Part shown: piece after piece, positions 1 to 64,000 of the stretch
How the letters are laid out: each line of letters opens with the position of its first letter
How positions within the stretch are numbered: position 1 is the first letter of the stretch
Assembly: GCF_019703855.1 (NCBI RefSeq)
Contig: NZ_AP024086.1
Location: forward strand, 1,136,501-1,200,500
Direction of reading: 5' to 3'
DNA length: 64,000 bases
Source: Desulfomarina profundi
Lineage (GTDB): Bacteria > Desulfobacterota > Desulfobulbia > Desulfobulbales > Desulfocapsaceae
Program-made: the position numbers and the translations under genes
Notes under the pieces: model-generated
What the model was told of the DNA's origin: nothing
Seen by the model: only the letters and a program-made list of their open reading frames with translations
The model's database searches: none

Positions 1-847
1 CGATGATATCGATTCTTGTTTTATCCCTGCTTCGTTTCCGAATCTCTTTTAATTCTGTAAGAGCCTTGTCGTTGCGACCCATATCGAGAAGAACCTGGAT
101 GCGACTGAGCGATGCTCTTTCATCGTCGGGATCATTTCTGCTGACGGAAGAGTATATTCTGAGGGCGTCGGTATACTGTTTCTGTTCCGCATAGAACTGA
201 CCAATTTCAAAGGCCAGTTCTCTGGACCAGTTGAGGGCCAGGGCCTTTTCATACTCTTTAGCGGCTTCCTTTATTTTACCTTCTCTTTTCAGGGTACGGG
301 CCAGGTAAAAATGAGCAAAATAGTGTTCATCATTATTTTTCAGCAGAAGTCGCAGTTTTTCCTCTGCAATACTGTACTCTTTTTTATAGCTGTAAAGGAA
401 GGCGAGACGGAACTGGACATCTTCGTTATCCGGCTCTATTTCCAGGACGGCGTTATAGAGCTGGATAGCCCTGTCAGCCTTGTTTTGTCTGGCATAGAGA
501 TTGGCCAGAAAGAGTTTGAGTCGTATGGCATCGGGACTCTTTTCAATTTCCCTTTCAAGCCAGGCAATAGCCTTATCGGTCTCACCCATCTTCAGAAGAA
601 GAACAGGGAGTTTACGTTTGACATAATCGGCTCTCCTGTCACAGATGAGGGCCTTCTGGTATGCTTCCAGAGCTTCCCTGTACTGCTCATTGCTTTCAGC
701 ATGGGATCCCCACAGGAAGTAGAAATAGGAGCAGGAAAGATCAGTGTTATCGTCTTCCGGTTGCTGGACGGTAGATGGGCGCGGAAAGGTACAGGATCCA
801 AGGAGGATGCAGAACAAAAGCATGAGTGTTGCATACAGGCGGCTCAT
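1..847 (-). CDS. TPR-repeat lipoprotein, C-terminus cut off by the window edge
   Basis: The minus strand reads open from an ATG at 847-845 to the left edge (about 282 residues seen). The N-terminus is a lipoprotein signal: Met-Ser-Arg, a hydrophobic stretch and a lipobox ending LLGSC (Cys19), so the protein should be lipid-anchored at a membrane. From about residue 45 it is a chain of TPR-like helical pairs with the usual A/Y/P spacing, for example around AIQLYNAVLEIEPDNEDVQ. TPR lipoproteins act as assembly scaffolds; the partner cannot be told here. Its ATG overlaps the tmk stop as ATGA, so it is probably translationally coupled as a distal gene of the ffh operon. Confidence 0.85.
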   Translation of the reverse strand, partial: MSRLYATLMLLFCILLGSCTFPRPSTVQQPEDDNTDLSCSYFYFLWGSHAESNEQYREALEAYQKALICDRRADYVKRKLPVLLLKMGETDKAIAWLEREIEKSPDAIRLKLFLANLYARQNKADRAIQLYNAVLEIEPDNEDVQFRLAFLYSYKKEYSIAEEKLRLLLKNNDEHYFAHFYLARTLKREGKIKEAAKEYEKALALNWSRELAFEIGQFYAEQKQYTDALRIYSSVSRNDPDDERASLSRIQVLLDMGRNDKALTELKEIRKRSRDKTRIDII

Positions 848-1599
848 AGTTTTTCCTGAAAGTCGGGAGATCTGGAGAGCAGGAGGGAGACATGGTTGAG
901 AACTCGACGGTGGACTTCTTCTATGGAACCATCGGCATCAATAATTTTTATATACGGTCTTCTGAGGTTGGCAAATATCCTGGCTGTCTTTTGTAAGTTT
1001 TCCAACTGTTCAAAATCATTTGGTTTTTCTTTTCTGCCAGAGATAATTCGCTCTATTCCCTGTTGAGCAGGAAGCTGAAAAAGCAGTGCCAGATCGGGAT
1101 CAGGGGCAAAACTGTTACGTTCAAGTACCTCTTCAGGGTCAAAACCAAGAGCCCCCTGGTAGGCGGCGGTGGAAAGAAAATACCTGTCACAGAGAATTAT
1201 TTTGCCACTGTCAAGTGCCGGTTGAATCAATTCGTTCACATGTTCGCGCCTATCAGCAAGGAAGAGTTCAAGTTCTTCTTCTCTACTGGATTCCGTTCGG
1301 TTCGTGTAGAGTTTTCTGATCAGCTGGCCGTACTGTCCGTTCGTTGGTTCCCTTGTGGCAATAACAGGGAGATTTTTATTACGGAGAACTGTGTAGAGGA
1401 GTTGCAACTGGGTCGATTTGCCAGTACCGTCTGTTCCTTCAAAGACGATGAGCAATCCTTTAGCCGCTTTATGCTGATCTGAAAATTCTTCCTCAGAAGG
1501 TGTTTCAGTCGCTGTCGGATTTATATCAGTTTTATTGCACCCGGAGGGCATAAATGGTTGAGCATTCTTGTCCAGCCGTTCTGGTTTATCAGGTTTCAT
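844..1599 (-). CDS. tmk: Thymidylate kinase with an unusual repeat-derived N-terminal extension
   Basis: Phosphorylates dTMP to dTDP with ATP in the cytoplasm. Seen: P-loop FEGTDGTGKST (residues 53-63), TREPT (82-86), DRY (138-140) and a lid region with Arg/Lys. The protein is 251 residues against about 205-215 for the family, and the extra ~45 residues lie before the P-loop. Most of this extension is encoded by dispersed repeat copy R1a (1496-1590), which also supplies the end of pdxA. The only ATG starts are at 1599 and within the repeat (residue 17), so either the extension is translated or an unusual start near residue 47-49 is used. It overlaps pdxA by 11 bp and the TPR gene by 4 bp. Confidence 0.93.
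   Translation of the reverse strand: MKPDKPERLDKNAQPFMPSGCNKTDINPTATETPSEEEFSDQHKAAKGLLIVFEGTDGTGKSTQLQLLYTVLRNKNLPVIATREPTNGQYGQLIRKLYTNRTESSREEELELFLADRREHVNELIQPALDSGKIILCDRYFLSTAAYQGALGFDPEEVLERNSFAPDPDLALLFQLPAQQGIERIISGRKEKPNDFEQLENLQKTARIFANLRRPYIKIIDADGSIEEVHRRVLNHVSLLLSRSPDFQEKL
1496..1590 (+). repeat. Dispersed repeat family 1, copy R1a, inside the 5' part of tmk
   Basis: Shares with copies at 12933, 20866 (reverse), 40190 (reverse, partial) and 62793 an ordered set of blocks: AAGGT, TTC(T/A)G-C-G-(C/A)-GTC, GGATTT, TTGCACC, GGGCATAAATGG, TGAGC, TCCAGCC and GGTTATC/GGTTTATC. The element has no coding capacity in the other copies; here its reverse strand is read as tmk residues about 4-35. 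Confidence 0.7.
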
Positions 1600-2608
1600 A
1601 GATGTTGTTGCAGAGCCTTTTTTTTCGGTTGGAACTGATTTCAGAAGCCAATTGTACAGCTTCCGTGAGGCTGTCGCAACGGGCTATGCCTTTTCCGGCA
1701 ATATCATAAGCAGTTCCATGATCAACCGATGTGCGGACAATACTGAGACCAAGGGTTACGTTTACACCATCATGAAAATGAAGGAGTTTGAAAGGTATGA
1801 GCCCCTGATCATGATACATACAAATGATTGTATCATAGGTGCCATACTCAGCCGCAGTAAAAAAAATCGTATCAGGAGGAAAAGGGCCGCTAACGTCAAT
1901 ACCTTCTTCCCTGGCCTGGAGAATGGCAGGATGAATCAACAGATCTTCTTCGTCCCCGAAAAGTCTGTTTTCACCGGCATGGGGGTTGACTCCGGCGACA
2001 GCAATACGGGGAGAAGCAATGCCAAAATCATTTTTTAATGACAGGTTGGTTATGCGAATGAGTTTTAAAACAGCATGAATTGAAAGAAGAGCAGTCACCT
2101 CTTTCAAGGCGCAATGGATGGTAACCAGGGTGACCTTCAGTCTTTTTCCTGCCATCATCATGGCATATCGGGGTGACCTGGTAAGATCCGCAAGCATTTC
2201 AGTATGACCGGGATAGGTGTATCCGGCGTTTTGCAAAGCGTCCTTGGAGATGGGACAGGTGCAGATAGCATCAAGTTGAGAATTCTGGACAAGTTCAACA
2301 CCTTTTTCAATATAAGAAACCATGGCCTTCGCAGTATTCAGTGTGGGCTTGCCCCATTCAAGAGTGTCGGATGGAAGTTGTGAAAGTGACAATACGGGGA
2401 TAGCGCGTTCAGGGATGTCAAGACCAGGTTGCCAGAGGGACGGCAGTAGACTGCATTCCAGTTCGTTACAGCATCTCTGGAGAATGCCAGGGTCACCGAG
2501 GACAATCGGGGTGAACCGGGAATCTGGAGTGCGCTGTTTAAAGTAGCGTACAATAATTTCCGGTCCTATTCCTGCGGGACAGCCCATTGTTATACCAATG
2601 ATGTTCAT
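1589..2608 (-). CDS. pdxA: 4-hydroxythreonine-4-phosphate dehydrogenase
   Basis: Oxidises 4-phosphohydroxy-L-threonine with NAD in the DXP-dependent pathway to pyridoxal phosphate. Length 339 is normal. Seen: MGCPAGIGPEI (8-18), metal-binding His in GHTEML (His135), TIHCALKEV (His165) and MYHDQGL (His266), plus the conserved NPHAGE and SVDHGTAYDIAG blocks. The start at 2608 gives the family's usual MNIIGITMG opening. It lies in the ffh-to-TPR run of minus-strand genes; its stop codon comes from the edge of repeat R1a, so the last few residues may differ from relatives. PdxA2-type D-erythronate enzymes are related, but the housekeeping context favours pdxA. Confidence 0.93.
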   Translation of the reverse strand: MNIIGITMGCPAGIGPEIIVRYFKQRTPDSRFTPIVLGDPGILQRCCNELECSLLPSLWQPGLDIPERAIPVLSLSQLPSDTLEWGKPTLNTAKAMVSYIEKGVELVQNSQLDAICTCPISKDALQNAGYTYPGHTEMLADLTRSPRYAMMMAGKRLKVTLVTIHCALKEVTALLSIHAVLKLIRITNLSLKNDFGIASPRIAVAGVNPHAGENRLFGDEEDLLIHPAILQAREEGIDVSGPFPPDTIFFTAAEYGTYDTIICMYHDQGLIPFKLLHFHDGVNVTLGLSIVRTSVDHGTAYDIAGKGIARCDSLTEAVQLASEISSNRKKRLCNNIYET

Positions 2609-2677
2609 AATATTTCTACCTGCCGGATATGCGAGGTTTTAAGGGCGCAGAAGTATTAACATCCCTGATCACTTACT

Positions 2678-3046
2678 TCAGCAGAGATCGAACGCGTTAA
2701 CAATGAGCTCTATTTTCGGTGCACTGTTTTTTGTCATATTAACTGCAACAACATCAAAACGGGCTGCGGTATCATGGAGTTGTTTTTCCGTGAGGTAACA
2801 TTGGGCAACCCGACTGATTTGTCGTTGTTTCCTTACTGTAACAGCCTCTAACGGATTACCGTGGGAGTGACCTGTTCTTGTCTTCACTTCAATGAAAACA
2901 AGATAATCATCTTTGCGGGCGATGATATCAATTTCGCCGAATTTTCTACGATAGTTTTTTTCAAGAACAGTGTATCCCTTTTTCTCTAGAAACAGGGTCG
3001 CCTCACTTTCTCCGGACCGACCTGTCTGAATTCTTCTGTCAGTCAT
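2678..3046 (-). CDS. yraN: YraN/UPF0102 family nuclease-fold protein
   Basis: A small protein of the restriction-endonuclease-like fold. Seen: GRSGE near the N-terminus, the GEIDIIARKDDYLVFIEVK core (the typical E-x-D ... E-V-K catalytic pattern) and Q-R-I-R-like helix. I start it at the ATG 3046-3044, giving 122 residues, the family's size; an upstream ATG at 3100 would lie fully inside rnhB. It overlaps the rnhB stop by 8 bp, the usual rnhB-yraN pairing. Biological role of the family is not settled; a DNA-repair or recombination link is often proposed. Confidence 0.85.
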   Translation of the reverse strand: MTDRRIQTGRSGESEATLFLEKKGYTVLEKNYRRKFGEIDIIARKDDYLVFIEVKTRTGHSHGNPLEAVTVRKQRQISRVAQCYLTEKQLHDTAARFDVVAVNMTKNSAPKIELIVNAFDLC

Positions 3047-3686
3047 GGGGGATAACGCCTTTAAAGGAGAAACGGTGGGCAGGGCAGGGTCCATGGGCAA
3101 GAAGCATCTTTCTGTGCTCCTTGGTGGGATACCCCTTGTTCTTTTTAAAATTGTAGAGAGGATAATGATCGTGCAGCTTTTCCATCAGATTGTCCCGATG
3201 AATTTTAGCGGCGATCGAGGCGGCCGCAATGGAGGCACTTTTGGATTCGCCCTTGATAAAACAATCCTGGGGGATATCGATCGGCACAGGAAATTTTCCG
3301 TCAATCAGGAGATAATCAGGGGTTGAGCCGGCTGCTTTGAGGTTAAGTACCGCTCGTTTCATGGCCAGGAGTGAAGCCTGAAGAATGTTAATCCTGTCAA
3401 TGGTCTTTTCGCTGACAAGACCAATCCCAACCTGCGCGTCAATTTCAAAAAGAAATTGATTTATCTCTATTCGTCTGGAATGATTGAGTTTTTTTGAGTC
3501 CTGAAAAAGAGAATGATCACATTCAGGAGGGAGTATGACACAGGCTGCAACAACGGGGCCAGCCAAAGGGCCTCGACCTACCTCATCACATCCACCTACA
3601 CCTGCAAGACCTCGGGAATAGAGCAATCTTTCGATCCGGAAATTGTCATCACCAAATGGAGAGGGTGTCAGGAGGCTGTCTGTCAT
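3039..3686 (-). CDS. rnhB: Ribonuclease HII
   Basis: Cuts the RNA strand of RNA/DNA hybrids and excises misincorporated ribonucleotides. Seen: CDEVGRGPLAGPV with catalytic Asp34-Glu35, LLIDGKFPV (third Asp) and the SIAAASIAAKIHRDNL block. I chose the ATG at 3686 (215 residues): the longer start at 3713 lies inside the hairpin of the rplS terminator and adds nothing conserved. It follows rplS after that terminator and overlaps yraN by 8 bp. Confidence 0.93.
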   Translation of the reverse strand: MTDSLLTPSPFGDDNFRIERLLYSRGLAGVGGCDEVGRGPLAGPVVAACVILPPECDHSLFQDSKKLNHSRRIEINQFLFEIDAQVGIGLVSEKTIDRINILQASLLAMKRAVLNLKAAGSTPDYLLIDGKFPVPIDIPQDCFIKGESKSASIAAASIAAKIHRDNLMEKLHDHYPLYNFKKNKGYPTKEHRKMLLAHGPCPAHRFSFKGVIPHD

Positions 3687-3704
3687 ACAAATGTACAAAA
3701 AAGT

Positions 3705-3734
3705 TGTCTCCACAGTTGAACGACTGTGGAGACA
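3705..3734 (-). terminator. Rho-independent terminator after rplS
   Basis: Perfect 11-bp inverted repeat TGTCTCCACAG/CTGTGGAGACA around an 8-base loop. Read on the minus strand the stem is followed by ACTTTTTTG, giving a U-tract. It lies between rplS and rnhB, so expression of rnhB onward is either read-through or separately promoted. Confidence 0.85.
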
Positions 3735-3748
3735 GACAGATAGTTGAA

Positions 3749-4102
3749 TCAGCGGGTATAACCACGCTCCCGGATTCTGGCGGCCTTTCCTTTGCGTTCG
3801 CGGAGGTAGTACAGTCTGGATCGACGAACACGACCTCTGGTTACAACCTCAATTTTTTCAATACGAGGGTTGTGAACTGCAAAGGTTTTTTCGACGCCGA
3901 CTCCATGGGAAATCTTCCTGACGGTATACGACGCATCCATGGACCCACGTTTGCGCTTGATCACGACTCCCTGGAAAATCTGTACCCTTTCCTTGTTGCC
4001 CTCAATAATGCGGATATGTACTTTTACAGTGTCCCCCGGACGGAACTCTGGAATGTCCTGTCGCATCTGTTCCTGATTTATTTTTTCGATTATTGTGCTC
4101 AT
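3749..4102 (-). CDS. rplS: 50S ribosomal protein L19
   Basis: Sits at the 30S-50S interface. The 117-residue protein matches L19 end to end: [27 protein letters not shown], the [10 protein letters not shown] block and a basic C-terminus with [18 protein letters not shown]. It follows the trmD region in the standard rpsP-rimM-trmD-rplS order and is closed by a strong terminator. Confidence 0.97.
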
Positions 4103-4308
4103 AATGTTTTTTTTCGGTTAAAGGGTAATGTTTTTGCTTTTTTACAGTAAAATTTATCTGAAGTTCCAACCACGGAAGGGTTGTTCCTCTACAGGCCATC
4201 TTTGGAAATTGAATTTTCCTTATCTAATCTGAATGTTAAGAAAGATGTTTATTCTTTCAGCTCCTCGATTGTGTGAGATGATTTTTTTATTTTCTTGCCC
4301 TGCTGGAT

Positions 4309-4875
4309 TTAGTTTCCTAGTAATCTGTCTATTACAATTGATGCAGCTGACCGCACCGAAAGGTGATTGTAATCTGAAGCTCCGGTAATTGGTGGTAAAA
4401 CATGAACAGCCCGTTGCAAAAGTTCTGGCGCCAAGCCATGGGCTGTTCCAAACAGTAGAAGAACAGGGTGATTACTGTTGATCTCTTTTTTTACCTCACT
4501 GTACGATACAGAACAATTCTGTTTTCTTGCGCTGGTACAGACCAGAAAAGGTTTCCGGCTAAACCGTTTCTCGATATTTTCCTGCACATGTTCCAGATTG
4601 TCGGCCACCCTGACAATATTCAAAGCTTCCTTTCTGGCAGGGTTATACTGGCCACCGTGCCCTGTCAGCCAGTGGTCAAGCATTTCTCTGACCAGATTCT
4701 GCTGATCTGAATAGGGTGTCACTATATAATACCTGCTGACTCCATATGTTCTTGCGACCCGTGCTATATCATGAAGATCTAGATTAGTCACGGCTGAACC
4801 GATAATATCACCTTTTTTGTTCAGCACGGGATGGTGAATAAGAGCAATATGCAGACTTGTTTCACCCCTGTACAC
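4309..4875 (-). CDS. TrmD-linked SPOUT-type RNA methyltransferase (Methyltrn_RNA_4 family)
   Basis: A 188-residue protein of the family regularly found between trmD and rplS in deltaproteobacteria and Thermotogae. Seen: an opening IALIHHPVLNKKGDIIGSA, TNLDLHDIARVARTYGV, a mid-region FLVCTSA, and LLFGTAHGLAPELL followed by the knot-like LSVRSAASIVIDRLLG at the C-terminus. The fold predicts SAM-dependent methylation of an RNA, with substrate unknown. Its start overlaps the trmD stop by 14 bp. Confidence 0.85.
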   Translation of the reverse strand: MYRGETSLHIALIHHPVLNKKGDIIGSAVTNLDLHDIARVARTYGVSRYYIVTPYSDQQNLVREMLDHWLTGHGGQYNPARKEALNIVRVADNLEHVQENIEKRFSRKPFLVCTSARKQNCSVSYSEVKKEINSNHPVLLLFGTAHGLAPELLQRAVHVLPPITGASDYNHLSVRSAASIVIDRLLGN

Positions 4876-5635
4876 GTGCTTTTCCCTGTTGCAATGTCCT
4901 GACCTTTTCGTAAAGATCGTATTTCTTTAAAATTTTCAGTTCATCACTGCTGAATTTTTTTTCTCTGATCATTTCAGCACGCCGTTCAACAGTCCTTTTA
5001 ACCGATTCTGCAAATCTAAATTCACCGATTCGACTATGGTCTCCTGAAAGAAGAATTTCAGGTACCTCCATCTCCCTGAAGACACGTGGCCTGGTGTATT
5101 GTGGATGCTTCAACAGTCCATTGCTGAAGGTATCCTTTTCGGCAGAATCAGAACAGCCAAGTACACCCGGCAGGAGTCGGGTAATGGAATCGATCAACAC
5201 CATAGCTCCCAGCTCACCACCAGTGAGAATGTAATCTCCCAGGGAAATTTCCCTGTCTACAAATCGTTCCCTGAATCTTTCGTCAACTCCCTCATATCGC
5301 CCACAGACGAGTACAAGTGATGTTTCAAGGGATAACTCCCTTGCGATCACCTGGTTATATGTCTCACCCTGAGGGCTTAACAGAATAACCTTGGATGACG
5401 GGGCATTTTGTTTTACCTGTTCAACGGCCAATGCAAGGGGTTCAGCCTTCATCACCATCCCTTCTCCGCCACCGAAAGGCCGATCGTCAGTTGTATTGTG
5501 ACGATCAAAGGTGAAATCCCTGAGATTTCTAAAGGTTACTTCAATAAGTCCTTCTTCCAGAGCCTTTCTGAGTATTCCTTCCCCCAGGGGGGAAGAAAGA
5601 AGATCAGGAAAGATTGTCAGTATCTCGAATCTCAT
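4862..5635 (-). CDS. trmD: tRNA (guanine-37-N1) methyltransferase
   Basis: Methylates G37 next to the anticodon to prevent frameshifting. The 257-residue protein has the TrmD start MRFEILTIFPDLL, the PFGGGEGMVMK block, LLSPQGETYNQ, the knot segment VCGRYEGVDERF, and SLGDYILTGGELGAM. It overlaps rimM by 4 bp and the next methyltransferase gene by 14 bp, pointing to coupled translation. Confidence 0.97.
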   Translation of the reverse strand: MRFEILTIFPDLLSSPLGEGILRKALEEGLIEVTFRNLRDFTFDRHNTTDDRPFGGGEGMVMKAEPLALAVEQVKQNAPSSKVILLSPQGETYNQVIARELSLETSLVLVCGRYEGVDERFRERFVDREISLGDYILTGGELGAMVLIDSITRLLPGVLGCSDSAEKDTFSNGLLKHPQYTRPRVFREMEVPEILLSGDHSRIGEFRFAESVKRTVERRAEMIREKKFSSDELKILKKYDLYEKVRTLQQGKARVQG

Positions 5636-6201
5636 TCGGGAGGATATCCGTTCCCGGCACTGTTTCTGTAAAGTTCAAGAAGACCGGGAGGGGGATCAAT
5701 AGTGACTGCCTCTCCGGTTTCAGCAACAATAGTTTCCCTGGTTATCGGTACAAGAATCTCATTTTCACCGTCATGGATAACCAGAATGTCCTGTTTTCCA
5801 TTGGAAAAGATATTTCCAACAGTACCGACGAAAACACCTGTGAGGTCATTCACCTTTTTTCCTATGACTTCATGCCAGTAGAATTCATCCTCTTTGAGTG
5901 CGGGAAGTTCCTTTCTGGCCAGAAGCACACCCATGCCTTCCAGATATTCGGCCCTGGTACGATCAGAAATGGATTCCAGATGAACAATCGCCATTTTACC
6001 CTTGTTACGAGTAGAAATAACTGAAAGGGCAGGGGACATCGTTCCTTTCCTGTCAACGAGGATCAACTCCTTGTATGCGCTGAGGTTCTCGGGTTGCCCA
6101 GAAAAAGACACCATCTTGAACTCTCCCCGCATACCATGAGCCTTCACAACTTTTCCCAGGAGTATGAAGTCCTGGGTAGGAAAAGAAAATTCCTGTGTCA
6201 T
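5632..6201 (-). CDS. rimM: Ribosome maturation factor RimM
   Basis: Helps 16S/30S maturation by binding S19. I start at ATG 6201 (189 residues), which gives FILLGKVVKAHGMRGEFK at residues 12-29; the open frame continues to 6339 but that part overlaps khpA and has no family similarity. The PRC-barrel half follows the EFYWHEVIGKKV segment and ends near PPPGLLEL. It is 13 bp after khpA and overlaps trmD by 4 bp. Confidence 0.94.
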   Translation of the reverse strand: MTQEFSFPTQDFILLGKVVKAHGMRGEFKMVSFSGQPENLSAYKELILVDRKGTMSPALSVISTRNKGKMAIVHLESISDRTRAEYLEGMGVLLARKELPALKEDEFYWHEVIGKKVNDLTGVFVGTVGNIFSNGKQDILVIHDGENEILVPITRETIVAETGEAVTIDPPPGLLELYRNSAGNGYPPE

Positions 6202-6214
6202 CTGAATAATCCGT

Positions 6215-6445
6215 TTATTCGATAATCTCCAGCCTGGACCGTTTATCAAACCTGGCAGCTGAGGCAGAGAGCAGAGAGCGCATGGCTCTGGCTGTTCGGC
6301 CCTGTTTCCCGATGACCTTGCCAAGATCTTCGGGGGCAACTGTCAGCTCAATAGTTACCGAGTCATCTTCTTCGATAAGGTTCACTTTGACCTCATCAGG
6401 CTTATCGACAAGCGACCTGGCAATACACCCGATTAATTCCTGCAT
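6215..6445 (-). CDS. khpA: KH-domain RNA-binding protein KhpA (YlqC family)
   Basis: A 76-residue single KH domain with the GxxG loop in VIGKQGRTARAMRSLL (about residues 44-59). KhpA-type proteins bind RNA and affect cell-envelope growth in Gram-positives; the function in this lineage is less clear. The rpsP-khpA-rimM-trmD order is standard, with one base between rpsP and this gene. Confidence 0.93.
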   Translation of the reverse strand: MQELIGCIARSLVDKPDEVKVNLIEEDDSVTIELTVAPEDLGKVIGKQGRTARAMRSLLSASAARFDKRSRLEIIE

Positions 6446-6446
6446 A

Positions 6447-6695
6447 TTACTGCTCGGCAGCTACTGCTTTTTTTATAAGGCTTTTTACCGTTGTTGTAGG
6501 CAATGCTCCACGGCCAAGCCATTCCTGTAGTTTTTCCTCATTGATATTAACTTCTGCAGGGTCCTGCAAAGGATCGTATGTGCCTAAAATATCAAGAAAT
6601 TTTCCGTCACGCTTGGCTTCGCTGTCTGCAACGATAATACGATAAAAAGGTTTTTTCTTTTTGCCAAGTCGTGTGAGTCGAATACGAACTGCCAT
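6447..6695 (-). CDS. rpsP: 30S ribosomal protein S16
   Basis: 82 residues opening MAVRIRLTRLGKKKKPFYRI, with DSEAKRDGKFLDILGTYDP. A strong AGGAGG-type ribosome site lies just upstream (6701-6708 on the minus strand). First gene of the block after ffh. Confidence 0.97.
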   Translation of the reverse strand: MAVRIRLTRLGKKKKPFYRIIVADSEAKRDGKFLDILGTYDPLQDPAEVNINEEKLQEWLGRGALPTTTVKSLIKKAVAAEQ

Positions 6696-6814
6696 TCCGG
6701 TTACTCCTCCGGTTATTATACACTTACTTAAATATGAAAATCATCGTTTCAACGTGGAGTTCAAACTTCATTTCTGATTTTCATGCTTCGTTTACATCCT
6801 GTTTTACCAGGGAA

Positions 6815-8169
6815 CTATCTTCTTTTCATGCCCTTGGGCAATTTTCTTCGTTTGCGACCGGAAAAAGCACCCGGTTTGCCGCGAATTTTTTTCATCATCT
6901 TGAGCATCTGAGAATAACTTTTCAATACTCTGTTCACATCAGCAACTGCAGTACCGGAACCTGCCGCGATACGTTTTCTTCTGCTGGTGTTGATGATTTT
7001 ATGGTTTTTTCTTTCCTGAAGGGTCATGGAACGAATGATTGCTTCAGTCTTGATGAGCTCTTTCTCGTCAGGTTTTGGTGCGTCTTTTAACTGTTTCAGT
7101 TTATTGATGCCCGGCACCATGTCGAGAATCTGTTCAAGCGACCCCATTTTTTTGATCTGTTGAATCTGGTCCAGAAAATCTTCAAGGGTAAACTGATTTT
7201 TTTTCAGTTTTTTGGCCAGGCGGTCTGCTTCTTTTTTGTCAACAACCGCTTCTGCCTTTTCAATGAGAGTCAGGACATCGCCCATTCCGAGAATACGGGA
7301 AGCAATTCTGTCTGGATGAAAAATCTCCAGAGCATCCAACCCCTCACCGACGCCGACGAACTTGATCGGCTTTCCGGTAACATGCTTAATGGAAAGAGCA
7401 GCACCACCCCGGGCATCACCCTCCATTTTTGTGAGCACTACACCGGTAATTTCAAGATCCTGATTAAATTTGTCGGCAACAGTAACCGCATCCTGACCGG
7501 TCATGGCATCTGCAACAAAAAGAATCTCAGTCAGAGGAACTGCTGTCTGGATCTCTCTCAATTCTCCCATCAGCTCCTCATCCACGTGGAGCCGACCTGC
7601 GGTATCTATAATAAGGGTATCATAATCATGTGCCGCAGCTTCAGTTATTGCCTGTCTGCAAATGTCAACCGGTTTGACGTCCTGAGTTGAAGGGTATACC
7701 GGTATATTCAGACGATCTCCAAGAACCTGTAACTGCTCTATGGCGGCAGGACGATAGATGTCTGCAGGGACAAGAAAAGGTTTTCTTCCCTTGCTTTTCA
7801 GCATGGAGGCGAGTTTTCCGGAAGTGGTGGTTTTACCTGAACCCTGCAGGCCGGCCATCATAATAATGACAGGTTGTCTGCCATCCAGCTGGATCTGTTC
7901 TGCAGACCCCCAAGAAGAGAAACCAGTTCTTCGTGAACAATCTTGATTATTTGCTGTCCAGGACTGAGACTTTTGGAAACTTCCCGGCCAATCGCCTTTT
8001 CCGTTACTGTTGTGACGAAATCCCTGGCGACTTTGAAGTTGACATCAGCTTCCAGGAGAGCAACACGCACCTCCCGCATTGCGTCTTTGATGTTTTCTTC
8101 CGTAAGTTTTCCATGCCCTCTGAGTTTTTTGAAAACTCCCTCGAGCCTGTCAGTTAGATTTTCAAACAT
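6815..8169 (-). CDS. ffh: Signal recognition particle protein Ffh, split by a one-base deletion
   Basis: The GTPase that targets nascent membrane proteins to FtsY. The N domain (opening [18 protein letters not shown]) is in one frame until residue about 87 (LVSLLGG), and the G and M domains ([17 protein letters not shown], then [19 protein letters not shown], and the Met-rich tail [14 protein letters not shown]) are in another. The join is a run of five G on the minus strand (plus-strand C at 7907-7911); six G would restore an uninterrupted 451-residue Ffh. The gene is essential in most bacteria, so sequencing error is much likelier than loss. Confidence 0.93.
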
Positions 8170-8323
8170 AATTTATACAGCAAATTGTTTTAATGAGATC
8201 GTCATAAAATTCTGCTTTATTTCTACCCCGTTCAGAGGAATGAAATATCATATCTTTTCATATATTTCGACCTGCCGACAGAGTCATGGCAGATTTCTGA
8301 TATCCTGAACCCAAAAAAGAAGA

Positions 8324-8352
8324 AAAATACTTTGTATTGACAGCTATGTCAA
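8324..8352 (-). promoter_or_regulatory. Sigma-70 promoter for the ffh operon, with overlapping palindrome
   Basis: On the minus strand TTGACA, a 17-base spacer and TATTTT, about 150 bases before the ffh start. The -35 box is part of the 16-base inverted repeat TTGACA-GCTA-TGTCAA (8337-8352), so a regulator could bind over it. Confidence 0.65.
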
Positions 8353-9278
8353 GCAGGGAACGTGAAGATAGTCGTTAAAATTTATGAAAACCAAATTTAT
8401 TATATAGTACTGATTTGTAACATTCTGGAATTGTAAACTAATTTGCCTGTCGCTTCGATTTTGAAGAGTAGGTACCATAATTTTTGAAAATAAAAGTTGT
8501 GTTTGATTTTTTGAAACAATACGCATCTGTGCTCTTCTGTCCTGTATCAGCGCTGAATCTGTCAAGAGTGCATAACTTATAAATGGAGTGCTTGTCTGGA
8601 TTGTCGGCTGTTTTGGCCTATCATTGTGAAGCAGTTTTCAAGATTTTGGATAACTGGGAAGCTTATTGCATGTAATATAATATGCTGTGTTATTTTACTA
8701 AAAATTCCGGATTCGTGGAATAGCGTGAGTCCTGTCTAGTTGATTGAGCGTTCGCTCACCTTTCTTTAACGTAAAGGTCCATCCTACGGAGTATGCATTA
8801 ACAGCTTTGATTACATGTAATGATGTTGAAATTTTTGAGACTCTTTTTATTTATCATTTAAAAAAGCACGTAAATACAGTCTGATAAAAGTCCTGTCGGG
8901 CGGTTTTTGTCTTCGTTGATGAGAATGATAATTAAATTCCTGAAAATGAATGACGAATGTCCATCCATTCTGTTTTTTGACTTGAGTGTTGTTTAAATAT
9001 TTGATAAATAAAACTGATATGTCGACTTCAGTTCCAAAATGGTATTTAGTATTTCAAATTTTACTGTTCGGTACGGATAGTTTTTTCCTGCACAGTCCAT
9101 TTAACTAAATTGAAAAGGAGGGAATTGCATAAGACAGCAGCGAGGAATGAATTGGCAATTTATTGTGCGCTCAAACAATCACCTGTTTTGTTACGAAAGA
9201 CTTGAACATTTAAGATTGGGCCGATGCAGGAGCAGGTGTTTGATCATGTCATTATTTTTATCCTAAAAGGAGATACAG
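8353..9278. other. Long AT-rich intergenic region between ffh and the MFS gene
   Basis: Holds no convincing gene. It carries an operator-like inverted repeat at 8745-8758 and, just before the transporter, a weak 39-codon open frame (9147-9266) whose stop abuts the transporter's ribosome site. Divergent promoters for ffh (minus) and the transporter (plus) must lie here; only the ffh one is clear to me. Confidence 0.6.
8745..8758. promoter_or_regulatory. TetR-type inverted repeat TGAGCG-TT-CGCTCA
   Basis: Six-base perfect arms with a two-base centre, the size and symmetry of many TetR-family operators. It differs from the GTAACAATGTTAC sites of the propionate genes, so a different regulator is implied. 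It is 520 bp before the MFS gene. Confidence 0.4.
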
Positions 9279-10592
9279 ATGTCACAACAGAATCAATCAG
9301 TTCCGGCGCAAGCATGGGTAACTGTTTTTGCCGGTATGTCAATAAACCTCTGTTTAGGTATTCTTTACGCCTGGAGTATATGGAAGTCAGCTCTTGTGAA
9401 TGTTGATAAGGCTGGTGAAATCATGACCGGAATGAATGCCGGATGGGCCTATCTGAACAACGCTCAGGCGGCTACACCGTTTTCCATCTGTGTTATAATC
9501 TTTGCTCTCCTGATGATTCCCGGTGGACGTATTCAGGATAAACTTGGTCCGAAATTCGGCGCCACACTTGGTGGTTTGACTCTGGCCGTTGGATGTATTG
9601 TTGCCGGTCTTATGAAAAGCTATACCGGAATTATTCTCGGTTTTGGTGTTCTTGGCGGAATTGGAATGGGAATTGGTTACGCTGCCCCTACACCAGCTGC
9701 GTTGAAATGGTTCGGTCCCCACAAACGTGGTCTGATTGCCGGTATCGTTGTTGGTGGTTACGGTGGTGCAGCACTGTATATTGGTGGACTTGGTCAGTAT
9801 CTCATAAACAAATACGGGATAACAGGAAGTTTTATCGGTCTTGGAGTTTTCTTTGCTGTTGTAGTTGTAATCGCTGGACAGTTACTGAAAACCCCGCCGG
9901 AAGGGTATAAACCACCGTCGCTGGAAGGGAGTAATGTCGCTACTGCTGGATCAACAATTACTAACTGGGATCCTGCTGAAGTTGTTAAAACATGGCAGTT
10001 TTATGCTCTCGTCGTTATGTTTATTCTGACAACCCAGTCCGGACTGCTGATTATTGGAAATGCAAAAGGGTTGATGGTCGCAGCTGCCAAGAACATGCCG
10101 TTTTTTGCGGCTAATGCCTGGATTCTTGTTTCCTTTGGTGGTCTTGTTAACGCCTCAGGACGTGTCGGGACAGGATTCTATTCAGATAAAATCGGACGTT
10201 TGAATGCTTACTGTCTTAACTGTGGCGTATCAGCACTTTGTCTCTTTTCCCTGCCTTATATCATCCAGTCTCAAAGTGTAGCACTGCTGTTCCTGGCGGT
10301 TGGTATCGCTTACTGGCAATATGGTGGCGGGTTGGCACTCATGCCTTCTTTTACTGCTGATTTCTTTGGTCCTAAAAATCTTGGTATGAACTACGGCCTC
10401 GTTTTTATCGGTTGGGGTCTTGGTGTTTTTGTTACCAGGCTTGCTGGTACCATTGAGGACGTAACCGGCAGTCTCAATTATGCGTTCTATCTCTCAGGCG
10501 CACTGCTTGTTGCAGGTGTCATACTGGCCCAGATGACCAGGCGACCAATGCATCACACGGAAGAAGCACCTGGAGAGGAAGTCACAGCTTAA
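9279..10592 (+). CDS. MFS transporter, oxalate/formate-antiporter (OFA) family; probable monocarboxylate carrier
   Basis: A 437-residue protein with about 12 membrane helices, the OFA pattern WSIWKSAL after helix 1, PGGRIQDKLGPK in the helix 2-3 loop, GIGMGIGYAAPTPAALKWF in helices 4-5, and FYSDKIGRLNAY between the halves. A clear AAGGAG ribosome site lies 7 bases before ATG 9279. It sits 85 bp before an acetyl-CoA synthetase, so acetate or another short monocarboxylate is a better guess than oxalate; no oxalate-degrading gene is present. Confidence 0.88.
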   Translation: MSQQNQSVPAQAWVTVFAGMSINLCLGILYAWSIWKSALVNVDKAGEIMTGMNAGWAYLNNAQAATPFSICVIIFALLMIPGGRIQDKLGPKFGATLGGLTLAVGCIVAGLMKSYTGIILGFGVLGGIGMGIGYAAPTPAALKWFGPHKRGLIAGIVVGGYGGAALYIGGLGQYLINKYGITGSFIGLGVFFAVVVVIAGQLLKTPPEGYKPPSLEGSNVATAGSTITNWDPAEVVKTWQFYALVVMFILTTQSGLLIIGNAKGLMVAAAKNMPFFAANAWILVSFGGLVNASGRVGTGFYSDKIGRLNAYCLNCGVSALCLFSLPYIIQSQSVALLFLAVGIAYWQYGGGLALMPSFTADFFGPKNLGMNYGLVFIGWGLGVFVTRLAGTIEDVTGSLNYAFYLSGALLVAGVILAQMTRRPMHHTEEAPGEEVTA

Positions 10593-10677
10593 ATCCGGAG
10601 AAGATATCCGGTTTTTTGAGAATGGGTTTGCTGTAATGGACTCGAATTTATAAAGCCATGTATAAGGAGTTATTTTC

Positions 10678-12711
10678 ATGAGTGAAAAGAATGTTGTTGA
10701 AACTTCAGAAGCTGAAATTGCTGTACACTGGCAGGAAGAGGATTATTATATGCCATCCCCGACCTTTATCGGGCAGGCTAATTTAACAGATGAATCCATA
10801 TTTGAGCGATTCAGTCTCGATAATTTCCCGGACTATTATACAGAGTTTGCTGAACTTCTTACCTGGTACAAATATTGGGATGAGGTCCTCGATACCAGTG
10901 ATGCTCCGTGCTGGAAATGGTTTAAAGGTGGTAAGTTGAATGCCAGCTATAATTGTATTGACAGGCATCTGAAGGATAATAAAAATAAAACGGCCATTCA
11001 TTTTGTTCCCGAGCTTGAAGAGGAGAGGGTTCAGCATGTGACATATCAGGAACTTTATGTCAGGGTTAATGAATTTGCGGCACTTCTCCGTGACACGGCC
11101 GGACTGAAAAGAGGTGACCGGGTCACAATTCATATGCCGATGTCAGCCGAACTGCCCATAACAATGCTTGCTTGTGCACGGCTTGGAGTTATTCATTCGG
11201 TGGTATTCGGTGGTTTTTCTGCGAGTGCCTGTGCGGATCGTGTCGTTGACTCTCAAAGCCGTGTATTGATCACAATGGATGCCTATTATCGTGCCGGTAA
11301 CCTGCTGAATCATAAGGCTGTTGATGATGAGGCATGTGAATTGGCCGCCGCTGACGGGCAGAAGGTTGATCAGCTGTTGATCTGGCAGCGTTACCCGGGA
11401 AAAATGTCAACTGATTCACCTCTGGTGGAAGGTCGTGATATTGTAGTAAATGATGAGTTGAAAAAGTATTACGGAGCTCGTGTTGAGCCGGAACAGATGT
11501 TGTCCGAAGATCCGCTTTTCCTGATGTATACAAGCGGGACAACCGGGAAGCCCAAAGGATGTCAGCACAGTACAGGAGGGTATCTTTCTTATGTAACGGC
11601 CATGTCCAAGTATATCCAGGATATACATCCTGAGGATGTTTACTGGTGTATGGCTGATATCGGCTGGATCACCGGACATTCCTTTATTGTATACGGCCCG
11701 CTCGCGCTTTGTGCTTCTTCCGTGATTTATGAAGGTGTTCCCACTTATCCGGATGCCGGCAGATCCTGGCGTATTGCTCAGGAACTTGATGTGAACATTT
11801 TCCATACTGCACCGACTGCTATTCGTGCACTGAGAAAGATCGGTCCGGATGAGCCTGCTAAGTATGACTACAATTTCAAGCATATGACGACCGTTGGTGA
11901 ACCCATTGAGCCGGAGGTATGGAAGTGGTATGAGCGTGAAGTCGGCAAAGGCAAGGCCGTAATCGTTGATACTTACTGGCAGACTGAGACTGGCGGATTC
12001 CTCTGTAGTACCGTACCTGGTATTCAGGGTATGAAACCGGGCAGCGCCGGACCTGGTGTTCCTGGCATTCATCCGATCATTTTCGATGAAAATGGTGAGG
12101 TTCTGCCAAGCGGTTCCGGAAAGGCCGGTAATATCTGTATTCAGAATCCGTGGCCGGGTTGTTTTATGACCATCTGGGGTGACAGGGATCGTTTTGTTGA
12201 CACCTATTTTTCTATGTATAATAAGGATCCAAACAGCAAGGACTGGCGAGACTGGCCATACCTGACAGGTGATGCGGCCGTTGAGGCGCCAGATGGTTAT
12301 TTCAGGATTCTTGGGCGTATTGATGATGTTATCAATGTTTCGGGTCATCGCCTTGGTACCAAGGAAATTGAATCGGCAGCCCTTACTGTTGAAGAAGTTG
12401 CAGAAGCTGCTGTTGTGCCTGTTAATCATGAGATTAAAGGTAAGGAGCCGGAACTGTATGTATCTCTCAAGCCTGGATATGAGGCAACTCCTGAGCTGCA
12501 GCAGAAAATTGCTGATGCGATTACCTTCCAGATTGGTAAGATTGCTAAGTGTAAGAATGTCTGGATTGTACCTGATATGCCAAAGACCCGTTCCGGTAAG
12601 ATCATGAGAAGGGTTCTCGGTGCCATCTCTAACAGAGGTGATGTCGGAAATGTTATGACTCTGGCCAATCCTGAAATTGTAGAAGAGATTCAGAATATGG
12701 TTGGTGAATAA
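10678..12711 (+). CDS. acs: Acetyl-CoA synthetase, AMP-forming
   Basis: Activates acetate (or a similar short acid) with ATP and CoA via acetyl-AMP. 677 residues; seen: adenylation loop YTSGTTGKPKG near residue 284, YWQTETGG near 431, GRIDDVINVSGHR in the hinge/C-terminal region, and TRSGKIMRR with Lys641, the position acetylated by Pat-type enzymes to switch Acs off. Good AAGGAG site before ATG 10678. Likely co-transcribed with the MFS gene and ended by the terminator at 12798. An AcuC-like deacetylase at 36374 could reverse the acetylation. Confidence 0.93.
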   Translation: MSEKNVVETSEAEIAVHWQEEDYYMPSPTFIGQANLTDESIFERFSLDNFPDYYTEFAELLTWYKYWDEVLDTSDAPCWKWFKGGKLNASYNCIDRHLKDNKNKTAIHFVPELEEERVQHVTYQELYVRVNEFAALLRDTAGLKRGDRVTIHMPMSAELPITMLACARLGVIHSVVFGGFSASACADRVVDSQSRVLITMDAYYRAGNLLNHKAVDDEACELAAADGQKVDQLLIWQRYPGKMSTDSPLVEGRDIVVNDELKKYYGARVEPEQMLSEDPLFLMYTSGTTGKPKGCQHSTGGYLSYVTAMSKYIQDIHPEDVYWCMADIGWITGHSFIVYGPLALCASSVIYEGVPTYPDAGRSWRIAQELDVNIFHTAPTAIRALRKIGPDEPAKYDYNFKHMTTVGEPIEPEVWKWYEREVGKGKAVIVDTYWQTETGGFLCSTVPGIQGMKPGSAGPGVPGIHPIIFDENGEVLPSGSGKAGNICIQNPWPGCFMTIWGDRDRFVDTYFSMYNKDPNSKDWRDWPYLTGDAAVEAPDGYFRILGRIDDVINVSGHRLGTKEIESAALTVEEVAEAAVVPVNHEIKGKEPELYVSLKPGYEATPELQQKIADAITFQIGKIAKCKNVWIVPDMPKTRSGKIMRRVLGAISNRGDVGNVMTLANPEIVEEIQNMVGE

Positions 12712-12797
12712 ACCTGTTCCCCGGATTTTCTGAACGGTCTGGTACCGGTCGGGAAATCCGGACTGGAAGTTGTATCTTTAGTAGTCCACTCTCCCAA

Positions 12798-12836
12798 AAA
12801 GGGAATCCTGTTGTGGGATTCCCTTTTTTTTTGTTT
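12798..12836 (+). terminator. Rho-independent terminator after acs
   Basis: Stem AAGGGAATCC paired with GGGATTCCCTT (one offset base) around a short loop, followed by a run of T. Ends the transporter-acs unit. Confidence 0.88.
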
Positions 12837-12932
12837 TTTCAGATGTTATGGGGGCAACAGTAGATATTTTCGGTAAAAAAGAGTAAAAAGGAAAACATTG
12901 TGAACTGAGAAATATGTCTGAGAATCCGCTAC

Positions 12933-13022
12933 AGAAGGTACTTCTGCCGCAGTCGGATTTTCATTCTTTTTTTGTCCTGAGGGCATAAATTCCCACAGGG
13001 CGCAAGTAGCTGAGCCTTTGTG
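12933..13022 (+). repeat. Dispersed repeat family 1, copy R1b
   Basis: AAGGTACTTCTGCCGCAGTC, GGATTTTCATTC, GGGCATAAATTCCC and GCTGAGCC occur in the same order as in R1a and R1e. It fills most of the gap between the acs terminator and the next gene (12837-13045) and ends about 23 bp before that gene's start. Confidence 0.75.
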
Positions 13023-13045
13023 GTAGTCATATTTTCGGGACAATT

Positions 13046-13705
13046 ATGGAAAATGATTTTTATTTGCCGTACCTTCTTGATTATTCAAACCTGACAGCAG
13101 AAAGTACGGTAATTTTTGTAATTGCAATCATGGCAGCGATTATTGTCAATGCAGAAGGACAGGCTTTTCTCGCAACTTTTCTCGGGGATTCGCGAACTGA
13201 TGTGAAAGACAGGTTTCATTTCAATGTTTTTCTTCATATGTCCATTCCGGGAATGCTCTGTTTTCTGGTTGCAGGATTTGGATGGGTGAAGGAGATAGAG
13301 ATAAACTCAAATAAATTTAAAAACTACCCGCGATTGTCTCTTGTGATCAGCAGGCTGGCTGGTCCTCTTGCCAATATCCTTCTGGCAAATATAGCAGCCA
13401 GTCTTTCGTGGATACTTGGAAATTTTGGATTTGTGGATAAGGTCTTTTCCTCAATGGTCGCAGTGAATATCACAATGGCGGTTTATGGTTTGCTGCCTGT
13501 ACCTCCTTTGCCGGGTTCGTCGCTCCTTTTTGCTTTTTTCCCCGATAATCACACTTTTGACAGGCTGAAACACTGGCTCTGTAAAATCGGGCCATTTCTA
13601 CTGATCGGTGGATTTGGCCTGATCAGGCTCTCAGGGTGGGAGGGAGTCAGTTCACTTGTTAATCCCATTGTTGTTTCTCTGATGAAATTCACCCTTGATT
13701 TTTAA
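13046..13705 (+). CDS. Site-2-protease (M50)-like membrane protein lacking the catalytic residues
   Basis: 219 residues, about five to six membrane helices. The order of blocks is that of YwhC-type M50 proteases: a first helix with NAEGQA (35-40) where HExxH should be, SRLAGPLANILLANIAA (102-118), and VNITMAVYGLLPVPPLPG (140-157) where active members have N-x-x-P-x-P-x-L-D-G. Both the zinc His residues and the Asp ligand are absent, so it is probably not a protease. Could be a pseudo-protease binding membrane substrates. No SD-like site is obvious at 13046. Confidence 0.72.
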   Translation: MENDFYLPYLLDYSNLTAESTVIFVIAIMAAIIVNAEGQAFLATFLGDSRTDVKDRFHFNVFLHMSIPGMLCFLVAGFGWVKEIEINSNKFKNYPRLSLVISRLAGPLANILLANIAASLSWILGNFGFVDKVFSSMVAVNITMAVYGLLPVPPLPGSSLLFAFFPDNHTFDRLKHWLCKIGPFLLIGGFGLIRLSGWEGVSSLVNPIVVSLMKFTLDF

Positions 13706-13745
13706 CAACCGGATCCCGAGAATACCCGATGATACACACTGATAT

Positions 13746-13786
13746 TTGAACCCATCGAGTGCTGTGAATTGCATCGACGGGTTCAA
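13746..13786. repeat. Inverted repeat between convergent genes
   Basis: TTGAACCCATCGA and TCGACGGGTTCAA form 13 pairs with one mismatch around a 15-base loop. It has no T-run on either side; position between convergent genes suggests a hairpin that limits read-through. Confidence 0.5.
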
Positions 13787-13840
13787 TGACAGGAGGGCAT
13801 AATGCAAGGGCAATGTACAGTAAGAATACTGCTTTCTTCT

Positions 13841-15723
13841 TTATGCCAGTTCATTGAATTTACAGCTCAAGATAAGGTCCCCGTCCTCGTACCTTGTTTT
13901 AACCTTGTATGGCAGGGTTTTGAAGAGTGAAATCATGGCTTTGTTGCTGGGGAAGGTGTAGGCCATCAGTCCGGACACACCGTTTGCCCTGGCGGCGGCA
14001 GCAAGTTTTTTCAGGAATATCTTGCCCAGTCCCTTGCCCTGATACTCCTTGGATACGGAAAAGGCAACCTCCGTCATGTTGATATCTTTGAGTTTCATGC
14101 TTTCGGCAACGGCAACAACCTTGCTGAAACCAAATTCTCCCACAACCGCGACAAGGGTCAGGTCATTTATATAGTCAACATTGGAGCGTGACTCCATTTC
14201 TGGACGACCAAAAATTGTTTTCTGGCAGAAGAAACGTGAGAGGACATCCTCCTTGGGAAGGCTGTAGTAATGTTCCTGGATTCTTCTTTCATCAACAGGT
14301 TTGGCCGGGCGGATGGTGACTTTTTCTCCGTCAATGTTAATTGTGCTTTCCAACTGAACAGGATATACGGCCCTGGCCGCTTCACCAAGGTTCCTTTCTG
14401 GTCCTATATAGCCGAGTTTTTTGGCTTTTTCAAACAACTCCTCCCGGAATTGGGGGTGGGCGATAGTGATCATTGCCACCACTCTTTCCTGGATTGATTT
14501 ACCGAACAGGTTGACTGCACCATATTCAGTTACCACGTAGTGAACATCCCCCTGGGAACGACGACTATAGTGTCAACTATATGTGGAACGATATTGGATT
14601 CAAGGCCGTTTTCTGTTTCAGATGCGGAAAAAAGCATCAGAATTGATCTGCCGCCGTTTGATCGCCTGGCACCACGTACGAAGTCGGGAATTCCAGAAAC
14701 ACCCGCAAATCTAGTAGATGCAGCAGCTTCTGCAACAACTTGACCGGTAAGATCCATGGTTCTGGCAACATTCATTGATACCATTCTATTGTGGCGGGAG
14801 ATGATGAAGGGATCATTGACGTAGTCTGAAGGGTGAAAGTCAATCGCCGGGTTGTCGTTTAGAAATTCATAGAGGTCGGCACTGCCGATGGCCATGGAAG
14901 CAACCATTTTTCCATCGTTAAATCCTTTTTTGCGATTGTTTATGTTACCCCTGGCGTACAGTGACATGATGTCATCAGTGAGGAACTGGGAGTGCACGCC
15001 GAGGTCATTTTTGTCAGAAAGACCCTGGAGAGTGGCCTGGGACGCAGCATCAAGTCCAATCTGCAGGGTTGAGCCATCCTCAATCAACTTGGCGATATGA
15101 TGACCTATTCTCTGGGCGGGTTCGGATGGCTCTTTGGAGGGAGGGACAGACAGGAGTTCCTCTTCGTGTTCTACTATGAGATTTACATCGTTGACATGGA
15201 TAAAACTCTGTCCCATCACCCGGGGCATTTTGGGGTTTACCTGAGCGATGACAAATTCAGCGGATCTCGCTGCCGCCAGAGTTACATCAACCGAAATACC
15301 GAGACTCATCCAGCCGAAGTCATCCGGCGGAGATACCTGGATCAGGGCAACATTCAGAGGGAGTTTGCGGGTTGTAAACAGGGCAGGGACGTCAGACATG
15401 TTCATCGGTGTGACAAAGCGTTGCTGTCTGGCTATTGATTCGGATCTGGTGGACCCAAGGTAGATTGAGCGAATATTAAGACTTGTATCCCTGGTTTTGT
15501 CGGCAATGGCAGTAAGTGAAACAGTTTCCCGGCCGAGGAGTCTGACTATTTCCAGCCCGCTGAAGTGATTGGCCCTTTCTGTCAGAATCTGTACAAGAAT
15601 CTGCGGTTCTCCGCAGCCCGATCCAATAAAAACTCTCTGGCCGGAGCGGATTTTTTCGATAGCTTTCAAGGGTGATGTCTTTTTTTCAATGTACGTATCT
15701 GCCCAGTAATCGGAGTTCGGCAT
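13841..15723 (-). CDS. Acetyl-CoA hydrolase/CoA-transferase fused to a GNAT acetyltransferase domain, split by a one-base deletion
   Basis: The first ~400 residues are a 4-hydroxybutyrate/acetyl-CoA hydrolase-type CoA transferase (FIGSGCGEPQ near 33, QVSPPDDFGWMSLGISVD, catalytic-loop region NDLGVHSQFLTDD, and VVTEYGAVNLFGKS). From about residue 440 a GNAT domain follows, with the acetyl-CoA loop EYQGKGLGKIFLKKL. The frame breaks where VPRGDVHYVVTEYG is expected, at five G on the minus strand (plus C 14548-14552); six G give an uninterrupted 627-residue protein. Such fusions are known in Desulfobacterota. It could recycle acetyl-CoA and acetylate a protein or small molecule. Confidence 0.88.
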
Positions 15724-15848
15724 TATTGTTCCTTTGGTCTTATGGGGAAAGAATTATATCAAGGGATATCCCTGAGTTGTAAAGTCTGTGTAGTCTGTTT
15801 TTCTGCTGTGAGCATTTGATTAATTTTGAATTGCTGAATTCTGGTCAT

Positions 15849-15876
15849 AGTATAATCAGGACTGGTGCATTCTCAA
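15849..15876 (-). promoter_or_regulatory. Likely sigma-70 promoter of the acetyl-CoA hydrolase-GNAT gene
   Basis: Minus-strand TTGAGA (15876-15871), 16-base spacer, TATACT (15854-15849), about 125 bases before the start codon. Confidence 0.45.
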
Positions 15877-15957
15877 TCAGTTTTTGCTGCAATCAGAGAA
15901 TCTGAAATGAAGGTGTTGATGTTGTTTGAAATTATACTGCCACCTCATCTGCATTTC

Positions 15958-16099
15958 TCATCAGTTCAGGCGGCGTCAGCTTCAAAGTTCCCGGAGCCTG
16001 CGCTTGCCTGGCTGTAATTTATAGTGGCCTGTATTTACTGTCGGAATACTGTAGAAGGTGGTGTCGCCCGGACTGACCTTGTGTGAACATTGTGTATAT
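15958..16099 (+). repeat. Dispersed repeat family 2, copy R2a
   Basis: Shares with 38084-38225 nearly its whole length: CTCATCAGTTC, GGCGGCGTCAGCTTCAA, CTGCGCTT-CCTGGC, TTATAGTG, GTCG-CC-GGACTGA and GAACATTGTGTA-AT. A third, shorter copy is at 58920. Confidence 0.8.
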
Positions 16100-16269
16100 T
16101 TTATTCGATCATTGATGGTTGATTCATTGGTTGGATTTAATAGTTATTTTTAAAATTGACACAAGGTTCATGGAAAATGCGGGTCAAATGCCATTAAAAT
16201 GTTTGCATGGTGAGGCGAATACCTTCGCTTTTGAATACCAACTTGCTCTTGAATTGACCATTATTATGT

Positions 16270-16282
16270 GTAACAATGTTCT
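16270..16282 (+). promoter_or_regulatory. Operator-like site, distal, before prpE
   Basis: GTAACAATGTTCT, matching 11 of 13 bases of the perfect palindrome at 35886; the identical 13 bases occur reversed at 31208. It is 228 bp upstream of a second site. Confidence 0.6.
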
Positions 16283-16497
16283 TTTTATTGCTGTGTAAAA
16301 CCAAAATATAAACTTAAAAATATCATAAAAACAGTAGATTAAGTGTATTATTTTGAAAAAACGATAGATTTTATTTAGTGTTTCATGAGGGTCTTACTAT
16401 TGGTAGTGATATTTAAGTGTAATCTGTAACATATAGTAATAACTATAAAATAAATAATATGGAATTATAGTTGGCGGAAACTCTTTTTTTGGTCAGA

Positions 16498-16510
16498 GTA
16501 ACAATGTTAA
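16498..16510 (+). promoter_or_regulatory. Operator-like site, proximal, before prpE
   Basis: GTAACAATGTTAA, 12 of 13 bases of the palindrome GTAACAATGTTAC, about 90 bp before the prpE start. Likely bound by one or both TetR proteins encoded at 30431 and 35076. Confidence 0.65.
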
Positions 16511-16599
16511 TATTGTTCTTGAACTCTGCTCCTCTTTGCGTTATAGAGAGCAGTGGAGACTGGTGAGTGGACTAAAATTCAGACTGAAAAGGAGTGATT

Positions 16600-18495
16600 A
16601 TGACTAGTTTTGATGCTGTGTTTCAAAGTAGTATTAATAATCCTGAGGAGTTTTGGGCGGAGGCTGCAAAAAATATCACCTGGTATAAGGAGTATGACAA
16701 GGTGCTTGATTCATCCAACCCGCCATTTTACAAATGGTATCCCGGGGGGAAGATGAATACGTGTTACAACGCCATTGATCGACACGTTGAAAATGGACGG
16801 GCAGATCAGACGGCAATTATTTATGACAGCCCTGTCACGAACACCATAAGGAAAATCAGTTATAAGGAACTCCTTGATCAGGTGTCCACTTTTGCCGGAG
16901 TGTTGAAAGGAATGGGTGTCGGCAAGGGGGATACGGTTGTAATCTATATGCCGATGATCCCTGAGGCAGCGGTAGCCATGTTGGCCTGTGCAAGGCTGGG
17001 AGCCATTCATTCTGTGGTTTTTGGCGGTTTTGCTCCCCATGAGCTGGCCATCAGGGTTGACCATGCTCAGCCGAAAGTTATTGTAACTGCATCCGGGGCC
17101 ATTGAGGGTGTGAAGAACCTGGCTTACAAACCACTCGTGGACAGTGCAATTGAGCAGTCAACCCATAAGGTCGATAAGGTCATCCTGTTTCAGAGGGATT
17201 TTGTCAAAGCCGATATGATAGACGGACGTGATTTTGACTGGAATGAGATGATGGAAAAGAGTGAGCCGGCCGATTGTGTTGAAGTTGATGCTACGGATCC
17301 TCTATATATTTTGTACACCTCGGGAACAACAGGAATGCCCAAAGGCGTTCTCAGGGATAATGGCGGTCATGCCGTGGCCCTTTACTGGACCATGAAAAAC
17401 CTCTACGATATAAATCCGGGAGAGGTGTGGTGGTCTGCTTCTGATGTCGGCTGGGTTGTGGGACATTCTTATATAGTTTACGGTCCGCTTCTTCAGGGTT
17501 CCACTACAGTTTTTTATGAAGGAAAACCTATTGGTACACCTGATGCCGGTGCATTCTGGAGGGTCATATCCGAGCATAAGGTGAAGGCTCTTTTTACTGC
17601 GCCTACAGCTTTCAGGGCTATCAAGAAAGAGGATCCGGATGGGTTGCTCTTTAAAAAATATGATACATCATGCTTTGAATGTCTCTATCTTGCCGGGGAA
17701 AGAACAGACCCGGATACCCTGCACTGGGCGGAAGATCTTCTCGGGGTTCCTGTTATAGATCACTGGTGGCAGACGGAAACCGGATGGGCTATCGTCGGGA
17801 ACTGTCGTGGTATTGAGGAATTACCTGTGAAAGAAGGTTCACCGACCAAGCCGATGCCGGGATATGATGTGAAAATTCTGGACGACGAAGGAAAGGAACT
17901 GCCGGCCGGACAGGAAGGCAATATTGTTGTTAAACTGCCGTTGCCTCCGGGGACATTGACTACCCTGTGGCGCAATGACGAGCGGTTTGTGAAATCATAT
18001 ATGACTACTTTCCCCGGATACTATGAAACCAGTGATGGTGGATATATAGATGAAGACGGGTATGTCTATGTCATGGGACGTATGGATGATGTTATCAATA
18101 TTGCGGGACATCGTCTGTCAACCGGAGCCATGGAAGAAATAATTGCCAATCATCCTGATATCGCGGAATGTGCTGTTTTTGGTGTGGATGACAAGTTGAA
18201 AGGGCAGTTGCCTGTGGGATTTTTTGTTGTGAAAGCAGGTGTTACAAGAGATCCTGTCGAAATCAAGGATGAACTGGTCAAGATGGTTCGTGAGTCCATA
18301 GGGCCGATTGCCTGTTTCAGAGAGGCGACTCAGGTGGTGAGACTGCCTAAGACCCGTTCCGGCAAAATCCTTCGTGGGACCATGCGGTCAATTGCCAACA
18401 ATAAAGACTATAATATGCCGTCAACTATTGACGATCCTGTAATTCTCGATGAAATCACAGATACATTGAGAGAGATGGGATACGTGAAAAAGTAG
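16600..18495 (+). CDS. prpE: Propionyl-CoA synthetase (PrpE/ACSS3-like), AMP-forming
   Basis: Activates propionate to propionyl-CoA at the entry of the methylmalonyl-CoA route. 631 residues from ATG 16600, which has AAGGAG six bases upstream; a GTG at 16594 is inside that site's reach and less likely. Seen: YTSGTTGMPKGVLRDNGGH near residue 239, WWQTETGW near 389, GRMDDVINIAGHRLSTGAMEE typical of PrpE, and TRSGKILRG with acetylatable Lys589. It heads the run sucC-sucD-transcarboxylase but is closed by a terminator. Two operator-like sites lie upstream. Confidence 0.92.
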   Translation: MTSFDAVFQSSINNPEEFWAEAAKNITWYKEYDKVLDSSNPPFYKWYPGGKMNTCYNAIDRHVENGRADQTAIIYDSPVTNTIRKISYKELLDQVSTFAGVLKGMGVGKGDTVVIYMPMIPEAAVAMLACARLGAIHSVVFGGFAPHELAIRVDHAQPKVIVTASGAIEGVKNLAYKPLVDSAIEQSTHKVDKVILFQRDFVKADMIDGRDFDWNEMMEKSEPADCVEVDATDPLYILYTSGTTGMPKGVLRDNGGHAVALYWTMKNLYDINPGEVWWSASDVGWVVGHSYIVYGPLLQGSTTVFYEGKPIGTPDAGAFWRVISEHKVKALFTAPTAFRAIKKEDPDGLLFKKYDTSCFECLYLAGERTDPDTLHWAEDLLGVPVIDHWWQTETGWAIVGNCRGIEELPVKEGSPTKPMPGYDVKILDDEGKELPAGQEGNIVVKLPLPPGTLTTLWRNDERFVKSYMTTFPGYYETSDGGYIDEDGYVYVMGRMDDVINIAGHRLSTGAMEEIIANHPDIAECAVFGVDDKLKGQLPVGFFVVKAGVTRDPVEIKDELVKMVRESIGPIACFREATQVVRLPKTRSGKILRGTMRSIANNKDYNMPSTIDDPVILDEITDTLREMGYVKK

Positions 18496-18508
18496 ACGTG
18501 CCGGATAG

Positions 18509-18541
18509 CGCAATTACCAGTGTGGTAATTGCGTTTTTTTC
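18509..18541 (+). terminator. Rho-independent terminator after prpE
   Basis: Perfect 11-bp stem CGCAATTACCA/TGGTAATTGCG, loop GTG, then eight T. Separates prpE from sucC. Confidence 0.92.
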
Positions 18542-18595
18542 TTAATTCAACAAAGGGACCGGATGTCGTTCCGGTCCCGGGTATGGGTACAGTTT

Positions 18596-19753
18596 ATGAA
18601 GATTCACGAATACCAGGCAAAAGAGTTATTCAGAAAATATCACGTACCAACTCCTGAAGGAGGAGTAAGTGATAGTGTTGATGGGGTTAAGGAAATTGTC
18701 AAAGAGCTTGGTCTTCCGGTTGCGGTAAAGGCCCAGATTCATGCAGGTGGGCGGGGAAAAGGTGGCGGTGTTAAAATTGCAAGGACAGATGATGAACTGG
18801 TTGCAGCCGCTGATGCCATTCTTGGTATGACCCTGGTCACAAAGCAGACCGGGCCTGAAGGTCGGCTTGTCAAGAAAGTCCTGGTTGAAAAAGGTGTCGG
18901 TATTGAAAAAGAGCTTTATCTTTCAATAATTCCGGATCGTGAAACAGCCTGCATAACGATTATTGCCAGCCAGGATGGTGGAATGGATATCGAGGAGGTT
19001 GCAGAAAAAACACCGGAGAGAATAGTCAAAGTACCTGTGAATCCGACGACAGGGATCCAGGGGCACCATCTTCGCCAGGTGATGTTTGGTCTTGAACTGG
19101 ATAAGACGCTTATGAGAGAGTTCTCCGGGATTCTGAAAAATCTGTACAATCTTTTTGTTGATTATGATTGTTCCCTGGTGGAGATCAATCCTCTTATCGT
19201 CACAGATCAAAATTCCATAATTGCACTTGATGCAAAAATGGATATTGATTCCAATGCATTATACAGGCATCCCGATGTTCTTGAGATGCATGATCCCAAT
19301 GAAGACGATCCCACGGAAGCCGAAGCGGCGAAATACAATCTAAATTATATAAATCTCGACGGTAATGTTGGCAATATGGTGAACGGTGCCGGTCTCGCCA
19401 TGGCCACTATGGATATTATTAAGCAGGCGGGTGCTGATCCTGCAAACTTCCTCGATGTAGGAGGCGGAGCAAACGCGGAAATGGTTGAAAACGGATTCCG
19501 TCTCATCCTGAGTGACTCAAAGGTAAAGGGAATACTGGTCAATATTTTCGGTGGTATTCTCAGGTGCGATGTCCTTGCCCAGGGTGTGGTCCAGGCGGCT
19601 GAAAAAGTGAAGTTGTCGGTTCCGGTTGTTGTACGGATGGAAGGGACAAATGTTGAAGAGGGAAGGAGAATCCTGGCAGAATCCGGCCTGAAATTGATCA
19701 ATGCAACGGATCTGGCCGATGCAGCCAAAAAGGTTGCAGAACTAGTGTCGTAA
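18596..19753 (+). CDS. sucC: Succinyl-CoA synthetase beta subunit (ADP-forming)
   Basis: With SucD converts succinyl-CoA to succinate with ATP formation, the substrate-level step of propionate oxidation. 385 residues from ATG 18596 (MKIHEYQAKELFRKY); the frame is open from 18563 but the extra residues are not conserved. Seen: AQIHAGGRGKGGGVK (ATP-grasp), EINPLIV and the C-terminal NIFGGILRCDVLAQGV. The ribosome site is weak. Confidence 0.95.
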   Translation: MKIHEYQAKELFRKYHVPTPEGGVSDSVDGVKEIVKELGLPVAVKAQIHAGGRGKGGGVKIARTDDELVAAADAILGMTLVTKQTGPEGRLVKKVLVEKGVGIEKELYLSIIPDRETACITIIASQDGGMDIEEVAEKTPERIVKVPVNPTTGIQGHHLRQVMFGLELDKTLMREFSGILKNLYNLFVDYDCSLVEINPLIVTDQNSIIALDAKMDIDSNALYRHPDVLEMHDPNEDDPTEAEAAKYNLNYINLDGNVGNMVNGAGLAMATMDIIKQAGADPANFLDVGGGANAEMVENGFRLILSDSKVKGILVNIFGGILRCDVLAQGVVQAAEKVKLSVPVVVRMEGTNVEEGRRILAESGLKLINATDLADAAKKVAELVS

Positions 19754-19963
19754 TCTCAACCCGGAATGAAACAGGCGATATTGATATGGGAAGGAACTGT
19801 TGCCTGTTGGGTTTTAATTCGAGACCGGTCTCTTCTTCTACTGATTGATGCTGACAGGTGCAGCGTTCTCTGTGCAGGCGAAGGACTGTGGAAAATATCC
19901 AGCGACCGGCTTGAATACAATATATTAAAATATTGATGTACTCTTACTACCTAGAGGAAAAAA

Positions 19964-20836
19964 ATGAGCATTTTTGTTAATTCTCAAACCCGTGTTCTTG
20001 TACAGGGTATTACTGGAAAGGAAGGGCAGTTTCATACACAGCAATGTATCGCATATGGCACGAATGTTGTGGCCGGTATGACTCCCGGCAAGGGTGGTCA
20101 GGAAATGGGTGGTGTACCTGTTTTTAATACCGTCAAGGATGCCAAGGCAAGTACGGGTGCCAACGCGTCCATGATTCTTGTACCGCCACCATTTGCCGCT
20201 GATGCGATTCTTGAGGCAATTGATGCCGATATTGAACTCATTGTCTGTATAACCGAAGGTATCCCTGTTATGGACATGCTGAAGGTTAAAAATTATCTGG
20301 AGCTGAAAAAAACCACCAGGCTGATTGGTCCAAACTGTCCTGGAATTATTACTCCAGGTGAGTGCAAAATAGGGATTATGCCCGGGCCGATACACACCCC
20401 GGGAGGACCGGTGGGAGTGGTGTCCCGCTCCGGCACTCTTACTTATGAAGTGGTTCATCAATTGACCGAAGTAGGACTTGGACAGACAACCTGCATAGGA
20501 ATCGGTGGGGATCCGGTGAACGGAACCAATTTTCTTGATTGCCTGGAAGCGTTCAATGAAGACCCTGCCACTGAAGCGGTTGTCATGGTGGGGGAAATTG
20601 GCGGGAATGCGGAAGAACAGGCTGCCGCCTGGATTAAAGACAATATGGATAAACCGGTGGTCGGTTTCATAGCGGGAATAACTGCTCCTCCAGGGCGTCG
20701 TATGGGTCATGCAGGAGCAATTGTCAGTGGTGGTCAGGGTACTGCCGAGGCGAAAATTTCGGCCATGAGGGACAGTGGCATTCATGTCTGTGAGGATCTG
20801 GGCAGTCTCGGAAAACTGTGTAAGGATGTTTTCTGA
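19964..20836 (+). CDS. sucD: Succinyl-CoA synthetase alpha subunit
   Basis: 290 residues. Seen: [15 protein letters not shown] (CoA-binding Rossmann part), [20 protein letters not shown], and [15 protein letters not shown] with the phosphorylated His249. 210 bp after sucC; the intervening stretch contains no gene. Forms the heterodimer with SucC. Confidence 0.95.
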
Positions 20837-20865
20837 ACAGTAACCGCACAGGATAAACTCAGCCG

Positions 20866-20945
20866 TTCATACCCTTCGGGTATTTAAATCCTTCGGGTGC
20901 AACAGGTAATGAAAATCCCGACTGCGGCAGTGGTACCTGTTGCAC
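20866..20945 (-). repeat. Dispersed repeat family 1, copy R1c, containing a 12-bp inverted repeat
   Basis: Read on the minus strand it shows CTGCCGCAGTCGGGATTTTC, TTGCACCCGAAGG and a GGGTAT-AA segment in the family order. GTGCAACAGGTA (20897-20908) pairs perfectly with TACCTGTTGCAC (20934-20945). A second small hairpin, ATACCC-TTC-GGGTAT, lies at 20869-20883. Sits between sucD and the carboxyltransferase gene. Confidence 0.65.
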
Positions 20946-21022
20946 TCTGGATTATTAAATAAATTTAACTTGATTCAGACGTGAAAACCTATTGAGGATT
21001 ATTCTCGTTTCAAGGAGATGGT

Positions 21023-22572
21023 ATGAAAATGAATGACCAGCTGGATCACCTCCATAAGTTGAGGGAAAAGGCAAAATTGGGAGGTGGCCAAGAGAGAATC
21101 GACAAGCTGCATGCAAAAGGCAGTATGACTGCCAGGGAAAGGATCGATTTACTGTTGGATAAAGGATCATTTGAAGAATTTGATATGTTCAAAGCCCACA
21201 GGTGCCGGGATTTCGGCATGGAGAACAAAGTGTTCCCAGGTGATGGTGTTGTTACCGGGCACGGTACTGTAAATGGTCGAATAGTTTATGTTTTTGCGCA
21301 GGATTTCACAGTTCTTGGTGGCTCCCTTTCTGAGACTTTTTCGGAAAAAATCTGCAAAATCATGGATCTGGCCATGAAAAACGGAGCACCGGTGATTGGC
21401 CTGAATGATTCCGGAGGAGCCAGAATCCAGGAGGGAATTGAGAGTCTGGCTGGATATTCAGAAATTTTCCAGAGAAATGTCATGGCCTCTGGTGTAGTTC
21501 CCCAGATTTCAGCCATTTTCGGGCCATGTGCCGGGGGAGCAGTGTATTCACCTGCACTCACTGATTTCATTATCATGGTGGAGAACAAGTCTTATATGTT
21601 CCTCACAGGTCCCAAGGTTGTCAAAGCCATAACCCATGAAGAAGTGACTGTTGAGGAGCTTGGTGGGGCTGCCATGCATTCCAGTCGGAGTGGTGTTGCT
21701 GATTATCCTGCACCTTCGGGTGAGGATGCCATAGCTTATATCCGTAAATTGCTCACCTTTCTCCCCCAGAATAACATGGATAATCCCCGGTTGTGGAGTG
21801 CAGCGATCCAGTCGAACGTGTTGCTCCCGGTCTGAATGCCATCATTCCTGAAAACCCGAATGCGGCATACGATATGAAGGAAGTGATTCTTCAGACTGTG
21901 GATAACCGTGAGTTTTTTGAGATAAAGGAAAATTTTGCTCCTAATCTCATTGTAGGTTTTGCTCACTATAACGGCATGAGTGTCGGTATTGTTGCTAATC
22001 AGCCTAAACATCTCTCCGGAGTTCTTGATATTGATTCCTCGGTCAAGGGTGGGAGATTTGTCAGATTCTGTGACTGTTTTAATATTCCGGTTGTCACTTT
22101 TGTGGATGTACCCGGATTTCTGCCGGGAACGGTGCAGGAATATGGTGGCGTGATACGAAATGGCGCAAAAATTCTTTATGCTTATGCCGAGGCCACTGTT
22201 CCCAAGGTTACGGTTATTACAAGAAAGGCGTATGGTGGTGCATATTGTGTCATGTCATCCAAGCATTTACGTGGCGATATCAATTACTCCTGGCCCAGTG
22301 GTGAAATCGCTGTTATGGGAGCTAAAGGCGCTGTTGGTGTGTTGTATGGTCGTGAAGCCGCAAGAGCTGAAGACCGTGCCGCATTTCTGGCAGAAAAGGA
22401 AAAAGAGTATCAGGAGACCGTCGCCAATCCCTATATTGCTGCTCGCCGTGGATATATTGATGATATCATAGAGCCTGCAGGAACGAGGAGACGGATTATA
22501 AAGGCGCTGGGGTTACTGCAGAATAAACGTGATGTCAATCCAATGAAAAAGCACGGTAATATTCCACTATAA
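21023..22572 (+). CDS. Methylmalonyl-CoA carboxyltransferase (12S-type), split by a one-base deletion
   Basis: Carboxyltransferase acting on propionyl-/methylmalonyl-CoA; with the biotin protein at 23434 it should form a methylmalonyl-CoA:pyruvate transcarboxylase. Seen: the opening [61 protein letters not shown], and in the second half [16 protein letters not shown] and [17 protein letters not shown]. The frame breaks after LPQNNMDNP at a run of four C (21785-21788); a fifth C restores 516 residues. AAGGAG site before ATG 21023. Paralogue at 33472. Confidence 0.92.
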
Positions 22573-22612
22573 TTTCCAAAGAGAGAGTTCTTTATAATTC
22601 AGGAGATAAAAA

Positions 22613-22897
22613 ATGACTGTAAAAATAATAATTCAACGTACTGTGAATGACGACAATATCCTCGAACTGACCATGTTGCTGAAAAAACTCCGTTCCCTCA
22701 CTCTGGAACAGCCAGGATATATTTCGGGCGAGACCCTGAGCAGGATAGATAACAAGAATGAGTGTTTGGTTATCAGTACATGGCGTTCAGTCGAAGACTG
22801 GAATGAATGGGTTAACAATCCGAAAAGAACTGAAATCCAGGGCCAAATTGATACACTTCTCGGGAGGGAAACCGAGTATGCAATGTACAGTACTTGA
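22613..22897 (+). CDS. Antibiotic-biosynthesis-monooxygenase (ABM) domain protein
   Basis: 94 residues forming one ferredoxin-like dimeric alpha/beta barrel of the ABM type: an opening beta strand VKIIIQRTV, helix LTMLLKKLRSLTLEQPGYIS, ECLVISTWRSVEDWNEWVN. These domains can be heme- or quinone-linked oxidases, but many have no known reaction. It lies between the two transcarboxylase genes with a GGAGAT ribosome site and probably belongs to that unit. Its function there is unknown. Confidence 0.78.
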   Translation: MTVKIIIQRTVNDDNILELTMLLKKLRSLTLEQPGYISGETLSRIDNKNECLVISTWRSVEDWNEWVNNPKRTEIQGQIDTLLGRETEYAMYST

Positions 22898-23187
22898 TGG
22901 ATATCGTTTGTACAATGTTTGCTATGGCCCTGAATCCGTGAATGTCGATGGTGATGTAGCCTGGATCCTTGTGAATACTTTCAATTATCTTGAACTTTAT
23001 CCATGGGCCAGCTGACTGAGTGTATTTTGGCATGGAGATTAAAAATTAAGACAAAATCACGAAATCGTCATGATCCAGTTAATGGTAAAGAGTTGTCCTT
23101 TTTGATGGCGAAAATATGAAAAATAGGAGATACCCCGGAATCTGAAAGGGTGATTTACTGTTTTTTGCAAAAACAACGGGTGAAGGA

Positions 23188-23394
23188 ATGACAGGAAAGG
23201 AAAAAAAAAAGATGGCTGCGGCAATGGCAGCCGTGAGTCTTTACCTGGAAGAGGAAGCGGCAACAGCTGCCGAACAGGAGAAAAATCCTGAAAGAGCCGG
23301 TGGCTTTGGACAGAGTCCCTGGGGCCTGAGTGGGCGTCAGGAGATTATGACCATGCGCAGGCTGACACAGTTAAGAGTGTTTACTCGCATTTAA
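23188..23394 (+). CDS. Small conserved-looking protein next to the transcarboxylase; possible accessory subunit
   Basis: 68 residues: a basic start, an Ala/Glu-rich helix (residues 9-32, AAAMAAVSLYLEEEAATAAE), then a Trp-Gly-x-Ser-Gly-Arg-Gln motif followed by an Arg/Met-rich tail. The alanine-rich helix plus W-x-L-S-G-R-Q pattern resembles small epsilon-type proteins of carboxyltransferase complexes, but I cannot name a family with certainty. It is 39 bp before the biotin/5S protein gene. Inference: a structural subunit of the complex. Confidence 0.6.
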   Translation: MTGKEKKKMAAAMAAVSLYLEEEAATAAEQEKNPERAGGFGQSPWGLSGRQEIMTMRRLTQLRVFTRI

Positions 23395-23433
23395 AAAAAA
23401 TAAAAAAAATGATCAGGCGATAGGAGAAACAGG

Positions 23434-25406
23434 ATGAGTGATCAAGTAAAAATGACGCCTTTGGAGTATTCAGCGGACAGACCCAAGGCAAAAAATCCGG
23501 TAAAGATAATGGATCTGTCCCTGCGTGATGGACATCAATCCCTGTTTGCAACCAGGGGGCGTACGGAAGACATGATCCCTGTTGCTGAAATGATGGACGA
23601 GGTGGGATTCTGGGCTATTGAAACCTGGGGAGGTGCGACTTTTGATACTATGCACAGGTTTCTTAATGAAGATCCCTGGGAAAGATTGCGTACACTGAAG
23701 CGGTATATTAAGAAAACACCGTTTTCCATGCTCCTGAGGGCTCAAAATCTTGTGGGCTACAGAAATTATGCCGATGATCTGGCCCGTGCTTTTGTGGAGA
23801 GGGCGGCAGAAAACGGTATGGACGTGTTCAGAACCTTTGATGCCCTGAATGACTATCGTAATTTTGAAACCGTGGTTTCCGAGATTAAACAATGCGGGAA
23901 ACATTTCCAGGGATGTATCTGTTACACTTTGACGGAACCTCGACTGGGTGGAGAGGTGTATAATCTTGATTACTATGTTGATCGGGCAAAAAATCTGGAG
24001 TCCATGGGTGCCGATTCGGTATGTATTAAGGATATGGCAGGTCTGCTGGCACCATATGATGCCTATCCGCTGATCAAGGCATTGAAAAAAGCTGTGAAGA
24101 TTCCTATCCATCTCCACAGTCATTTTACCTCCGGCATGTCGCCGATGACACACCTCAAGGCTATTGAGGCTGGAGTTGATATTATTGATACCTGTATGAC
24201 ACCCTATGCCTACAGGACTTCCCATGCCGCCCTTGAGCCCCTGGTAATGGCCCTGCTTGGCACCAACAGGGATACCGGTTTTGACATAAAAAAACTTGCT
24301 GCTATCAATGAGATTTTTGAAAAGGAAATTTTACCCAAATACAAGCACCTGCTTGATGATTCGAAAGTTTCCATTATTGATATTAACGTTCTGCTGCACC
24401 AGACTCCGGGGGTATGCTGTCCAACCTGGTTAATCAGTTGAGAGAAATGGATGCCCTTGATAAGATAGATGAGGTTTACAGGGAATTGCCGAAAGTAAGA
24501 AAAGATCTCGGTCAAATTCCGCTTGTGACACCTACAAGCCAGATCGTCGGGGTGCAGACGGTCAACAATGTTCTCCATGATACTCCCGATGAACGATATA
24601 AAATGATCACCGGACAGGTGAAGGATCTCTGCTATGGTCTTTATGGAAAGACTGCGGTGCCGATTAACCCGGAGCTGCAGAAAAAGGCTTTGAAGGGATA
24701 TCCGCGTGGTGAGGAGCCGATCACCTGCCGTCCGGCTGAAGTTCTTGAGCCCGAACTTGAAAAGGCGAAAGAAGAGATAGGTGATTTAGCTGTAGATTTG
24801 GATGATCTGATTCTCTATGCCCAGTTTCCTGTAACAGGTAAAAAATTCCTGGAATGGAAATATGGCAAGTCGGAAGCTCCTGACAGTGTCAAGCCGATTA
24901 CTCTTGAGGATGTAAAGAAAAGAGAAGAGTTGATTAAAAAGGCTCTTGCTGGTGAGTTGATTGAAAGAAAAGGTGACACTCCTGAGAAATCAGAAGCACT
25001 TCGGACATTTAATGTCTTTGTTGACAATGAATATTTTAATGTGGAGGTTGATCCAACCGGTGATTTTCAGGTTGTAGCAGCGCCTGCTTCTTCTGCTCCG
25101 GCGGCAGTGCCTGCCGCTCCCGCCCCTGCAGCAGCACCGGCCTCGGCACAGGCGGTAAAGGAGCCTGTGCCGGATACTACTGATGAAGCGGATGGAACAC
25201 TCCTTCTTGCCCCAATGCCAGGCATGATTGTAAAATATGTTGCCGGAGAGGGAGACACAGTCAAGAAAGGAGATACGGTTGTGATACTTGAAGCCATGAA
25301 AATGGAGAATGCGCTGGCCTCGCCTGCCGATGGAGTGGTAAAAGGGGTTAAATTCGGCACTGGTGACAGTGTTGCGAAAGGTGCCGTTCTTTGTGTTATC
25401 GGCTGA
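23434..25406 (+). CDS. Pyruvate/oxaloacetate carboxyltransferase (5S) fused to a biotinyl domain, split by a one-base deletion
   Basis: N-terminal half is the metal-dependent TIM barrel of transcarboxylase 5S, oxaloacetate decarboxylase alpha and pyruvate carboxylase: SLRDGHQSLFATR, FRTFDALND, CIKDMAGLLAPYDA, IHLHSHFTSGMSP. The middle carries the conserved PYC/OadA region, followed by an Ala/Pro linker and a biotinyl domain with EAMKMEN (Lys623). The frame breaks at HQTPGG, where five G (24408-24412) should be six; the repaired protein has 657 residues. It can take CO2 units from oxaloacetate (giving pyruvate) to biotin for the 12S partner. Confidence 0.92.
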
Positions 25407-25422
25407 AATCTGTACTGAGTGT

Positions 25423-25464
25423 AAAAAAAGCGTGGAGAATTGAAAAATTCCTCACGCTTTTTTG
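25423..25464 (+). terminator. Rho-independent terminator after the transcarboxylase genes
   Basis: Stem AGCGTGGAGAATT/AATTCCTCACGCT (two mismatches) flanked by a run of A and a run of T, which allows function on both strands. Confidence 0.85.
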
Positions 25465-25873
25465 TAGTTGAATCATGCGATGAGTCCATGTTTCTTATCA
25501 ATACAGGAGCGTCAGATCCAAGTTTTCGGAGGTTTAAATTGCCTGGCGGTAAATTGAAGTAACTTTTGTTTGCCGACAAAATAGAAAAGAAAACGGAACT
25601 GCCTGAACTGATGAGAAATGCTGGTTGGGATGCAGGTTGTTTGCTAGATGTCCACCCGGAAACCGTATTCTCTTTTCAACAGCTTTTCATGCGGATATTT
25701 AACTCAAAAATATAACATGCCTGTTGTATGAATTGGTGCATGATCAGTTGCAGTGATTATTATGGACAGAGGTACGGCTTCCGGATGGATGTTCCGTTTT
25801 TAACAGAGATTAACTCCAAAAGCCAGTCCATATTCAATTCTAAGATCTCGGAATGAGTCAAAAGAGGTATGTC
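25465..25873. other. Intergenic region before the gamma-CA gene
   Basis: About 400 bp with no gene, repeat copy or clear promoter that I can recognise. Confidence 0.5.
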
Positions 25874-26391
25874 ATGATATTGAAAGAGTTAAACGGTCAC
25901 CAGCCAGTAATTGGAGAAGATTGTTATTTTGCAGAAAATTCAGTGGTTGTGGGAGAGGTGAAAATAGGGGACCAGTGTTCCATATGGTACAACGCGGTGA
26001 TTCGAGGGATGTGCATTACATCAAAATTGGCAATAAGGTCAATATACAGGATGGGGCTGTCATACATGCAACATACAAAAAATTCCCCATCAATATTGGT
26101 AATAATGTATCCATTGGCCATAACGCAATTGTTCATGGTTGTACTGTGCACGATAATGTTCTGATAGGGATGGGTGCCATTGTTATGGATGATTGTGTGG
26201 TTGAGTCAAATACGATAATTGCTGCAGGAGCAGTGGTTACACAGGGAACCCGTGTGGAAACTGGTACTATTTACGCCGGAATCCCCGCCAGGAAGGTGAA
26301 AGATATCAGTCAGGAACTTATCTCCGGCGAGATTGAGAGAATAGCCAATAATTATATCAAATATTCAGGATGGTATAAGGAGAAGGATTAA
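25874..26391 (+). CDS. Gamma-carbonic-anhydrase-like hexapeptide-repeat protein, split by a one-base deletion
   Basis: A left-handed beta-helix trimer of the YrdA/CaiE/gamma-CA family. Seen: FAENSVVVGEVKIGDQCSIW, VIRGDVHYIKIGNKVNIQDG (metal His), GHNAIVHGCTVHDNVLIGMG with further His, and a C-terminal helix. The frame breaks at a GGG run (26006-26008) that should be GGGG; the repaired product is 172 residues from ATG 25874 (AGAGGT upstream). Placed next to biotin-dependent carboxylation genes, a CO2/bicarbonate role is plausible, though many members have no such activity. Confidence 0.85.
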
Positions 26392-26393
26392 AA

Positions 26394-26438
26394 CCTAAAT
26401 CCTGCACTCCGACAAACTTGCCAATTGCAGGATTTAGG
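26394..26438. terminator. Inverted repeat between convergent gamma-CA and meaB genes
   Basis: Perfect 13-bp arms CCTAAATCCTGCA/TGCAGGATTTAGG with a 19-base loop. On the minus strand the stem is followed by TTTTAATCC, so it may end meaB transcripts. Confidence 0.6.
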
Positions 26439-26448
26439 TAAAAGGAGT

Positions 26449-27438
26449 TCATGAATCAGATTCGCGCTTCAGGTGGGCCAGCAGGGTATCGGCCGCTGCT
26501 GTCGGAGAGGTTTTACCTTTTGCTACCAGGTGACGAAGCTGTGGCAGAATTTCTATGATTTTCGGGGTTGAGTAGAACCACTGGCGTAAGCCTTCGTCGA
26601 GGAGAAATGACATCCACTCGAGAGCCTGGATTTTTCTCTTTTCCGCCATCTCTCCGGATGCAGTCAGTTTATCACGGTGTTCAAGGATTGTTTCCCATAT
26701 TCGATCTATTCCTCGATGTTCAAGGGAGCTGCATGTGAGAACGGGGATAGTCCAGTTGGGGCTTGTGGGCATCAGCATGTGGAGGGCAGTTTCATATTCC
26801 TTCTTAGCCATTTCCGCACGGTTTACATTATCTCCGTCTGCTTTGTTAATGACAATGGCATCCGCCACTTCAAGAACACCTTTTTTTATTCCCTGGAGTT
26901 CATCGCCTGCGCCTGCAATCAGCAGGACAAGAAAAAAATCAACCATGGACGCAACGGTTGTTTCAGATTGCCCGACTCCGACGGTTTCTATGATAATAAC
27001 ATCATAACCAGCAGCCTCGCAGACCAGCATGGTTTCTCTCGTTTTTCTGCCTACACCGCCAAGGGTGCCGGAAGACGGAGAGGGGCGGATAAATGCATTT
27101 TCGTTAATGGCGAGCTTTTCCATCCTGGTTTTATCTCCGAGGATAGATCCACCGCTTCTTGTGGAACTTGGATCAATGGCCAGAACCGCCACCCGGTGTC
27201 CCAGTTCGGTCAGCATATTGCCAAAACTTTCGATATAGGTACTTTTTCCTGCACCAGGCACACCGGTTATGCCGATACGAATACCCTGACCTGTGTGAGG
27301 TAAAAGCTTGTCAACGATTTCTCTAGCAAGTTCCTGGTGGGCAGGCAGGGTGCTTTCGATGAGGGTAATGGTTCGCGCCAGCTGTAATCTGTTGTGACTC
27401 AGTACACCATCCACATAGTCCCGGGCGTCTTTGAGCAT
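26449..27438 (-). CDS. meaB: Methylmalonyl-CoA mutase-associated GTPase MeaB
   Basis: G3E-family P-loop GTPase that loads and protects the adenosylcobalamin cofactor of methylmalonyl-CoA mutase. 329 residues; Walker A GVPGAGKST (59-67), LAIDPSSTRSGGSILGDKTRM, IIETVGVGQSE and VINKADGDN are seen, all typical of MeaB/ArgK. It follows mcm on the same strand with a 128-bp gap. Confidence 0.94.
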   Translation of the reverse strand: MLKDARDYVDGVLSHNRLQLARTITLIESTLPAHQELAREIVDKLLPHTGQGIRIGITGVPGAGKSTYIESFGNMLTELGHRVAVLAIDPSSTRSGGSILGDKTRMEKLAINENAFIRPSPSSGTLGGVGRKTRETMLVCEAAGYDVIIIETVGVGQSETTVASMVDFFLVLLIAGAGDELQGIKKGVLEVADAIVINKADGDNVNRAEMAKKEYETALHMLMPTSPNWTIPVLTCSSLEHRGIDRIWETILEHRDKLTASGEMAEKRKIQALEWMSFLLDEGLRQWFYSTPKIIEILPQLRHLVAKGKTSPTAAADTLLAHLKRESDS

Positions 27439-27566
27439 AATGATCTGTGATGAAATAATAATTTCCTGGATCTGTAGTGGATCCAGGAGAAGAAAAAAGA
27501 CAATACAGGCCCGGCAGCATGCGAGGAGTGTTGCCGCTGGACCCGTATTATCTTCAATTGAAAATT

Positions 27567-29702
27567 CTACAAGTATTTTTCTTCAAGTAACGACATGGTC
27601 TTTTCGGCAGAATCGGTAATCGGAGTACCAGGTCCGAATACCGCCTTGACACCCGCAGCAAAAAGAAAATCGTAATCACCCGGAGGAATAACACCTCCGG
27701 CCACCACGAGAATATCTTCACCTCCGACTTTTTTCAGCTCTTCAATCAGTGATGGAATCAGGGCCTTGTGTCCGGCTGCAAGACTGGAAGCGCCGACAAC
27801 ATGGACATCATTTTCAATGGCCATTTTAGCCGCTTCTTCCGGGGTCTGGAACATGGGGCTGATATCCACATCAAATCCGAGATCAGCATAAGCGCTGGCC
27901 ACAACCTTGAACCCGCGATCATGCCCATCCTGTCCCATTTTGGTTACGAGCAGGCGAGGTCTTCTGCCCTGTTTTTCAAGAAAATTGGCTGTTCTTTTCT
28001 TCAGGGATTCTATGGTGTCACTATTGTCGGTGTATTCGGAAGAATAAGCACCGGAAATGCATCGTGTTGTTGCCACAAAACGGCCAAACACCTCTTCCAT
28101 GGCATCGGATATTTCACCAACGGTAGCACGGGCCCGCACTGCGGGGAGAGCAGCCTCCAGCAGGTTTCCACCGTTTCTGGCTGCATTGGTCAGATCAGCA
28201 AGAGCCTTTTTCACCGCTTCTGCGTCTCTCGTTGCCTTGATCTCTTTTATTCTGGCTACCTGTTCATCCCTGACTGTTGAGGGCACTTCCCGGACCTCAA
28301 AGTCAATTTTTTCGTCTGGCAGTTTGTATTTGTTGACACCGACAATGACGTCAAGACCCTGGTCAATACGTGCCTGCTTCCTGGCTGCGGATTCTTCAAT
28401 CCGCATCTTTGGCATACCGCTTTCAATAGCCTTGGCCATTCCACCCAGCTCTTCGATTTCATCTATTATTTTCTGGGCTTCATCTATGATGTTATTGGTC
28501 AGAGTTTCCACATAGTATGAGCCTCCAAGAGGATCAATAACATGGCATACCTGGGATTCCTCCTGGATGATAATCTGGGTGTTTCTGGCAATTCTGGCGG
28601 AAAAGTCGGTCGGCAGGCCAATGGCCTCATCAAATGAGTTTGTATGCAGGGATTGGGTGCCACCCAGAACAGCTGTCATGGCTTCCAGAGTTGTTCTTAT
28701 GATATTGTTGTAGGGATCCTGTTCAGTAAGACTCCAACCTGAGGTCTGACAATGGGTCCGCAGCATGGAAGATTTAGGATTTTTTGGATTGAACTGGCTC
28801 ATCAACCGGTGCCAGAGAAATCTGGCTGCGCGGAGCATGGCAATATCCATGAAAAAGTTCATGCCTATGCCGAAAAAGAAAGAGAGTCTCGGCGCAAAAG
28901 TATCCACATCCATGCCGCTATTCAAGGCAGCCTTGACATACTCAACGCCGTCAGCCAGGGTAAAGGCGGTCTGAAGGACGCTGTTGGCGCCGGCCTCCAT
29001 CATATGGTAACCACTGATACTGATTGTGTTGTAGCGGGGCATATTCTTGGAGCAGAAGGACATGATATCAGAAATAATCCGCATTGATGGTTCCGGCGGA
29101 TAAATATATGTATTTCTCGTCAGGTACTCCTTAAGGATATCATTCTGAATCGTGCCGGAGAGTTGATCATGGCTCACCCCTTGTTCTTCCGCAGCAACAA
29201 TATAACCGGCAAGAATGGGAATAACAGCGCCGTTCATGGTCATTGATACGGACATTTTGTCCAGAGGGATCCCGTCGAAAAGAATTTTCATATCTTCAAC
29301 TGAATCGATGGCCACACCTGCTTTGCCTATGTCACCGGATACTCTGGGATGATCGGAATCATAGCCCCGATGAGTTGCCAGGTCAAAGGCAACGGAGAGT
29401 CCTTTCTGGCCAGCAGCCAGAGCCTTGTGATAAAACTCATTTGATTCCTTGGCTGTGGAGAAACCGGCATACTGTCTGATGGTCCAGGGCCTGCCAGCAT
29501 ACATGGTCGCCATGGGACCCCGCATGTAGGGTTCCATTCCTGGAAGGGTATTGGCAGGAAGATTCTCAAGATCTTCCGCCGTGTAGAGTGCTTTTACTTT
29601 AATACCTTCGGGGGTGTCCCAGTCGAGAGTTTCGACAGGTTTGCCCTTCATCTGTTTTGTGGCAAGTTCTTTCCATTCTTGTAATTTCGGATGTTCTGAC
29701 AT
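27567..29702 (-). CDS. mcm: Methylmalonyl-CoA mutase, single-chain adenosylcobalamin enzyme
   Basis: Interconverts (R)-methylmalonyl-CoA and succinyl-CoA. 711 residues: substrate-binding TIM barrel with [39 protein letters not shown] and [11 protein letters not shown], followed by the B12-binding domain with the base-off motif GQDGHDRG (D592, H594, G597) and GGVIPPGDY. Length fits the homodimeric large-subunit form. Intact, with no frameshift. Confidence 0.96.
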
Positions 29703-29749
29703 GTGCTTTCCTCATGAAATATGTAACATCCCCGGCAGGGGGGGTAAAT

Positions 29750-29882
29750 GGTGGCTACCCATCAATGGCCTTGTTGCCCGATTTCTTCGTCGCCAAGAAA
29801 AATAAAAATGCTCACATATGCCTATTATGCGGCGTTTACCTGAAATCGAACAAAAAAATCTTATTTTCGGACAGGTACCAGG
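29750..29882 (+). repeat. Dispersed repeat family 3, copy R3a, MITE-like
   Basis: Matches 55538-55702 in order: GTGG-T-CCCAT-AATGGCCTT, TTGCCCGATTTC, GAAATGCTCA-ATATGC-type core, CGAACAAAA and GGACAG-ACCAG. The outer ends are imperfect inverted repeats. It fills the mcm-mce gap and ends 7 bp from the mce stop codon. It lacks about 30 bases present in R3b. Confidence 0.78.
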
Positions 29883-29888
29883 TTGCTT

Positions 29889-30293
29889 TTATGAACGTTC
29901 ACACAACTCCACAAGCACTCCACCGGTTGCCTTGGGATGGAGAAAGGCTATCTTGGCACCTCCAGCGCCTATTCTCGGTTCCTTGTCAATCAGCTGAACT
30001 CCCATTTCCTTCAGTTCCGCCAGTGCCTCATCAATATTTGCTACTCTGAATGCAACGTGCTGGAATCCCTGGCCTCTTTTTTCAATAAACTTTGCCACAG
30101 GGCCGTCAGGGGAGGTGGATTCAAGGAGCTCCACTTCACTTTCACCAACGGGAAAAAAGGCGGTTGTAACTTTCTGTGCTTCAACAGTTTCCGCACCCTC
30201 AAATTCAAGACCAAGAACATCTGTCCAGAATTCTTTTCCACCGTCGATGCTGTTGACGGCAATGCCAAGATGATCAATTTTTAAAATTTTCAT
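29889..30293 (-). CDS. mce: Methylmalonyl-CoA epimerase
   Basis: Racemises (S)- and (R)-methylmalonyl-CoA. 134 residues with the vicinal-oxygen-chelate fold: IDHLGIAV (metal His8), VELLESTSPDGPVAKFIEKRG, FQHVAFRV (His), and the C-terminal GGVLVELCER with the metal Glu. Expressed with mcm on the minus strand. Confidence 0.95.
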   Translation of the reverse strand: MKILKIDHLGIAVNSIDGGKEFWTDVLGLEFEGAETVEAQKVTTAFFPVGESEVELLESTSPDGPVAKFIEKRGQGFQHVAFRVANIDEALAELKEMGVQLIDKEPRIGAGGAKIAFLHPKATGGVLVELCERS

Positions 30294-30430
30294 TCAAGTT
30301 TACCTCCAGTTGATTATTTGCTTCATGGTCATTTCTTTTTGGCAGGATATTGCAGAATTACGCTTTCAGGGAGACACATGTCTCCACGGAGGGGCAGGAT
30401 TGTTTCAGCGATTCATGTCATACCCGTTAG

Positions 30431-31024
30431 CTACTCTTTGTCCGGATTGGCCATACCCTGCCATACCATCTCAAACATGACATTGGCCTGATCAGCCAGA
30501 CTCTCAGTTTTTCCGCGCAGGATCCACATGAAAAAACTTCGTTGAACAAAACCCATCAGGAAATCAAGCAGAACTCCAGCTCTCACATGGGGGTTGAGAA
30601 CACCTTCGTTCTGGCCCTGTCGTAAAACATCAATCATTAAAGACATCATCCTCGGCTGGGCAAATGTTTCGTCGGCCATCCATGTCTTCATGGGCAGAGT
30701 CATGAAAACAATTTTTCCCAGCCCTTCATGTCTTTCGTAATAGTCAAGCTGCAGCCAGAAAACCTTCCGCAGTTTTTCTTTTAGATTTTCTATGCCATGG
30801 AGATGATCAACAATCCTGTCTGTGAGAATGCCCATCCAGATGTCGACAAAGGCAAAGACCAGTCGTTCCTTGCTTCCATAATGCTTATAAATAGTCGTGA
30901 AGCTGACTCCAGCCCTGTTGGCGATGTCCCTGATGGATGCCTTGTGAAAATCAGAATTGGAAAAAATCTCCAGAACAGCCTGTTCAAGTCTTTTGTGGAT
31001 ATCGTCGTTTAATTTGTCCAACAT
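30431..31024 (-). CDS. TetR-family regulator 1 of the propionate genes
   Basis: 197 residues; N-terminal HTH with IRDIANRAGVSFTTIYKHYG (about residues 30-49), and a ligand domain with LRKVFWLQLDYYERHEGL. Closely similar over its full length to the TetR at 35076, with an identical recognition helix. Its start codon lies inside an operator-like sequence (31018-31030), so autorepression is likely. It is at the 5' end of the mce-mcm-meaB genes. Acyl-CoA or a pathway intermediate is a plausible ligand. Confidence 0.9.
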   Translation of the reverse strand: MLDKLNDDIHKRLEQAVLEIFSNSDFHKASIRDIANRAGVSFTTIYKHYGSKERLVFAFVDIWMGILTDRIVDHLHGIENLKEKLRKVFWLQLDYYERHEGLGKIVFMTLPMKTWMADETFAQPRMMSLMIDVLRQGQNEGVLNPHVRAGVLLDFLMGFVQRSFFMWILRGKTESLADQANVMFEMVWQGMANPDKE

Positions 31025-31030
31025 TGTTAC
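31018..31030 (-). promoter_or_regulatory. Operator-like site over the tetR1 start codon
   Basis: Minus strand GTAACAATGTTGG; the ATG of this sequence is the start codon of tetR1. Eleven of 13 bases match the perfect palindrome at 35886. Confidence 0.6.
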
Positions 31031-31207
31031 TCTTTTCTGTATGGAAGATGTATTTGAATAACTATTATCGTTTGTGTCCGGGAAAAATGTGCCTGAAATT
31101 CTCCAGAAGCACTCTGTGGTGTATCTTTGTTATTCGTTGTTGTGGTGTGCAACTGTTTGTAAATATGAATAAAAAGATCATGAAATATAATTCTTCCGTA
31201 TAGACTA

Positions 31208-31220
31208 AGAACATTGTTAC
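31208..31220 (-). promoter_or_regulatory. Operator-like site upstream of tetR1
   Basis: Minus strand GTAACAATGTTCT, identical to the site at 16270. Its centre is 190 bp from the site over the tetR1 start. The gap 31025-31347 holds these two sites and no gene. Confidence 0.6.
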
Positions 31221-31347
31221 ACACCTATCTTTAATGCAAAAAAGATCAGTTTTCAAGTAAAAAGCTTCATTTCCGGTTAATTGGTGAAATATCGTTATGA
31301 AAATAAATAAATTCCATAAAACCAGCATATATGAATGAAGTAGGAAA

Positions 31348-32510
31348 TTATCCTCCAAAAAGGGAAAGAAGAACTCCGGCGGACACTGCCGATCCAATGA
31401 CACCGGCAACATTCGGGCCCATGGCATGCATGAGAAGAAAGTTTCCGGGGTCCTCTTTCTGGCCAACAACCTGGGAAACACGGGCTGCCATGGGAACGGC
31501 AGAAACTCCAGCGGATCCGATAAGAGGGTTAATATTTACATTCATTACCCTGTTCATTAATTTGGCAAGAAGAACACCTGAAGCGGTACCGATACCGAAG
31601 GCGGTGACACCCAGGCAGAGGATGGCGAGGGTTTCAATTTTGAGAAACTGTTCCGCGGTTGCGGTGGCGCCGACCGTTACCCCGAGAAAGATGGTAATGA
31701 TGTTGATGAGAGCATTTTTTGCGGTGTCTTCAAGCCTGCCTACAACACCACATTCACGGAAGAGATTGCCCAGCATCAACATACCGATAAGAGTCGCTGC
31801 CGGTGGAACAATCAGCGAAACTATTATTGTAACAATGATGGGAAAGAGGATTTTTTCACGTTGACTGACTTCACGGAGTTGAGTCATCCTGATCACTCTT
31901 TCTTTTTCAGTGGTGAGCAGTTTCATTATCGGGGTTGGATTATCGGAACGAGAGCCATGTAGGAATAGGCGGCTATGGCAATTGGACCAAGGAGGTGGGG
32001 GGCAAGTTTGGAAGAAAGAAAAATGGCTGTCGGTCCGTCTGCCCCACCAATGATCCCAATTGAGGCCGCTTCCTGGGCTGTGAAGAGCCCGGAGGCTATG
32101 GCTCCGATAAAGGTTATGAAAATCCCGAACTGGGCAGCAGCTCCCAGGAGCAGTGATTTCGGATTGGCAATCAGCGGGCCGAAATCAGTCATGGCGCCAA
32201 CACCCATGAAGATCAACGGTGGAAAAATGCCCAGGTGATCTCCCTGAAACAGGTAGTAGAGCAGCCCTCCAGGTTCAAGTGTATGGATGGAGTGTTTCTG
32301 AATTTCCAGGACAGGTTCTGTCATCATCCCGGCAAACGGTAGGTTTGTGAGAAGAACACCGAAGGCGATGGGGACAAGAAGTAGAGGTTCAAATTTTTTT
32401 ACAATGGCGAGATAGAGCAGAAGGCAAGCAATACACATCATTGCAATCGAGCCTGGCGTCAGCCCTGAAAATCCTGTGCTTCTAAGAAAATTGAGTAATG
32501 AATCGAGCAT
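31348..32510 (-). CDS. Sodium-pumping decarboxylase beta subunit, split by a one-base deletion
   Basis: Membrane subunit of oxaloacetate/methylmalonyl-CoA decarboxylases that couples carboxybiotin decarboxylation to Na+ export. The first part ends [12 protein letters not shown] and the second begins with the expected [14 protein letters not shown], but the frame breaks at four C on the minus strand (plus G 31931-31934); a fifth restores 387 residues. Seen: [29 protein letters not shown] with the Na+-site Asp, and [15 protein letters not shown] at the C-terminus. Confidence 0.92.
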
Positions 32511-32525
32511 AATGAGGCTCTCCCT

Positions 32526-32933
32526 CTATGGTGTAAGGACGATGAGAATATCGCCGGCATTGACTGAAGCACCTTCACTTGCCTTGATCTCCTGTACTGT
32601 ACCGTCAGATGGCGCCTTGATGTCATTTTCCATTTTCATTGCTTCAAGAACCAGAAGAGTTTCTCCCTTCTTCACGGAACTACCCTGGCCAACAAGAATA
32701 CTGATTACAGTGCCAGGCATTGGGGCAGAAATATTTCCTCCCAAGCCGGTTTCTGTGGCGGCGGTTTTGGGAGCAGGTGAAGCGGCAGGTTTTGCGGGGT
32801 GCTGCATGGGAGTCGTCGGGGCAGTGGCAGGAGGTGAAGATGCAGGTCGTGTTGTGGGGGTTGATTCATCCTGCAGTTCTTCTATTCCAACTCTGTATTC
32901 AACATCGTTTACAACAACTCTGAATAATTTCAT
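32526..32933 (-). CDS. Biotin carboxyl carrier subunit of the sodium-pump decarboxylase
   Basis: 135 residues: an N-terminal cap (MKLFRVVVNDVEYRVG), a Pro/Ala/Thr linker (about 25-60) and a biotinyl domain with APMPGTV and EAMKMEN (biotinylated Lys100). Carries carboxyl groups between the alpha and beta subunits. 15 bp before the beta gene. Confidence 0.93.
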   Translation of the reverse strand: MKLFRVVVNDVEYRVGIEELQDESTPTTRPASSPPATAPTTPMQHPAKPAASPAPKTAATETGLGGNISAPMPGTVISILVGQGSSVKKGETLLVLEAMKMENDIKAPSDGTVQEIKASEGASVNAGDILIVLTP

Positions 32934-32950
32934 AATGGTCTCCGTGATTG

Positions 32951-33358
32951 TTAAAGTCTGCTGTTCATCTGCTCCAGAATTCCGGCCCTGTTCCAGGCAG
33001 GTTGGGGAGGGTCGATTCGTGTAATATTTTTAATAACAATATTACTGGGGGAAGTGTTTAACTGTGTTGCCAGAACAGTTGAAATAACGGCAATAAGTTC
33101 GGTGTTATCAGGTTTTGAAGGAGAAGTTGGAGCAGCAGTAGAGGCTGCTGTCTCTACGGAACTGCTCGCCGGTTTTTTCCTGTTGGTCATCAGTTTTTCC
33201 ATGAAAGCAATAACAAACTGGAGGATGATGAGTGCTGCAAAAGTGATTCCCATTCCGAGGACAGTGGCAAACAGTCCGGCAAAAAGTTTGTCTGTCAGAG
33301 AGAGGGCATGGATGGTATCCGGGTTTGCAAAATCGGCCAGAAGTTCAATGGTGGTCAT
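32951..33358 (-). CDS. Sodium-pump decarboxylase gamma/delta-type subunit (OadG/MmdD)
   Basis: 135 residues with one membrane helix (about 29-52, FAGLFATVLGMGITFAALII), a charged linker and a C-terminal region with VISTVLATQLNTS. OadG/MmdD subunits hold the complex together at the membrane. Between the alpha and biotin-carrier genes. Confidence 0.85.
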   Translation of the reverse strand: MTTIELLADFANPDTIHALSLTDKLFAGLFATVLGMGITFAALIILQFVIAFMEKLMTNRKKPASSSVETAASTAAPTSPSKPDNTELIAVISTVLATQLNTSPSNIVIKNITRIDPPQPAWNRAGILEQMNSRL

Positions 33359-33471
33359 GGTTATCTCCAGAAAATGGATCGAAAAAACGAAAAATCATTG
33401 TTCCAGCACCTGAAAAGGGTTTTGATATTCCAAAAATGTAAATAGGCTGATCCCTTTGATGCTGTCATGCT

Positions 33472-35018
33472 TTACAGAGGAATATTACCATGTTTTTTGG
33501 CCGGACGTTTTTCCCGTTTTCCCTGCAGCATGATAAAAGCATCGATAACCCGCTGTCGGGTTGTGTCCGGCTCAATGACATCATCAACAAAACCCCGTTC
33601 CGCTGCCTTATACGGGGTTGCAAATTCTGCAGCATACTCTTCCAGTATTTTTGTTTTGGTGGCTGCCTTGTCATCTGATTTTGAGATCTCTCTTTTGAAG
33701 ATGATATTGACGGCTCCTTCAGATCCCATTACCGCCACTTCCGCAGTAGGCCAGGCGAATACCATATCGGCGCCGAGAGATTTTGAGCACATGGCAACAT
33801 AGGCACCGCCATAGGCCTTTCGCGTGATAAGGGTAACTTTTGGGACGGTTGATTCACTGTATGCGTAAAGAATTTTTGCACCGTGTCTGATAATCCCACC
33901 GTATTCCTGGGTTGTTCCCGGTAGAAAACCGGGGACATCTACTATGGTGAGCAGGGGAATATTGAATGCGTCGCATGTTCTGATGAACCGGGCTGCCTTG
34001 TCACCTGCGTTCATGTCAAGGCAGCCAGCCATGACATTTGGCTGGTTGGCGATGATGCCGACTGAATTGCCGTTGATCCTCGCAAAACCTGTAATGATAT
34101 TTGTCGCGAAATAGGGTTGACTTTGGAGAAAATCACCATTGTCCACTATCGGCAGTATGACATCCAGTATATCGTATGGTTTGTTCGGGTTGTCTGGAAT
34201 GAGCGTGTTCAAAGAAGGAATTCTTCGGTTAATGTCATCATTAACGGGGTAGACAGGAGCTTTTTCCATGCTGTTTGATGGCAGAAAACTGAGTAGCCTC
34301 CTGATGGACTCCAGGCATTCAAGTTCGGTGGGGGCAATAAAATGAACATTTCCGCTGACACTGTTGTGGGTCATGGCTCCACCGAGTTCTTCTGCAGATA
34401 CTTCTTCTCCTGTTACGGCCTTGATCACCTGGGGCCCGGTGATAAACATCTGGGATGTTTTATCCACCATTATGATAAAATCCGTCAGAGCCGGTGAATA
34501 GACGGCTCCACCGGCGCAAGGGCCCATAATAGCAGATATCTGGGGGACCACACCTGAGTAAATGGAGTTCCTGAAAAAGATGTCACCATATCCGGAAAGG
34601 GCATCTACTGCTTCCTGTATTCTCGCACCACCTGAATCATTCAGGCCGACCATGGGGGCACCGATCTTGGCAGCGCTGTCCATTGCCTTGACAATCTTTC
34701 TGGCGTGCATTTCCCCAAGGGCTCCCCGGTGATGGTGAAGTCCTGGGAATAGGCGTAGACAATTCTGCCGTCAATCTGTCCGTAACCGGTAACTACGGAT
34801 TCACCTTCCGCATCAAGTTTGTCCATACCGAAATTAGTGCATCGGCATTTGATAAAGGCATCAGTTTCAATAAACGTACCGGGATCAAAGAAATGATTAA
34901 GACGTTCCCGCGCTGTCATTTTACCTTTGGCATGCTGTTTTTCGATTCTTTTTTCACCTCCACCCAGGGCGATTTTCTCTTTTTTTTGCAGCAGCAGTTC
35001 TCTCTTGTCCAAAGGCAT
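33472..35018 (-). CDS. mmdA: Methylmalonyl-CoA decarboxylase alpha/propionyl-CoA carboxyltransferase, split by a one-base deletion
   Basis: Second carboxyltransferase of the window, acting with the gamma, biotin and beta subunits next to it. Start at ATG 35018 has AAGGAGG eight bases upstream; a longer start at 35054 lacks this. Seen: [77 protein letters not shown]. The frame breaks in the segment FTITGGALGEMHARK at four G on the minus strand (plus C 34724-34727); one more G restores 515 residues. Related to the gene at 21023. Confidence 0.92.
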
Positions 35019-35075
35019 TTTTGAAGCCTCCTTGGTTAAAGTTATCAGTGCCATGATGTACGGCAGTAGTCCTGT

Positions 35076-35690
35076 CTATGTGTCCGGATCCGTGTAGGTT
35101 ATGATTGCCGGATTCACCATACCCTGCCAGACCATTTCAAAAAGAATATTGGCCTCGTCGGTAAGTCGTCCTTTTTTTCCCCTTACTATCCACATAAAAA
35201 AACTTCGCTGTATAAACCCGAGCATAAAATCGAGAAGTGTCCCGGCTCTCACCTGAGGATTGATAATGGCCGCCGCCTGGCCCGCTTTGAATACATCAAT
35301 GATCAGTGTGACCCTTTTTTTCTGGTCGAATGTTTCATCGGCCATCCATGTTTTCATGGGAAGGCGAATGAAGAGAATACAACCAAGCTCCTCGTGTCGT
35401 TCGTAGTACTCCAGGTGCAGCCAGAAAACCTTGCGCAGTTTTTCCTTCAGGTCCTGAATGCCGTTTAAATGATCGGCAATGCGACCGGTCAGTTTTTCCA
35501 TCCAGATGTTAACGAAGGTGAAAAGCAGTCGTTCCTTGCTCCCGTAATGCTTGTAAATAGTCGTAAAGCTGACTCCCGCTTTTTCTGCAACATCACGGAT
35601 GCTTGCCTTATGAAAATCGCAGGTCGAAAAGACCTCCATTACAGCCTTTTCAAGTCGGTTTTTTACTTTCGGATTTATGTCGTCTAACAT
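35076..35690 (-). CDS. TetR-family regulator 2 of the propionate genes
   Basis: 204 residues, a close paralogue of the TetR at 30431 (same AGVSFTTIYKHYGSKERL recognition helix, same LRKVFW and LLDF-GF-QRSFFMWI blocks). Start codon inside an operator-like sequence at 35684-35696. It leads the alpha-gamma-biotin-beta decarboxylase genes and probably represses them and itself. Confidence 0.9.
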   Translation of the reverse strand: MLDDINPKVKNRLEKAVMEVFSTCDFHKASIRDVAEKAGVSFTTIYKHYGSKERLLFTFVNIWMEKLTGRIADHLNGIQDLKEKLRKVFWLHLEYYERHEELGCILFIRLPMKTWMADETFDQKKRVTLIIDVFKAGQAAAIINPQVRAGTLLDFMLGFIQRSFFMWIVRGKKGRLTDEANILFEMVWQGMVNPAIITYTDPDT

Positions 35691-35696
35691 TGTTAC
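35684..35696 (-). promoter_or_regulatory. Operator-like site over the tetR2 start codon
   Basis: Minus strand GTAACAATGTTAG, with ATG the tetR2 start, the same placement as at tetR1. Confidence 0.62.
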
Positions 35697-35885
35697 TGGC
35701 GGGAATTATCCATTAAAATTGATTAATATCATAAACTAGAAAATATTTTATATTCAGGTCGTTATAAAAGTAAAAAAAAATAAAAAAACAGTGTTGGTTA
35801 AATATCAAATTGATTGTTATGGTTTGTAATGCTTTGAAAATACAAAAAAAATAAATATTTTATTTTTGTAAACCTCTTTATTAAA

Positions 35886-35898
35886 GTAACAATGTTAC
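35886..35898. promoter_or_regulatory. Perfect operator-like palindrome upstream of tetR2
   Basis: GTAACAATGTTAC, six-base arms about a single central base. It is 202 bp from the site over the tetR2 start. The stretch between is extremely AT-rich and should hold the promoter. Confidence 0.68.
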
Positions 35899-36373
35899 TC
35901 TCTTTTAATGTATGGTCATTTTATTTGTCAAGAAAAAAAAGTCTTTTTTACTCAACGGGGATTTTTTATTATTGCCTCGATGTCAGGAGTGTTTCGTGGT
36001 GATCAGATTACATTTCCCTTGAGATTCTCGCTTAAGAGGTTGATTATGTGTACTGATTTATTTTGTGGACTCCACAATATTCAAGAAAAATTATTGAAAT
36101 ATGGGACTGAAAGGTGCTAGGCTGTTATTCCTTTTAATCGAGAGAGTTCAAGAATTATTGTTCAAAGATATTTCTCCGGCTATGTTTTTGGCTGGGAGAA
36201 ACAACTGGTCCGGTGCCGGCCGGATCAAACTGGAATCTGATTACGTGTAAAATTCTACATGGTTGAGTTGCCAGGATAATCAGAATGAAAAGAAAAACCG
36301 GCAGGATTTGCCGGTTTGCGCAAGAAGTGTTTGAGCGGAGGATTTCTTCGGCGGAAAAAACAGGGGATTATTT
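35899..36373. other. Intergenic region before the deacetylase gene
   Basis: No convincing gene; a 70-codon open frame at 35908-36120 has no ribosome site or recognisable features. A perfect 9-bp hairpin AAACCGGCA/TGCCGGTTT lies at 36295-36317, T-rich after the stem on the minus strand. Confidence 0.5.
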
Positions 36374-37330
36374 ATGAAAAGAACGGGTTTTGTTTACGAT
36401 GATAGATACTTACTGCATACTACCGGGGGGTATCATCCGGAATGTCCGGAACGATTGAAAGCCATCTGCAAAGGTTTGTCGAAATCCGGTATCCTTGAAA
36501 AATTGATTCAGATTCCTGCAGAGAAAGCAAATCAGCGATGGATTGAAGCTGTGCATAATATACATTATATAATGCGATTCCAGGATACCTGCCTGATGGG
36601 CCTGCCTGAATTTGATCACCCCGATAATGGCATCTGCAGGGAGAGTTATGAAATTGCCTTTCTCGCTGCAGGCGGTGTATTGAAAGCCATAGACGAGGTG
36701 ATGGCAGGAAATATCGATAATGCCTTCTGTGCCGTTCGGCCTCCCGGACATCATGCGGAAGTAGATAAACCCATGGGTTTTTGTTATTTCAACAATGTTG
36801 CCATTGGTGCCCGTTACCTGCAGAAGCAGTACGGTCTTGAACGGGTTGGAATTATAGATTTTGACGTACATCATGGCAACGGAACCCAGCATATTTTTGA
36901 TCAGGATCCTACGGTTTTTTATTACTCGATACATGAGCATCCATCGTTCGCTTACCCTGGAACCGGAAGAGAATTTGAAACCGGTGTTGGTATTGGTGAT
37001 GGATATACACTCAATTCACCTATATTGCCCGGGCGGGGAGATGAAGAGTACAGGAAAAAAATAACACAGGATCTGATTCCAGCCTTTAAAAAATTCAGGC
37101 CGGAATTTATTTTGGTTTCGGCAGGATTTGATGCCCATGTGACAGACTTGATGTCGGGAACCAACCTGACCACGGATGGCTATGATTTTGTATCGGAAGT
37201 TGTAGTCAATCTGGTGAATACCCTGACTGACGGTAAAGTGGTTTCCGTGTTGGAGGGAGGATACAATCTTGATATATTGCCACTTCTGGTGGAAAACCAT
37301 ATAAAATTGCTTGCTGATTTACGTAAATAA
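36374..37330 (+). CDS. Histone-deacetylase-family protein (AcuC-like)
   Basis: Zn-dependent deacetylase fold, 318 residues. All catalytic features are present: RPPGHHAE (His126-His127), DFDVHHGNGTQ (metal Asp164, His166), FDAHVTDL (Asp253) and LEGGYN (Tyr297). AcuC of Bacillus deacetylates and reactivates acetyl-CoA synthetase; here two acyl-CoA synthetases with the target Lys motif and a GNAT domain lie 18-25 kb away. Other HDAC-like members deacetylate polyamines or small amides. Followed 45 bp later by an AcuB-like gene. Confidence 0.9.
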   Translation: MKRTGFVYDDRYLLHTTGGYHPECPERLKAICKGLSKSGILEKLIQIPAEKANQRWIEAVHNIHYIMRFQDTCLMGLPEFDHPDNGICRESYEIAFLAAGGVLKAIDEVMAGNIDNAFCAVRPPGHHAEVDKPMGFCYFNNVAIGARYLQKQYGLERVGIIDFDVHHGNGTQHIFDQDPTVFYYSIHEHPSFAYPGTGREFETGVGIGDGYTLNSPILPGRGDEEYRKKITQDLIPAFKKFRPEFILVSAGFDAHVTDLMSGTNLTTDGYDFVSEVVVNLVNTLTDGKVVSVLEGGYNLDILPLLVENHIKLLADLRK

Positions 37331-37375
37331 AAATTGAAGCGGATTTTTTTATAAATTTTGTATTTTGGAGGAATT

Positions 37376-38053
37376 ATGTTTGTAAGTGAAAGGATGTCCA
37401 CAGACTTGATAACAACAAGTCCTGATCTTTCCATTGCTGAGGCCAGGAAATTAATGACTGATAACGGGATCAGGCATCTTCCGGTCGTAGATGAAAAAGG
37501 TTTGCTGGTAGGGATAGTTACTGATCGTGACATGCGGGATGCGATGCCTTCGACTCTGCTGAAAAAAGAGGATTATGAGATCACCCTGGAAAAAATCATG
37601 GATTTTCCAGTGAAAGAAATCATGACAAAGGAGCCGTTGACCATTTATGCGTATTTCACCCTGCAGGACACCCTGCTGGTCATGCAGAAAAAGAAGGTTG
37701 GAGCGTTACCGGTAATTGATGAACAAGGGTATTTGAAAGGGATTCTGTCTACCAGGGATCTGCTTTCCGCCTTTGTAAATATCATGGGAATCGATGAACC
37801 CGGCAGTCTTCTCTGTATTCTCACTAAAGAGAAACCCGGGCAGATGAAAAAAATAATCGATGTTATTACCGAAGAGAATATTTCCCTCGGCAGTGTACTG
37901 GTTGCAAGATTCTGGGATGGCGAAAAACGGGCTGTTTTTCCGTACCTGCATACAAATAACGTTATTAATGTGAAGAAAAAGCTGCAGGAAATCGGATTTG
38001 AGCTCATTGATCCGATGAAATGGTATCTTGATCAGCTGCCAGGGAAAAAATAG
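37376..38053 (+). CDS. CBS-pair plus ACT domain protein (AcuB-like)
   Basis: 225 residues from ATG 37376 (TGGAGG upstream): first CBS motif (about 1-60, ending GIVTDRDMRDAM), second (75-135, GILSTRDLL) and a C-terminal ACT-like domain (about 143-210). The order matches AcuB. CBS pairs bind adenine nucleotides, so it may sense energy state. Pairing with the AcuC-like deacetylase suggests joint control of acyl-CoA synthetase activity, which is inferred. Confidence 0.85.
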   Translation: MFVSERMSTDLITTSPDLSIAEARKLMTDNGIRHLPVVDEKGLLVGIVTDRDMRDAMPSTLLKKEDYEITLEKIMDFPVKEIMTKEPLTIYAYFTLQDTLLVMQKKKVGALPVIDEQGYLKGILSTRDLLSAFVNIMGIDEPGSLLCILTKEKPGQMKKIIDVITEENISLGSVLVARFWDGEKRAVFPYLHTNNVINVKKKLQEIGFELIDPMKWYLDQLPGKK

Positions 38054-38083
38054 GATTTACTCTTCAAGTATCAGCCAACAATT

Positions 38084-38225
38084 CTCATCAGTTCTGGCGG
38101 CGTCAGCTTCAACGTTCCGGAGTCTGCGCTTACCTGGCAGTACATTATAGTGATCTATATTTATTGCCGAAATATGCAGTAGATGTCGTCGCCTGGACTG
38201 AGCTTGGGGAACATTGTGTAAATAT
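38084..38225 (+). repeat. Dispersed repeat family 2, copy R2b
   Basis: Near full-length match to 15958-16099, same orientation. It occupies the 212-bp gap between the CBS gene and the minus-strand gene that follows. Confidence 0.8.
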
Positions 38226-38265
38226 AGCTCAATCACTGGGAATTGGCTCATTGTTTGATCAGGTT

Positions 38266-38739
38266 TTATTTTGGGTTTCTTTCCTTTTCCAACTCTTCAG
38301 GACTCATGGTCCAGAAGGGAGTTCCGTCTTTTGTCAGTCTCACCTTGAATTCGAAATGTTCCCCCTGCTTCACTTTTGAGGCAATAAAGACGTCTTTGCC
38401 ATCAATAAACGCCCAGCATCCCTTGACTTTGGTTTTCACACCCTTGCGCAGCCCGGTTCCTTTTGCATCGGCAAAAGAACGGGGACAGAGGTGGACCAGG
38501 ATATTATCATCCCCTTCACGGAGGATAAAAGCTGTTCCAGGGCTCATTCCTGAAAGTGGTGTCACAGTTTTGAATTTGACAAGGATTCCCTTGAGAGTGT
38601 CCCGTTCCTTAGCATTGTAATAGGAGTTGTAGTCAGAACCGTTTTCCCAACCGTCCTTTTCGGCTGCCAGTGAGAAGACAGGGTAAAGGGCAGTAAGAAA
38701 AAATACTGTAATTATTGTGTATGTATTGAATTTTTTCAT
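38266..38739 (-). CDS. Exported protein of unknown function
   Basis: 157 residues from ATG 38739; the first ~24 form a signal peptide (MKKFNTYTIITVFFLTALYP, cleavage after SLAA). The mature part starts with an acidic/aromatic segment, then a beta-rich region around LKGILVKFKTVTPLSGMSPG and CWAFIDGKDVFIASKVKQGE, with a Lys/Glu-rich end. I do not recognise the family; the beta pattern would fit a small OB-like fold. It follows rnd closely on the same strand. Confidence 0.7.
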   Translation of the reverse strand: MKKFNTYTIITVFFLTALYPVFSLAAEKDGWENGSDYNSYYNAKERDTLKGILVKFKTVTPLSGMSPGTAFILREGDDNILVHLCPRSFADAKGTGLRKGVKTKVKGCWAFIDGKDVFIASKVKQGEHFEFKVRLTKDGTPFWTMSPEELEKERNPK

Positions 38740-38761
38740 TTTGTAAAAAGAGTGTTTAAAG

Positions 38762-39895
38762 TTATATGTTTTGTTTAAAGAAATCCTCAAGAAGAGTTTT
38801 TCGCCAACCTCCGGTCTGTCTTAACTGAGCATTTCCTGCCATCTTGCCGTTGCTGCTGAGCATTTTAACCACCTGTTTCAATTCGGCGCTGGTACCGACA
38901 AGGGGAGGTGCTATGCCCAGAAGTTCACATTTCAATGCAATGAGGTTGTTCAGCTTTTCATAGGTTTTTTTCTGTCTTATGTTCAAACGTATAGAACGTT
39001 TGACTGAGGGAAAAGATGAAGGATCCTGCCTGCAGGTTTCATCGGTTACTGCACTAATGGTTTTGCCGTATTTTTTAAAAGCATTAGCTGAAAGAATCCC
39101 GACCTCACGGAGCATATCAACAGTTCGAGGTCGTTGTCTGGCCAGTTCAAGAAGAACCGTGTCTTTTATAATGTGCCCCCTCGGTCTGTTCAGCTTTCTG
39201 GCGGTGGTTTCCCGCCAGATTGTCAGATTTTTCAATACAGCCAGGCCAAGCCTGTCCAGACTGCCGGAACCCCTTATTTTTCTAAATTTTTTATCCAGTG
39301 GCGGTCCTGAATATGTAGCTGGATTGTTCAGGAGATTGAGTTCTTCCTGAAGCCACGCTTTGATTTTAGGACCAATGATCCGGGTCAGGAGAATAACCCT
39401 GATTGCCCTGAGATAGCGAACATCGTTGAGGCCATAGGCAATCTGCTCGGAACTGAGAGGCCGTTGCATCCAGTTTGTTCGGGTTTCGGTTTTGGAAATT
39501 GTTATATCAAGGAGCTCTCTGGCAAGATTGCAGAGGGAGAGTGTGGCTGGAAGATTGGAAAAACCTGCGGCCAGCCTGGTGTCAAAAATATTCTGGGGAA
39601 CTGCACCTGTTGCCCTGTGGAGTATTACGAGATCCTGGGGAGCATCATGAAAAATTTTCACAATGCTTCTGTCCGCCAGCAGTTGCCCGAAAGGTGACAA
39701 ATCTTTTATGGCGCAGGGGTCAATAAGATAGCAGTCTTCATCCGAGAGGGCAATCTGGATAAGGCCCAACTGGGGGAAATATGTCCGTTCCCAGACAAAT
39801 TCCGTATCCAGTGCAATGGCGTCAGTTTGTTTCGCCAGTTGCACCAGTTTTTGCAGATTATTGTTGTTCTGAATCAGGGTGTCGAGTTTTTCCAT
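38762..39895 (-). CDS. rnd: Ribonuclease D
   Basis: 3'-5' exoribonuclease for tRNA maturation. 377 residues: DEDD exonuclease domain with IALDTEFVWERTYFPQLGLI (residues ~27-46), HDAPQDL and YGLNDVRYL, then an HRDC domain around residues 210-290 and a second C-terminal helical part. Catalytic Asp/Glu residues are all present. Confidence 0.92.
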   Translation of the reverse strand: MEKLDTLIQNNNNLQKLVQLAKQTDAIALDTEFVWERTYFPQLGLIQIALSDEDCYLIDPCAIKDLSPFGQLLADRSIVKIFHDAPQDLVILHRATGAVPQNIFDTRLAAGFSNLPATLSLCNLARELLDITISKTETRTNWMQRPLSSEQIAYGLNDVRYLRAIRVILLTRIIGPKIKAWLQEELNLLNNPATYSGPPLDKKFRKIRGSGSLDRLGLAVLKNLTIWRETTARKLNRPRGHIIKDTVLLELARQRPRTVDMLREVGILSANAFKKYGKTISAVTDETCRQDPSSFPSVKRSIRLNIRQKKTYEKLNNLIALKCELLGIAPPLVGTSAELKQVVKMLSSNGKMAGNAQLRQTGGWRKTLLEDFFKQNI

Positions 39896-40041
39896 TCTTT
39901 TCTAGTCCATATCAACTGCAGGCATCCTTGAAAACTGCTGATTTTCCTGATTGCTGTGTTATCAAGGACCCTTGGGGAGTAACGGCAGTGTGAAAAACAT
40001 TTTCTGATATTCAATCAACAGACTCATATATCAACAGAAAT

Positions 40042-40090
40042 TTTTTCTTTATGTCTTTTCTCTATTCATCAAACAAGACATAAAGAAAAA
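40042..40090. repeat. Perfect 16-bp inverted repeat
   Basis: TTTTTCTTTATGTCTT (40042-40057) and AAGACATAAAGAAAAA (40075-40090), loop 17 bases. No T-run follows on either strand. Between divergent genes, so a cruciform or operator is as likely as an RNA hairpin. Confidence 0.75.
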
Positions 40091-40189
40091 GAAAAAACAA
40101 GAAATATTCTTCTTTTATCGTGTTTTAAAGTGTTATTTTTCGTATTATCGAATGTATTCCGGATTTTGAATGAAGGAGTAAGCTGCATC

Positions 40190-40262
40190 TGCTGGCTCAG
40201 CAACAACGAGGCAGCGAAAATCCCAACTGTGACAGAAAGACCATCTGTGGCGGGATTTTCAG
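40190..40262 (-). repeat. Dispersed repeat family 1, partial copy R1d
   Basis: On the minus strand TTCTGTCACAGTTGGGATTTTC, then TTGTTGCTGAGCC, which follow the family order with internal loss. It also contains the 9-bp inverted repeat GAAAATCCC/GGGATTTTC. Confidence 0.5.
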
Positions 40263-40349
40263 ATCATCCGGCAGAGTCGTATCGAATGGTTCGGTAATAA
40301 TATATAATACTTTATCATATCTTTTTCAGCGATCTGAATTCTACGGACA

Positions 40350-41405
40350 ATGTTTGTTTATATTGTAAAACGCATTCTTCTGATGATACCAACCCTGTTT
40401 GGCGTTATGTTTGTGACCTTTGTCATTACCCAGTTTGTTCCCGGGGGACCTGTTGAAAAAATGATTTCGGATATTGAAGGTTATGGCAAAGGCGGGGGGG
40501 AGGTGAGCGGGGGGACGGTAGGAATTTATCGGGGCGCATCAGGGTTGGACAAAGAGAAGGTGGAGGAACTGAAAAAACTGTACGGTTTCGATAAGTCGCC
40601 CGCTGAACGGTTTCTTACCATGATGAAGAACTATCTTGTTTTTGATTTTGGTGATTCCTATTACTATAACAGGAGCGTGGTTGACCTGGTTCTCTCCCGA
40701 ATGCCTGTTTCCATGTCCCTTGGGTTATGGAATTTTCTCATTGTATACGGTATCTGTATTCCCCTTGGCATAAAGAAGGCAGTCCGGGATGGTTCCCGTT
40801 TTGATACGTTGAGTTCAACCGTTATTCTGATTGGTTATGGTATTCCCGGTTTTGTTCTCGGGGTACTGCTCCTGGTGCTCTTTGGTGGGGGAAGTTTCTG
40901 GTCGATCTTTCCCCTGCGCGGTCTGGTTTCCGATAACTGGGCAGAGTTGAGTTATCTTGGAAAAGTTCTGGATTATCTGTGGCATATGGTCCTACCGGTT
41001 ACGGCAGGTGGCGTGGGAAGTCTTGCTGTAATGACCATGCTTACAAAAAATGCCTTTCTGGAGGAGATTCGCAGGCAGTATGTTTTAACCGCCAGGGCCA
41101 AGGGATTGTCAGAAAACCAGGTTCTGTACAAACATATTTTCAGAAATGGAATTATTCCTATCATAACGGGTTTTCCAGGATTTTTTCTTGCATCATTCTT
41201 TACCGGAAGTTTGTTGATTGAGACCATTTTTTCCCTGGACGGCATGGGACTGCTTGCCTATGAATCCGTATTGAACCGTGATTATCCGGTCGTACTCGGC
41301 ACACTCTATTTTTTTACATTGATCGGACTTGTTTCTCGACTGCTATCTGACCTGAGTTACGTGCTGGTTGATCCCCGTATCAGCTTCAAGGCAGTGGAGG
41401 GTTGA
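40350..41405 (+). CDS. yejB: ABC transporter permease, YejB-like (microcin C/peptide type)
   Basis: 351 residues matching YejB end to end: ILLMIPTLFGVMFVTFVITQ helix 1, FVPGGPVEKMI, GFDKSPAERFLTMMKNYLVFDFG, GSFWSIFPLRGLVS, and the EAA-loop RAKGLSENQVLYKHIFRN, with six membrane helices. YejB/OppB-type permeases import oligopeptides or related molecules. The yejE partner follows at once, but no binding protein or ATPase gene lies in this window. Confidence 0.9.
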   Translation: MFVYIVKRILLMIPTLFGVMFVTFVITQFVPGGPVEKMISDIEGYGKGGGEVSGGTVGIYRGASGLDKEKVEELKKLYGFDKSPAERFLTMMKNYLVFDFGDSYYYNRSVVDLVLSRMPVSMSLGLWNFLIVYGICIPLGIKKAVRDGSRFDTLSSTVILIGYGIPGFVLGVLLLVLFGGGSFWSIFPLRGLVSDNWAELSYLGKVLDYLWHMVLPVTAGGVGSLAVMTMLTKNAFLEEIRRQYVLTARAKGLSENQVLYKHIFRNGIIPIITGFPGFFLASFFTGSLLIETIFSLDGMGLLAYESVLNRDYPVVLGTLYFFTLIGLVSRLLSDLSYVLVDPRISFKAVEG

Positions 41406-41406
41406 T

Positions 41407-42468
41407 ATGGCAGATGAATTACACCATTGGTCCAGTGCGGGGTACCGGCGAAAACGGTACTGGCAGAGGTTCAGGAGAAACAGAAGGGGCTATTTCAGCC
41501 TGGTGATATTTCTGCTGCTCTTTGTTACCAGCGGTTTTGCTGAACTGATCAGTAATGATGCCCCTCTGGTTGTCCACTATCAGGGCAGGTTTTATTTTCC
41601 TGTGTTTGTATCATATCCGGAGACGGTTTTTGGAGGTGATTTTGAAACGGAAACCGATTACAAAGATCCTTATTTTCGAAAACTTATTGAGGGACCAGGG
41701 AATTATGTGATATTCCCACCCGTGCAACACAGTTATAACTCCATCAATTTTTACATTAATGCCCCTCTGCCTTCACCACCGACACGCGAAAATCTCCTGG
41801 GGACCGATGACCGGGGCAGGGATGTGCTGGCCAGACTTATTTATGGATTTCGCTTGAGTGTTCTTTTTGGTCTTGTTTTGACTCTGGCGGGCAGTTTTTT
41901 TGGTATTCTCGTGGGAAGCGTGCAGGGTTTTTTCGGGGGGCGTGTTGATCTGATTGTTCAGCGACTCATTGAAATATGGAGTGCAATGCCTGAGCTGTAC
42001 CTGCTCATTATTTTTGCGTCGCTCTTCCAGCCTTCAATTTTTCTCCTTTTTCTTCTCCTTTCTCTCTTCAGCTGGATGGGTTTGTCCGATTATGTAAGAG
42101 CCGAATTTCTGCGGGGAAGAAACATGGAGTATGTCAAGGCAGCCAGGGCTCTCGGAGTTTCCAACATTGCCATAATGTGGCGTCATCTGCTGCCGAACAG
42201 CATGACTCCGGTCATAACCTTTCTCCCTTTCAGGGTTTCCGCGTCAATTCTCGCCCTGACCAGTCTTGATTTTCTCGGACTTGGTGTTCCTCCATCTACT
42301 CCCAGCCTTGGCGAGCTTCTTGCAGAAGGAAAAAACAATATTGATGCCTGGTGGCTTTCCATGTCATCTTTTTTTGTGCTTGTCCTGACCCTCGTCCTCC
42401 TGATTTTCATAGGAGAAGCATTGCGGGATACTTTTGATCCGAGGAAGGGGGAATCGATCGGTGAATGA
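41407..42468 (+). CDS. yejE: ABC transporter permease, YejE-like
   Basis: 353 residues from ATG 41407, one base after the yejB stop. Seen: YWQRFRRNRRGYFSLVIF start typical of YejE, LLGTDDRGRDVLARLIYGFR, AMPELYLLIIF and the EAA loop YVKAARALGVSNIAIMWRHLLPN. Forms the channel with YejB. Transcribed in the same direction as the mla genes but separated by 221 bp. Confidence 0.9.
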   Translation: MADELHHWSSAGYRRKRYWQRFRRNRRGYFSLVIFLLLFVTSGFAELISNDAPLVVHYQGRFYFPVFVSYPETVFGGDFETETDYKDPYFRKLIEGPGNYVIFPPVQHSYNSINFYINAPLPSPPTRENLLGTDDRGRDVLARLIYGFRLSVLFGLVLTLAGSFFGILVGSVQGFFGGRVDLIVQRLIEIWSAMPELYLLIIFASLFQPSIFLLFLLLSLFSWMGLSDYVRAEFLRGRNMEYVKAARALGVSNIAIMWRHLLPNSMTPVITFLPFRVSASILALTSLDFLGLGVPPSTPSLGELLAEGKNNIDAWWLSMSSFFVLVLTLVLLIFIGEALRDTFDPRKGESIGE

Positions 42469-42689
42469 AATATCAGCAGGATTCAGGTGTAAAAATTACC
42501 GGCCGGGTAAATTTTGTATCCCCTGGAAGAGAGAATTTCCCATGGAGGGATGAAATTTAAGGATATTGACATATAGGAATATTGATCTATATATGGTGCA
42601 ATGTGGATGAATTCTTGACTGAATTAAGTAATTATACGCCTCTTCCTTACTTTTTTATATAATGTATCACTCAGGACGGAACTTCCGGT

Positions 42690-43490
42690 ATGAAATCAAA
42701 TAAAACAAACCCGTTGGGAACTCTGGGAAATACCGGACTGTATATCATGGCCGATCTGGGCAGAATGACCCTGTTTCTTGGAAAAGCTTTCCGGGGAATT
42801 TTCAGGAGGCCATTCAGGTTCAGGGAACTGCTCAGGCAGATTAATTTCATTGGTGTCGGGTCACTGGCAGTAATTTTTTTTACTGCTGCTTCCACGGGAA
42901 TGGTGCTTGGTCTGCAGGGATATTATTCATTAAATAAATTTGGCGCTGAAGGGATGCTGGGCTCTGCTGTTTCACTGACCCTGATCATGGAGCTTGGTCC
43001 GGTTCTTACCGCTTTGATGGTGGCAGGTCGGGCAGGTTCTGCGATGTGCGCTGAACTTGGCATCATGCGGATATCTGAACAGATTGATGCTCTGGAATGT
43101 ATGGCGGTGGATCCCTTTCGATATTTTATTACACCCAAATTTCTGGCAATACTTATCTCACTGCCTCTGCTGACTGTTATTTTTGATGTAGTGGGGATTG
43201 CCGGGGGATATGTTGCCGGAGTTTCACTGATGGATGTCAATCCGGGAAGTTATATTGAAGGGATGCGCTCAAGCGTTACAAATCATGATATTCAGCTTGG
43301 AGTTATAAAATCGTTCGTTTTTGCCCTCCTGGTCGTCTGGATCTGTACCGGCAGGGGTTATTTTGTCAGGGAAATCAGGGGTGCCGGTTTTGGCGCGGAA
43401 AGTGTCAGCAGAGTGACGACACAGGCAGTGGTTCTTTCCTCGATTTCCGTTCTGGTGTTTGATTATCTTCTTACAGCGGTACTTCTCTGA
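42690..43490 (+). CDS. mlaE: Mla-type phospholipid ABC transporter permease
   Basis: 266 residues; a permease of the MlaE family with RQINFIGVGSLAVIFFTAASTGMVLGLQ split over helix 1-2, the GRAGSAMCAELGIMRISEQIDALE block and GRGYFVREIRGAGFGAESV loop. Works with the MlaF ATPase to move phospholipid between inner and outer membrane. TGATG overlap with mlaF. Confidence 0.92.
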   Translation: MKSNKTNPLGTLGNTGLYIMADLGRMTLFLGKAFRGIFRRPFRFRELLRQINFIGVGSLAVIFFTAASTGMVLGLQGYYSLNKFGAEGMLGSAVSLTLIMELGPVLTALMVAGRAGSAMCAELGIMRISEQIDALECMAVDPFRYFITPKFLAILISLPLLTVIFDVVGIAGGYVAGVSLMDVNPGSYIEGMRSSVTNHDIQLGVIKSFVFALLVVWICTGRGYFVREIRGAGFGAESVSRVTTQAVVLSSISVLVFDYLLTAVLL

Positions 43491-44272
43491 TGACGTCGGC
43501 TATTGAGTTTATAAATGTATCGAAATCGTTCAGTAAAAAAGACGGTTCCATTCAGACCGTACTCGATGCTGTCAGTTTTTCTATCCCGAAGGGACAGACG
43601 ACGGTTATTGCCGGAGGGAGTGGCCAGGGGAAAAGTGTTACCTTAAAACTTATTCTTGGTCTTATGCGGGCTGACAGCGGACAGGTTCTGGTGCAGGGCA
43701 CTGATGTAACAAGAATCAGGGGGAAGGAACTGGAGAAGCTGCGCACTCATTTCGGTGTTCTTTTTCAGGGATCTGCTCTCTTTGATTCACTCACTGTTTT
43801 TGAAAACGTGGCTCTGCCTCTCAGGGAGAGAACACAGAAGTCGGAAGAGGAAATAAGGGAACTGGTCATGACTACTCTTGCCCAGCTTGAATTGTCGGGA
43901 CATGAAGAAAAATATCCAGCTCAGTTGAGTGGAGGAATGCGAAAACGTGTTGGTCTGGCCAGGGCCATGCAGCTCAATCCTGAGATTATGCTCTTTGATG
44001 AGCCGACGACCGGACTTGACCCGGTCATGTCCCAGGAAATATATCATCTCTTTGCCGGGACACAGGCCGAGTTTGGTTTTACTTCAATTATTGTCAGTCA
44101 TGATATTCCAAAAATCTTTAATCTGGCAGATCGGGTCATTATTCTGGAACGGGGGAACATGGATGTGTTCGGCAGTCCTGAAGAGATTCAGTGGTCTGAA
44201 AAGCCTCATATCCGGGAATTTGTGAAAATGACCATGGGCGATATTTATCAAAGTCATCTGGTGGAAAAATGA
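43490..44272 (+). CDS. mlaF: Mla-type ABC transporter ATPase
   Basis: 260 residues with Walker A GGSGQGKSV, Q-loop LFQGSALFDSLTV, signature LSGGMRKRVGLAR and Walker B IMLFDEPTTGLDP. The Q-loop and DSLTV segment are typical of MlaF. Overlaps mlaE by one base and mlaD by 4. Confidence 0.94.
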   Translation: MTSAIEFINVSKSFSKKDGSIQTVLDAVSFSIPKGQTTVIAGGSGQGKSVTLKLILGLMRADSGQVLVQGTDVTRIRGKELEKLRTHFGVLFQGSALFDSLTVFENVALPLRERTQKSEEEIRELVMTTLAQLELSGHEEKYPAQLSGGMRKRVGLARAMQLNPEIMLFDEPTTGLDPVMSQEIYHLFAGTQAEFGFTSIIVSHDIPKIFNLADRVIILERGNMDVFGSPEEIQWSEKPHIREFVKMTMGDIYQSHLVEK

Positions 44273-44718
44273 AAAACAGTACTCTTGAAATCCTGGTTGG
44301 GTTGTTTATGATTATCGGTTTCTGTGCCTTTGGTTACCTGGCCCTGCAACTCGGGGAAGTTTCTTTTCTGACCAGTGGGTCAACTTATACGATCAAGGCG
44401 GAATTTGACAACGTTGCCGGAGTGAAAAAGGGAGCCTCTGTTCAGGTCGCCGGTGTTCCTGTCGGCAGTGTCGCAGATATTTCCCTGGGGGAAGACGATG
44501 TCGCGGTTCTGACTTTGCAGCTCGACAACGACCTGCAGGTTCCAACTGATTCCATGGCTTCGGTAAAATCCCAGGGAATCATAGGGGATAAATATATTCA
44601 GTTGAGTCTCGGGGGAGAGGAGGAAATGTTTAAACCGGGCGATGTCCTGCGGGAAACTGAATCCTCCCTTGATATAGAATCACTGATCTCCAAATTTGCC
44701 TTTGGGAGTGCGAAATAA
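44269..44718 (+). CDS. mlaD: MCE-domain lipid-binding protein MlaD
   Basis: 149 residues: N-terminal membrane anchor (LEILVGLFMIIGFCAFGYLA) and one MCE domain (YTIKAEFDNVAGVKKGASVQ, VAGVPVG). Forms the periplasmic hexamer on MlaFE. Ends with a TAATG overlap into mlaC. Confidence 0.94.
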   Translation: MKNSTLEILVGLFMIIGFCAFGYLALQLGEVSFLTSGSTYTIKAEFDNVAGVKKGASVQVAGVPVGSVADISLGEDDVAVLTLQLDNDLQVPTDSMASVKSQGIIGDKYIQLSLGGEEEMFKPGDVLRETESSLDIESLISKFAFGSAK

Positions 44719-45350
44719 TGAACGTTCTGAGAAGAATTATCTGTCAGTTTCTGTTGGTTTCATTGTTGCTGTGTTCCAGTGGTGCAGCCGCAGATAAAAG
44801 CCCGACTGCGGCATTGAAGCCTGTTCTTGATGAGTTGACCACCATACTGATCGACACATCCCTCAAGGGCGATGAGCATCGAACAGAAAGACGCACTAAA
44901 ATAATGGAAGTGATAAGTCACGGGTTTGATTTTAAGGAAATGTCCAAGAGAATACTTGGCAAAACCTGGCGCAGGATAGATGATTCCCAGAAAGTATATT
45001 TTACCCGACTCATTAAAAAGCTCCTTGAAAATGTCTATATAGGAAAACTCGAAAGCTATTCGGGGCAGGAAATTGAGTTCAACGCGGAGATTATTAAAGG
45101 AAAGAGGGCCCAGGTTTCTACCTTTATAGAGAATAAGGGCATAAAAATTCCGGTTCACTATATAATGAAACAGGTGAACAACCGCTGGATGGTTTATGAC
45201 ATCAATATTGAAGGTGTCAGTCTCGTGCGAAATTATCAACAGCAATTCAAGCCGATTCTGCGTAAGGAAAAATTTAAAGGGTTGATTAAAGTATTGGAGG
45301 AAAAAAATAATTCTTTCCGCAAGGAGCCTGGGGACAAGCAGAATTCGTAG
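44718..45350 (+). CDS. mlaC: Periplasmic phospholipid-binding protein MlaC
   Basis: 210 residues with a signal peptide (residues 1-25, cleaved after SSGAAA) and the MlaC fold: FDFKEMSKRILGKTWRRI, FTRLIKKLLENVYIGKLESY, VHYIMKQVNNRWMVYDINIEGVSL (split over the lipid pocket). It ferries lipid between MlaD and the outer membrane. Last gene of the mla unit; no mlaA or mlaB in the window. Confidence 0.93.
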   Translation: MNVLRRIICQFLLVSLLLCSSGAAADKSPTAALKPVLDELTTILIDTSLKGDEHRTERRTKIMEVISHGFDFKEMSKRILGKTWRRIDDSQKVYFTRLIKKLLENVYIGKLESYSGQEIEFNAEIIKGKRAQVSTFIENKGIKIPVHYIMKQVNNRWMVYDINIEGVSLVRNYQQQFKPILRKEKFKGLIKVLEEKNNSFRKEPGDKQNS

Positions 45351-45469
45351 ACGAGTTTTTCATGTTTCCTCGCAGTTTTTGCAGAACTTGAATGGAAAAA
45401 AATATTCATTTCAGAAAAGCTATAAATCGTAATTTTTTAAATTCGTCTGGACGCCGGAGTAAATAAAAC

Positions 45470-45919
45470 ATGCACAAACTCGACAAAGAGTTGCAGAATC
45501 TTTTTTTCAGGACTTTTGCCCCGGAAAAAAAAGAATTTCTGTTTTCCCTGCTGGATGAAATATCCCTGGATGAAGGTGATATCCTTTTCACCACCGGACA
45601 ACGGGGAGATGCAATGTTTTTTATAGCCGAAGGACGGCTCGCCGTTCAGGAACGAACTGGTTTTGCAGAGAGGACCCAGGTTGTTGCTCTGTTGGACCAG
45701 GGTGCACCGGTGGGTGAGGGCGCTCTTTTACCCGGTCATGTCCACAGTGCTACTCTTCTGGCGGTAAAAAAGACCAGGATTTTTACCCTTTCACGAAAAC
45801 GTTATCTCCAGTTAAAAGAGGATGATCCAGGTCTGGCTGTGGCATTGCTGGAATCCGTGTTTGCCAGGACCTGTCTGCGACTGCAGAAGAGTTCTGAGCG
45901 GCTTTCCCGGGTTCTTTGA
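45470..45919 (+). CDS. Stand-alone cyclic-nucleotide-binding domain protein
   Basis: 149 residues containing one cNMP-binding beta-roll (LDEGDILFTTGQRGDAMFFI, GAPVGEGALLPG, and the C-terminal helix). No DNA-binding or kinase domain follows, so it is not a CRP-type regulator. The phosphate-binding cassette is imperfect (no R-A-A), so ligand is unclear. Downstream of mlaC by 120 bp. Confidence 0.8.
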   Translation: MHKLDKELQNLFFRTFAPEKKEFLFSLLDEISLDEGDILFTTGQRGDAMFFIAEGRLAVQERTGFAERTQVVALLDQGAPVGEGALLPGHVHSATLLAVKKTRIFTLSRKRYLQLKEDDPGLAVALLESVFARTCLRLQKSSERLSRVL

Positions 45920-46177
45920 ACTATTTTTTTTGGCTGTATATAAGAAATTCAACCAGGAACCTGTCCGAGAACAGGACTCATGAGTTTGTTGATTTTCGTT
46001 CGAGAGTGGCTTTCCGAAGATATGAAAAGGTGATGAAGGCCGCCGAAAAGTGTTGGGAGCTCCGAAAAGAGTGAATTTTTTCCGGGAGTGAATTTTTTTC
46101 TGGCGATTATTCCTTAAATTGATTATTTTTCCTTTCTTTTGTTTCAGATACAATCCTCATTGTCATTTTATTGATTT

Positions 46178-46690
46178 ATGAAGCTGGTCGTCGAGAAAAT
46201 AACCGGAGAGCATAATCATTATACAATCGGAAGTGAGGATTGGGTCCCTTTCCCGGAACGAAGTGTCGATTTTTCCGCTCGATTGACGATCACCGTCTAT
46301 CGCCAAACGGATGAATCAGTAGTCCTGGAAGGGATGTTTGAAGGGGACTGGACAGTGAGTTGTGACAGGTGTGGAGAACCAGTTCAGCACGGATTGTCAG
46401 GTGACTTTTCTTACCAGGGTATATCTCCCGGAGAAACTGTTTTTGAAACCGGGGAAAAAGAGGTCCTCGCAGAGGATGTAAATATCCTGTATCTGGAAGA
46501 ACCTTTTATTGATCTTTTTGAAATTCTGCAGGAACAGGTGTACCTTGCATTACCCGTCAGGGTTTTGTGCAGTGAAGATTGCAAGGGGATATGTCCGCAA
46601 TGTGGTGTGACTCTCAATGATGCCGATTGCAGATGCTTATCGGACAGAGCGGACTCTCCCTTCGCTGTTTTAAAGAAAATTTGTAAATAA
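46178..46690 (+). CDS. yceD: YceD/DUF177 family protein
   Basis: 170 residues; the family commonly precedes rpmF and affects 23S rRNA assembly. Seen: VSCDRCGEPV with a Cys pair near residue 66, the acidic GEKEVLAEDVNILYLEEPFI segment, and a C-terminal Cys cluster CSEDCKGICPQCG ... CRC, which probably binds zinc. 46 bp before rpmF. Confidence 0.9.
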   Translation: MKLVVEKITGEHNHYTIGSEDWVPFPERSVDFSARLTITVYRQTDESVVLEGMFEGDWTVSCDRCGEPVQHGLSGDFSYQGISPGETVFETGEKEVLAEDVNILYLEEPFIDLFEILQEQVYLALPVRVLCSEDCKGICPQCGVTLNDADCRCLSDRADSPFAVLKKICK

Positions 46691-46736
46691 CGAAAAAGAC
46701 AAAACGGTATGTTTTCATACCTGATTGGAGGATAAA

Positions 46737-46925
46737 ATGGCATTACCTAAAAGAAGGCATTCTCGCTCACGTACCAGAAAAAGACGTTCCCATGATGCAT
46801 TGAAAGCCCCCGGACTTTCAGTCTGTGGCGAATGTGGTGAGCCAAAGGAACCGCACAGACTGTGCGGCAGCTGCGGGAAATATAAAGGTAGAACTGTTTA
46901 CAGTTTTGATACTGATCTGGAATAG
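46737..46925 (+). CDS. rpmF: 50S ribosomal protein L32
   Basis: 62 residues, MALPKRRHSRSRTRKRRSHD opening and two Cys pairs CGECGEPKEPHRLC / CGSCG for zinc. Start at ATG 46737 with TTGGAGGA upstream. Nine bases before plsX. Confidence 0.97.
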   Translation: MALPKRRHSRSRTRKRRSHDALKAPGLSVCGECGEPKEPHRLCGSCGKYKGRTVYSFDTDLE

Positions 46926-46934
46926 GAGAGCACT

Positions 46935-47942
46935 GTGCAAATAGCTCTGGACGCCATGGCTGGTGACCATGGCCCTGAGGACTTGATTGCCGGAGCACTG
47001 CTTGCCGCTGAACAGGCCGGGTTGGAAGTAAGTCTTGTTGGAGATGAACCTCTTCTTCAGGACTATATTGACAAGCTTGCACCTGCACCTGAACTATTGG
47101 ATCTTATAAAAATTGTCCATGCATCTCAGGTTATAGAGATGAATGAACATCCGGTCGACGCAATTCGTAAGAAAAAGGATTCGTCGGTGATGGTGGCTTT
47201 TGACCTGCTGAAACAGGGTAAGGTTGAAGCTGTGGTCAGTGCCGGAAATTCAGGCGCGACAATGGCTGCTGGCGTACGTAAGCTTGGACGCTTAAACGGA
47301 GTTTCCCGTCCAGGAATAGCCTCTGTTTTCCCAACGTTGAAAAAACCGGTTATTCTTATGGATATCGGTGCCAATGTTGACTGTCGTCCCCAGCATCTTT
47401 TTCAGTTTGCGGTGATGGCATCAGCATTTTCACGCGTCCTTGATATATCCAATCCCAGCGTGGGACTTCTCACCATTGGGGAAGAAACAGGCAAAGGTAA
47501 CAATCTTATAAAGGAGACGTTTCCCCTGTTGCAGAACAGTTCTCTGAATTTTATCGGTAATGTTGAAGGTAGAGATGTTTTTCAGGGGAATGTCGATGTC
47601 ATTGTCTGCGATGGATTTGTAGGAAATATATGTCTGAAAATCAGTGAGGGTCTGGCTGAAGCCGCCATGATGATGCTCAGGGATGAAATCCTTAAATCGT
47701 GGATGGCAAAACTTGGTTATCTTATGGCCCGTCCTGCCTTTAAAAGATTCAAGAAAAGGGTGGATTATGCCACATATGGTGGTGCACCACTTCTTGGCCT
47801 TGCGGGTACCGGGATCATCTGTCACGGGAAATCAAGTTCTGAAGCAATAAAAAATGCAATCATTGAAGCTTCAAAAATGGTAAAGCATAATATTAATCAG
47901 GATATCCAGCGTAGTCTCAATTCTGAAGAAAACCGAGTATAG
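46935..47942 (+). CDS. plsX: Phosphate acyltransferase PlsX
   Basis: Makes acyl-phosphate from acyl-ACP for phospholipid synthesis. 335 residues, GTG start at 46935 after AGGAGAG. Seen: IALDAMAGDHGPEDLI, SAGNSGATMAAG and GGAPLLGLAGTGIICHG. Next to fabH as usual. Confidence 0.95.
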   Translation: MQIALDAMAGDHGPEDLIAGALLAAEQAGLEVSLVGDEPLLQDYIDKLAPAPELLDLIKIVHASQVIEMNEHPVDAIRKKKDSSVMVAFDLLKQGKVEAVVSAGNSGATMAAGVRKLGRLNGVSRPGIASVFPTLKKPVILMDIGANVDCRPQHLFQFAVMASAFSRVLDISNPSVGLLTIGEETGKGNNLIKETFPLLQNSSLNFIGNVEGRDVFQGNVDVIVCDGFVGNICLKISEGLAEAAMMMLRDEILKSWMAKLGYLMARPAFKRFKKRVDYATYGGAPLLGLAGTGIICHGKSSSEAIKNAIIEASKMVKHNINQDIQRSLNSEENRV

Positions 47943-47954
47943 AGTGGAGGTCGA

Positions 47955-48929
47955 ATGGGAACTGTCGTACTGGGAACGGGATCCTGTTTACCCAAAAAAA
48001 TATTGACCAATGCCGAGCTTGAGAGCATTGTTGACACCAATGACGAATGGATTCGAAGCCGGACCGGTATAGAAGCCAGGCGTATTGGCGGGAAAGGGGA
48101 AAAAGCTTACCAACTTGCCGCAAATGCTGCTCGAAAAGCCCTTGAGGCTGCCGAGGTTTTGCCCGAAGAACTGGATCTTGTGGTTGTGGGTACCATCAGT
48201 TCGCATATGCTTATGCCCTCTACTGCCTGTTTTGTTCAAAATGAAATAGGTGCCCGGAATGCCTTCGCTTATGATCTGAACGCAGCCTGCTCAGGTTTTC
48301 TCTATGGTTATGATCTTGCTGATAAATATATTCGTGCTGACCGTAGCAAAAAGATTTTGGTTATAGGTGTAGAGACATTATCGGCCAGGCTGGACTGGAC
48401 TGACCGGAATACCTGTATTCTCTTTGGGGACGGGGCTGGTGCTGCGGTTTTCGGCTACAGTGATTCTGACAGAGGGCTCATTGATGCGCAGATGGGGTCT
48501 GACGGCAAATTGTGGAATCTGTTATGCATGCATGCTCCCAAAAGCCTTAATCCCGATCTTGAAGTGGAGGGTAACCCCGGTGCCCATATTCTCATGGAGG
48601 GTCGGGAAGTCTTCAAACATGCCGTGAGAGCAATGGAAGAAGCGGTCCGCGGGGTGCTTGAAAAAAGTGGACTGGGTATGAAGGAGGTTGACTGTGTCAT
48701 ACCTCACCAGGCAAATATCCGGATATTAAAAAATCTGGCCGATCGCCTTGAAATACCGCCGGAAAAGATGTTCGTAAATGTCTCAAAATACGGTAACACT
48801 TCGGCAGCATCAATTCCAATAGCATTGGATGAAGCAAACAGGGAAGGGTTCCTCGCTATCGGGAAAACTGTATTATTCTGTTCGTTTGGAGGTGGATTTA
48901 CCTGGGGAGCAGTCCTGACAAAGTGGTAA
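47955..48929 (+). CDS. fabH: Beta-ketoacyl-ACP synthase III
   Basis: Starts fatty-acid chains from an acyl-CoA and malonyl-ACP. 324 residues: NAACSGFLYG with Cys112, PHQANIRI (His) and SKYGNTSAASIP (Asn). GGAGG upstream of ATG 47955. Confidence 0.95.
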   Translation: MGTVVLGTGSCLPKKILTNAELESIVDTNDEWIRSRTGIEARRIGGKGEKAYQLAANAARKALEAAEVLPEELDLVVVGTISSHMLMPSTACFVQNEIGARNAFAYDLNAACSGFLYGYDLADKYIRADRSKKILVIGVETLSARLDWTDRNTCILFGDGAGAAVFGYSDSDRGLIDAQMGSDGKLWNLLCMHAPKSLNPDLEVEGNPGAHILMEGREVFKHAVRAMEEAVRGVLEKSGLGMKEVDCVIPHQANIRILKNLADRLEIPPEKMFVNVSKYGNTSAASIPIALDEANREGFLAIGKTVLFCSFGGGFTWGAVLTKW

Positions 48930-48944
48930 ACAGGAGATTTTGAA

Positions 48945-50096
48945 ATGGATTATTTTTTAACTGAAGAACAACAGATGATCGTCGATATTGCAAGACAGAT
49001 CACTGATGAAAGAATTATACCAATCCGTGCAGAGCTTGACGAGAAGCACGAGTTTCCACGGGCAATTCTCAATGAAATGGCCCAGGCAGATCTTTTTGGT
49101 GTTCCAATTCCTGAGGAATACGGAGGTTTTGGTGGAGGCTGTTTTGATATTGTTCTTATTCTTGAGCAGCTCAGTCGTGGTTGCGTGGGAGTGGGAACCG
49201 CGTTTGCCGCAAATTTCCTGGGTGCCTATCCGATTATCATAAGCGGCTCTGAAGAAATGAAACAGAAATACCTTCCCAGTATTGCGACTGGAAAGAAATT
49301 TGCTGCTTTCGGTCTGACTGAAGCCAATGCAGGTTCGGATGCATCGGGTATTCAGACAACGGCTGTCCTCGATGGGGATGAGTGGGTCATTAACGGTACC
49401 AAGCAGTGGATAACCAATGGTGGTGAGGCTCAGGTTTATTCCATCGTTGCTATTACTGATCGCAGCAAGGGGCCCCGCGGAGCATCCATGTTCGTCATTG
49501 AAGAGGGAGACCCCGGTTTCAGCTGTGGTCCCAAGGAGAAAAAAATGGGTATCAGAGCTTCATCAACAACGGAGCTCATATTCAAAGATTGCCGGATCCC
49601 CAAGGACAGGTTGATTGGCCGCAAGGGGACAGGTTTTATAACGGTCATGAAAACTCTGGATCTTTCCAGACCAGGGATTGCCGCTCTTGGGATAGGTCTG
49701 GCGCAGGGTGCTCTTGATGAGGCTGCACCGTATGCCAAACAGAGAAAACAGTTTGGCAGGCCGATAATCGGTTTTCAGGCTGTTCAGCATCTTCTGGCTG
49801 ATATGGCCATCGGTATTGAATCTGCGAGGGCACTGGTTTATGCAGCGGCAAAACATATTCAGGCCCACCCCAAAGATATGTCAAAAGCTTCCTCCATCTG
49901 CAAGGTTCATGCAACTGATGTGGCGATGAAAGTGACAACCGATGCCGTTCAGGTTATGGGTGGGTATGGTTATATGTGTGAATACCCGGTGGAAAAGATG
50001 ATGAGGGATGCAAAAATACTTCAGATTTACGAAGGTACGAATCAAATCCAGAGAAATGTCATCGGTCAGGAACTGAATAAGGAATATGCAAAATGA
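48945..50096 (+). CDS. Acyl-CoA dehydrogenase, short-chain/butyryl-CoA type
   Basis: 383 residues of the FAD-dependent ACAD family: ALTEANAGSDASG-like substrate/FAD block (near AAFGLTEANAGSDASGIQT), QFGRPIIGFQAVQHLLADMA, QVMGGYGY and the catalytic Glu363 in YEGTNQIQR. Oxidises acyl-CoA to enoyl-CoA (or reduces enoyl-CoA) with electron-transferring flavoprotein, whose genes follow. Its place between fabH and fabG is unusual for a beta-oxidation enzyme. 16 bp after fabH, with AGGAGA upstream. Confidence 0.93.
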   Translation: MDYFLTEEQQMIVDIARQITDERIIPIRAELDEKHEFPRAILNEMAQADLFGVPIPEEYGGFGGGCFDIVLILEQLSRGCVGVGTAFAANFLGAYPIIISGSEEMKQKYLPSIATGKKFAAFGLTEANAGSDASGIQTTAVLDGDEWVINGTKQWITNGGEAQVYSIVAITDRSKGPRGASMFVIEEGDPGFSCGPKEKKMGIRASSTTELIFKDCRIPKDRLIGRKGTGFITVMKTLDLSRPGIAALGIGLAQGALDEAAPYAKQRKQFGRPIIGFQAVQHLLADMAIGIESARALVYAAAKHIQAHPKDMSKASSICKVHATDVAMKVTTDAVQVMGGYGYMCEYPVEKMMRDAKILQIYEGTNQIQRNVIGQELNKEYAK

Positions 50097-50160
50097 TTTC
50101 TTTTCAAGGTCACCTGGGAAATGCAGGGCTTTAATAAATAATAAGAGTTCGGTTCAGTAT

Positions 50161-50958
50161 ATGAATATAATTGTTTGTGTGAAGCAGGTACCTGACGCAA
50201 AAGATGTCCGGCTGGATCCGGAGACGAACACTCTTGCGCGTGAAGGTGTTGAATCAATAATGAATCCCTACGACCAGCATGCACTGGAAGAGGCGGTTCG
50301 TTTAAAGGAAGCCCACGGTGGAGAAGTGACCGTTCTTACCATGGGGCCTCCCCAGGCAGAAGATGTTTTGCGTCAGGCAGTCAGTTGTGGTGCCGATAAA
50401 GCCGTTCTTGTTTCTGACAGAGCCTTTGCCGGTGCGGATACGTGGGCTACCGCCTATACTCTTTCCCGGGCTGTTCTGAAAACCGGTAAATTTGATCTTA
50501 TTCTCTGCGGGAAACAGGCAATTGATGGTGATACAGCCCAGGTGGGTCCGGGTTTGGCTCTGCGCCTTGATATTCCATATGTCACATGCGCACAGAAAAT
50601 AAGGCAGGTTGAATCTGGTGCGCTTGTTGTGGAAAGGATGATGGATGACGGGTATGATGTTGTTGAAATACGCCTTCCGGCATTGCTCTCGGTTGTAAAG
50701 AACATAAATGAACCCAGAGTACCTTCCCTTAAGGGAAAGATGAAGGCCAAAAAAATAGATATCACTACACTGAGTGCGGAAGATATTGAAGCTGACAGCA
50801 AATGTATAGGTCTGCCCGGTTCACCGACCCAGGTGGTGAATGTATTTCCTCCCCCTGCAAGAGGAGATAAGGCAATCCTTACAGGGACATTGGATGAACA
50901 GATAGAACAACTTGTAGAAAAGCTGGTGCCGTTTTTTCAGCAAGGCGGAAATCAATAA
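50161..50958 (+). CDS. etfB: Electron transfer flavoprotein beta subunit
   Basis: 265 residues from ATG 50161 (MNIIVCVKQVPDAKDV); an upstream open stretch from 50086 overlaps the dehydrogenase and is not conserved. Seen: NPYDQHALEEAVRLKE, GPPQAEDVLRQAVSCGADKA and LCGKQAIDGDTAQVGPGLA (nucleotide-binding). Partner of the EtfA that follows two bases later. Confidence 0.94.
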   Translation: MNIIVCVKQVPDAKDVRLDPETNTLAREGVESIMNPYDQHALEEAVRLKEAHGGEVTVLTMGPPQAEDVLRQAVSCGADKAVLVSDRAFAGADTWATAYTLSRAVLKTGKFDLILCGKQAIDGDTAQVGPGLALRLDIPYVTCAQKIRQVESGALVVERMMDDGYDVVEIRLPALLSVVKNINEPRVPSLKGKMKAKKIDITTLSAEDIEADSKCIGLPGSPTQVVNVFPPPARGDKAILTGTLDEQIEQLVEKLVPFFQQGGNQ

Positions 50959-50960
50959 TT

Positions 50961-52145
50961 ATGTTAAAAGTAAATGAAGAACTCTGTATAGGTTGCGGAA
51001 TCTGTGAGGAAAACTGCCCCTTTGGCGCAATCACCATAGAAGATGGGTGTGCGGTCATCGGTGAGAGTTGTACTCTCTGCGGTTCCTGTGTGGAAAGTTG
51101 CGAGGTTGAGGCCCTGAGTCTGGACGTTGAAAAAGAAGCAAAAACTGATATTGCAGACTGGAAGGGAGTGCAGGTATTTTGCGAATTCAGGGGTGGGGAG
51201 CTGGCAACAGTATCACTTGAGCTCCTCGGCATTGGACGGACTCTTGCAGATAAACGTGGTGTACAGCTGTCTGCTGTTCTTATTGGTCATGAAACTGGAA
51301 ATGTTGCGGATGAACTGATCGGCTATGGTGCCGATATTGTTTACCGCACAGATCATGAGGCTCTGGCCGATTTCACTGATGAAAGGTATTGTGCAGTTTT
51401 GGCCTCAGTCATAAAGGAATATAAGCCGGAGATCGTTCTGGCAGGTGCAACAGCGATTGGCCGTTCTTTTATCCCCGGAGTAGCTACAGTGTTGAATGCC
51501 GGTCTGACGGCAGACTGTACCCGGCTTGAAATTCGTGATGAAGACGGGGCTCTGCTGCAGACAAGACCTGCTTTTGGCGGAAATATCATGGCCACCATTG
51601 TTTGTGAATCATCCAGACCGCAGATGTCAACGGTTCGACCGAAGGTGATGAAAGCGCTTGAGTTTGATGGGTCGCGTAAGGGAGAGATTATAGATATTGA
51701 TCCAGCTCCTTCATTATTGGAAAGTCGTGTAAAAGTACTGGAAACAGTTGCGTCCCAAGGGGCTGAAGTAAATATTCAGGAAGCGGATATACTGGTTTCA
51801 GGTGGCAGAGGGCTTGAAAGTGAAAAAGGGTTTGAGCTGATAAGAAAACTGGCGGACACCATGGGAGCAAAAGTCTCGGCGTCAAGAGCTGTTGTGGATG
51901 CCGGATGGATCCCCTATCCCCATCAGGTTGGCCAGACCGGTAAAACTGTGGCGCCAAAACTGTATATTGCCTGTGGTATTTCAGGCGCTGTCCAGCATGT
52001 GGCTGGTATGCAGTCTACAGAAACTATTGTGGCAATAAACAGGGATAAAAACGCATCTATATTTGACATCGCAGATTATGGTATTGTAGGGGATCTGTTT
52101 GAGGTGATTCCTAAATTGATCAAAAGAATAGAGGAGCGTCGCTGA
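50961..52145 (+). CDS. etfA: Electron transfer flavoprotein alpha subunit with N-terminal 2[4Fe-4S] ferredoxin domain
   Basis: 394 residues. The first ~60 carry two CxxCxxCxxxC motifs (Cys9-12-15-19 and Cys37-40-43-47). The rest is EtfA, with the N domain, then the FAD domain: SRAVVDAGWIPYPHQVGQTG, GKTVAPKLYIACGISGAVQH and NRDKNASIFDIADYGIVGDL. The added clusters suggest electron exchange with ferredoxin or a membrane iron-sulfur oxidoreductase. One base before fabG. Confidence 0.94.
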   Translation: MLKVNEELCIGCGICEENCPFGAITIEDGCAVIGESCTLCGSCVESCEVEALSLDVEKEAKTDIADWKGVQVFCEFRGGELATVSLELLGIGRTLADKRGVQLSAVLIGHETGNVADELIGYGADIVYRTDHEALADFTDERYCAVLASVIKEYKPEIVLAGATAIGRSFIPGVATVLNAGLTADCTRLEIRDEDGALLQTRPAFGGNIMATIVCESSRPQMSTVRPKVMKALEFDGSRKGEIIDIDPAPSLLESRVKVLETVASQGAEVNIQEADILVSGGRGLESEKGFELIRKLADTMGAKVSASRAVVDAGWIPYPHQVGQTGKTVAPKLYIACGISGAVQHVAGMQSTETIVAINRDKNASIFDIADYGIVGDLFEVIPKLIKRIEERR

Positions 52146-52146
52146 T

Positions 52147-52889
52147 ATGGAACTTGACGGAAAAGTTGCGGTAGTCACCGGTGGCAGCAGAGGAATAGGC
52201 AGGGCCATATGTGTACGACTTGCTTCCATGGGCGCTCTTGTGTATATCAATTATGTCAGTAGAGCAGAAGCTGCACGGGAGACACGGAAAAAGATCCTTG
52301 AAAATGGTGGTAAGGCTGAGATTATCGGATTCAATGTAGCTGATGGGACAGCTGTCACCGATGCTTTCAAAAACATCGTGAAGGAAGCGGGGAAAATTGA
52401 CATCCTTGTGAATAATGCCGGCATTACAAGAGACGGTTTGATGGCACGAATGAAGGAGACTGACTGGGATGCGGTACTGGATACAAATTTGAAAGGGGTG
52501 TTCCTCTGTTCAAAAGCAGTTTCAAAAACGATGATGAAAAAGAGGTGGGGACGTATTGTCAATATCTCTTCTGTTTCCGGTTTTGCAGGTAATCCTGGAC
52601 AGGTAAACTATTCCGCCGCAAAAGCCGGGTTGACAGGTTTGACTAAATCTGTTGCCAGAGAGTATGGCTCAAGAAACATTACCGTAAACAGTGTGGCCCC
52701 GGCTATATTGAAACGGAAATGACGGATCTTTTAGGTGAAGATGTGAAAGAGCAGTTGACAAGTGAAATACCCCTCAACTGTCTGGGCACAACTGATGATG
52801 TGGCCGGAGCTGTTGCTTTTCTCGTTTCAGAGGACGGCAGGTACATTACAGGACAGACTCTTCATGTGAATGGTGGCATGTATATGTAG
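52147..52889 (+). CDS. fabG: 3-oxoacyl-ACP reductase, split by a one-base deletion
   Basis: NADPH-dependent reductase of the fatty-acid cycle. Seen: VTGGSRGIGRAI, VNNAGITRDGLMARMKETDW, Tyr155-x3-Lys159 in YSAAKAGL, and the final INGGMYM-type end (HVNGGMYM). The frame breaks at SVAPGYIETEMTDL, at a CCCC-GG run (52697-52702) that should have one more base; repaired length 247. Ends at TAG 52887-52889. Confidence 0.93.
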
Positions 52890-52926
52890 TTGTAATAAAA
52901 AGTAAATAAAAACAGGAGAATGACAA

Positions 52927-53160
52927 ATGGCTATTGAGCAGGAAATGATAGATATAATCGTTGAGCAGTTAAGCGTTGAAAAAGAAAAAGTAGTACCGAA
53001 TGCATCTTTCGTCGATGATCTTGGTGCTGATTCACTTGATCTTGTTGAACTGATCATGGCAATGGAAGAAGGTTTTGATATTGAAATCCCTGATGAGGAT
53101 GCAGAAGGAATTTCCACGGTTCAGGATGCAATTGATTACGTCAATAAGCAGAAAGGGTAA
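52927..53160 (+). CDS. acpP: Acyl carrier protein
   Basis: 77 residues, acidic, with the phosphopantetheine Ser36 in [23 protein letters not shown] before ATG 52927. Confidence 0.97.
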
Positions 53161-53327
53161 ATCCTTTGATTGGGGTGGCAATATCAGTATCCTACTGCCT
53201 GGTTTTCTGTTTTGGAAATGAGTTCTAACGTTCATTAAAACAGACAATTGCAGGATATTGAAGCTTACTCGGATCGTATACCCCGATTCTGTTTAATCAT
53301 GAGAAGGGCATATAAGGAGAAGCTATA

Positions 53328-54571
53328 GTGAAGCGAAGGGTTGTAGTTACAGGACTCGGGCTGGTTACTCCATTGGGAACCGGGCTGGAAAAGAGCTGGA
53401 ATAACATATGCTCAGGTAAGAGTGGGATAGATCTGATTACCCGGTTCGATGTCAGTAATTATGGTGTGCAGATTGCCGCGGAAGTCAAAGATTTTAAATC
53501 AGATGATTTTATGGACAAAAAACAGGTCAAACACCTTGACCTGTTTGTGCAGTATGGTATTGCTGCTGCCATGATGGCCATGAAGGACAGTGGTTTTGAA
53601 GTCACTGAGGAAAATTGTGAGAGAATCGGTGTCATTACCGGCTGCGGTATGGGTGGATTGCCGACCATTGAAAAATACCATAAGGTTTGTCTGGAACGGG
53701 GACCGAAAAGGATCACCCCGTTTTTTATTCCCATGGTTATACCCAATATGCCGTCCGGGCATATCTCAATGGTTTTGAAAACCAAAGGGCCTAATCTTAC
53801 ATTGACTACAGCCTGTGCTGCAGGAACTCACGCAGTAGGGGAGGCATACAGACATATCAAGTATGGCAGTAGCGATATGGTGATCACCGGGGGAACAGAG
53901 GCTGTTGTCTGTCCCCTGGGGATCAGTGGTTTCGCAGCGATGAAGGCCCTTTCAACTAGAAATGATTCTCCGCAGGAGGCCTCACGTCCCTTCGACAGGG
54001 AGCGAGACGGGTTTGTCATGGCGGAGGGTTCCGGGATGCTGGTGCTGGAAGAATATGAACAGGCTCTGGCACGTGGAGCTCGGATTTATGCGGAAGTTAC
54101 GGGGTATGGGTTGAGCAGTGATGCTTACCATATTGCCGCTCCTCCGGAAAATGGTGAAGGTGGTGCAAGAGCAATGAAAGTGGCTCTGCAGGATGCAGGT
54201 TTTACACCTGACAGGATTGACTATATCAATGCCCATGGAACTTCGACACCTCTCAATGACAGATGTGAGACGATTGCCATAAAAACTGTTTTTGGAGATC
54301 ATGCAAAATCCCTTGCTGTCAGTTCCACGAAATCGATGACCGGACATATGCTTGGCGCCGCTGGGGGATTGAGTCTGTATTTACGGCACTCAGTGTAAGT
54401 GATCAGATTGCTCCACCGACAATAAATTTAAAAGATCCCAGCCCGGAATGTGATCTGGATTATGTACCGAATGAGGCCAGAAAGATGGAAATTCGAGCGG
54501 CTATGTCAAATTCATTTGGTTTTGGCGGGACAAACGCAGCAATTATTATGAGTCGTTTTGACGGGAACTAA
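53328..54571 (+). CDS. fabF: Beta-ketoacyl-ACP synthase II, split by a one-base deletion
   Basis: Elongates acyl-ACP. Seen: VVVTGLGLVTPLG start, catalytic Cys163 in TTACAAGTHAVG, His in NAHGTSTPLND and STKSMTGHMLGAAG. The frame breaks just after the last motif, at five G (54363-54367) where six would continue GGIESVFTALSVSDQIAPPT through FGFGGTNAAIIM to TAA 54569-54571. Repaired length 414, the family norm. Confidence 0.94.
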
Positions 54572-54609
54572 TCAGGGATGCTTCAGGAGTTGTATAAACG
54601 GAGAAAACA

Positions 54610-55047
54610 GTGAAAATTGTTATTGGTGCGGATCATGGCGGGTTTGACTTGAAAGGGGCTGTAAAGACTTTCCTGGCCGGAGAACACCACCAAGTAATTG
54701 ACGTTGGCTGCAGTTCTGCAGTTTCAGTTGATTACCCTGATTTCGCAGAAAAAGCAGTCCAGGTCTTTAATGAAAAATCATGCGATTTTGGTATTCTCAT
54801 ATGTGGTACAGGTATAGGCATGTCCATCGCCGCTAACAGGCATCGTGAAATTCGTGCCGCCAACTGCCATACGAAGCAGCTCACAGTGTTAAGTCGGGAG
54901 CATAATAATGCCAATTTTCTATGTCTCGGGGCAAGGGTGATAGATGAAACTCTGGCTCTGGAGCTGGTGGACATTTGGCTGAAAACGGAATTTGCCGGAG
55001 GAAGACATCAGCGTCGGATTGAAAAGTTCAGCAGTTTTGCGGGCTAG
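54610..55047 (+). CDS. rpiB: Ribose-5-phosphate isomerase B
   Basis: 145 residues from GTG 54610: KIVIGADHGGFDLKG, YPDFAEKAVQ, GILICGTGIGMSIAANRH and a His in NCHTKQ. Interconverts ribose- and ribulose-5-phosphate. 38 bp after fabF. Confidence 0.93.
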   Translation: MKIVIGADHGGFDLKGAVKTFLAGEHHQVIDVGCSSAVSVDYPDFAEKAVQVFNEKSCDFGILICGTGIGMSIAANRHREIRAANCHTKQLTVLSREHNNANFLCLGARVIDETLALELVDIWLKTEFAGGRHQRRIEKFSSFAG

Positions 55048-55365
55048 GAGTTTGTTCGGGAATAACCGTTTCGTTCAAAACATACTACAGGCATATAATT
55101 GATATTCCAAGGATATTTTTTTGACAAATCCAAAGAGTTGAGGTGAAAGATCATTATCGGGTCGTCTCCTCGATAAAAATGCTATTCAACTGGAATACAT
55201 TTCCATCTTTGATGCCAGTAGAATAGTCTTCATGGATCATGAATCCGACTCAACCATAAACTGTCTTCTTGCTTGACCTCCTGAATGAAAAATATCGTTT
55301 TCTGACGAATCTTGATTCAGTTGTTTTCAATTTCAGAATATAATATTTATTATCAAATTTTCATG

Positions 55366-55405
55366 AAAGCCGAGATTGCGTTTGCAAGATCGGCTTTTTG
55401 TGTTG
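55366..55405 (+). terminator. Rho-independent terminator
   Basis: AAAGCCGA pairs with TCGGCTTT, with an inner TTGC/GCAA pair and GTTT loop, followed by a T-rich tail. Confidence 0.85.
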
Positions 55406-55537
55406 TATGTTTCCAGTGTAGTATTATCTATCCGGATTTTTAATGAACATTGTGTAATAATTGTTAACATGTAATTAACCTTGAAGACCAGATAATCAAA
55501 AGGGAACGCAGGCAGTTAAAAGCCTCGAACTCAGTTA

Positions 55538-55702
55538 GTGGTTGTCCATAAATGGCCTTTTTGCCCGATTTCCGGGTCGCTACGAAAAACAGAAATGCTC
55601 ATATATGCTTGATATGCTGCGCTTATTATTTTCTTATGCTCCTCGGAGTCTAAGCTTACCTGAACTCGAACAAAAGATCTCATTTCTGGACAGACACCAG
55701 TT
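55538..55702 (+). repeat. Dispersed repeat family 3, copy R3b, MITE-like
   Basis: Longer copy of the element at 29750. Left end AGTGGTTGTCCATAAATG and right end CATTTCTGGACAGACACCAG are imperfect inverted repeats. An extra ~30 bases near 55622-55655 include CGGAGTCTAAGCTTACCTG, which resembles part of family 2. Confidence 0.78.
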
Positions 55703-55810
55703 AGAGGTACTTTTGCCTTGAAGAAAAGAAGTACAATCTTTCCTGAGGTCAGCATAGGCCACGTTTTTTTATCAGCATCCCGCACTTCAGAAATGTTTCA
55801 GGAGGAATAG

Positions 55811-56284
55811 ATGAAATGTCCATACTGTGGCCATCTTGATAATCGGGTTATTGATTCTCGCTTGAATAAAGATGCCTCCATTACCCGGAGAAGAAGAGCT
55901 TGCCTTTCATGTGACCAGCGTTTTACAACCTATGAACGTCTGGAAGTAATGGTCCCCATGCTGGTTAAAAAAGATGGTAGAAGGGAGGCATGGGACAGGC
56001 AGAAACTTGTTATCGGATTGGAAAAAGCCTGTGAGAAACGACCTGTTAGTCGTGATATGATAGACGAGTTCGTGGATGAGATAGAACATAAACTGCAGGA
56101 TTACGGGAAAAAAGAAATTCCTTCAAAAGATGTAGGTGAATGGGTCATGCAGAATCTCCAGGATCTGGACGAGGTTGCTTATGTCAGATTCGCATCGGTC
56201 TACCGCCAGTTCAAAGATGTAAACGAGTTCATGAAGGAACTGAAAAATATATTGAATGAAAGGGGAGAAATTGAATCAGAGTAA
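55811..56284 (+). CDS. nrdR: Transcriptional repressor NrdR
   Basis: Represses ribonucleotide reductase genes in response to ATP/dATP. 157 residues: Zn ribbon MKCPYCGHLDNRVIDSR with Cys3, Cys6, Cys31, Cys34, then the ATP-cone VKKDGRREAWDRQKLVIGLEKAC (split over 57-80) and a C-terminal helix. AGGAGGAA before ATG. Confidence 0.96.
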   Translation: MKCPYCGHLDNRVIDSRLNKDASITRRRRACLSCDQRFTTYERLEVMVPMLVKKDGRREAWDRQKLVIGLEKACEKRPVSRDMIDEFVDEIEHKLQDYGKKEIPSKDVGEWVMQNLQDLDEVAYVRFASVYRQFKDVNEFMKELKNILNERGEIESE

Positions 56285-57383
56285 GGATATTCATTTTATG
56301 CGTCTTGCCTTGCAGGAAGCACGCAGAGGTGAAGGGAGAACCTCACCCAACCCCTGTGTTGGAGCAGTAATTACAAAGGGTGGACGGATTATTTCAAAAG
56401 GATATCATAAAAAAGCGGGAACTCCACATGCAGAAGTCAATGCGATCAGGGCCGCGAAAGAATCCCTGAACGGAACGACAATGTACGTTACCCTGGAACC
56501 CTGCAGTCACAAGGGCAGAACCGGTCCCTGTGCCGAAGCGATTGTGGAAAACCATATTGCCAGGGTAGTGATTGGAATGGAGGATCCCAATCCACTTGTT
56601 CATGGAAAAGGTATAGATTTTCTGCGTCGAAATGGTGTTGAGGTCGTGACTGATATCTGCAGTGATGAATGTAGAGAAATAAACAAACCTTTTATCAAGT
56701 ATATCAGCAGCGGGCTGCCACTTATTATTATGAAGGGTGGAGTCAGCCTGGATGGGAGGCTGAATTACCAGAAAGGCCATGGCGGGTGGATTACAGGCAG
56801 GGAGACCCGGGGGGCCGTGCACGCAATCCGAAACAGGATAGATGCTATTTTGGTTGGGCGTGGAACAATCGAAATTGATGACCCTTCGTTGACGACTCGG
56901 ATTACAGGGGAAAAAGGCAGAGATCCTGTGCGGATTATTCTGGATACAAATCTGCAGACTTCTCCAGACGCCAAAGTTTATAATCTCCAGTCTCCCGCAA
57001 AGACCTGGATTTTCTGTTCCGACACCCTTTCAAAGGAAAAAAAGGATAAATTCCGGAAATCGAACGTGGTGGTAAAACCAGTTGCATGCAGGGGAGACAG
57101 CATTGATCTCCTGGAAGTTGTAAAGTTGCTTGGCCGAGAGGGGGACATCTGTTCTGTACTTGTTGAGGGAGGGGCGCGAATACATGGTGCTTTTCTTCGA
57201 GAGAAACTGTTTGATTCTGTAAATCTTTTTATTGCACCTGTTTTTGCCGGTGAAAACGGAATAGCGTTAACTGAGGGGTACAACACAGAAAATCGAGATA
57301 CGGCTGTAAAATTGTGCAATCTCAGCTATAAACGTTATGGTAACGATATCATGATCGCAGGTGATGTGGTTTACCCGGAATAA
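56256..57383 (+). CDS. ribD: Riboflavin biosynthesis deaminase/reductase
   Basis: Two-step enzyme of riboflavin synthesis. N-terminal zinc deaminase: HAEVNAI and PCSHKGRTGPCAEA; C-terminal reductase from about residue 150: KGGVSLDGRL, WITGRETRGAVHAIRNRIDA and VEGGARIHGAFL. 375 residues. The ATG at 56256 overlaps nrdR by 29 bp; a TTG at 56271 is an alternative, and ATG 56298 would cut into the conserved opening. No other rib gene in the window. Confidence 0.92.
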   Translation: MKGEKLNQSKDIHFMRLALQEARRGEGRTSPNPCVGAVITKGGRIISKGYHKKAGTPHAEVNAIRAAKESLNGTTMYVTLEPCSHKGRTGPCAEAIVENHIARVVIGMEDPNPLVHGKGIDFLRRNGVEVVTDICSDECREINKPFIKYISSGLPLIIMKGGVSLDGRLNYQKGHGGWITGRETRGAVHAIRNRIDAILVGRGTIEIDDPSLTTRITGEKGRDPVRIILDTNLQTSPDAKVYNLQSPAKTWIFCSDTLSKEKKDKFRKSNVVVKPVACRGDSIDLLEVVKLLGREGDICSVLVEGGARIHGAFLREKLFDSVNLFIAPVFAGENGIALTEGYNTENRDTAVKLCNLSYKRYGNDIMIAGDVVYPE

Positions 57384-57403
57384 ATAATAATTTTCCAAGA
57401 AAT

Positions 57404-58381
57404 TCAGTCAGATTGAGCTTTTTGGGAAAAAACAGTCTTGATTTCCGGAATGAGCTTCGTGCATTCCGCTTTGTCCTGAAACAATAATGTAAGTGTCAGA
57501 GAATCTTTTTCAAAAGCCGGACTGTGGTTAAGCCGGAAATTTTTTGGAAGATCAAGAGATGTTGTGAATGCCTTGAACTCATCTTCTGCTTTTGTTGAGG
57601 CGGGGGTAAGTTGTTTTTTGAGCAGCAATCCAAGGTGATGAGCTTTTTGAGGGGGATTCATTTCCTCATGCTCAAGAATTGCCGTAATCTTATCATTTTT
57701 CAGATAATCTGATATGGACAGCCGGTGTCTTCGGCTGAGATCCCGTAGTGCGATAATGATTTTTTTCTGTTTTCCGGCTCCCACACCCAGCATCCTGAAA
57801 AGAGAGACAAGGGTTTGGCGATCAGTTTTTTTCCTGATATTCAATAATTCCATTACGATTTTTTCCTGCAGGTTCCCTTTATCTATCTCAGTCAGAATTT
57901 CTCTCCCCAGAGACAGTATATCCAGTATTTTTGAGATCGAATTAAAATACCTGGGCAGAGCAAGCATCGGAAAAAAATGGCTGACAATTTCCCGATCAGG
58001 GATATTATCAGCTGCGATTTCAAGAAATCTTGCTTTTTCTGCAATTGAGAGCTGACCCGAACAGGTCTGCTCTGTCAGGATGATCTTCAGAATTGACTGT
58101 ATCGGCAGGTTGTCTGGTAGAATAAAACAGGCAATGGTCTCTTTTCCGAGGAATTCCCTGGTGACTGCAATTCTGGCATTTCCGGTGACAGTATCAAAAA
58201 TATTATTTCCTGTTTGCTGGAGAATTGGTGGATGGAGTACTCCGGTCTGCAGAACTGAGTTTTTCAGTTCATCACTATATGACTGTTTTTTCCATGGATG
58301 CAGGTTCCATTTTTTGGAAGTTGATATGCTCGAGAAAGGAACATGATGATAAGAAAACACTGGAAGTTCAGGGATGGACAT
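57404..58381 (-). CDS. ParB-like N-terminal domain protein without a ParA partner
   Basis: 325 residues. The first ~120 resemble a ParB/sulfiredoxin-fold domain: SYSDELKNSVLQTGVLHPPI, a divergent TGNARIAV in place of the usual G-E-R-R, and a following helical region LSIAEKARFLEIAADNIP resembling the post-box helix. Residues ~130-325 are mostly helical with no recognisable HTH. Convergent with ribD and 21 bp from it. Chromosome segregation is unlikely for a lone divergent copy; function unknown. Confidence 0.7.
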   Translation of the reverse strand: MSIPELPVFSYHHVPFSSISTSKKWNLHPWKKQSYSDELKNSVLQTGVLHPPILQQTGNNIFDTVTGNARIAVTREFLGKETIACFILPDNLPIQSILKIILTEQTCSGQLSIAEKARFLEIAADNIPDREIVSHFFPMLALPRYFNSISKILDILSLGREILTEIDKGNLQEKIVMELLNIRKKTDRQTLVSLFRMLGVGAGKQKKIIIALRDLSRRHRLSISDYLKNDKITAILEHEEMNPPQKAHHLGLLLKKQLTPASTKAEDEFKAFTTSLDLPKNFRLNHSPAFEKDSLTLTLLFQDKAECTKLIPEIKTVFSQKAQSD

Positions 58382-58429
58382 GAATATACAAGGAAATTGA
58401 GGAGGTAGTGTTTAATATGAAACTCTCAT

Positions 58430-58475
58430 GAAAAAAATACCCTGGATAGCACGTGCTACAGCTATTCCAGGGTAT
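58430..58475 (-). terminator. Rho-independent terminator after the HU/IHF gene
   Basis: On the minus strand ATACCCTGGA-TAGC pairs with its complement around GTAGCACGT, then TTTTTTTC. Follows the gene at 58510. Confidence 0.85.
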
Positions 58476-58509
58476 GAACCAGACTAAGAGAGAAAACAAT
58501 CAGATAGAA

Positions 58510-58797
58510 CTACGATGCATTAATTTTATCTCTCAGAATCCCTGATGGTTTAAAAGTGACAACACGTCTAGCCTCAAGTGTCAATTCTGCGCCTGTCTGA
58601 GGGTTGCGTCCCCTTCTGGCATTTTTATCTTTCACGTTAAATTTGCCAAAGCCGCTTAACAGTAGATCGGAACCATTTATTAATGAGTTTTTTGAAATTC
58701 TTAGAAAAGCTTCTACAGAATCTGTTGCCTGGGCTTTTGTCAGTCCCTCATGATTCTTATAAACCTGCTGGACAAGATCTGCTTTGGTCAGTGTCAT
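58510..58797 (-). CDS. HU/IHF-family DNA-binding protein
   Basis: 95 residues: helix ALTKAQATDSVEAFL-like start, GSDLLLSGFGKFNVKDKNAR, the DNA-clamp tip GRNPQTGAEL and RRVVTFKPSGILRDKIN. The pattern leans to IHF-alpha, but HU cannot be excluded. Bends and compacts DNA. Own terminator, so a single-gene unit. Confidence 0.92.
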   Translation of the reverse strand: MTLTKADLVQQVYKNHEGLTKAQATDSVEAFLRISKNSLINGSDLLLSGFGKFNVKDKNARRGRNPQTGAELTLEARRVVTFKPSGILRDKINAS

Positions 58798-59257
58798 ACA
58801 TTCCTCCCTCGTGAGCTGTATTTGTGTCTTCTTGTTGGTTTTGTATAGAAAATTCCACGGGGTTACGGCAAGTTAATGAATGCTTGTCTTCTCCACGTTT
58901 TGTAATCAACCCGTATCTTTTATCAGTTCAGGCGGCGTAAGGTTCAAAGCTTTTCGGAGTCTGCGCTTATCTGCAATGAACTCCAGTAACCTGTTTTTGC
59001 TGTAAAAATACTGAAGAATTAAGAGGTTATTCAACTCTTATTGCCTGAAATGTTTACATTCAGAGCTTGTCTGAAGCGCTAATACACAATATTGTACAAC
59101 AACCTGTTGTAGAGCAAACTATCACCGTAATTTTCATGTTCGATGATATTGTGAAAAATCCTTATTTTCATTTACCCTATTGCAATGATATCCTTTCAAA
59201 AAAGAATGTCAAACATATAATTAATGATAAAGTATTATATTATTAACTTTAGCACCT
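58798..59257. other. Intergenic region with repeat copy R2c
   Basis: No gene. Holds repeat R2c and presumably the promoter of the HU/IHF gene on the minus strand. Confidence 0.55.
58920..59020 (+). repeat. Dispersed repeat family 2, copy R2c (shorter)
   Basis: TATCAGTTCAGGCGGCGT, GGTTCAAAG, CGGAGTCTGCGCTTA, CAGTAACCTG and a TACTG-AGAA end follow the R2a/R2b order; the last ~40 bp of the family are missing. Confidence 0.7.
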
Positions 59258-60462
59258 TTAGACGACAGAAGCAATTTTGAAAATCGGAAGGTACATGGCA
59301 ACAACTAATCCACCAATCATTCCCCAAGAAAAACCATCATAAACGGTTCAATCATGGCCGTGAGATTTTCCACAGCCTGGTCGACTTCCTCATCATAAAA
59401 ATCGGCAATCTTTTCCAACATGGCATCCAGGGCGCCCACAGACTCACCGACATTAATCATCTGGACCACCATATTAGGGAAAACGCCTGATTCTTCAAGT
59501 GGTTCAGCAATTGGTCGTCCTTCAGCGATAGCATCACCAACCATGAAAACCGCATTTTCTATCACTTTGTTTCCGGCGGTTTTGGCAACGACCTGCAAGG
59601 CTTCAAGAATAGGAACACCACTTTGAAGCATGGTGCTGAGTGTTCGAGTAAATTTAGCCACAGCAACCTTGCGCAGCAGGACTCCAACCACAGGCGAACG
59701 GAGGAGTAATCGATCAATAGTCAATTCACCTTTTTTAGTGGAATAGATTTTTTTGATTATGAATATGATGAGAAAAATACCAACCAGAATAAATACGATG
59801 TTATTTTTAAAAAATTCACTCATATTGACAACAATCTGGGTTGGAAGCGGAAGACTGGAGCCGAAATCATTAAACATTTTTGAGAAAACAGGTACAACGA
59901 AGACCAGAATGACGATAAGGATGAGGATTGAAATGGCCAGACAGATGACCGGATAGGTCATGGCGCCTTTAATTTTTTTCTTGAGGGCCATGGATTTTTC
60001 CATAAATGTGGCCAGTCTTGAAAGAATGGTATCCAGAATACCTCCGGTTTCTCCCGCCTCAATCATATTGTTAAAAAGATTATCAAAAATCTTGGGGTGC
60101 TTTCGCATGGCATCAGAAAGAGTGGAGCCTGACTCAACATCTGAGCGAATTTCTCCGAGAGCCTTTTTAAATGTTGGATTGCTTTGCTGCTTTTCAAGGA
60201 TTTCGAGACCCTGGACAAGGGGTAGTCCTGCATCAATCATTGTGGAGAGCTGTCTTGTGAAAATCACAATGTCTTTTCCGGTGACCTTGGGTTTGAAAAT
60301 ACTTACATTTTCAAGGAGATCTTTAGGTTTTTCCTTTATAACCGGATCTGCAATTCTCAACCTTTTGACCTGCAGCAGGGCCGCAGCCATATCGGGAGCT
60401 TCTACTTCTCCTTTCCGTTTTTCACCGCTGGAATTTTTTCCTTTCCATACATAAACAGGCAT
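59258..60462 (-). CDS. pilC: Type IV pilus inner-membrane platform protein PilC, split by a one-base deletion
   Basis: GspF-family platform protein for pilus assembly. Start ATG 60462 with GGAGG upstream; 401 residues after repair. Seen: two T2SSF repeats (about 68-190 and 270-395) with QLSTMIDAGLPLVQGLEIL, NLFNNMIEAGETGGILDTIL, TLSTMLQSGVPILEALQVV and a final IEPFMMVFLGGMIGGLVVAM. The frame breaks after VFLG at four G (plus C 59322-59325), which otherwise removes the last membrane helix. No pilB, pilT or pilin gene lies adjacent. Confidence 0.9.
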
Positions 60463-60836
60463 AGTTGCCTCCATCAGATTTTGAGTCAATCAGAGAATCG
60501 TAGTGTAGGTTTGTTTATTTTAATGAACTGTATTGAAAAAACTGCCAGTTTTTTTTGATTGGAAACTGTACGTGTCGTTTCGGATAAATTCAAAGTAAAA
60601 TCTAGTATATATCAAATGGTTGGATAATACAAGCTGATGACTGTCAGGATTATTGTAAATTTTTTTACGGAAAAGATGTTTTTTCAGGGATATTGTTCCT
60701 TTTACCAACAGAAAAAAACTTGTGAGTTTTATCTCACCTTGGTATACTGCAAGGTTCTTGGTGGATAAATATTTACGCATACCTGTTTCAGGTTTTCCAA
60801 TGACCTGGAACGTTTATATGGACGGAGGAAAAAAGA
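60463..60836. other. Intergenic region between divergent pilC and the PxxKW gene
   Basis: Very AT-rich; apart from the promoter at 60720-60748 I see no gene or repeat. Confidence 0.5.
60720..60748 (+). promoter_or_regulatory. Sigma-70 promoter with operator-like palindrome, before the PxxKW gene
   Basis: TTGTGA, 17-base spacer, TATACT; about 90 bases before the ATG. The inverted repeat GTGAG-TTTTAT-CTCAC (60722-60737) spans the -35 box and spacer. Confidence 0.6.
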
Positions 60837-61082
60837 ATGCAAAAGCAGGGAGCTGTCAATTATAAAGATGGTCGTTTTCAGCCTGTTATTGAAAAATGTG
60901 ACGGTTGTGGAAGAGTGGTGGAGCAGGAAGGAGAGCAGTTCTGTATGAGTTATCTGAACCCTGCAGCAAAGTGGAAACTGGGTATCTGTAATTTTGCCAC
61001 CCATGCAAAGCCAGAAATCACCGTAACTAAAGTGAGAATAAATCCATTGAAAGCAGCAAAAAGAGCATCTAAAAATAAATAA
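60837..61082 (+). CDS. PxxKW family cysteine-rich small protein
   Basis: 81 residues; CDGCGRV (Cys21, Cys24), a third Cys in EQFCMSY and a fourth in LGICNFATH around the NPAAKWKLG motif that defines this family of mainly deltaproteobacterial proteins. Probably binds one metal. Role unknown. Strong GGAGGA ribosome site; has its own promoter. Confidence 0.82.
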   Translation: MQKQGAVNYKDGRFQPVIEKCDGCGRVVEQEGEQFCMSYLNPAAKWKLGICNFATHAKPEITVTKVRINPLKAAKRASKNK

Positions 61083-61228
61083 TCAGAGAAACATGGTTTA
61101 TTACAGGGGAGGTGACGTTTATCTGCCGCCTCCCTTCGGTTGCATACTGTACCTGCAACCTGTTTTAACCCGCACTATTTAAGAAAATCTTTGAACCTGA
61201 CGCCACCCGCATTGATGAGAAACGCGGG

Positions 61229-61918
61229 TTAAACGGGTCTGTTTCCAAAAATAGCCGTCCCTACACGAACAATTGTAGCCCCTTCTTCAATGGCAATCGG
61301 AAAATCTCCGGACATGCCCATTGACAACTCAATGTTCTCAATACCTGCAAAAAATCCTATGGCTGACAGTTTATCAGCCAGAACCCGGAGATTTTTGAAG
61401 TGAGGTCTTGTTTTTTCAGGAGAAGCTTCGTATGGAGGGATAGTCATCAACCCCTTGATTCTCAACCTGGAAAGCGGCTGGAGATCTTCCAGCAGTTCCG
61501 CGGCTCTGTCGGGAGCAACACCTGATTTGTTGCTGTCCTGGCCAATATTCACCTGAACAAGTATATCAAGGTTTTTATCAAGTTTTTCAAGGTGTTTGTT
61601 CAGTGCAGTTGCAAGCTTGACTCTATCAACGGTTTCAATCATTGAGCATGATTCTGCTGCAATTTTAGCCTTGTTTGTCTGCAGGTGCCCGATAAAATGG
61701 AAGCGAATGTTTTCGGGAAGCTCTTTTCTTTTCTGTTGTAATTCCTGAATATAGTTTTCACCAAAAAGCTGCTGTCCGGCTTTATAAGCAGAAAGTATTG
61801 CCGTGTGAGGAAATTTCTTGGAAACTGCAACCAGTTTTATTTCTGCGGCGGATCTGCCGGAGTTTCTGGCTGCAAGTTGAATCTGTTCTTGTATTTTTAA
61901 CAGGTTTGTTGAAATCAT
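61229..61918 (-). CDS. yggS: YggS/PROSC family pyridoxal-phosphate homeostasis protein
   Basis: 229 residues, TIM-barrel PLP-binding protein: LVAVSKKFP with PLP Lys34, GENYIQELQQKR, FHFIGHLQTNKAK and SMGMSGDFPIAIEEGAT. Regulates PLP and amino-acid pools, with no enzyme activity known. Overlaps no gene; 14 bp after tatD. Confidence 0.94.
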   Translation of the reverse strand: MISTNLLKIQEQIQLAARNSGRSAAEIKLVAVSKKFPHTAILSAYKAGQQLFGENYIQELQQKRKELPENIRFHFIGHLQTNKAKIAAESCSMIETVDRVKLATALNKHLEKLDKNLDILVQVNIGQDSNKSGVAPDRAAELLEDLQPLSRLRIKGLMTIPPYEASPEKTRPHFKNLRVLADKLSAIGFFAGIENIELSMGMSGDFPIAIEEGATIVRVGTAIFGNRPV

Positions 61919-61932
61919 AATGCGTAATCGAA

Positions 61933-62748
61933 TTAAAATTGAAAAAGGGTTTCACTGTTTTGAGAAGTCTGACGAGCAACTTCCATCAGGGATGTCTGTT
62001 TTATCTCTGCAACTTTTTGTGCTGTATACAGGATATAGAGGGGTTCATTTCTCTTTCCCCTGAACGGATGAGGAGCAAGAAACGGCCCATCGGTTTCAAG
62101 GACCATGGAACTCAGCGGTATCTTTTTAACAACATCCTGCAGGACCGGGCTGTTTTTAAAAGTTACGATACCGGGAACGGATATGAGTAATCCAAGATCA
62201 AGAACTTTTTTGGCAAAATCAAAATCTCCGGAAAAACAGTGCATTATTCCTCCATGTTTCAATGGTGAAGCATTGCGGAGGATATCGATGGTGTCTGCAT
62301 CGGCTTCCCGGTTATGAATTATAACCGGCAGACCAAGCTCACCAGCCAGATTGAGTTGTCTGTCAAACAACTCTTTCTGTATGTTTTTGGGAGAGTGTAG
62401 TTTGGCGTAGTCGAGCCCAATTTCACCATAGCCGACAATATAATCCGGATTGGTATGATAAAGAGTATGGAGGGCCGAAAAATCAGAATCGCTACTGTTT
62501 TGGGCGTCATGTGGATGGATACCGATTGTTGCAGATATCTGGCTGAACTTTTTTGAAAGCGCAACTGCACGGACGGAACTTTCCATGTCAATGCCTATTG
62601 TAACTATTCGAGCAACCCCATGGTCTGCACCATTTGTTATGATTTTTTCCAGGTCCTCCCGATACATTTTCATATCAAGGTGACAATGAGTGTCTATAAT
62701 GTAGGCATCACCCTGGAGATTCGGTAATGCTTTCTTGCTGGTCGTCAA
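61933..62748 (-). CDS. tatD: TatD-family metal-dependent DNase
   Basis: 271 residues: metal site DTHCHLD (Asp19, His21, His23), GEIGLDYA, VIIHNREADADT, GGIMHCFSG and LETDGPFLAPHPFRGKRNEP. 3'-5' DNA exonuclease/repair role in relatives. Precedes yggS on the minus strand. Confidence 0.94.
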   Translation of the reverse strand: MTTSKKALPNLQGDAYIIDTHCHLDMKMYREDLEKIITNGADHGVARIVTIGIDMESSVRAVALSKKFSQISATIGIHPHDAQNSSDSDFSALHTLYHTNPDYIVGYGEIGLDYAKLHSPKNIQKELFDRQLNLAGELGLPVIIHNREADADTIDILRNASPLKHGGIMHCFSGDFDFAKKVLDLGLLISVPGIVTFKNSPVLQDVVKKIPLSSMVLETDGPFLAPHPFRGKRNEPLYILYTAQKVAEIKQTSLMEVARQTSQNSETLFQF

Positions 62749-62792
62749 ACTGTATTCCTCCCGAAACAGGTTTATCTAAAAATCCTGCAACT

Positions 62793-62920
62793 CAAGGTCG
62801 TTCTGCCGCAGTCAGATTTTTATTCCTTTGTTGCACCTAAAAGGCATAAATACCCAAAGGGCATAAATACCCAAAAGGCATAAATGGTCGAGCTATTGGG
62901 TCCAGCCATGCTGGGTTATC
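62793..62920 (+). repeat. Dispersed repeat family 1, copy R1e, with tandem triplication
   Basis: Most complete copy of the family. Its middle holds three near-identical 16-17 bp units, AAAAGGCATAAATACCC-like, at about 62849-62886, where R1a has one. Confidence 0.78.
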
Positions 62921-63060
62921 AGAATTCTTTTGTCCGGTTAAATCTGAATTGTTCCCGTCACTGTTTATCTGGAGCTGCATTGTATATTAAAACAGGAAAT
63001 AAAGCTTCACAATGAACTAGTGTAATGATTTTTCATATAAAAATATAAAATAAATCTTCA

Positions 63061-63083
63061 TATACGATCAAAACTATCGTATA
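63061..63083. promoter_or_regulatory. Operator-like inverted repeat before the mglB-like gene
   Basis: TATACGAT and ATCGTATA with a 7-base spacer, about 300 bp before the gene. Confidence 0.45.
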
Positions 63084-63385
63084 GTAAAAAGGAGTTTTCC
63101 AGTTTTTTTTAAAAACTGCTGTAAAATACTCAATATTCAATGGTTGAATTGGATTGTTTTTTCAGGATTATCCGAAGACTTCGTCGTTACTCTGTTCAGA
63201 AATGATTTTTCATTCTCTTGGTATGCGTTAGTGGGATAATGTTGGTTTATATAAGTGGTTTTTATGGTGATTTTCTTAAAATGTCAAACAGAACCTTTTG
63301 AGAGATTATTGCTTTATTATTGAAATAAATGCGGGTTTGAGAAAAAGCTGATTCCAGCGACAATATTTAAGATGAGGTTTGTGGC

Positions 63386-63784
63386 ATGAATTATGGGATT
63401 GTCAGTCAGGAGCAACTCGAGCAAATAGATGGAATATTATCAGAAAAGCTGATAAAGCTCGGTGTCGATTGCGTTATTATAATTGACATGGCGGGTAATA
63501 TAATCACTGCCAAGGATAATGGTGAAAGCAAGTATGATGTTTATTCCTTTGCTGCTCTGGCTGCCGGTAATTTTGCAACGGTAGATGCCATGGCAAAGCT
63601 TGTCGGTGAACAGGAGTTTTCTCTGTTGTTCCATAAAGGACAGGAATCAAATATCCACTTCAGTAAAATTGATGATGAGCTTCTTTTGATTTCCATGTTC
63701 GGCAGAGATATTTCTTTGGGTTTTCTTCGATTGAATGTGGTGGATGTCATAGAGAAAATAAGAAAGGTCTGGGATAAAAAGTAG
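63386..63784 (+). CDS. Roadblock/LC7-domain protein (MglB-like)
   Basis: 132 residues, one roadblock domain: opening helix QEQLEQIDGILSEKLIKL, strand DCVIIIDMAGNIITAK, then SFAALAAGNFATVDAMAKL, and FSLLFHKGQESNIHFSKIDD. Such proteins act as GTPase-activating partners of MglA-type GTPases; a GTPase gene starts 84 bp downstream. Likely controls polarity, motility or a pilus system. Confidence 0.88.
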   Translation: MNYGIVSQEQLEQIDGILSEKLIKLGVDCVIIIDMAGNIITAKDNGESKYDVYSFAALAAGNFATVDAMAKLVGEQEFSLLFHKGQESNIHFSKIDDELLLISMFGRDISLGFLRLNVVDVIEKIRKVWDKK

Positions 63785-63867
63785 GTAAAGTTGAAAATGC
63801 TTTTCTTGCAGTGTGGATCCACTGAAGTCATCAGCTTTATATTGAAGAAACTACAGGGAGTGGAACG

Positions 63868-64000
63868 TTGAGTTTCATTAATTTAAAAGAAAAAGTAGTA
63901 CAGGTTAAGATTGTCTATTATGGACCTGGTCGCGGTGGAAAGACAACAAATCTTGAATATGTCAATCGGAGGTATCGAAAGCAGATTCTCTCTGAGATGG
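63868..64000 (+). CDS. MglA-like small GTPase, N-terminal part only
   Basis: Reads open from TTG 63868 (GGGAGTGG upstream) to the right edge, 44 residues seen. The P-loop YYGPGRGGKTTNLEYV is that of MglA/Arf-like bacterial GTPases. Partner of the roadblock protein. The start is TTG; no ATG lies upstream in frame before the stop. Confidence 0.85.
   Translation, partial: MSFINLKEKVVQVKIVYYGPGRGGKTTNLEYVNRRYRKQILSEM

Follow-up and report, generated by a model that had tools for sequence, protein, structure and literature searches.

A 68-residue protein encoded between transcarboxylase genes of Desulfomarina profundi, proposed as a soluble linker subunit related to OadG and MmdD C-termini

The closest described systems

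The transcarboxylase of Propionibacterium combines 12S and 5S carboxyltransferases, as the locus described here does, and its biotin carrier, 1.3S, is a separate subunit. I know of no subunit of that enzyme resembling EPS, which is the label used here for a protein of 68 amino acids encoded between the 12S and 5S genes of D. profundi. Small subunits are found in other biotin enzymes, and the MmdE protein of Veillonella resembles the C-terminus of MmdD. According to the portions of two articles consulted here, the C-terminal part of the gamma subunit OadG binds the alpha subunit and the association domain (PMC7274780, PMC2881705), and removal of the C-terminal tail of OadG severely reduced the co-purification of the alpha subunit (PMC7274780). 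The same portion of PMC7274780, which refers to earlier work, places the amphipathic helix of OadG on the alpha association domain at a 1:2 ratio with alpha tetramers. A portion of PMC11206085 names mmcI, which belongs to the mmc genes of Desulfofundulus salinus and D. kuznetsovii, as the gene of an 'epsilon subunit' and places it in a propionate cluster together with mmcL (5S) and mmcK (malate dehydrogenase). Since mmcI has already been named, an epsilon-type subunit in a transcarboxylase gene cluster is not new as an idea.

How does EPS compare with these proteins? A comparable short helix, rich in Ala, is present in the cytosolic part of OadG, which is encoded beside an alpha chain with carboxyltransferase, PYC_OADA, and biotin domains, although the likeness is weak on the helix alone. 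However, OadG contains a membrane helix and lacks a Trp tail where it is encoded beside OadA with no 12S gene, whereas EPS is soluble and has a tail of the W-GR type. MmdD, the delta subunit of methylmalonyl-CoA decarboxylase, shares with EPS a C-terminal helix, a W-containing tail, and a place beside a 12S-type gene (mmdA), but it is membrane-anchored and paired with the decarboxylase MmdB, whereas EPS is paired with a 5S-biotin chain. MmdE and the mmcI product are, like EPS, small proteins of 12S-type gene sets, as judged from their descriptions. The biotin carrier gene mmcJ is listed apart from the 5S gene in the consulted portion of PMC11206085, whereas the two are fused at the EPS loci. 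What is new here is the combination of EPS with a fused 5S-biotin chain, a broad EPS family, and a rule linking the tail to 12S-type partners. A search of open-licence main texts found no description of these three, nor of an EPS-like protein in Desulfobulbales transcarboxylase genes.

The EPS locus, the EPS family, and the ABM protein

The window is a stretch of 64,000 nucleotides of the D. profundi genome. On its plus strand, a 12S-type carboxyltransferase gene of the MmdA family (21023..22572; PF01039 and TIGR01117 mmdA match across both of its halves) is followed by the gene of a 94-residue ABM-domain protein (22613..22897; PF03992, E 9.1e-9, 35.8 bits with the cut-off at 23.1). The EPS gene (23188..23394) comes next and is followed by a single gene (23434..25406) for a 5S-type carboxyltransferase fused to a PYC_OADA domain, an association segment, and a biotin domain (PF00682, PF02436, PF00364). 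An earlier note on this DNA, made from the sequence alone, had placed the ABM and EPS genes in one orientation between 12S- and 5S-type genes, each with its own ribosome site. Both are open reading frames at that place and on that strand, and by eye AGGAG lies before the ABM start and GGGTGA lies 5-10 bases before the EPS ATG; the GGGTGA-type site looks similar in several relatives. The neighbours are of the types described there, with two refinements: the '5S' gene encodes a 5S-biotin-carrier fusion (HMGL-like, PYC_OADA, Biotin_lipoyl), and in this assembly both carboxyltransferase genes, 12S and 5S, are interrupted by a frameshift. With 12S, 5S, and biotin carrier parts encoded together, the locus has the gene content expected of a transcarboxylase, an enzyme that moves a carboxyl group between methylmalonyl-CoA and pyruvate. 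Upstream of the 12S gene are acyl-CoA-synthetase-like and succinyl-CoA-synthetase-like genes, named by reading the translations. Downstream are a gamma-carbonic-anhydrase-like gene, found by a family-model match, and MeaB-like and methylmalonyl-CoA-mutase-like genes, again named by reading. The gene set around EPS is a propionate (methylmalonyl-CoA) gene set.

EPS itself has no match at E<=1 in either Pfam or NCBIfam. The 28 family members searched against Pfam and the EPS proteins tested against NCBIfam gave chance matches only, as did a PDB search with EPS. PF04277 (OAD_gamma/OadG) is absent from the nine families matched by any of the 28 members, and NF047904 (MmdE) is not among the families matched by these 28 and by 10 EPS proteins. 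The MmdE model gave no match above its cut-off in 148 genomes, and none of its matches listed falls at an EPS place; at E<=1 it also matches in 7 of 14 control genomes, all below the cut-off. EPS is therefore a family matched by no Pfam or NCBIfam model, and it most likely lies outside the curated OadG and MmdE families while being of the OadG/MmdD/MmdE kind.

A single-sequence search of genome contigs with EPS gave zero relatives. With a 28-row EPS alignment, 102 were found and 80 were kept, which are called the named loci below. Contigs with EPS in related genomes have titles such as Desulfobulbaceae and Desulfocapsaceae, and the named loci take in Rhodocyclaceae, Propionivibrio, and 'Betaproteobacteria' records besides Desulfobacterota. 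With the own genome counted, EPS matches were found in 29 of 58 related genomes and 78 of 395 Desulfobacterota genomes, and ABM matches in 28 of the 58. The family set was made from 151 matched frames, of which 118 were distinct; one row of odd length was dropped. In the remaining 117 rows (median length 68), a Lys-rich start leads into an amphipathic helix rich in Ala (KKxAAALAAVxxYLxxEE), which a variable linker connects to a C-terminal tail with the consensus W-x-x-S-G-R-Q-x-x-M-x-x-R-x-L-x-Q. W and M of the tail are present in all 117 rows, both Arg residues in 113 each, Gly in 112, and the last Gln in 111. There is no membrane segment, the Lys/Ala helix lying right at the start. In the window, the helix is KKMAAAMAAVSLYLEEEA (23206..23259) and the tail is SPWGLSGRQEIMTMRRLTQLRV (23314..23379). 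In all 36 pairwise comparisons among nine EPS genes and all 21 among seven ABM genes, nonsynonymous divergence was lower than synonymous divergence (pN < pS), and the median dN/dS of EPS was 0.17 (27 unsaturated pairs). The ABM and EPS genes are both real, with conservation far beyond chance.

The breaks in the 12S and 5S genes are a different matter. The frames overlap around 21793-21835 in the 12S gene, with the frameshift near 21793, and around 24414-24441 in the 5S gene, with the frameshift near 24414. Each of the two genes is a single open frame in 73 of the 80 named loci; of the other seven, five run into a contig end and two have no more of 5S than its biotin part. Therefore, sequencing errors are likely behind the split genes of the window. 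Since each break falls at a run of C or G, homopolymer errors of long-read sequencing seem a better explanation in this single-contig assembly than pseudogenes. Five genes in about 15 kb seem to be split by frameshifts (at 21793, 24414, 25853-26391, 31926, and 34641).

Is the neighbourhood of EPS conserved? A 12S gene upstream, an ABM gene upstream, and a 5S gene downstream were found at 29, 24, and 28 of the 29 loci in related genomes, at 80, 36, and 79 of the 80 named loci, and at 23, 1, and 30 of the 30 loci from the phylum. These 139 loci represent 111 distinct EPS genes; 104 have the upstream 12S gene and 110 the downstream 5S gene, and the sole exception for 5S (L028, the same as L136) lies at a contig end. 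The neighbourhood survey that the earlier note had proposed as a check thus left its idea standing for EPS. Among the 150 5S matches listed in Desulfobacterota, 61 of the 74 long, biotin-fused 5S frames have EPS within 3.5 kb, compared with 2 of the 76 short ones (391 and 575 residues), a correlation that, like that of the tail with 12S described below, is drawn from related genomes and not from independent events. For the same reason, the Fisher value for this pairing is no true probability. 'Long' here means a frame of 600 residues or more, and the frameshifted 5S gene of the window was counted as long by hand. Among the matches listed, 13 of the 74 long 5S genes have no nearby EPS, and 17 of 80 EPS places have no nearby 5S.

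A 12S gene was searched for in 14 genomes and matched in 13. Ten of them have EPS loci lacking an adjacent 12S gene; a 12S-like gene is present elsewhere in nine (44-58% identity over the half compared), and the tenth (G105, 82% complete) is without one. The other four have no EPS beside a long 5S gene. At all three of the scanned EPS loci without an adjacent 12S gene, a gene of the lactate/malate dehydrogenase family comes after 5S. Some loci have a variant arrangement. At L091:3595-4538 and L100:5998-6883, EPS is followed by the biotin-carrier part only, without a 5S carboxyltransferase match and beside a 12S gene, an arrangement that is possibly decarboxylase-like or split. At L195:6075-12101, there is a run of EPS, 5S, MmdA, OadG/MmdD, MmdC, and MmdB genes, in which the soluble EPS and the anchored delta subunit both have a W-GR tail.

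The ABM protein has a wider distribution. In 30 loci read from 72 ABM places, 18 are 12S-ABM sets with EPS, 10 lie beside OadA-like genes, and 2 are on short contigs. The D. profundi genome carries ABM in both operon types, the copy on the oxaloacetate decarboxylase (OAD) side being a 67% paralogue of the window ABM. That copy belongs to an ABM-OadG-OadA(biotin)-OadB operon (L191:6312-10743; G000:C1:3646311-3650742), whose OadB has an extra N-terminal stretch with weak matches to biotin/lipoyl-type models. A 48% relative precedes an MmdA-MmdD-MmdC-MmdB operon in another genome (L278, G018), and relatives of 45-48% are found near EPS-5S in L201 and L204. One reading is that ABM is an additional subunit, or acts enzymatically on a substrate or product such as the enol and keto forms of oxaloacetate, and is shared by the transcarboxylase and the decarboxylase pumps without being an oxygen-using monooxygenase. 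I regard this as doubtful. It fits with the presence of one ABM group in two operon types (18 against 10 of the 30 loci), both of them in the own genome, with the copy before the MmdA operon, and with the two main sets having no context-specific columns at a 75% threshold. However, ABM is missing from 44 of the 80 named EPS loci, and weaker relatives (29-41%) have no query gene nearby in 17 of 18 regions read. A role specifically on oxaloacetate was also tried and is weakened by the ABM gene beside the MmdA operon, because oxaloacetate is not a substrate of the adjoining enzyme. The OAD-operon paralogue is only weakly similar to IsdI (E 0.21), and in strict anaerobes ABM is unlikely to act as an oxygenase. 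The term ABM does not occur among the literature matches listed from open-licence main texts. The loci do not demonstrate that ABM belongs to the transcarboxylase complex: ABM is absent from 44 of the named loci and is also encoded in other operons. Because of this absence, ABM is not essential for the complex; it is a conserved accessory and is treated apart from the linker proposal for EPS.

EPS and the C-termini of OadG and MmdD

PF04277 (OAD_gamma) has two matches in the D. profundi genome. One is an MmdD-like membrane subunit in the window (32951..33358, minus strand; PF04277 53.4 bits, and TIGR01195 47.1 bits, above the cut-off), in an MmdA-MmdD-MmdC-MmdB operon of a decarboxylase type. 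The other (G000:C1:3646892) is the OadG of the ABM-OadG-OadA-OadB operon. The operon in the window (31348-35054, minus strand) is that of a membrane-type methylmalonyl-CoA decarboxylase, and its MmdA (an overlap at 34641-34710) and MmdB (around 31926) genes also seem to be split by frameshifts. It is flanked by two similar TetR-like regulator genes (30431-31024 and 35076-35690, both on the minus strand), one on each side, which by eye look like a duplicated pair.

The C-terminus of the window MmdD has a helix followed by PAWNRAGILEQMNSR, and it resembles EPS. When the EPS profile was compared with the C-terminal 140 residues of MmdD/OadG proteins by hhalign, a match of 52 columns was obtained (E 2.2e-5, probability 76%, score 32.0). 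No column-shuffled control reached this score in 60 (maximum 16.3) or 100 (maximum 15.2) trials, and the reversed profile and the ABM profile scored 15.8 and 9.6, respectively. Subset profiles gave lower values (E 7.5e-4, 0.0029, and 9.5e-5; probability 26, 11, and 59%), and all of them exceeded their own shuffles. The match sits at the C-terminal end in all four comparisons. With tail-less OadG proteins, the match to EPS shrank to 11 columns of the helix (E 0.014, probability 3%), which means that the case for kinship comes mostly from the tail. The OadG helix was weakly matched by 3 of 10 EPS proteins (best E 0.0021), and the EPS HMM matched one of three MmdD-like proteins from another group (E 0.0014). 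EPS is thus related to the C-termini of gamma and delta subunits.

The distribution of the tail was compared with the type of partner. All 27 MmdD-like (gamma/delta) rows beside a 12S-type gene, 26 of them distinct, have the Trp tail; these remained from 28 rows after removal of a chance match (L231). A Trp residue in the last 40 residues was found in none of 12 OadG rows (11 distinct) beside OadA without a 12S match in the stretch read. The latter came from 15 loci with OadG beside ABM, three of which (L043, L047, and L192) gave no OadG row. Two resolved cases among 21 PF04277 places agree further: L180 has a Trp tail near a 12S-type gene, and L171 has neither. The consulted portion of PMC2881705 describes a Vibrio gamma subunit without Trp. 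There is one exception, L295 (the same as L176, in G060), where an OadG-like protein in a 57-residue frame consists of the membrane part only, without a helix or tail, and is encoded between MmdB and SucD, next to MmdA. A pattern search near this minimal protein found no separate tail-like ORF. At L295:4962-7887, MmdA and MmdB lie beside it with no biotin-carrier match in the stretch read. Other short OadG-like proteins among the PF04277 places also stop after the membrane part. The Trp tail is tied to 12S-type partners, with this one exception, and EPS itself follows the MmdD type in having a W-x-x-x-G-R-type C-terminal tail beside a 12S-type partner. The pattern of tail and 12S, taken with the published binding of the OadG tail to alpha, suggests that the helix serves the biotin chain and, by comparison, that the tail serves 12S.

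EPS as a proposed linker subunit

EPS is proposed here to be a soluble linker subunit of a propionyl-CoA:oxaloacetate transcarboxylase, with its helix on the 5S-biotin chain and its tail on 12S; the probability of this reading is roughly 65%, slightly lower than it would be without the exception at L295. Both contacts and the bridging function are inferred here from comparison with OadG and MmdD. The N-terminal amphipathic helix would pack against the association segment in the 5S-biotin chain, in the way proposed for the OadG tail helix on OadA. The candidate partner segment in the window is RTFNVFVDNEYFNVEV (about 25002-25049), which lies before a Pro/Ala linker. The W-x-x-S-G-R-Q-x-x-M-x-x-R tail would hold the 12S carboxyltransferase. 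Within one particle, the biotin arm could then shuttle back and forth between 5S, which has the oxaloacetate site, and 12S, which has the methylmalonyl-CoA site. EPS would be an OadG/MmdD subunit minus the membrane helix, and so, in this proposal, the enzyme would stay cytosolic and transfer the carboxyl group rather than release it at a sodium pump. The earlier note had suggested that the 68-residue protein could be a new assembly subunit. A role in assembly is supported by the match to the alpha-binding C-terminus of OadG/MmdD, while the protein appears not to be new in kind, since linker subunits are already known as a class and EPS is a soluble relative of them.

Alternatively, EPS may bind only the 5S-biotin chain, stabilising or tetramerising it, with the Trp tail folded back on 5S or covering biotin instead of reaching 12S. 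EPS does precede the 5S-biotin fusion even without an adjacent 12S gene (7 of the 30 phylum loci), and the isolated OadG tail is reported, in the consulted portion of PMC7274780, to promote alpha tetramers. Structure predictions point the same way for the helix. In an EPS-5S model (a read-through of a relative, L068; 73 rows; mean pLDDT 68.8, pTM 0.62), the EPS helix has block-mean pLDDT values of 73-75 and the tail 28-41. In a fused 12S-EPS model (a read-through of L108; 73 rows; pTM 0.78), the helix has at most 60 and the tail about 40. The helix, but not the tail, is thus more confident beside 5S, in a comparison of different orthologues and of different alignment depths (28 and 11 EPS-bearing rows). 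A docked tail is seen in neither model, and tail docking gains no support from folding, a result of limited weight because 12S-type enzymes act as hexamers. In the EPS-5S model, two short strands (pLDDT about 78) are formed at the association segment of the relative. VIA-align matched the folds of PC, OadA, and 5S over residues 104-589 only, with Z scores of 30.5-31.5 for Propionibacterium 5S structures over residues 110-589. The matched ranges start at residue 104 or later, so that the EPS helix was not shown to occupy a position like that of the tetramerisation domain. The longest Foldseek alignment of this model was 647 columns with an rmsd of 15. What argues against binding to 5S only is the Trp tail, which is found in 0 of 12 gamma subunits serving OadA without 12S and in 27 of 27 beside a 12S-type gene. 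The tail is also found in MmdA-MmdD-MmdC-MmdB operons without a 5S or OadA match in the stretch read. Binding to the 5S-biotin chain only is therefore unlikely. It is very improbable that EPS, as a regulator or another kind of small protein, does no more than share a transcript with the transcarboxylase genes: it is small, has no family model, and shows no catalytic motif, but it is related in sequence to OadG/MmdD C-termini and pairs with biotin-fused 5S genes.

The linker proposal may be extended to a modular scheme, which is possible but is put forward here tentatively. The W-GR tail would be a portable docking module for 12S and the helix a portable docking module for the biotin chain, and the two would have been recombined with a membrane anchor. 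Helix and anchor would give the oxaloacetate pump; helix, tail, and anchor the methylmalonyl-CoA pump; and helix and tail the soluble transcarboxylase, with ABM as a common accessory of all three.

If EPS is such a linker, it offers a testable explanation of why a biotin arm and two carboxyltransferases stay together in propionate-metabolising sulfate reducers. The distribution of the tail suggests which short motif decides the coupling of a biotin enzyme to a 12S-type partner, and the ABM protein is tied to anaerobic biotin enzymes.
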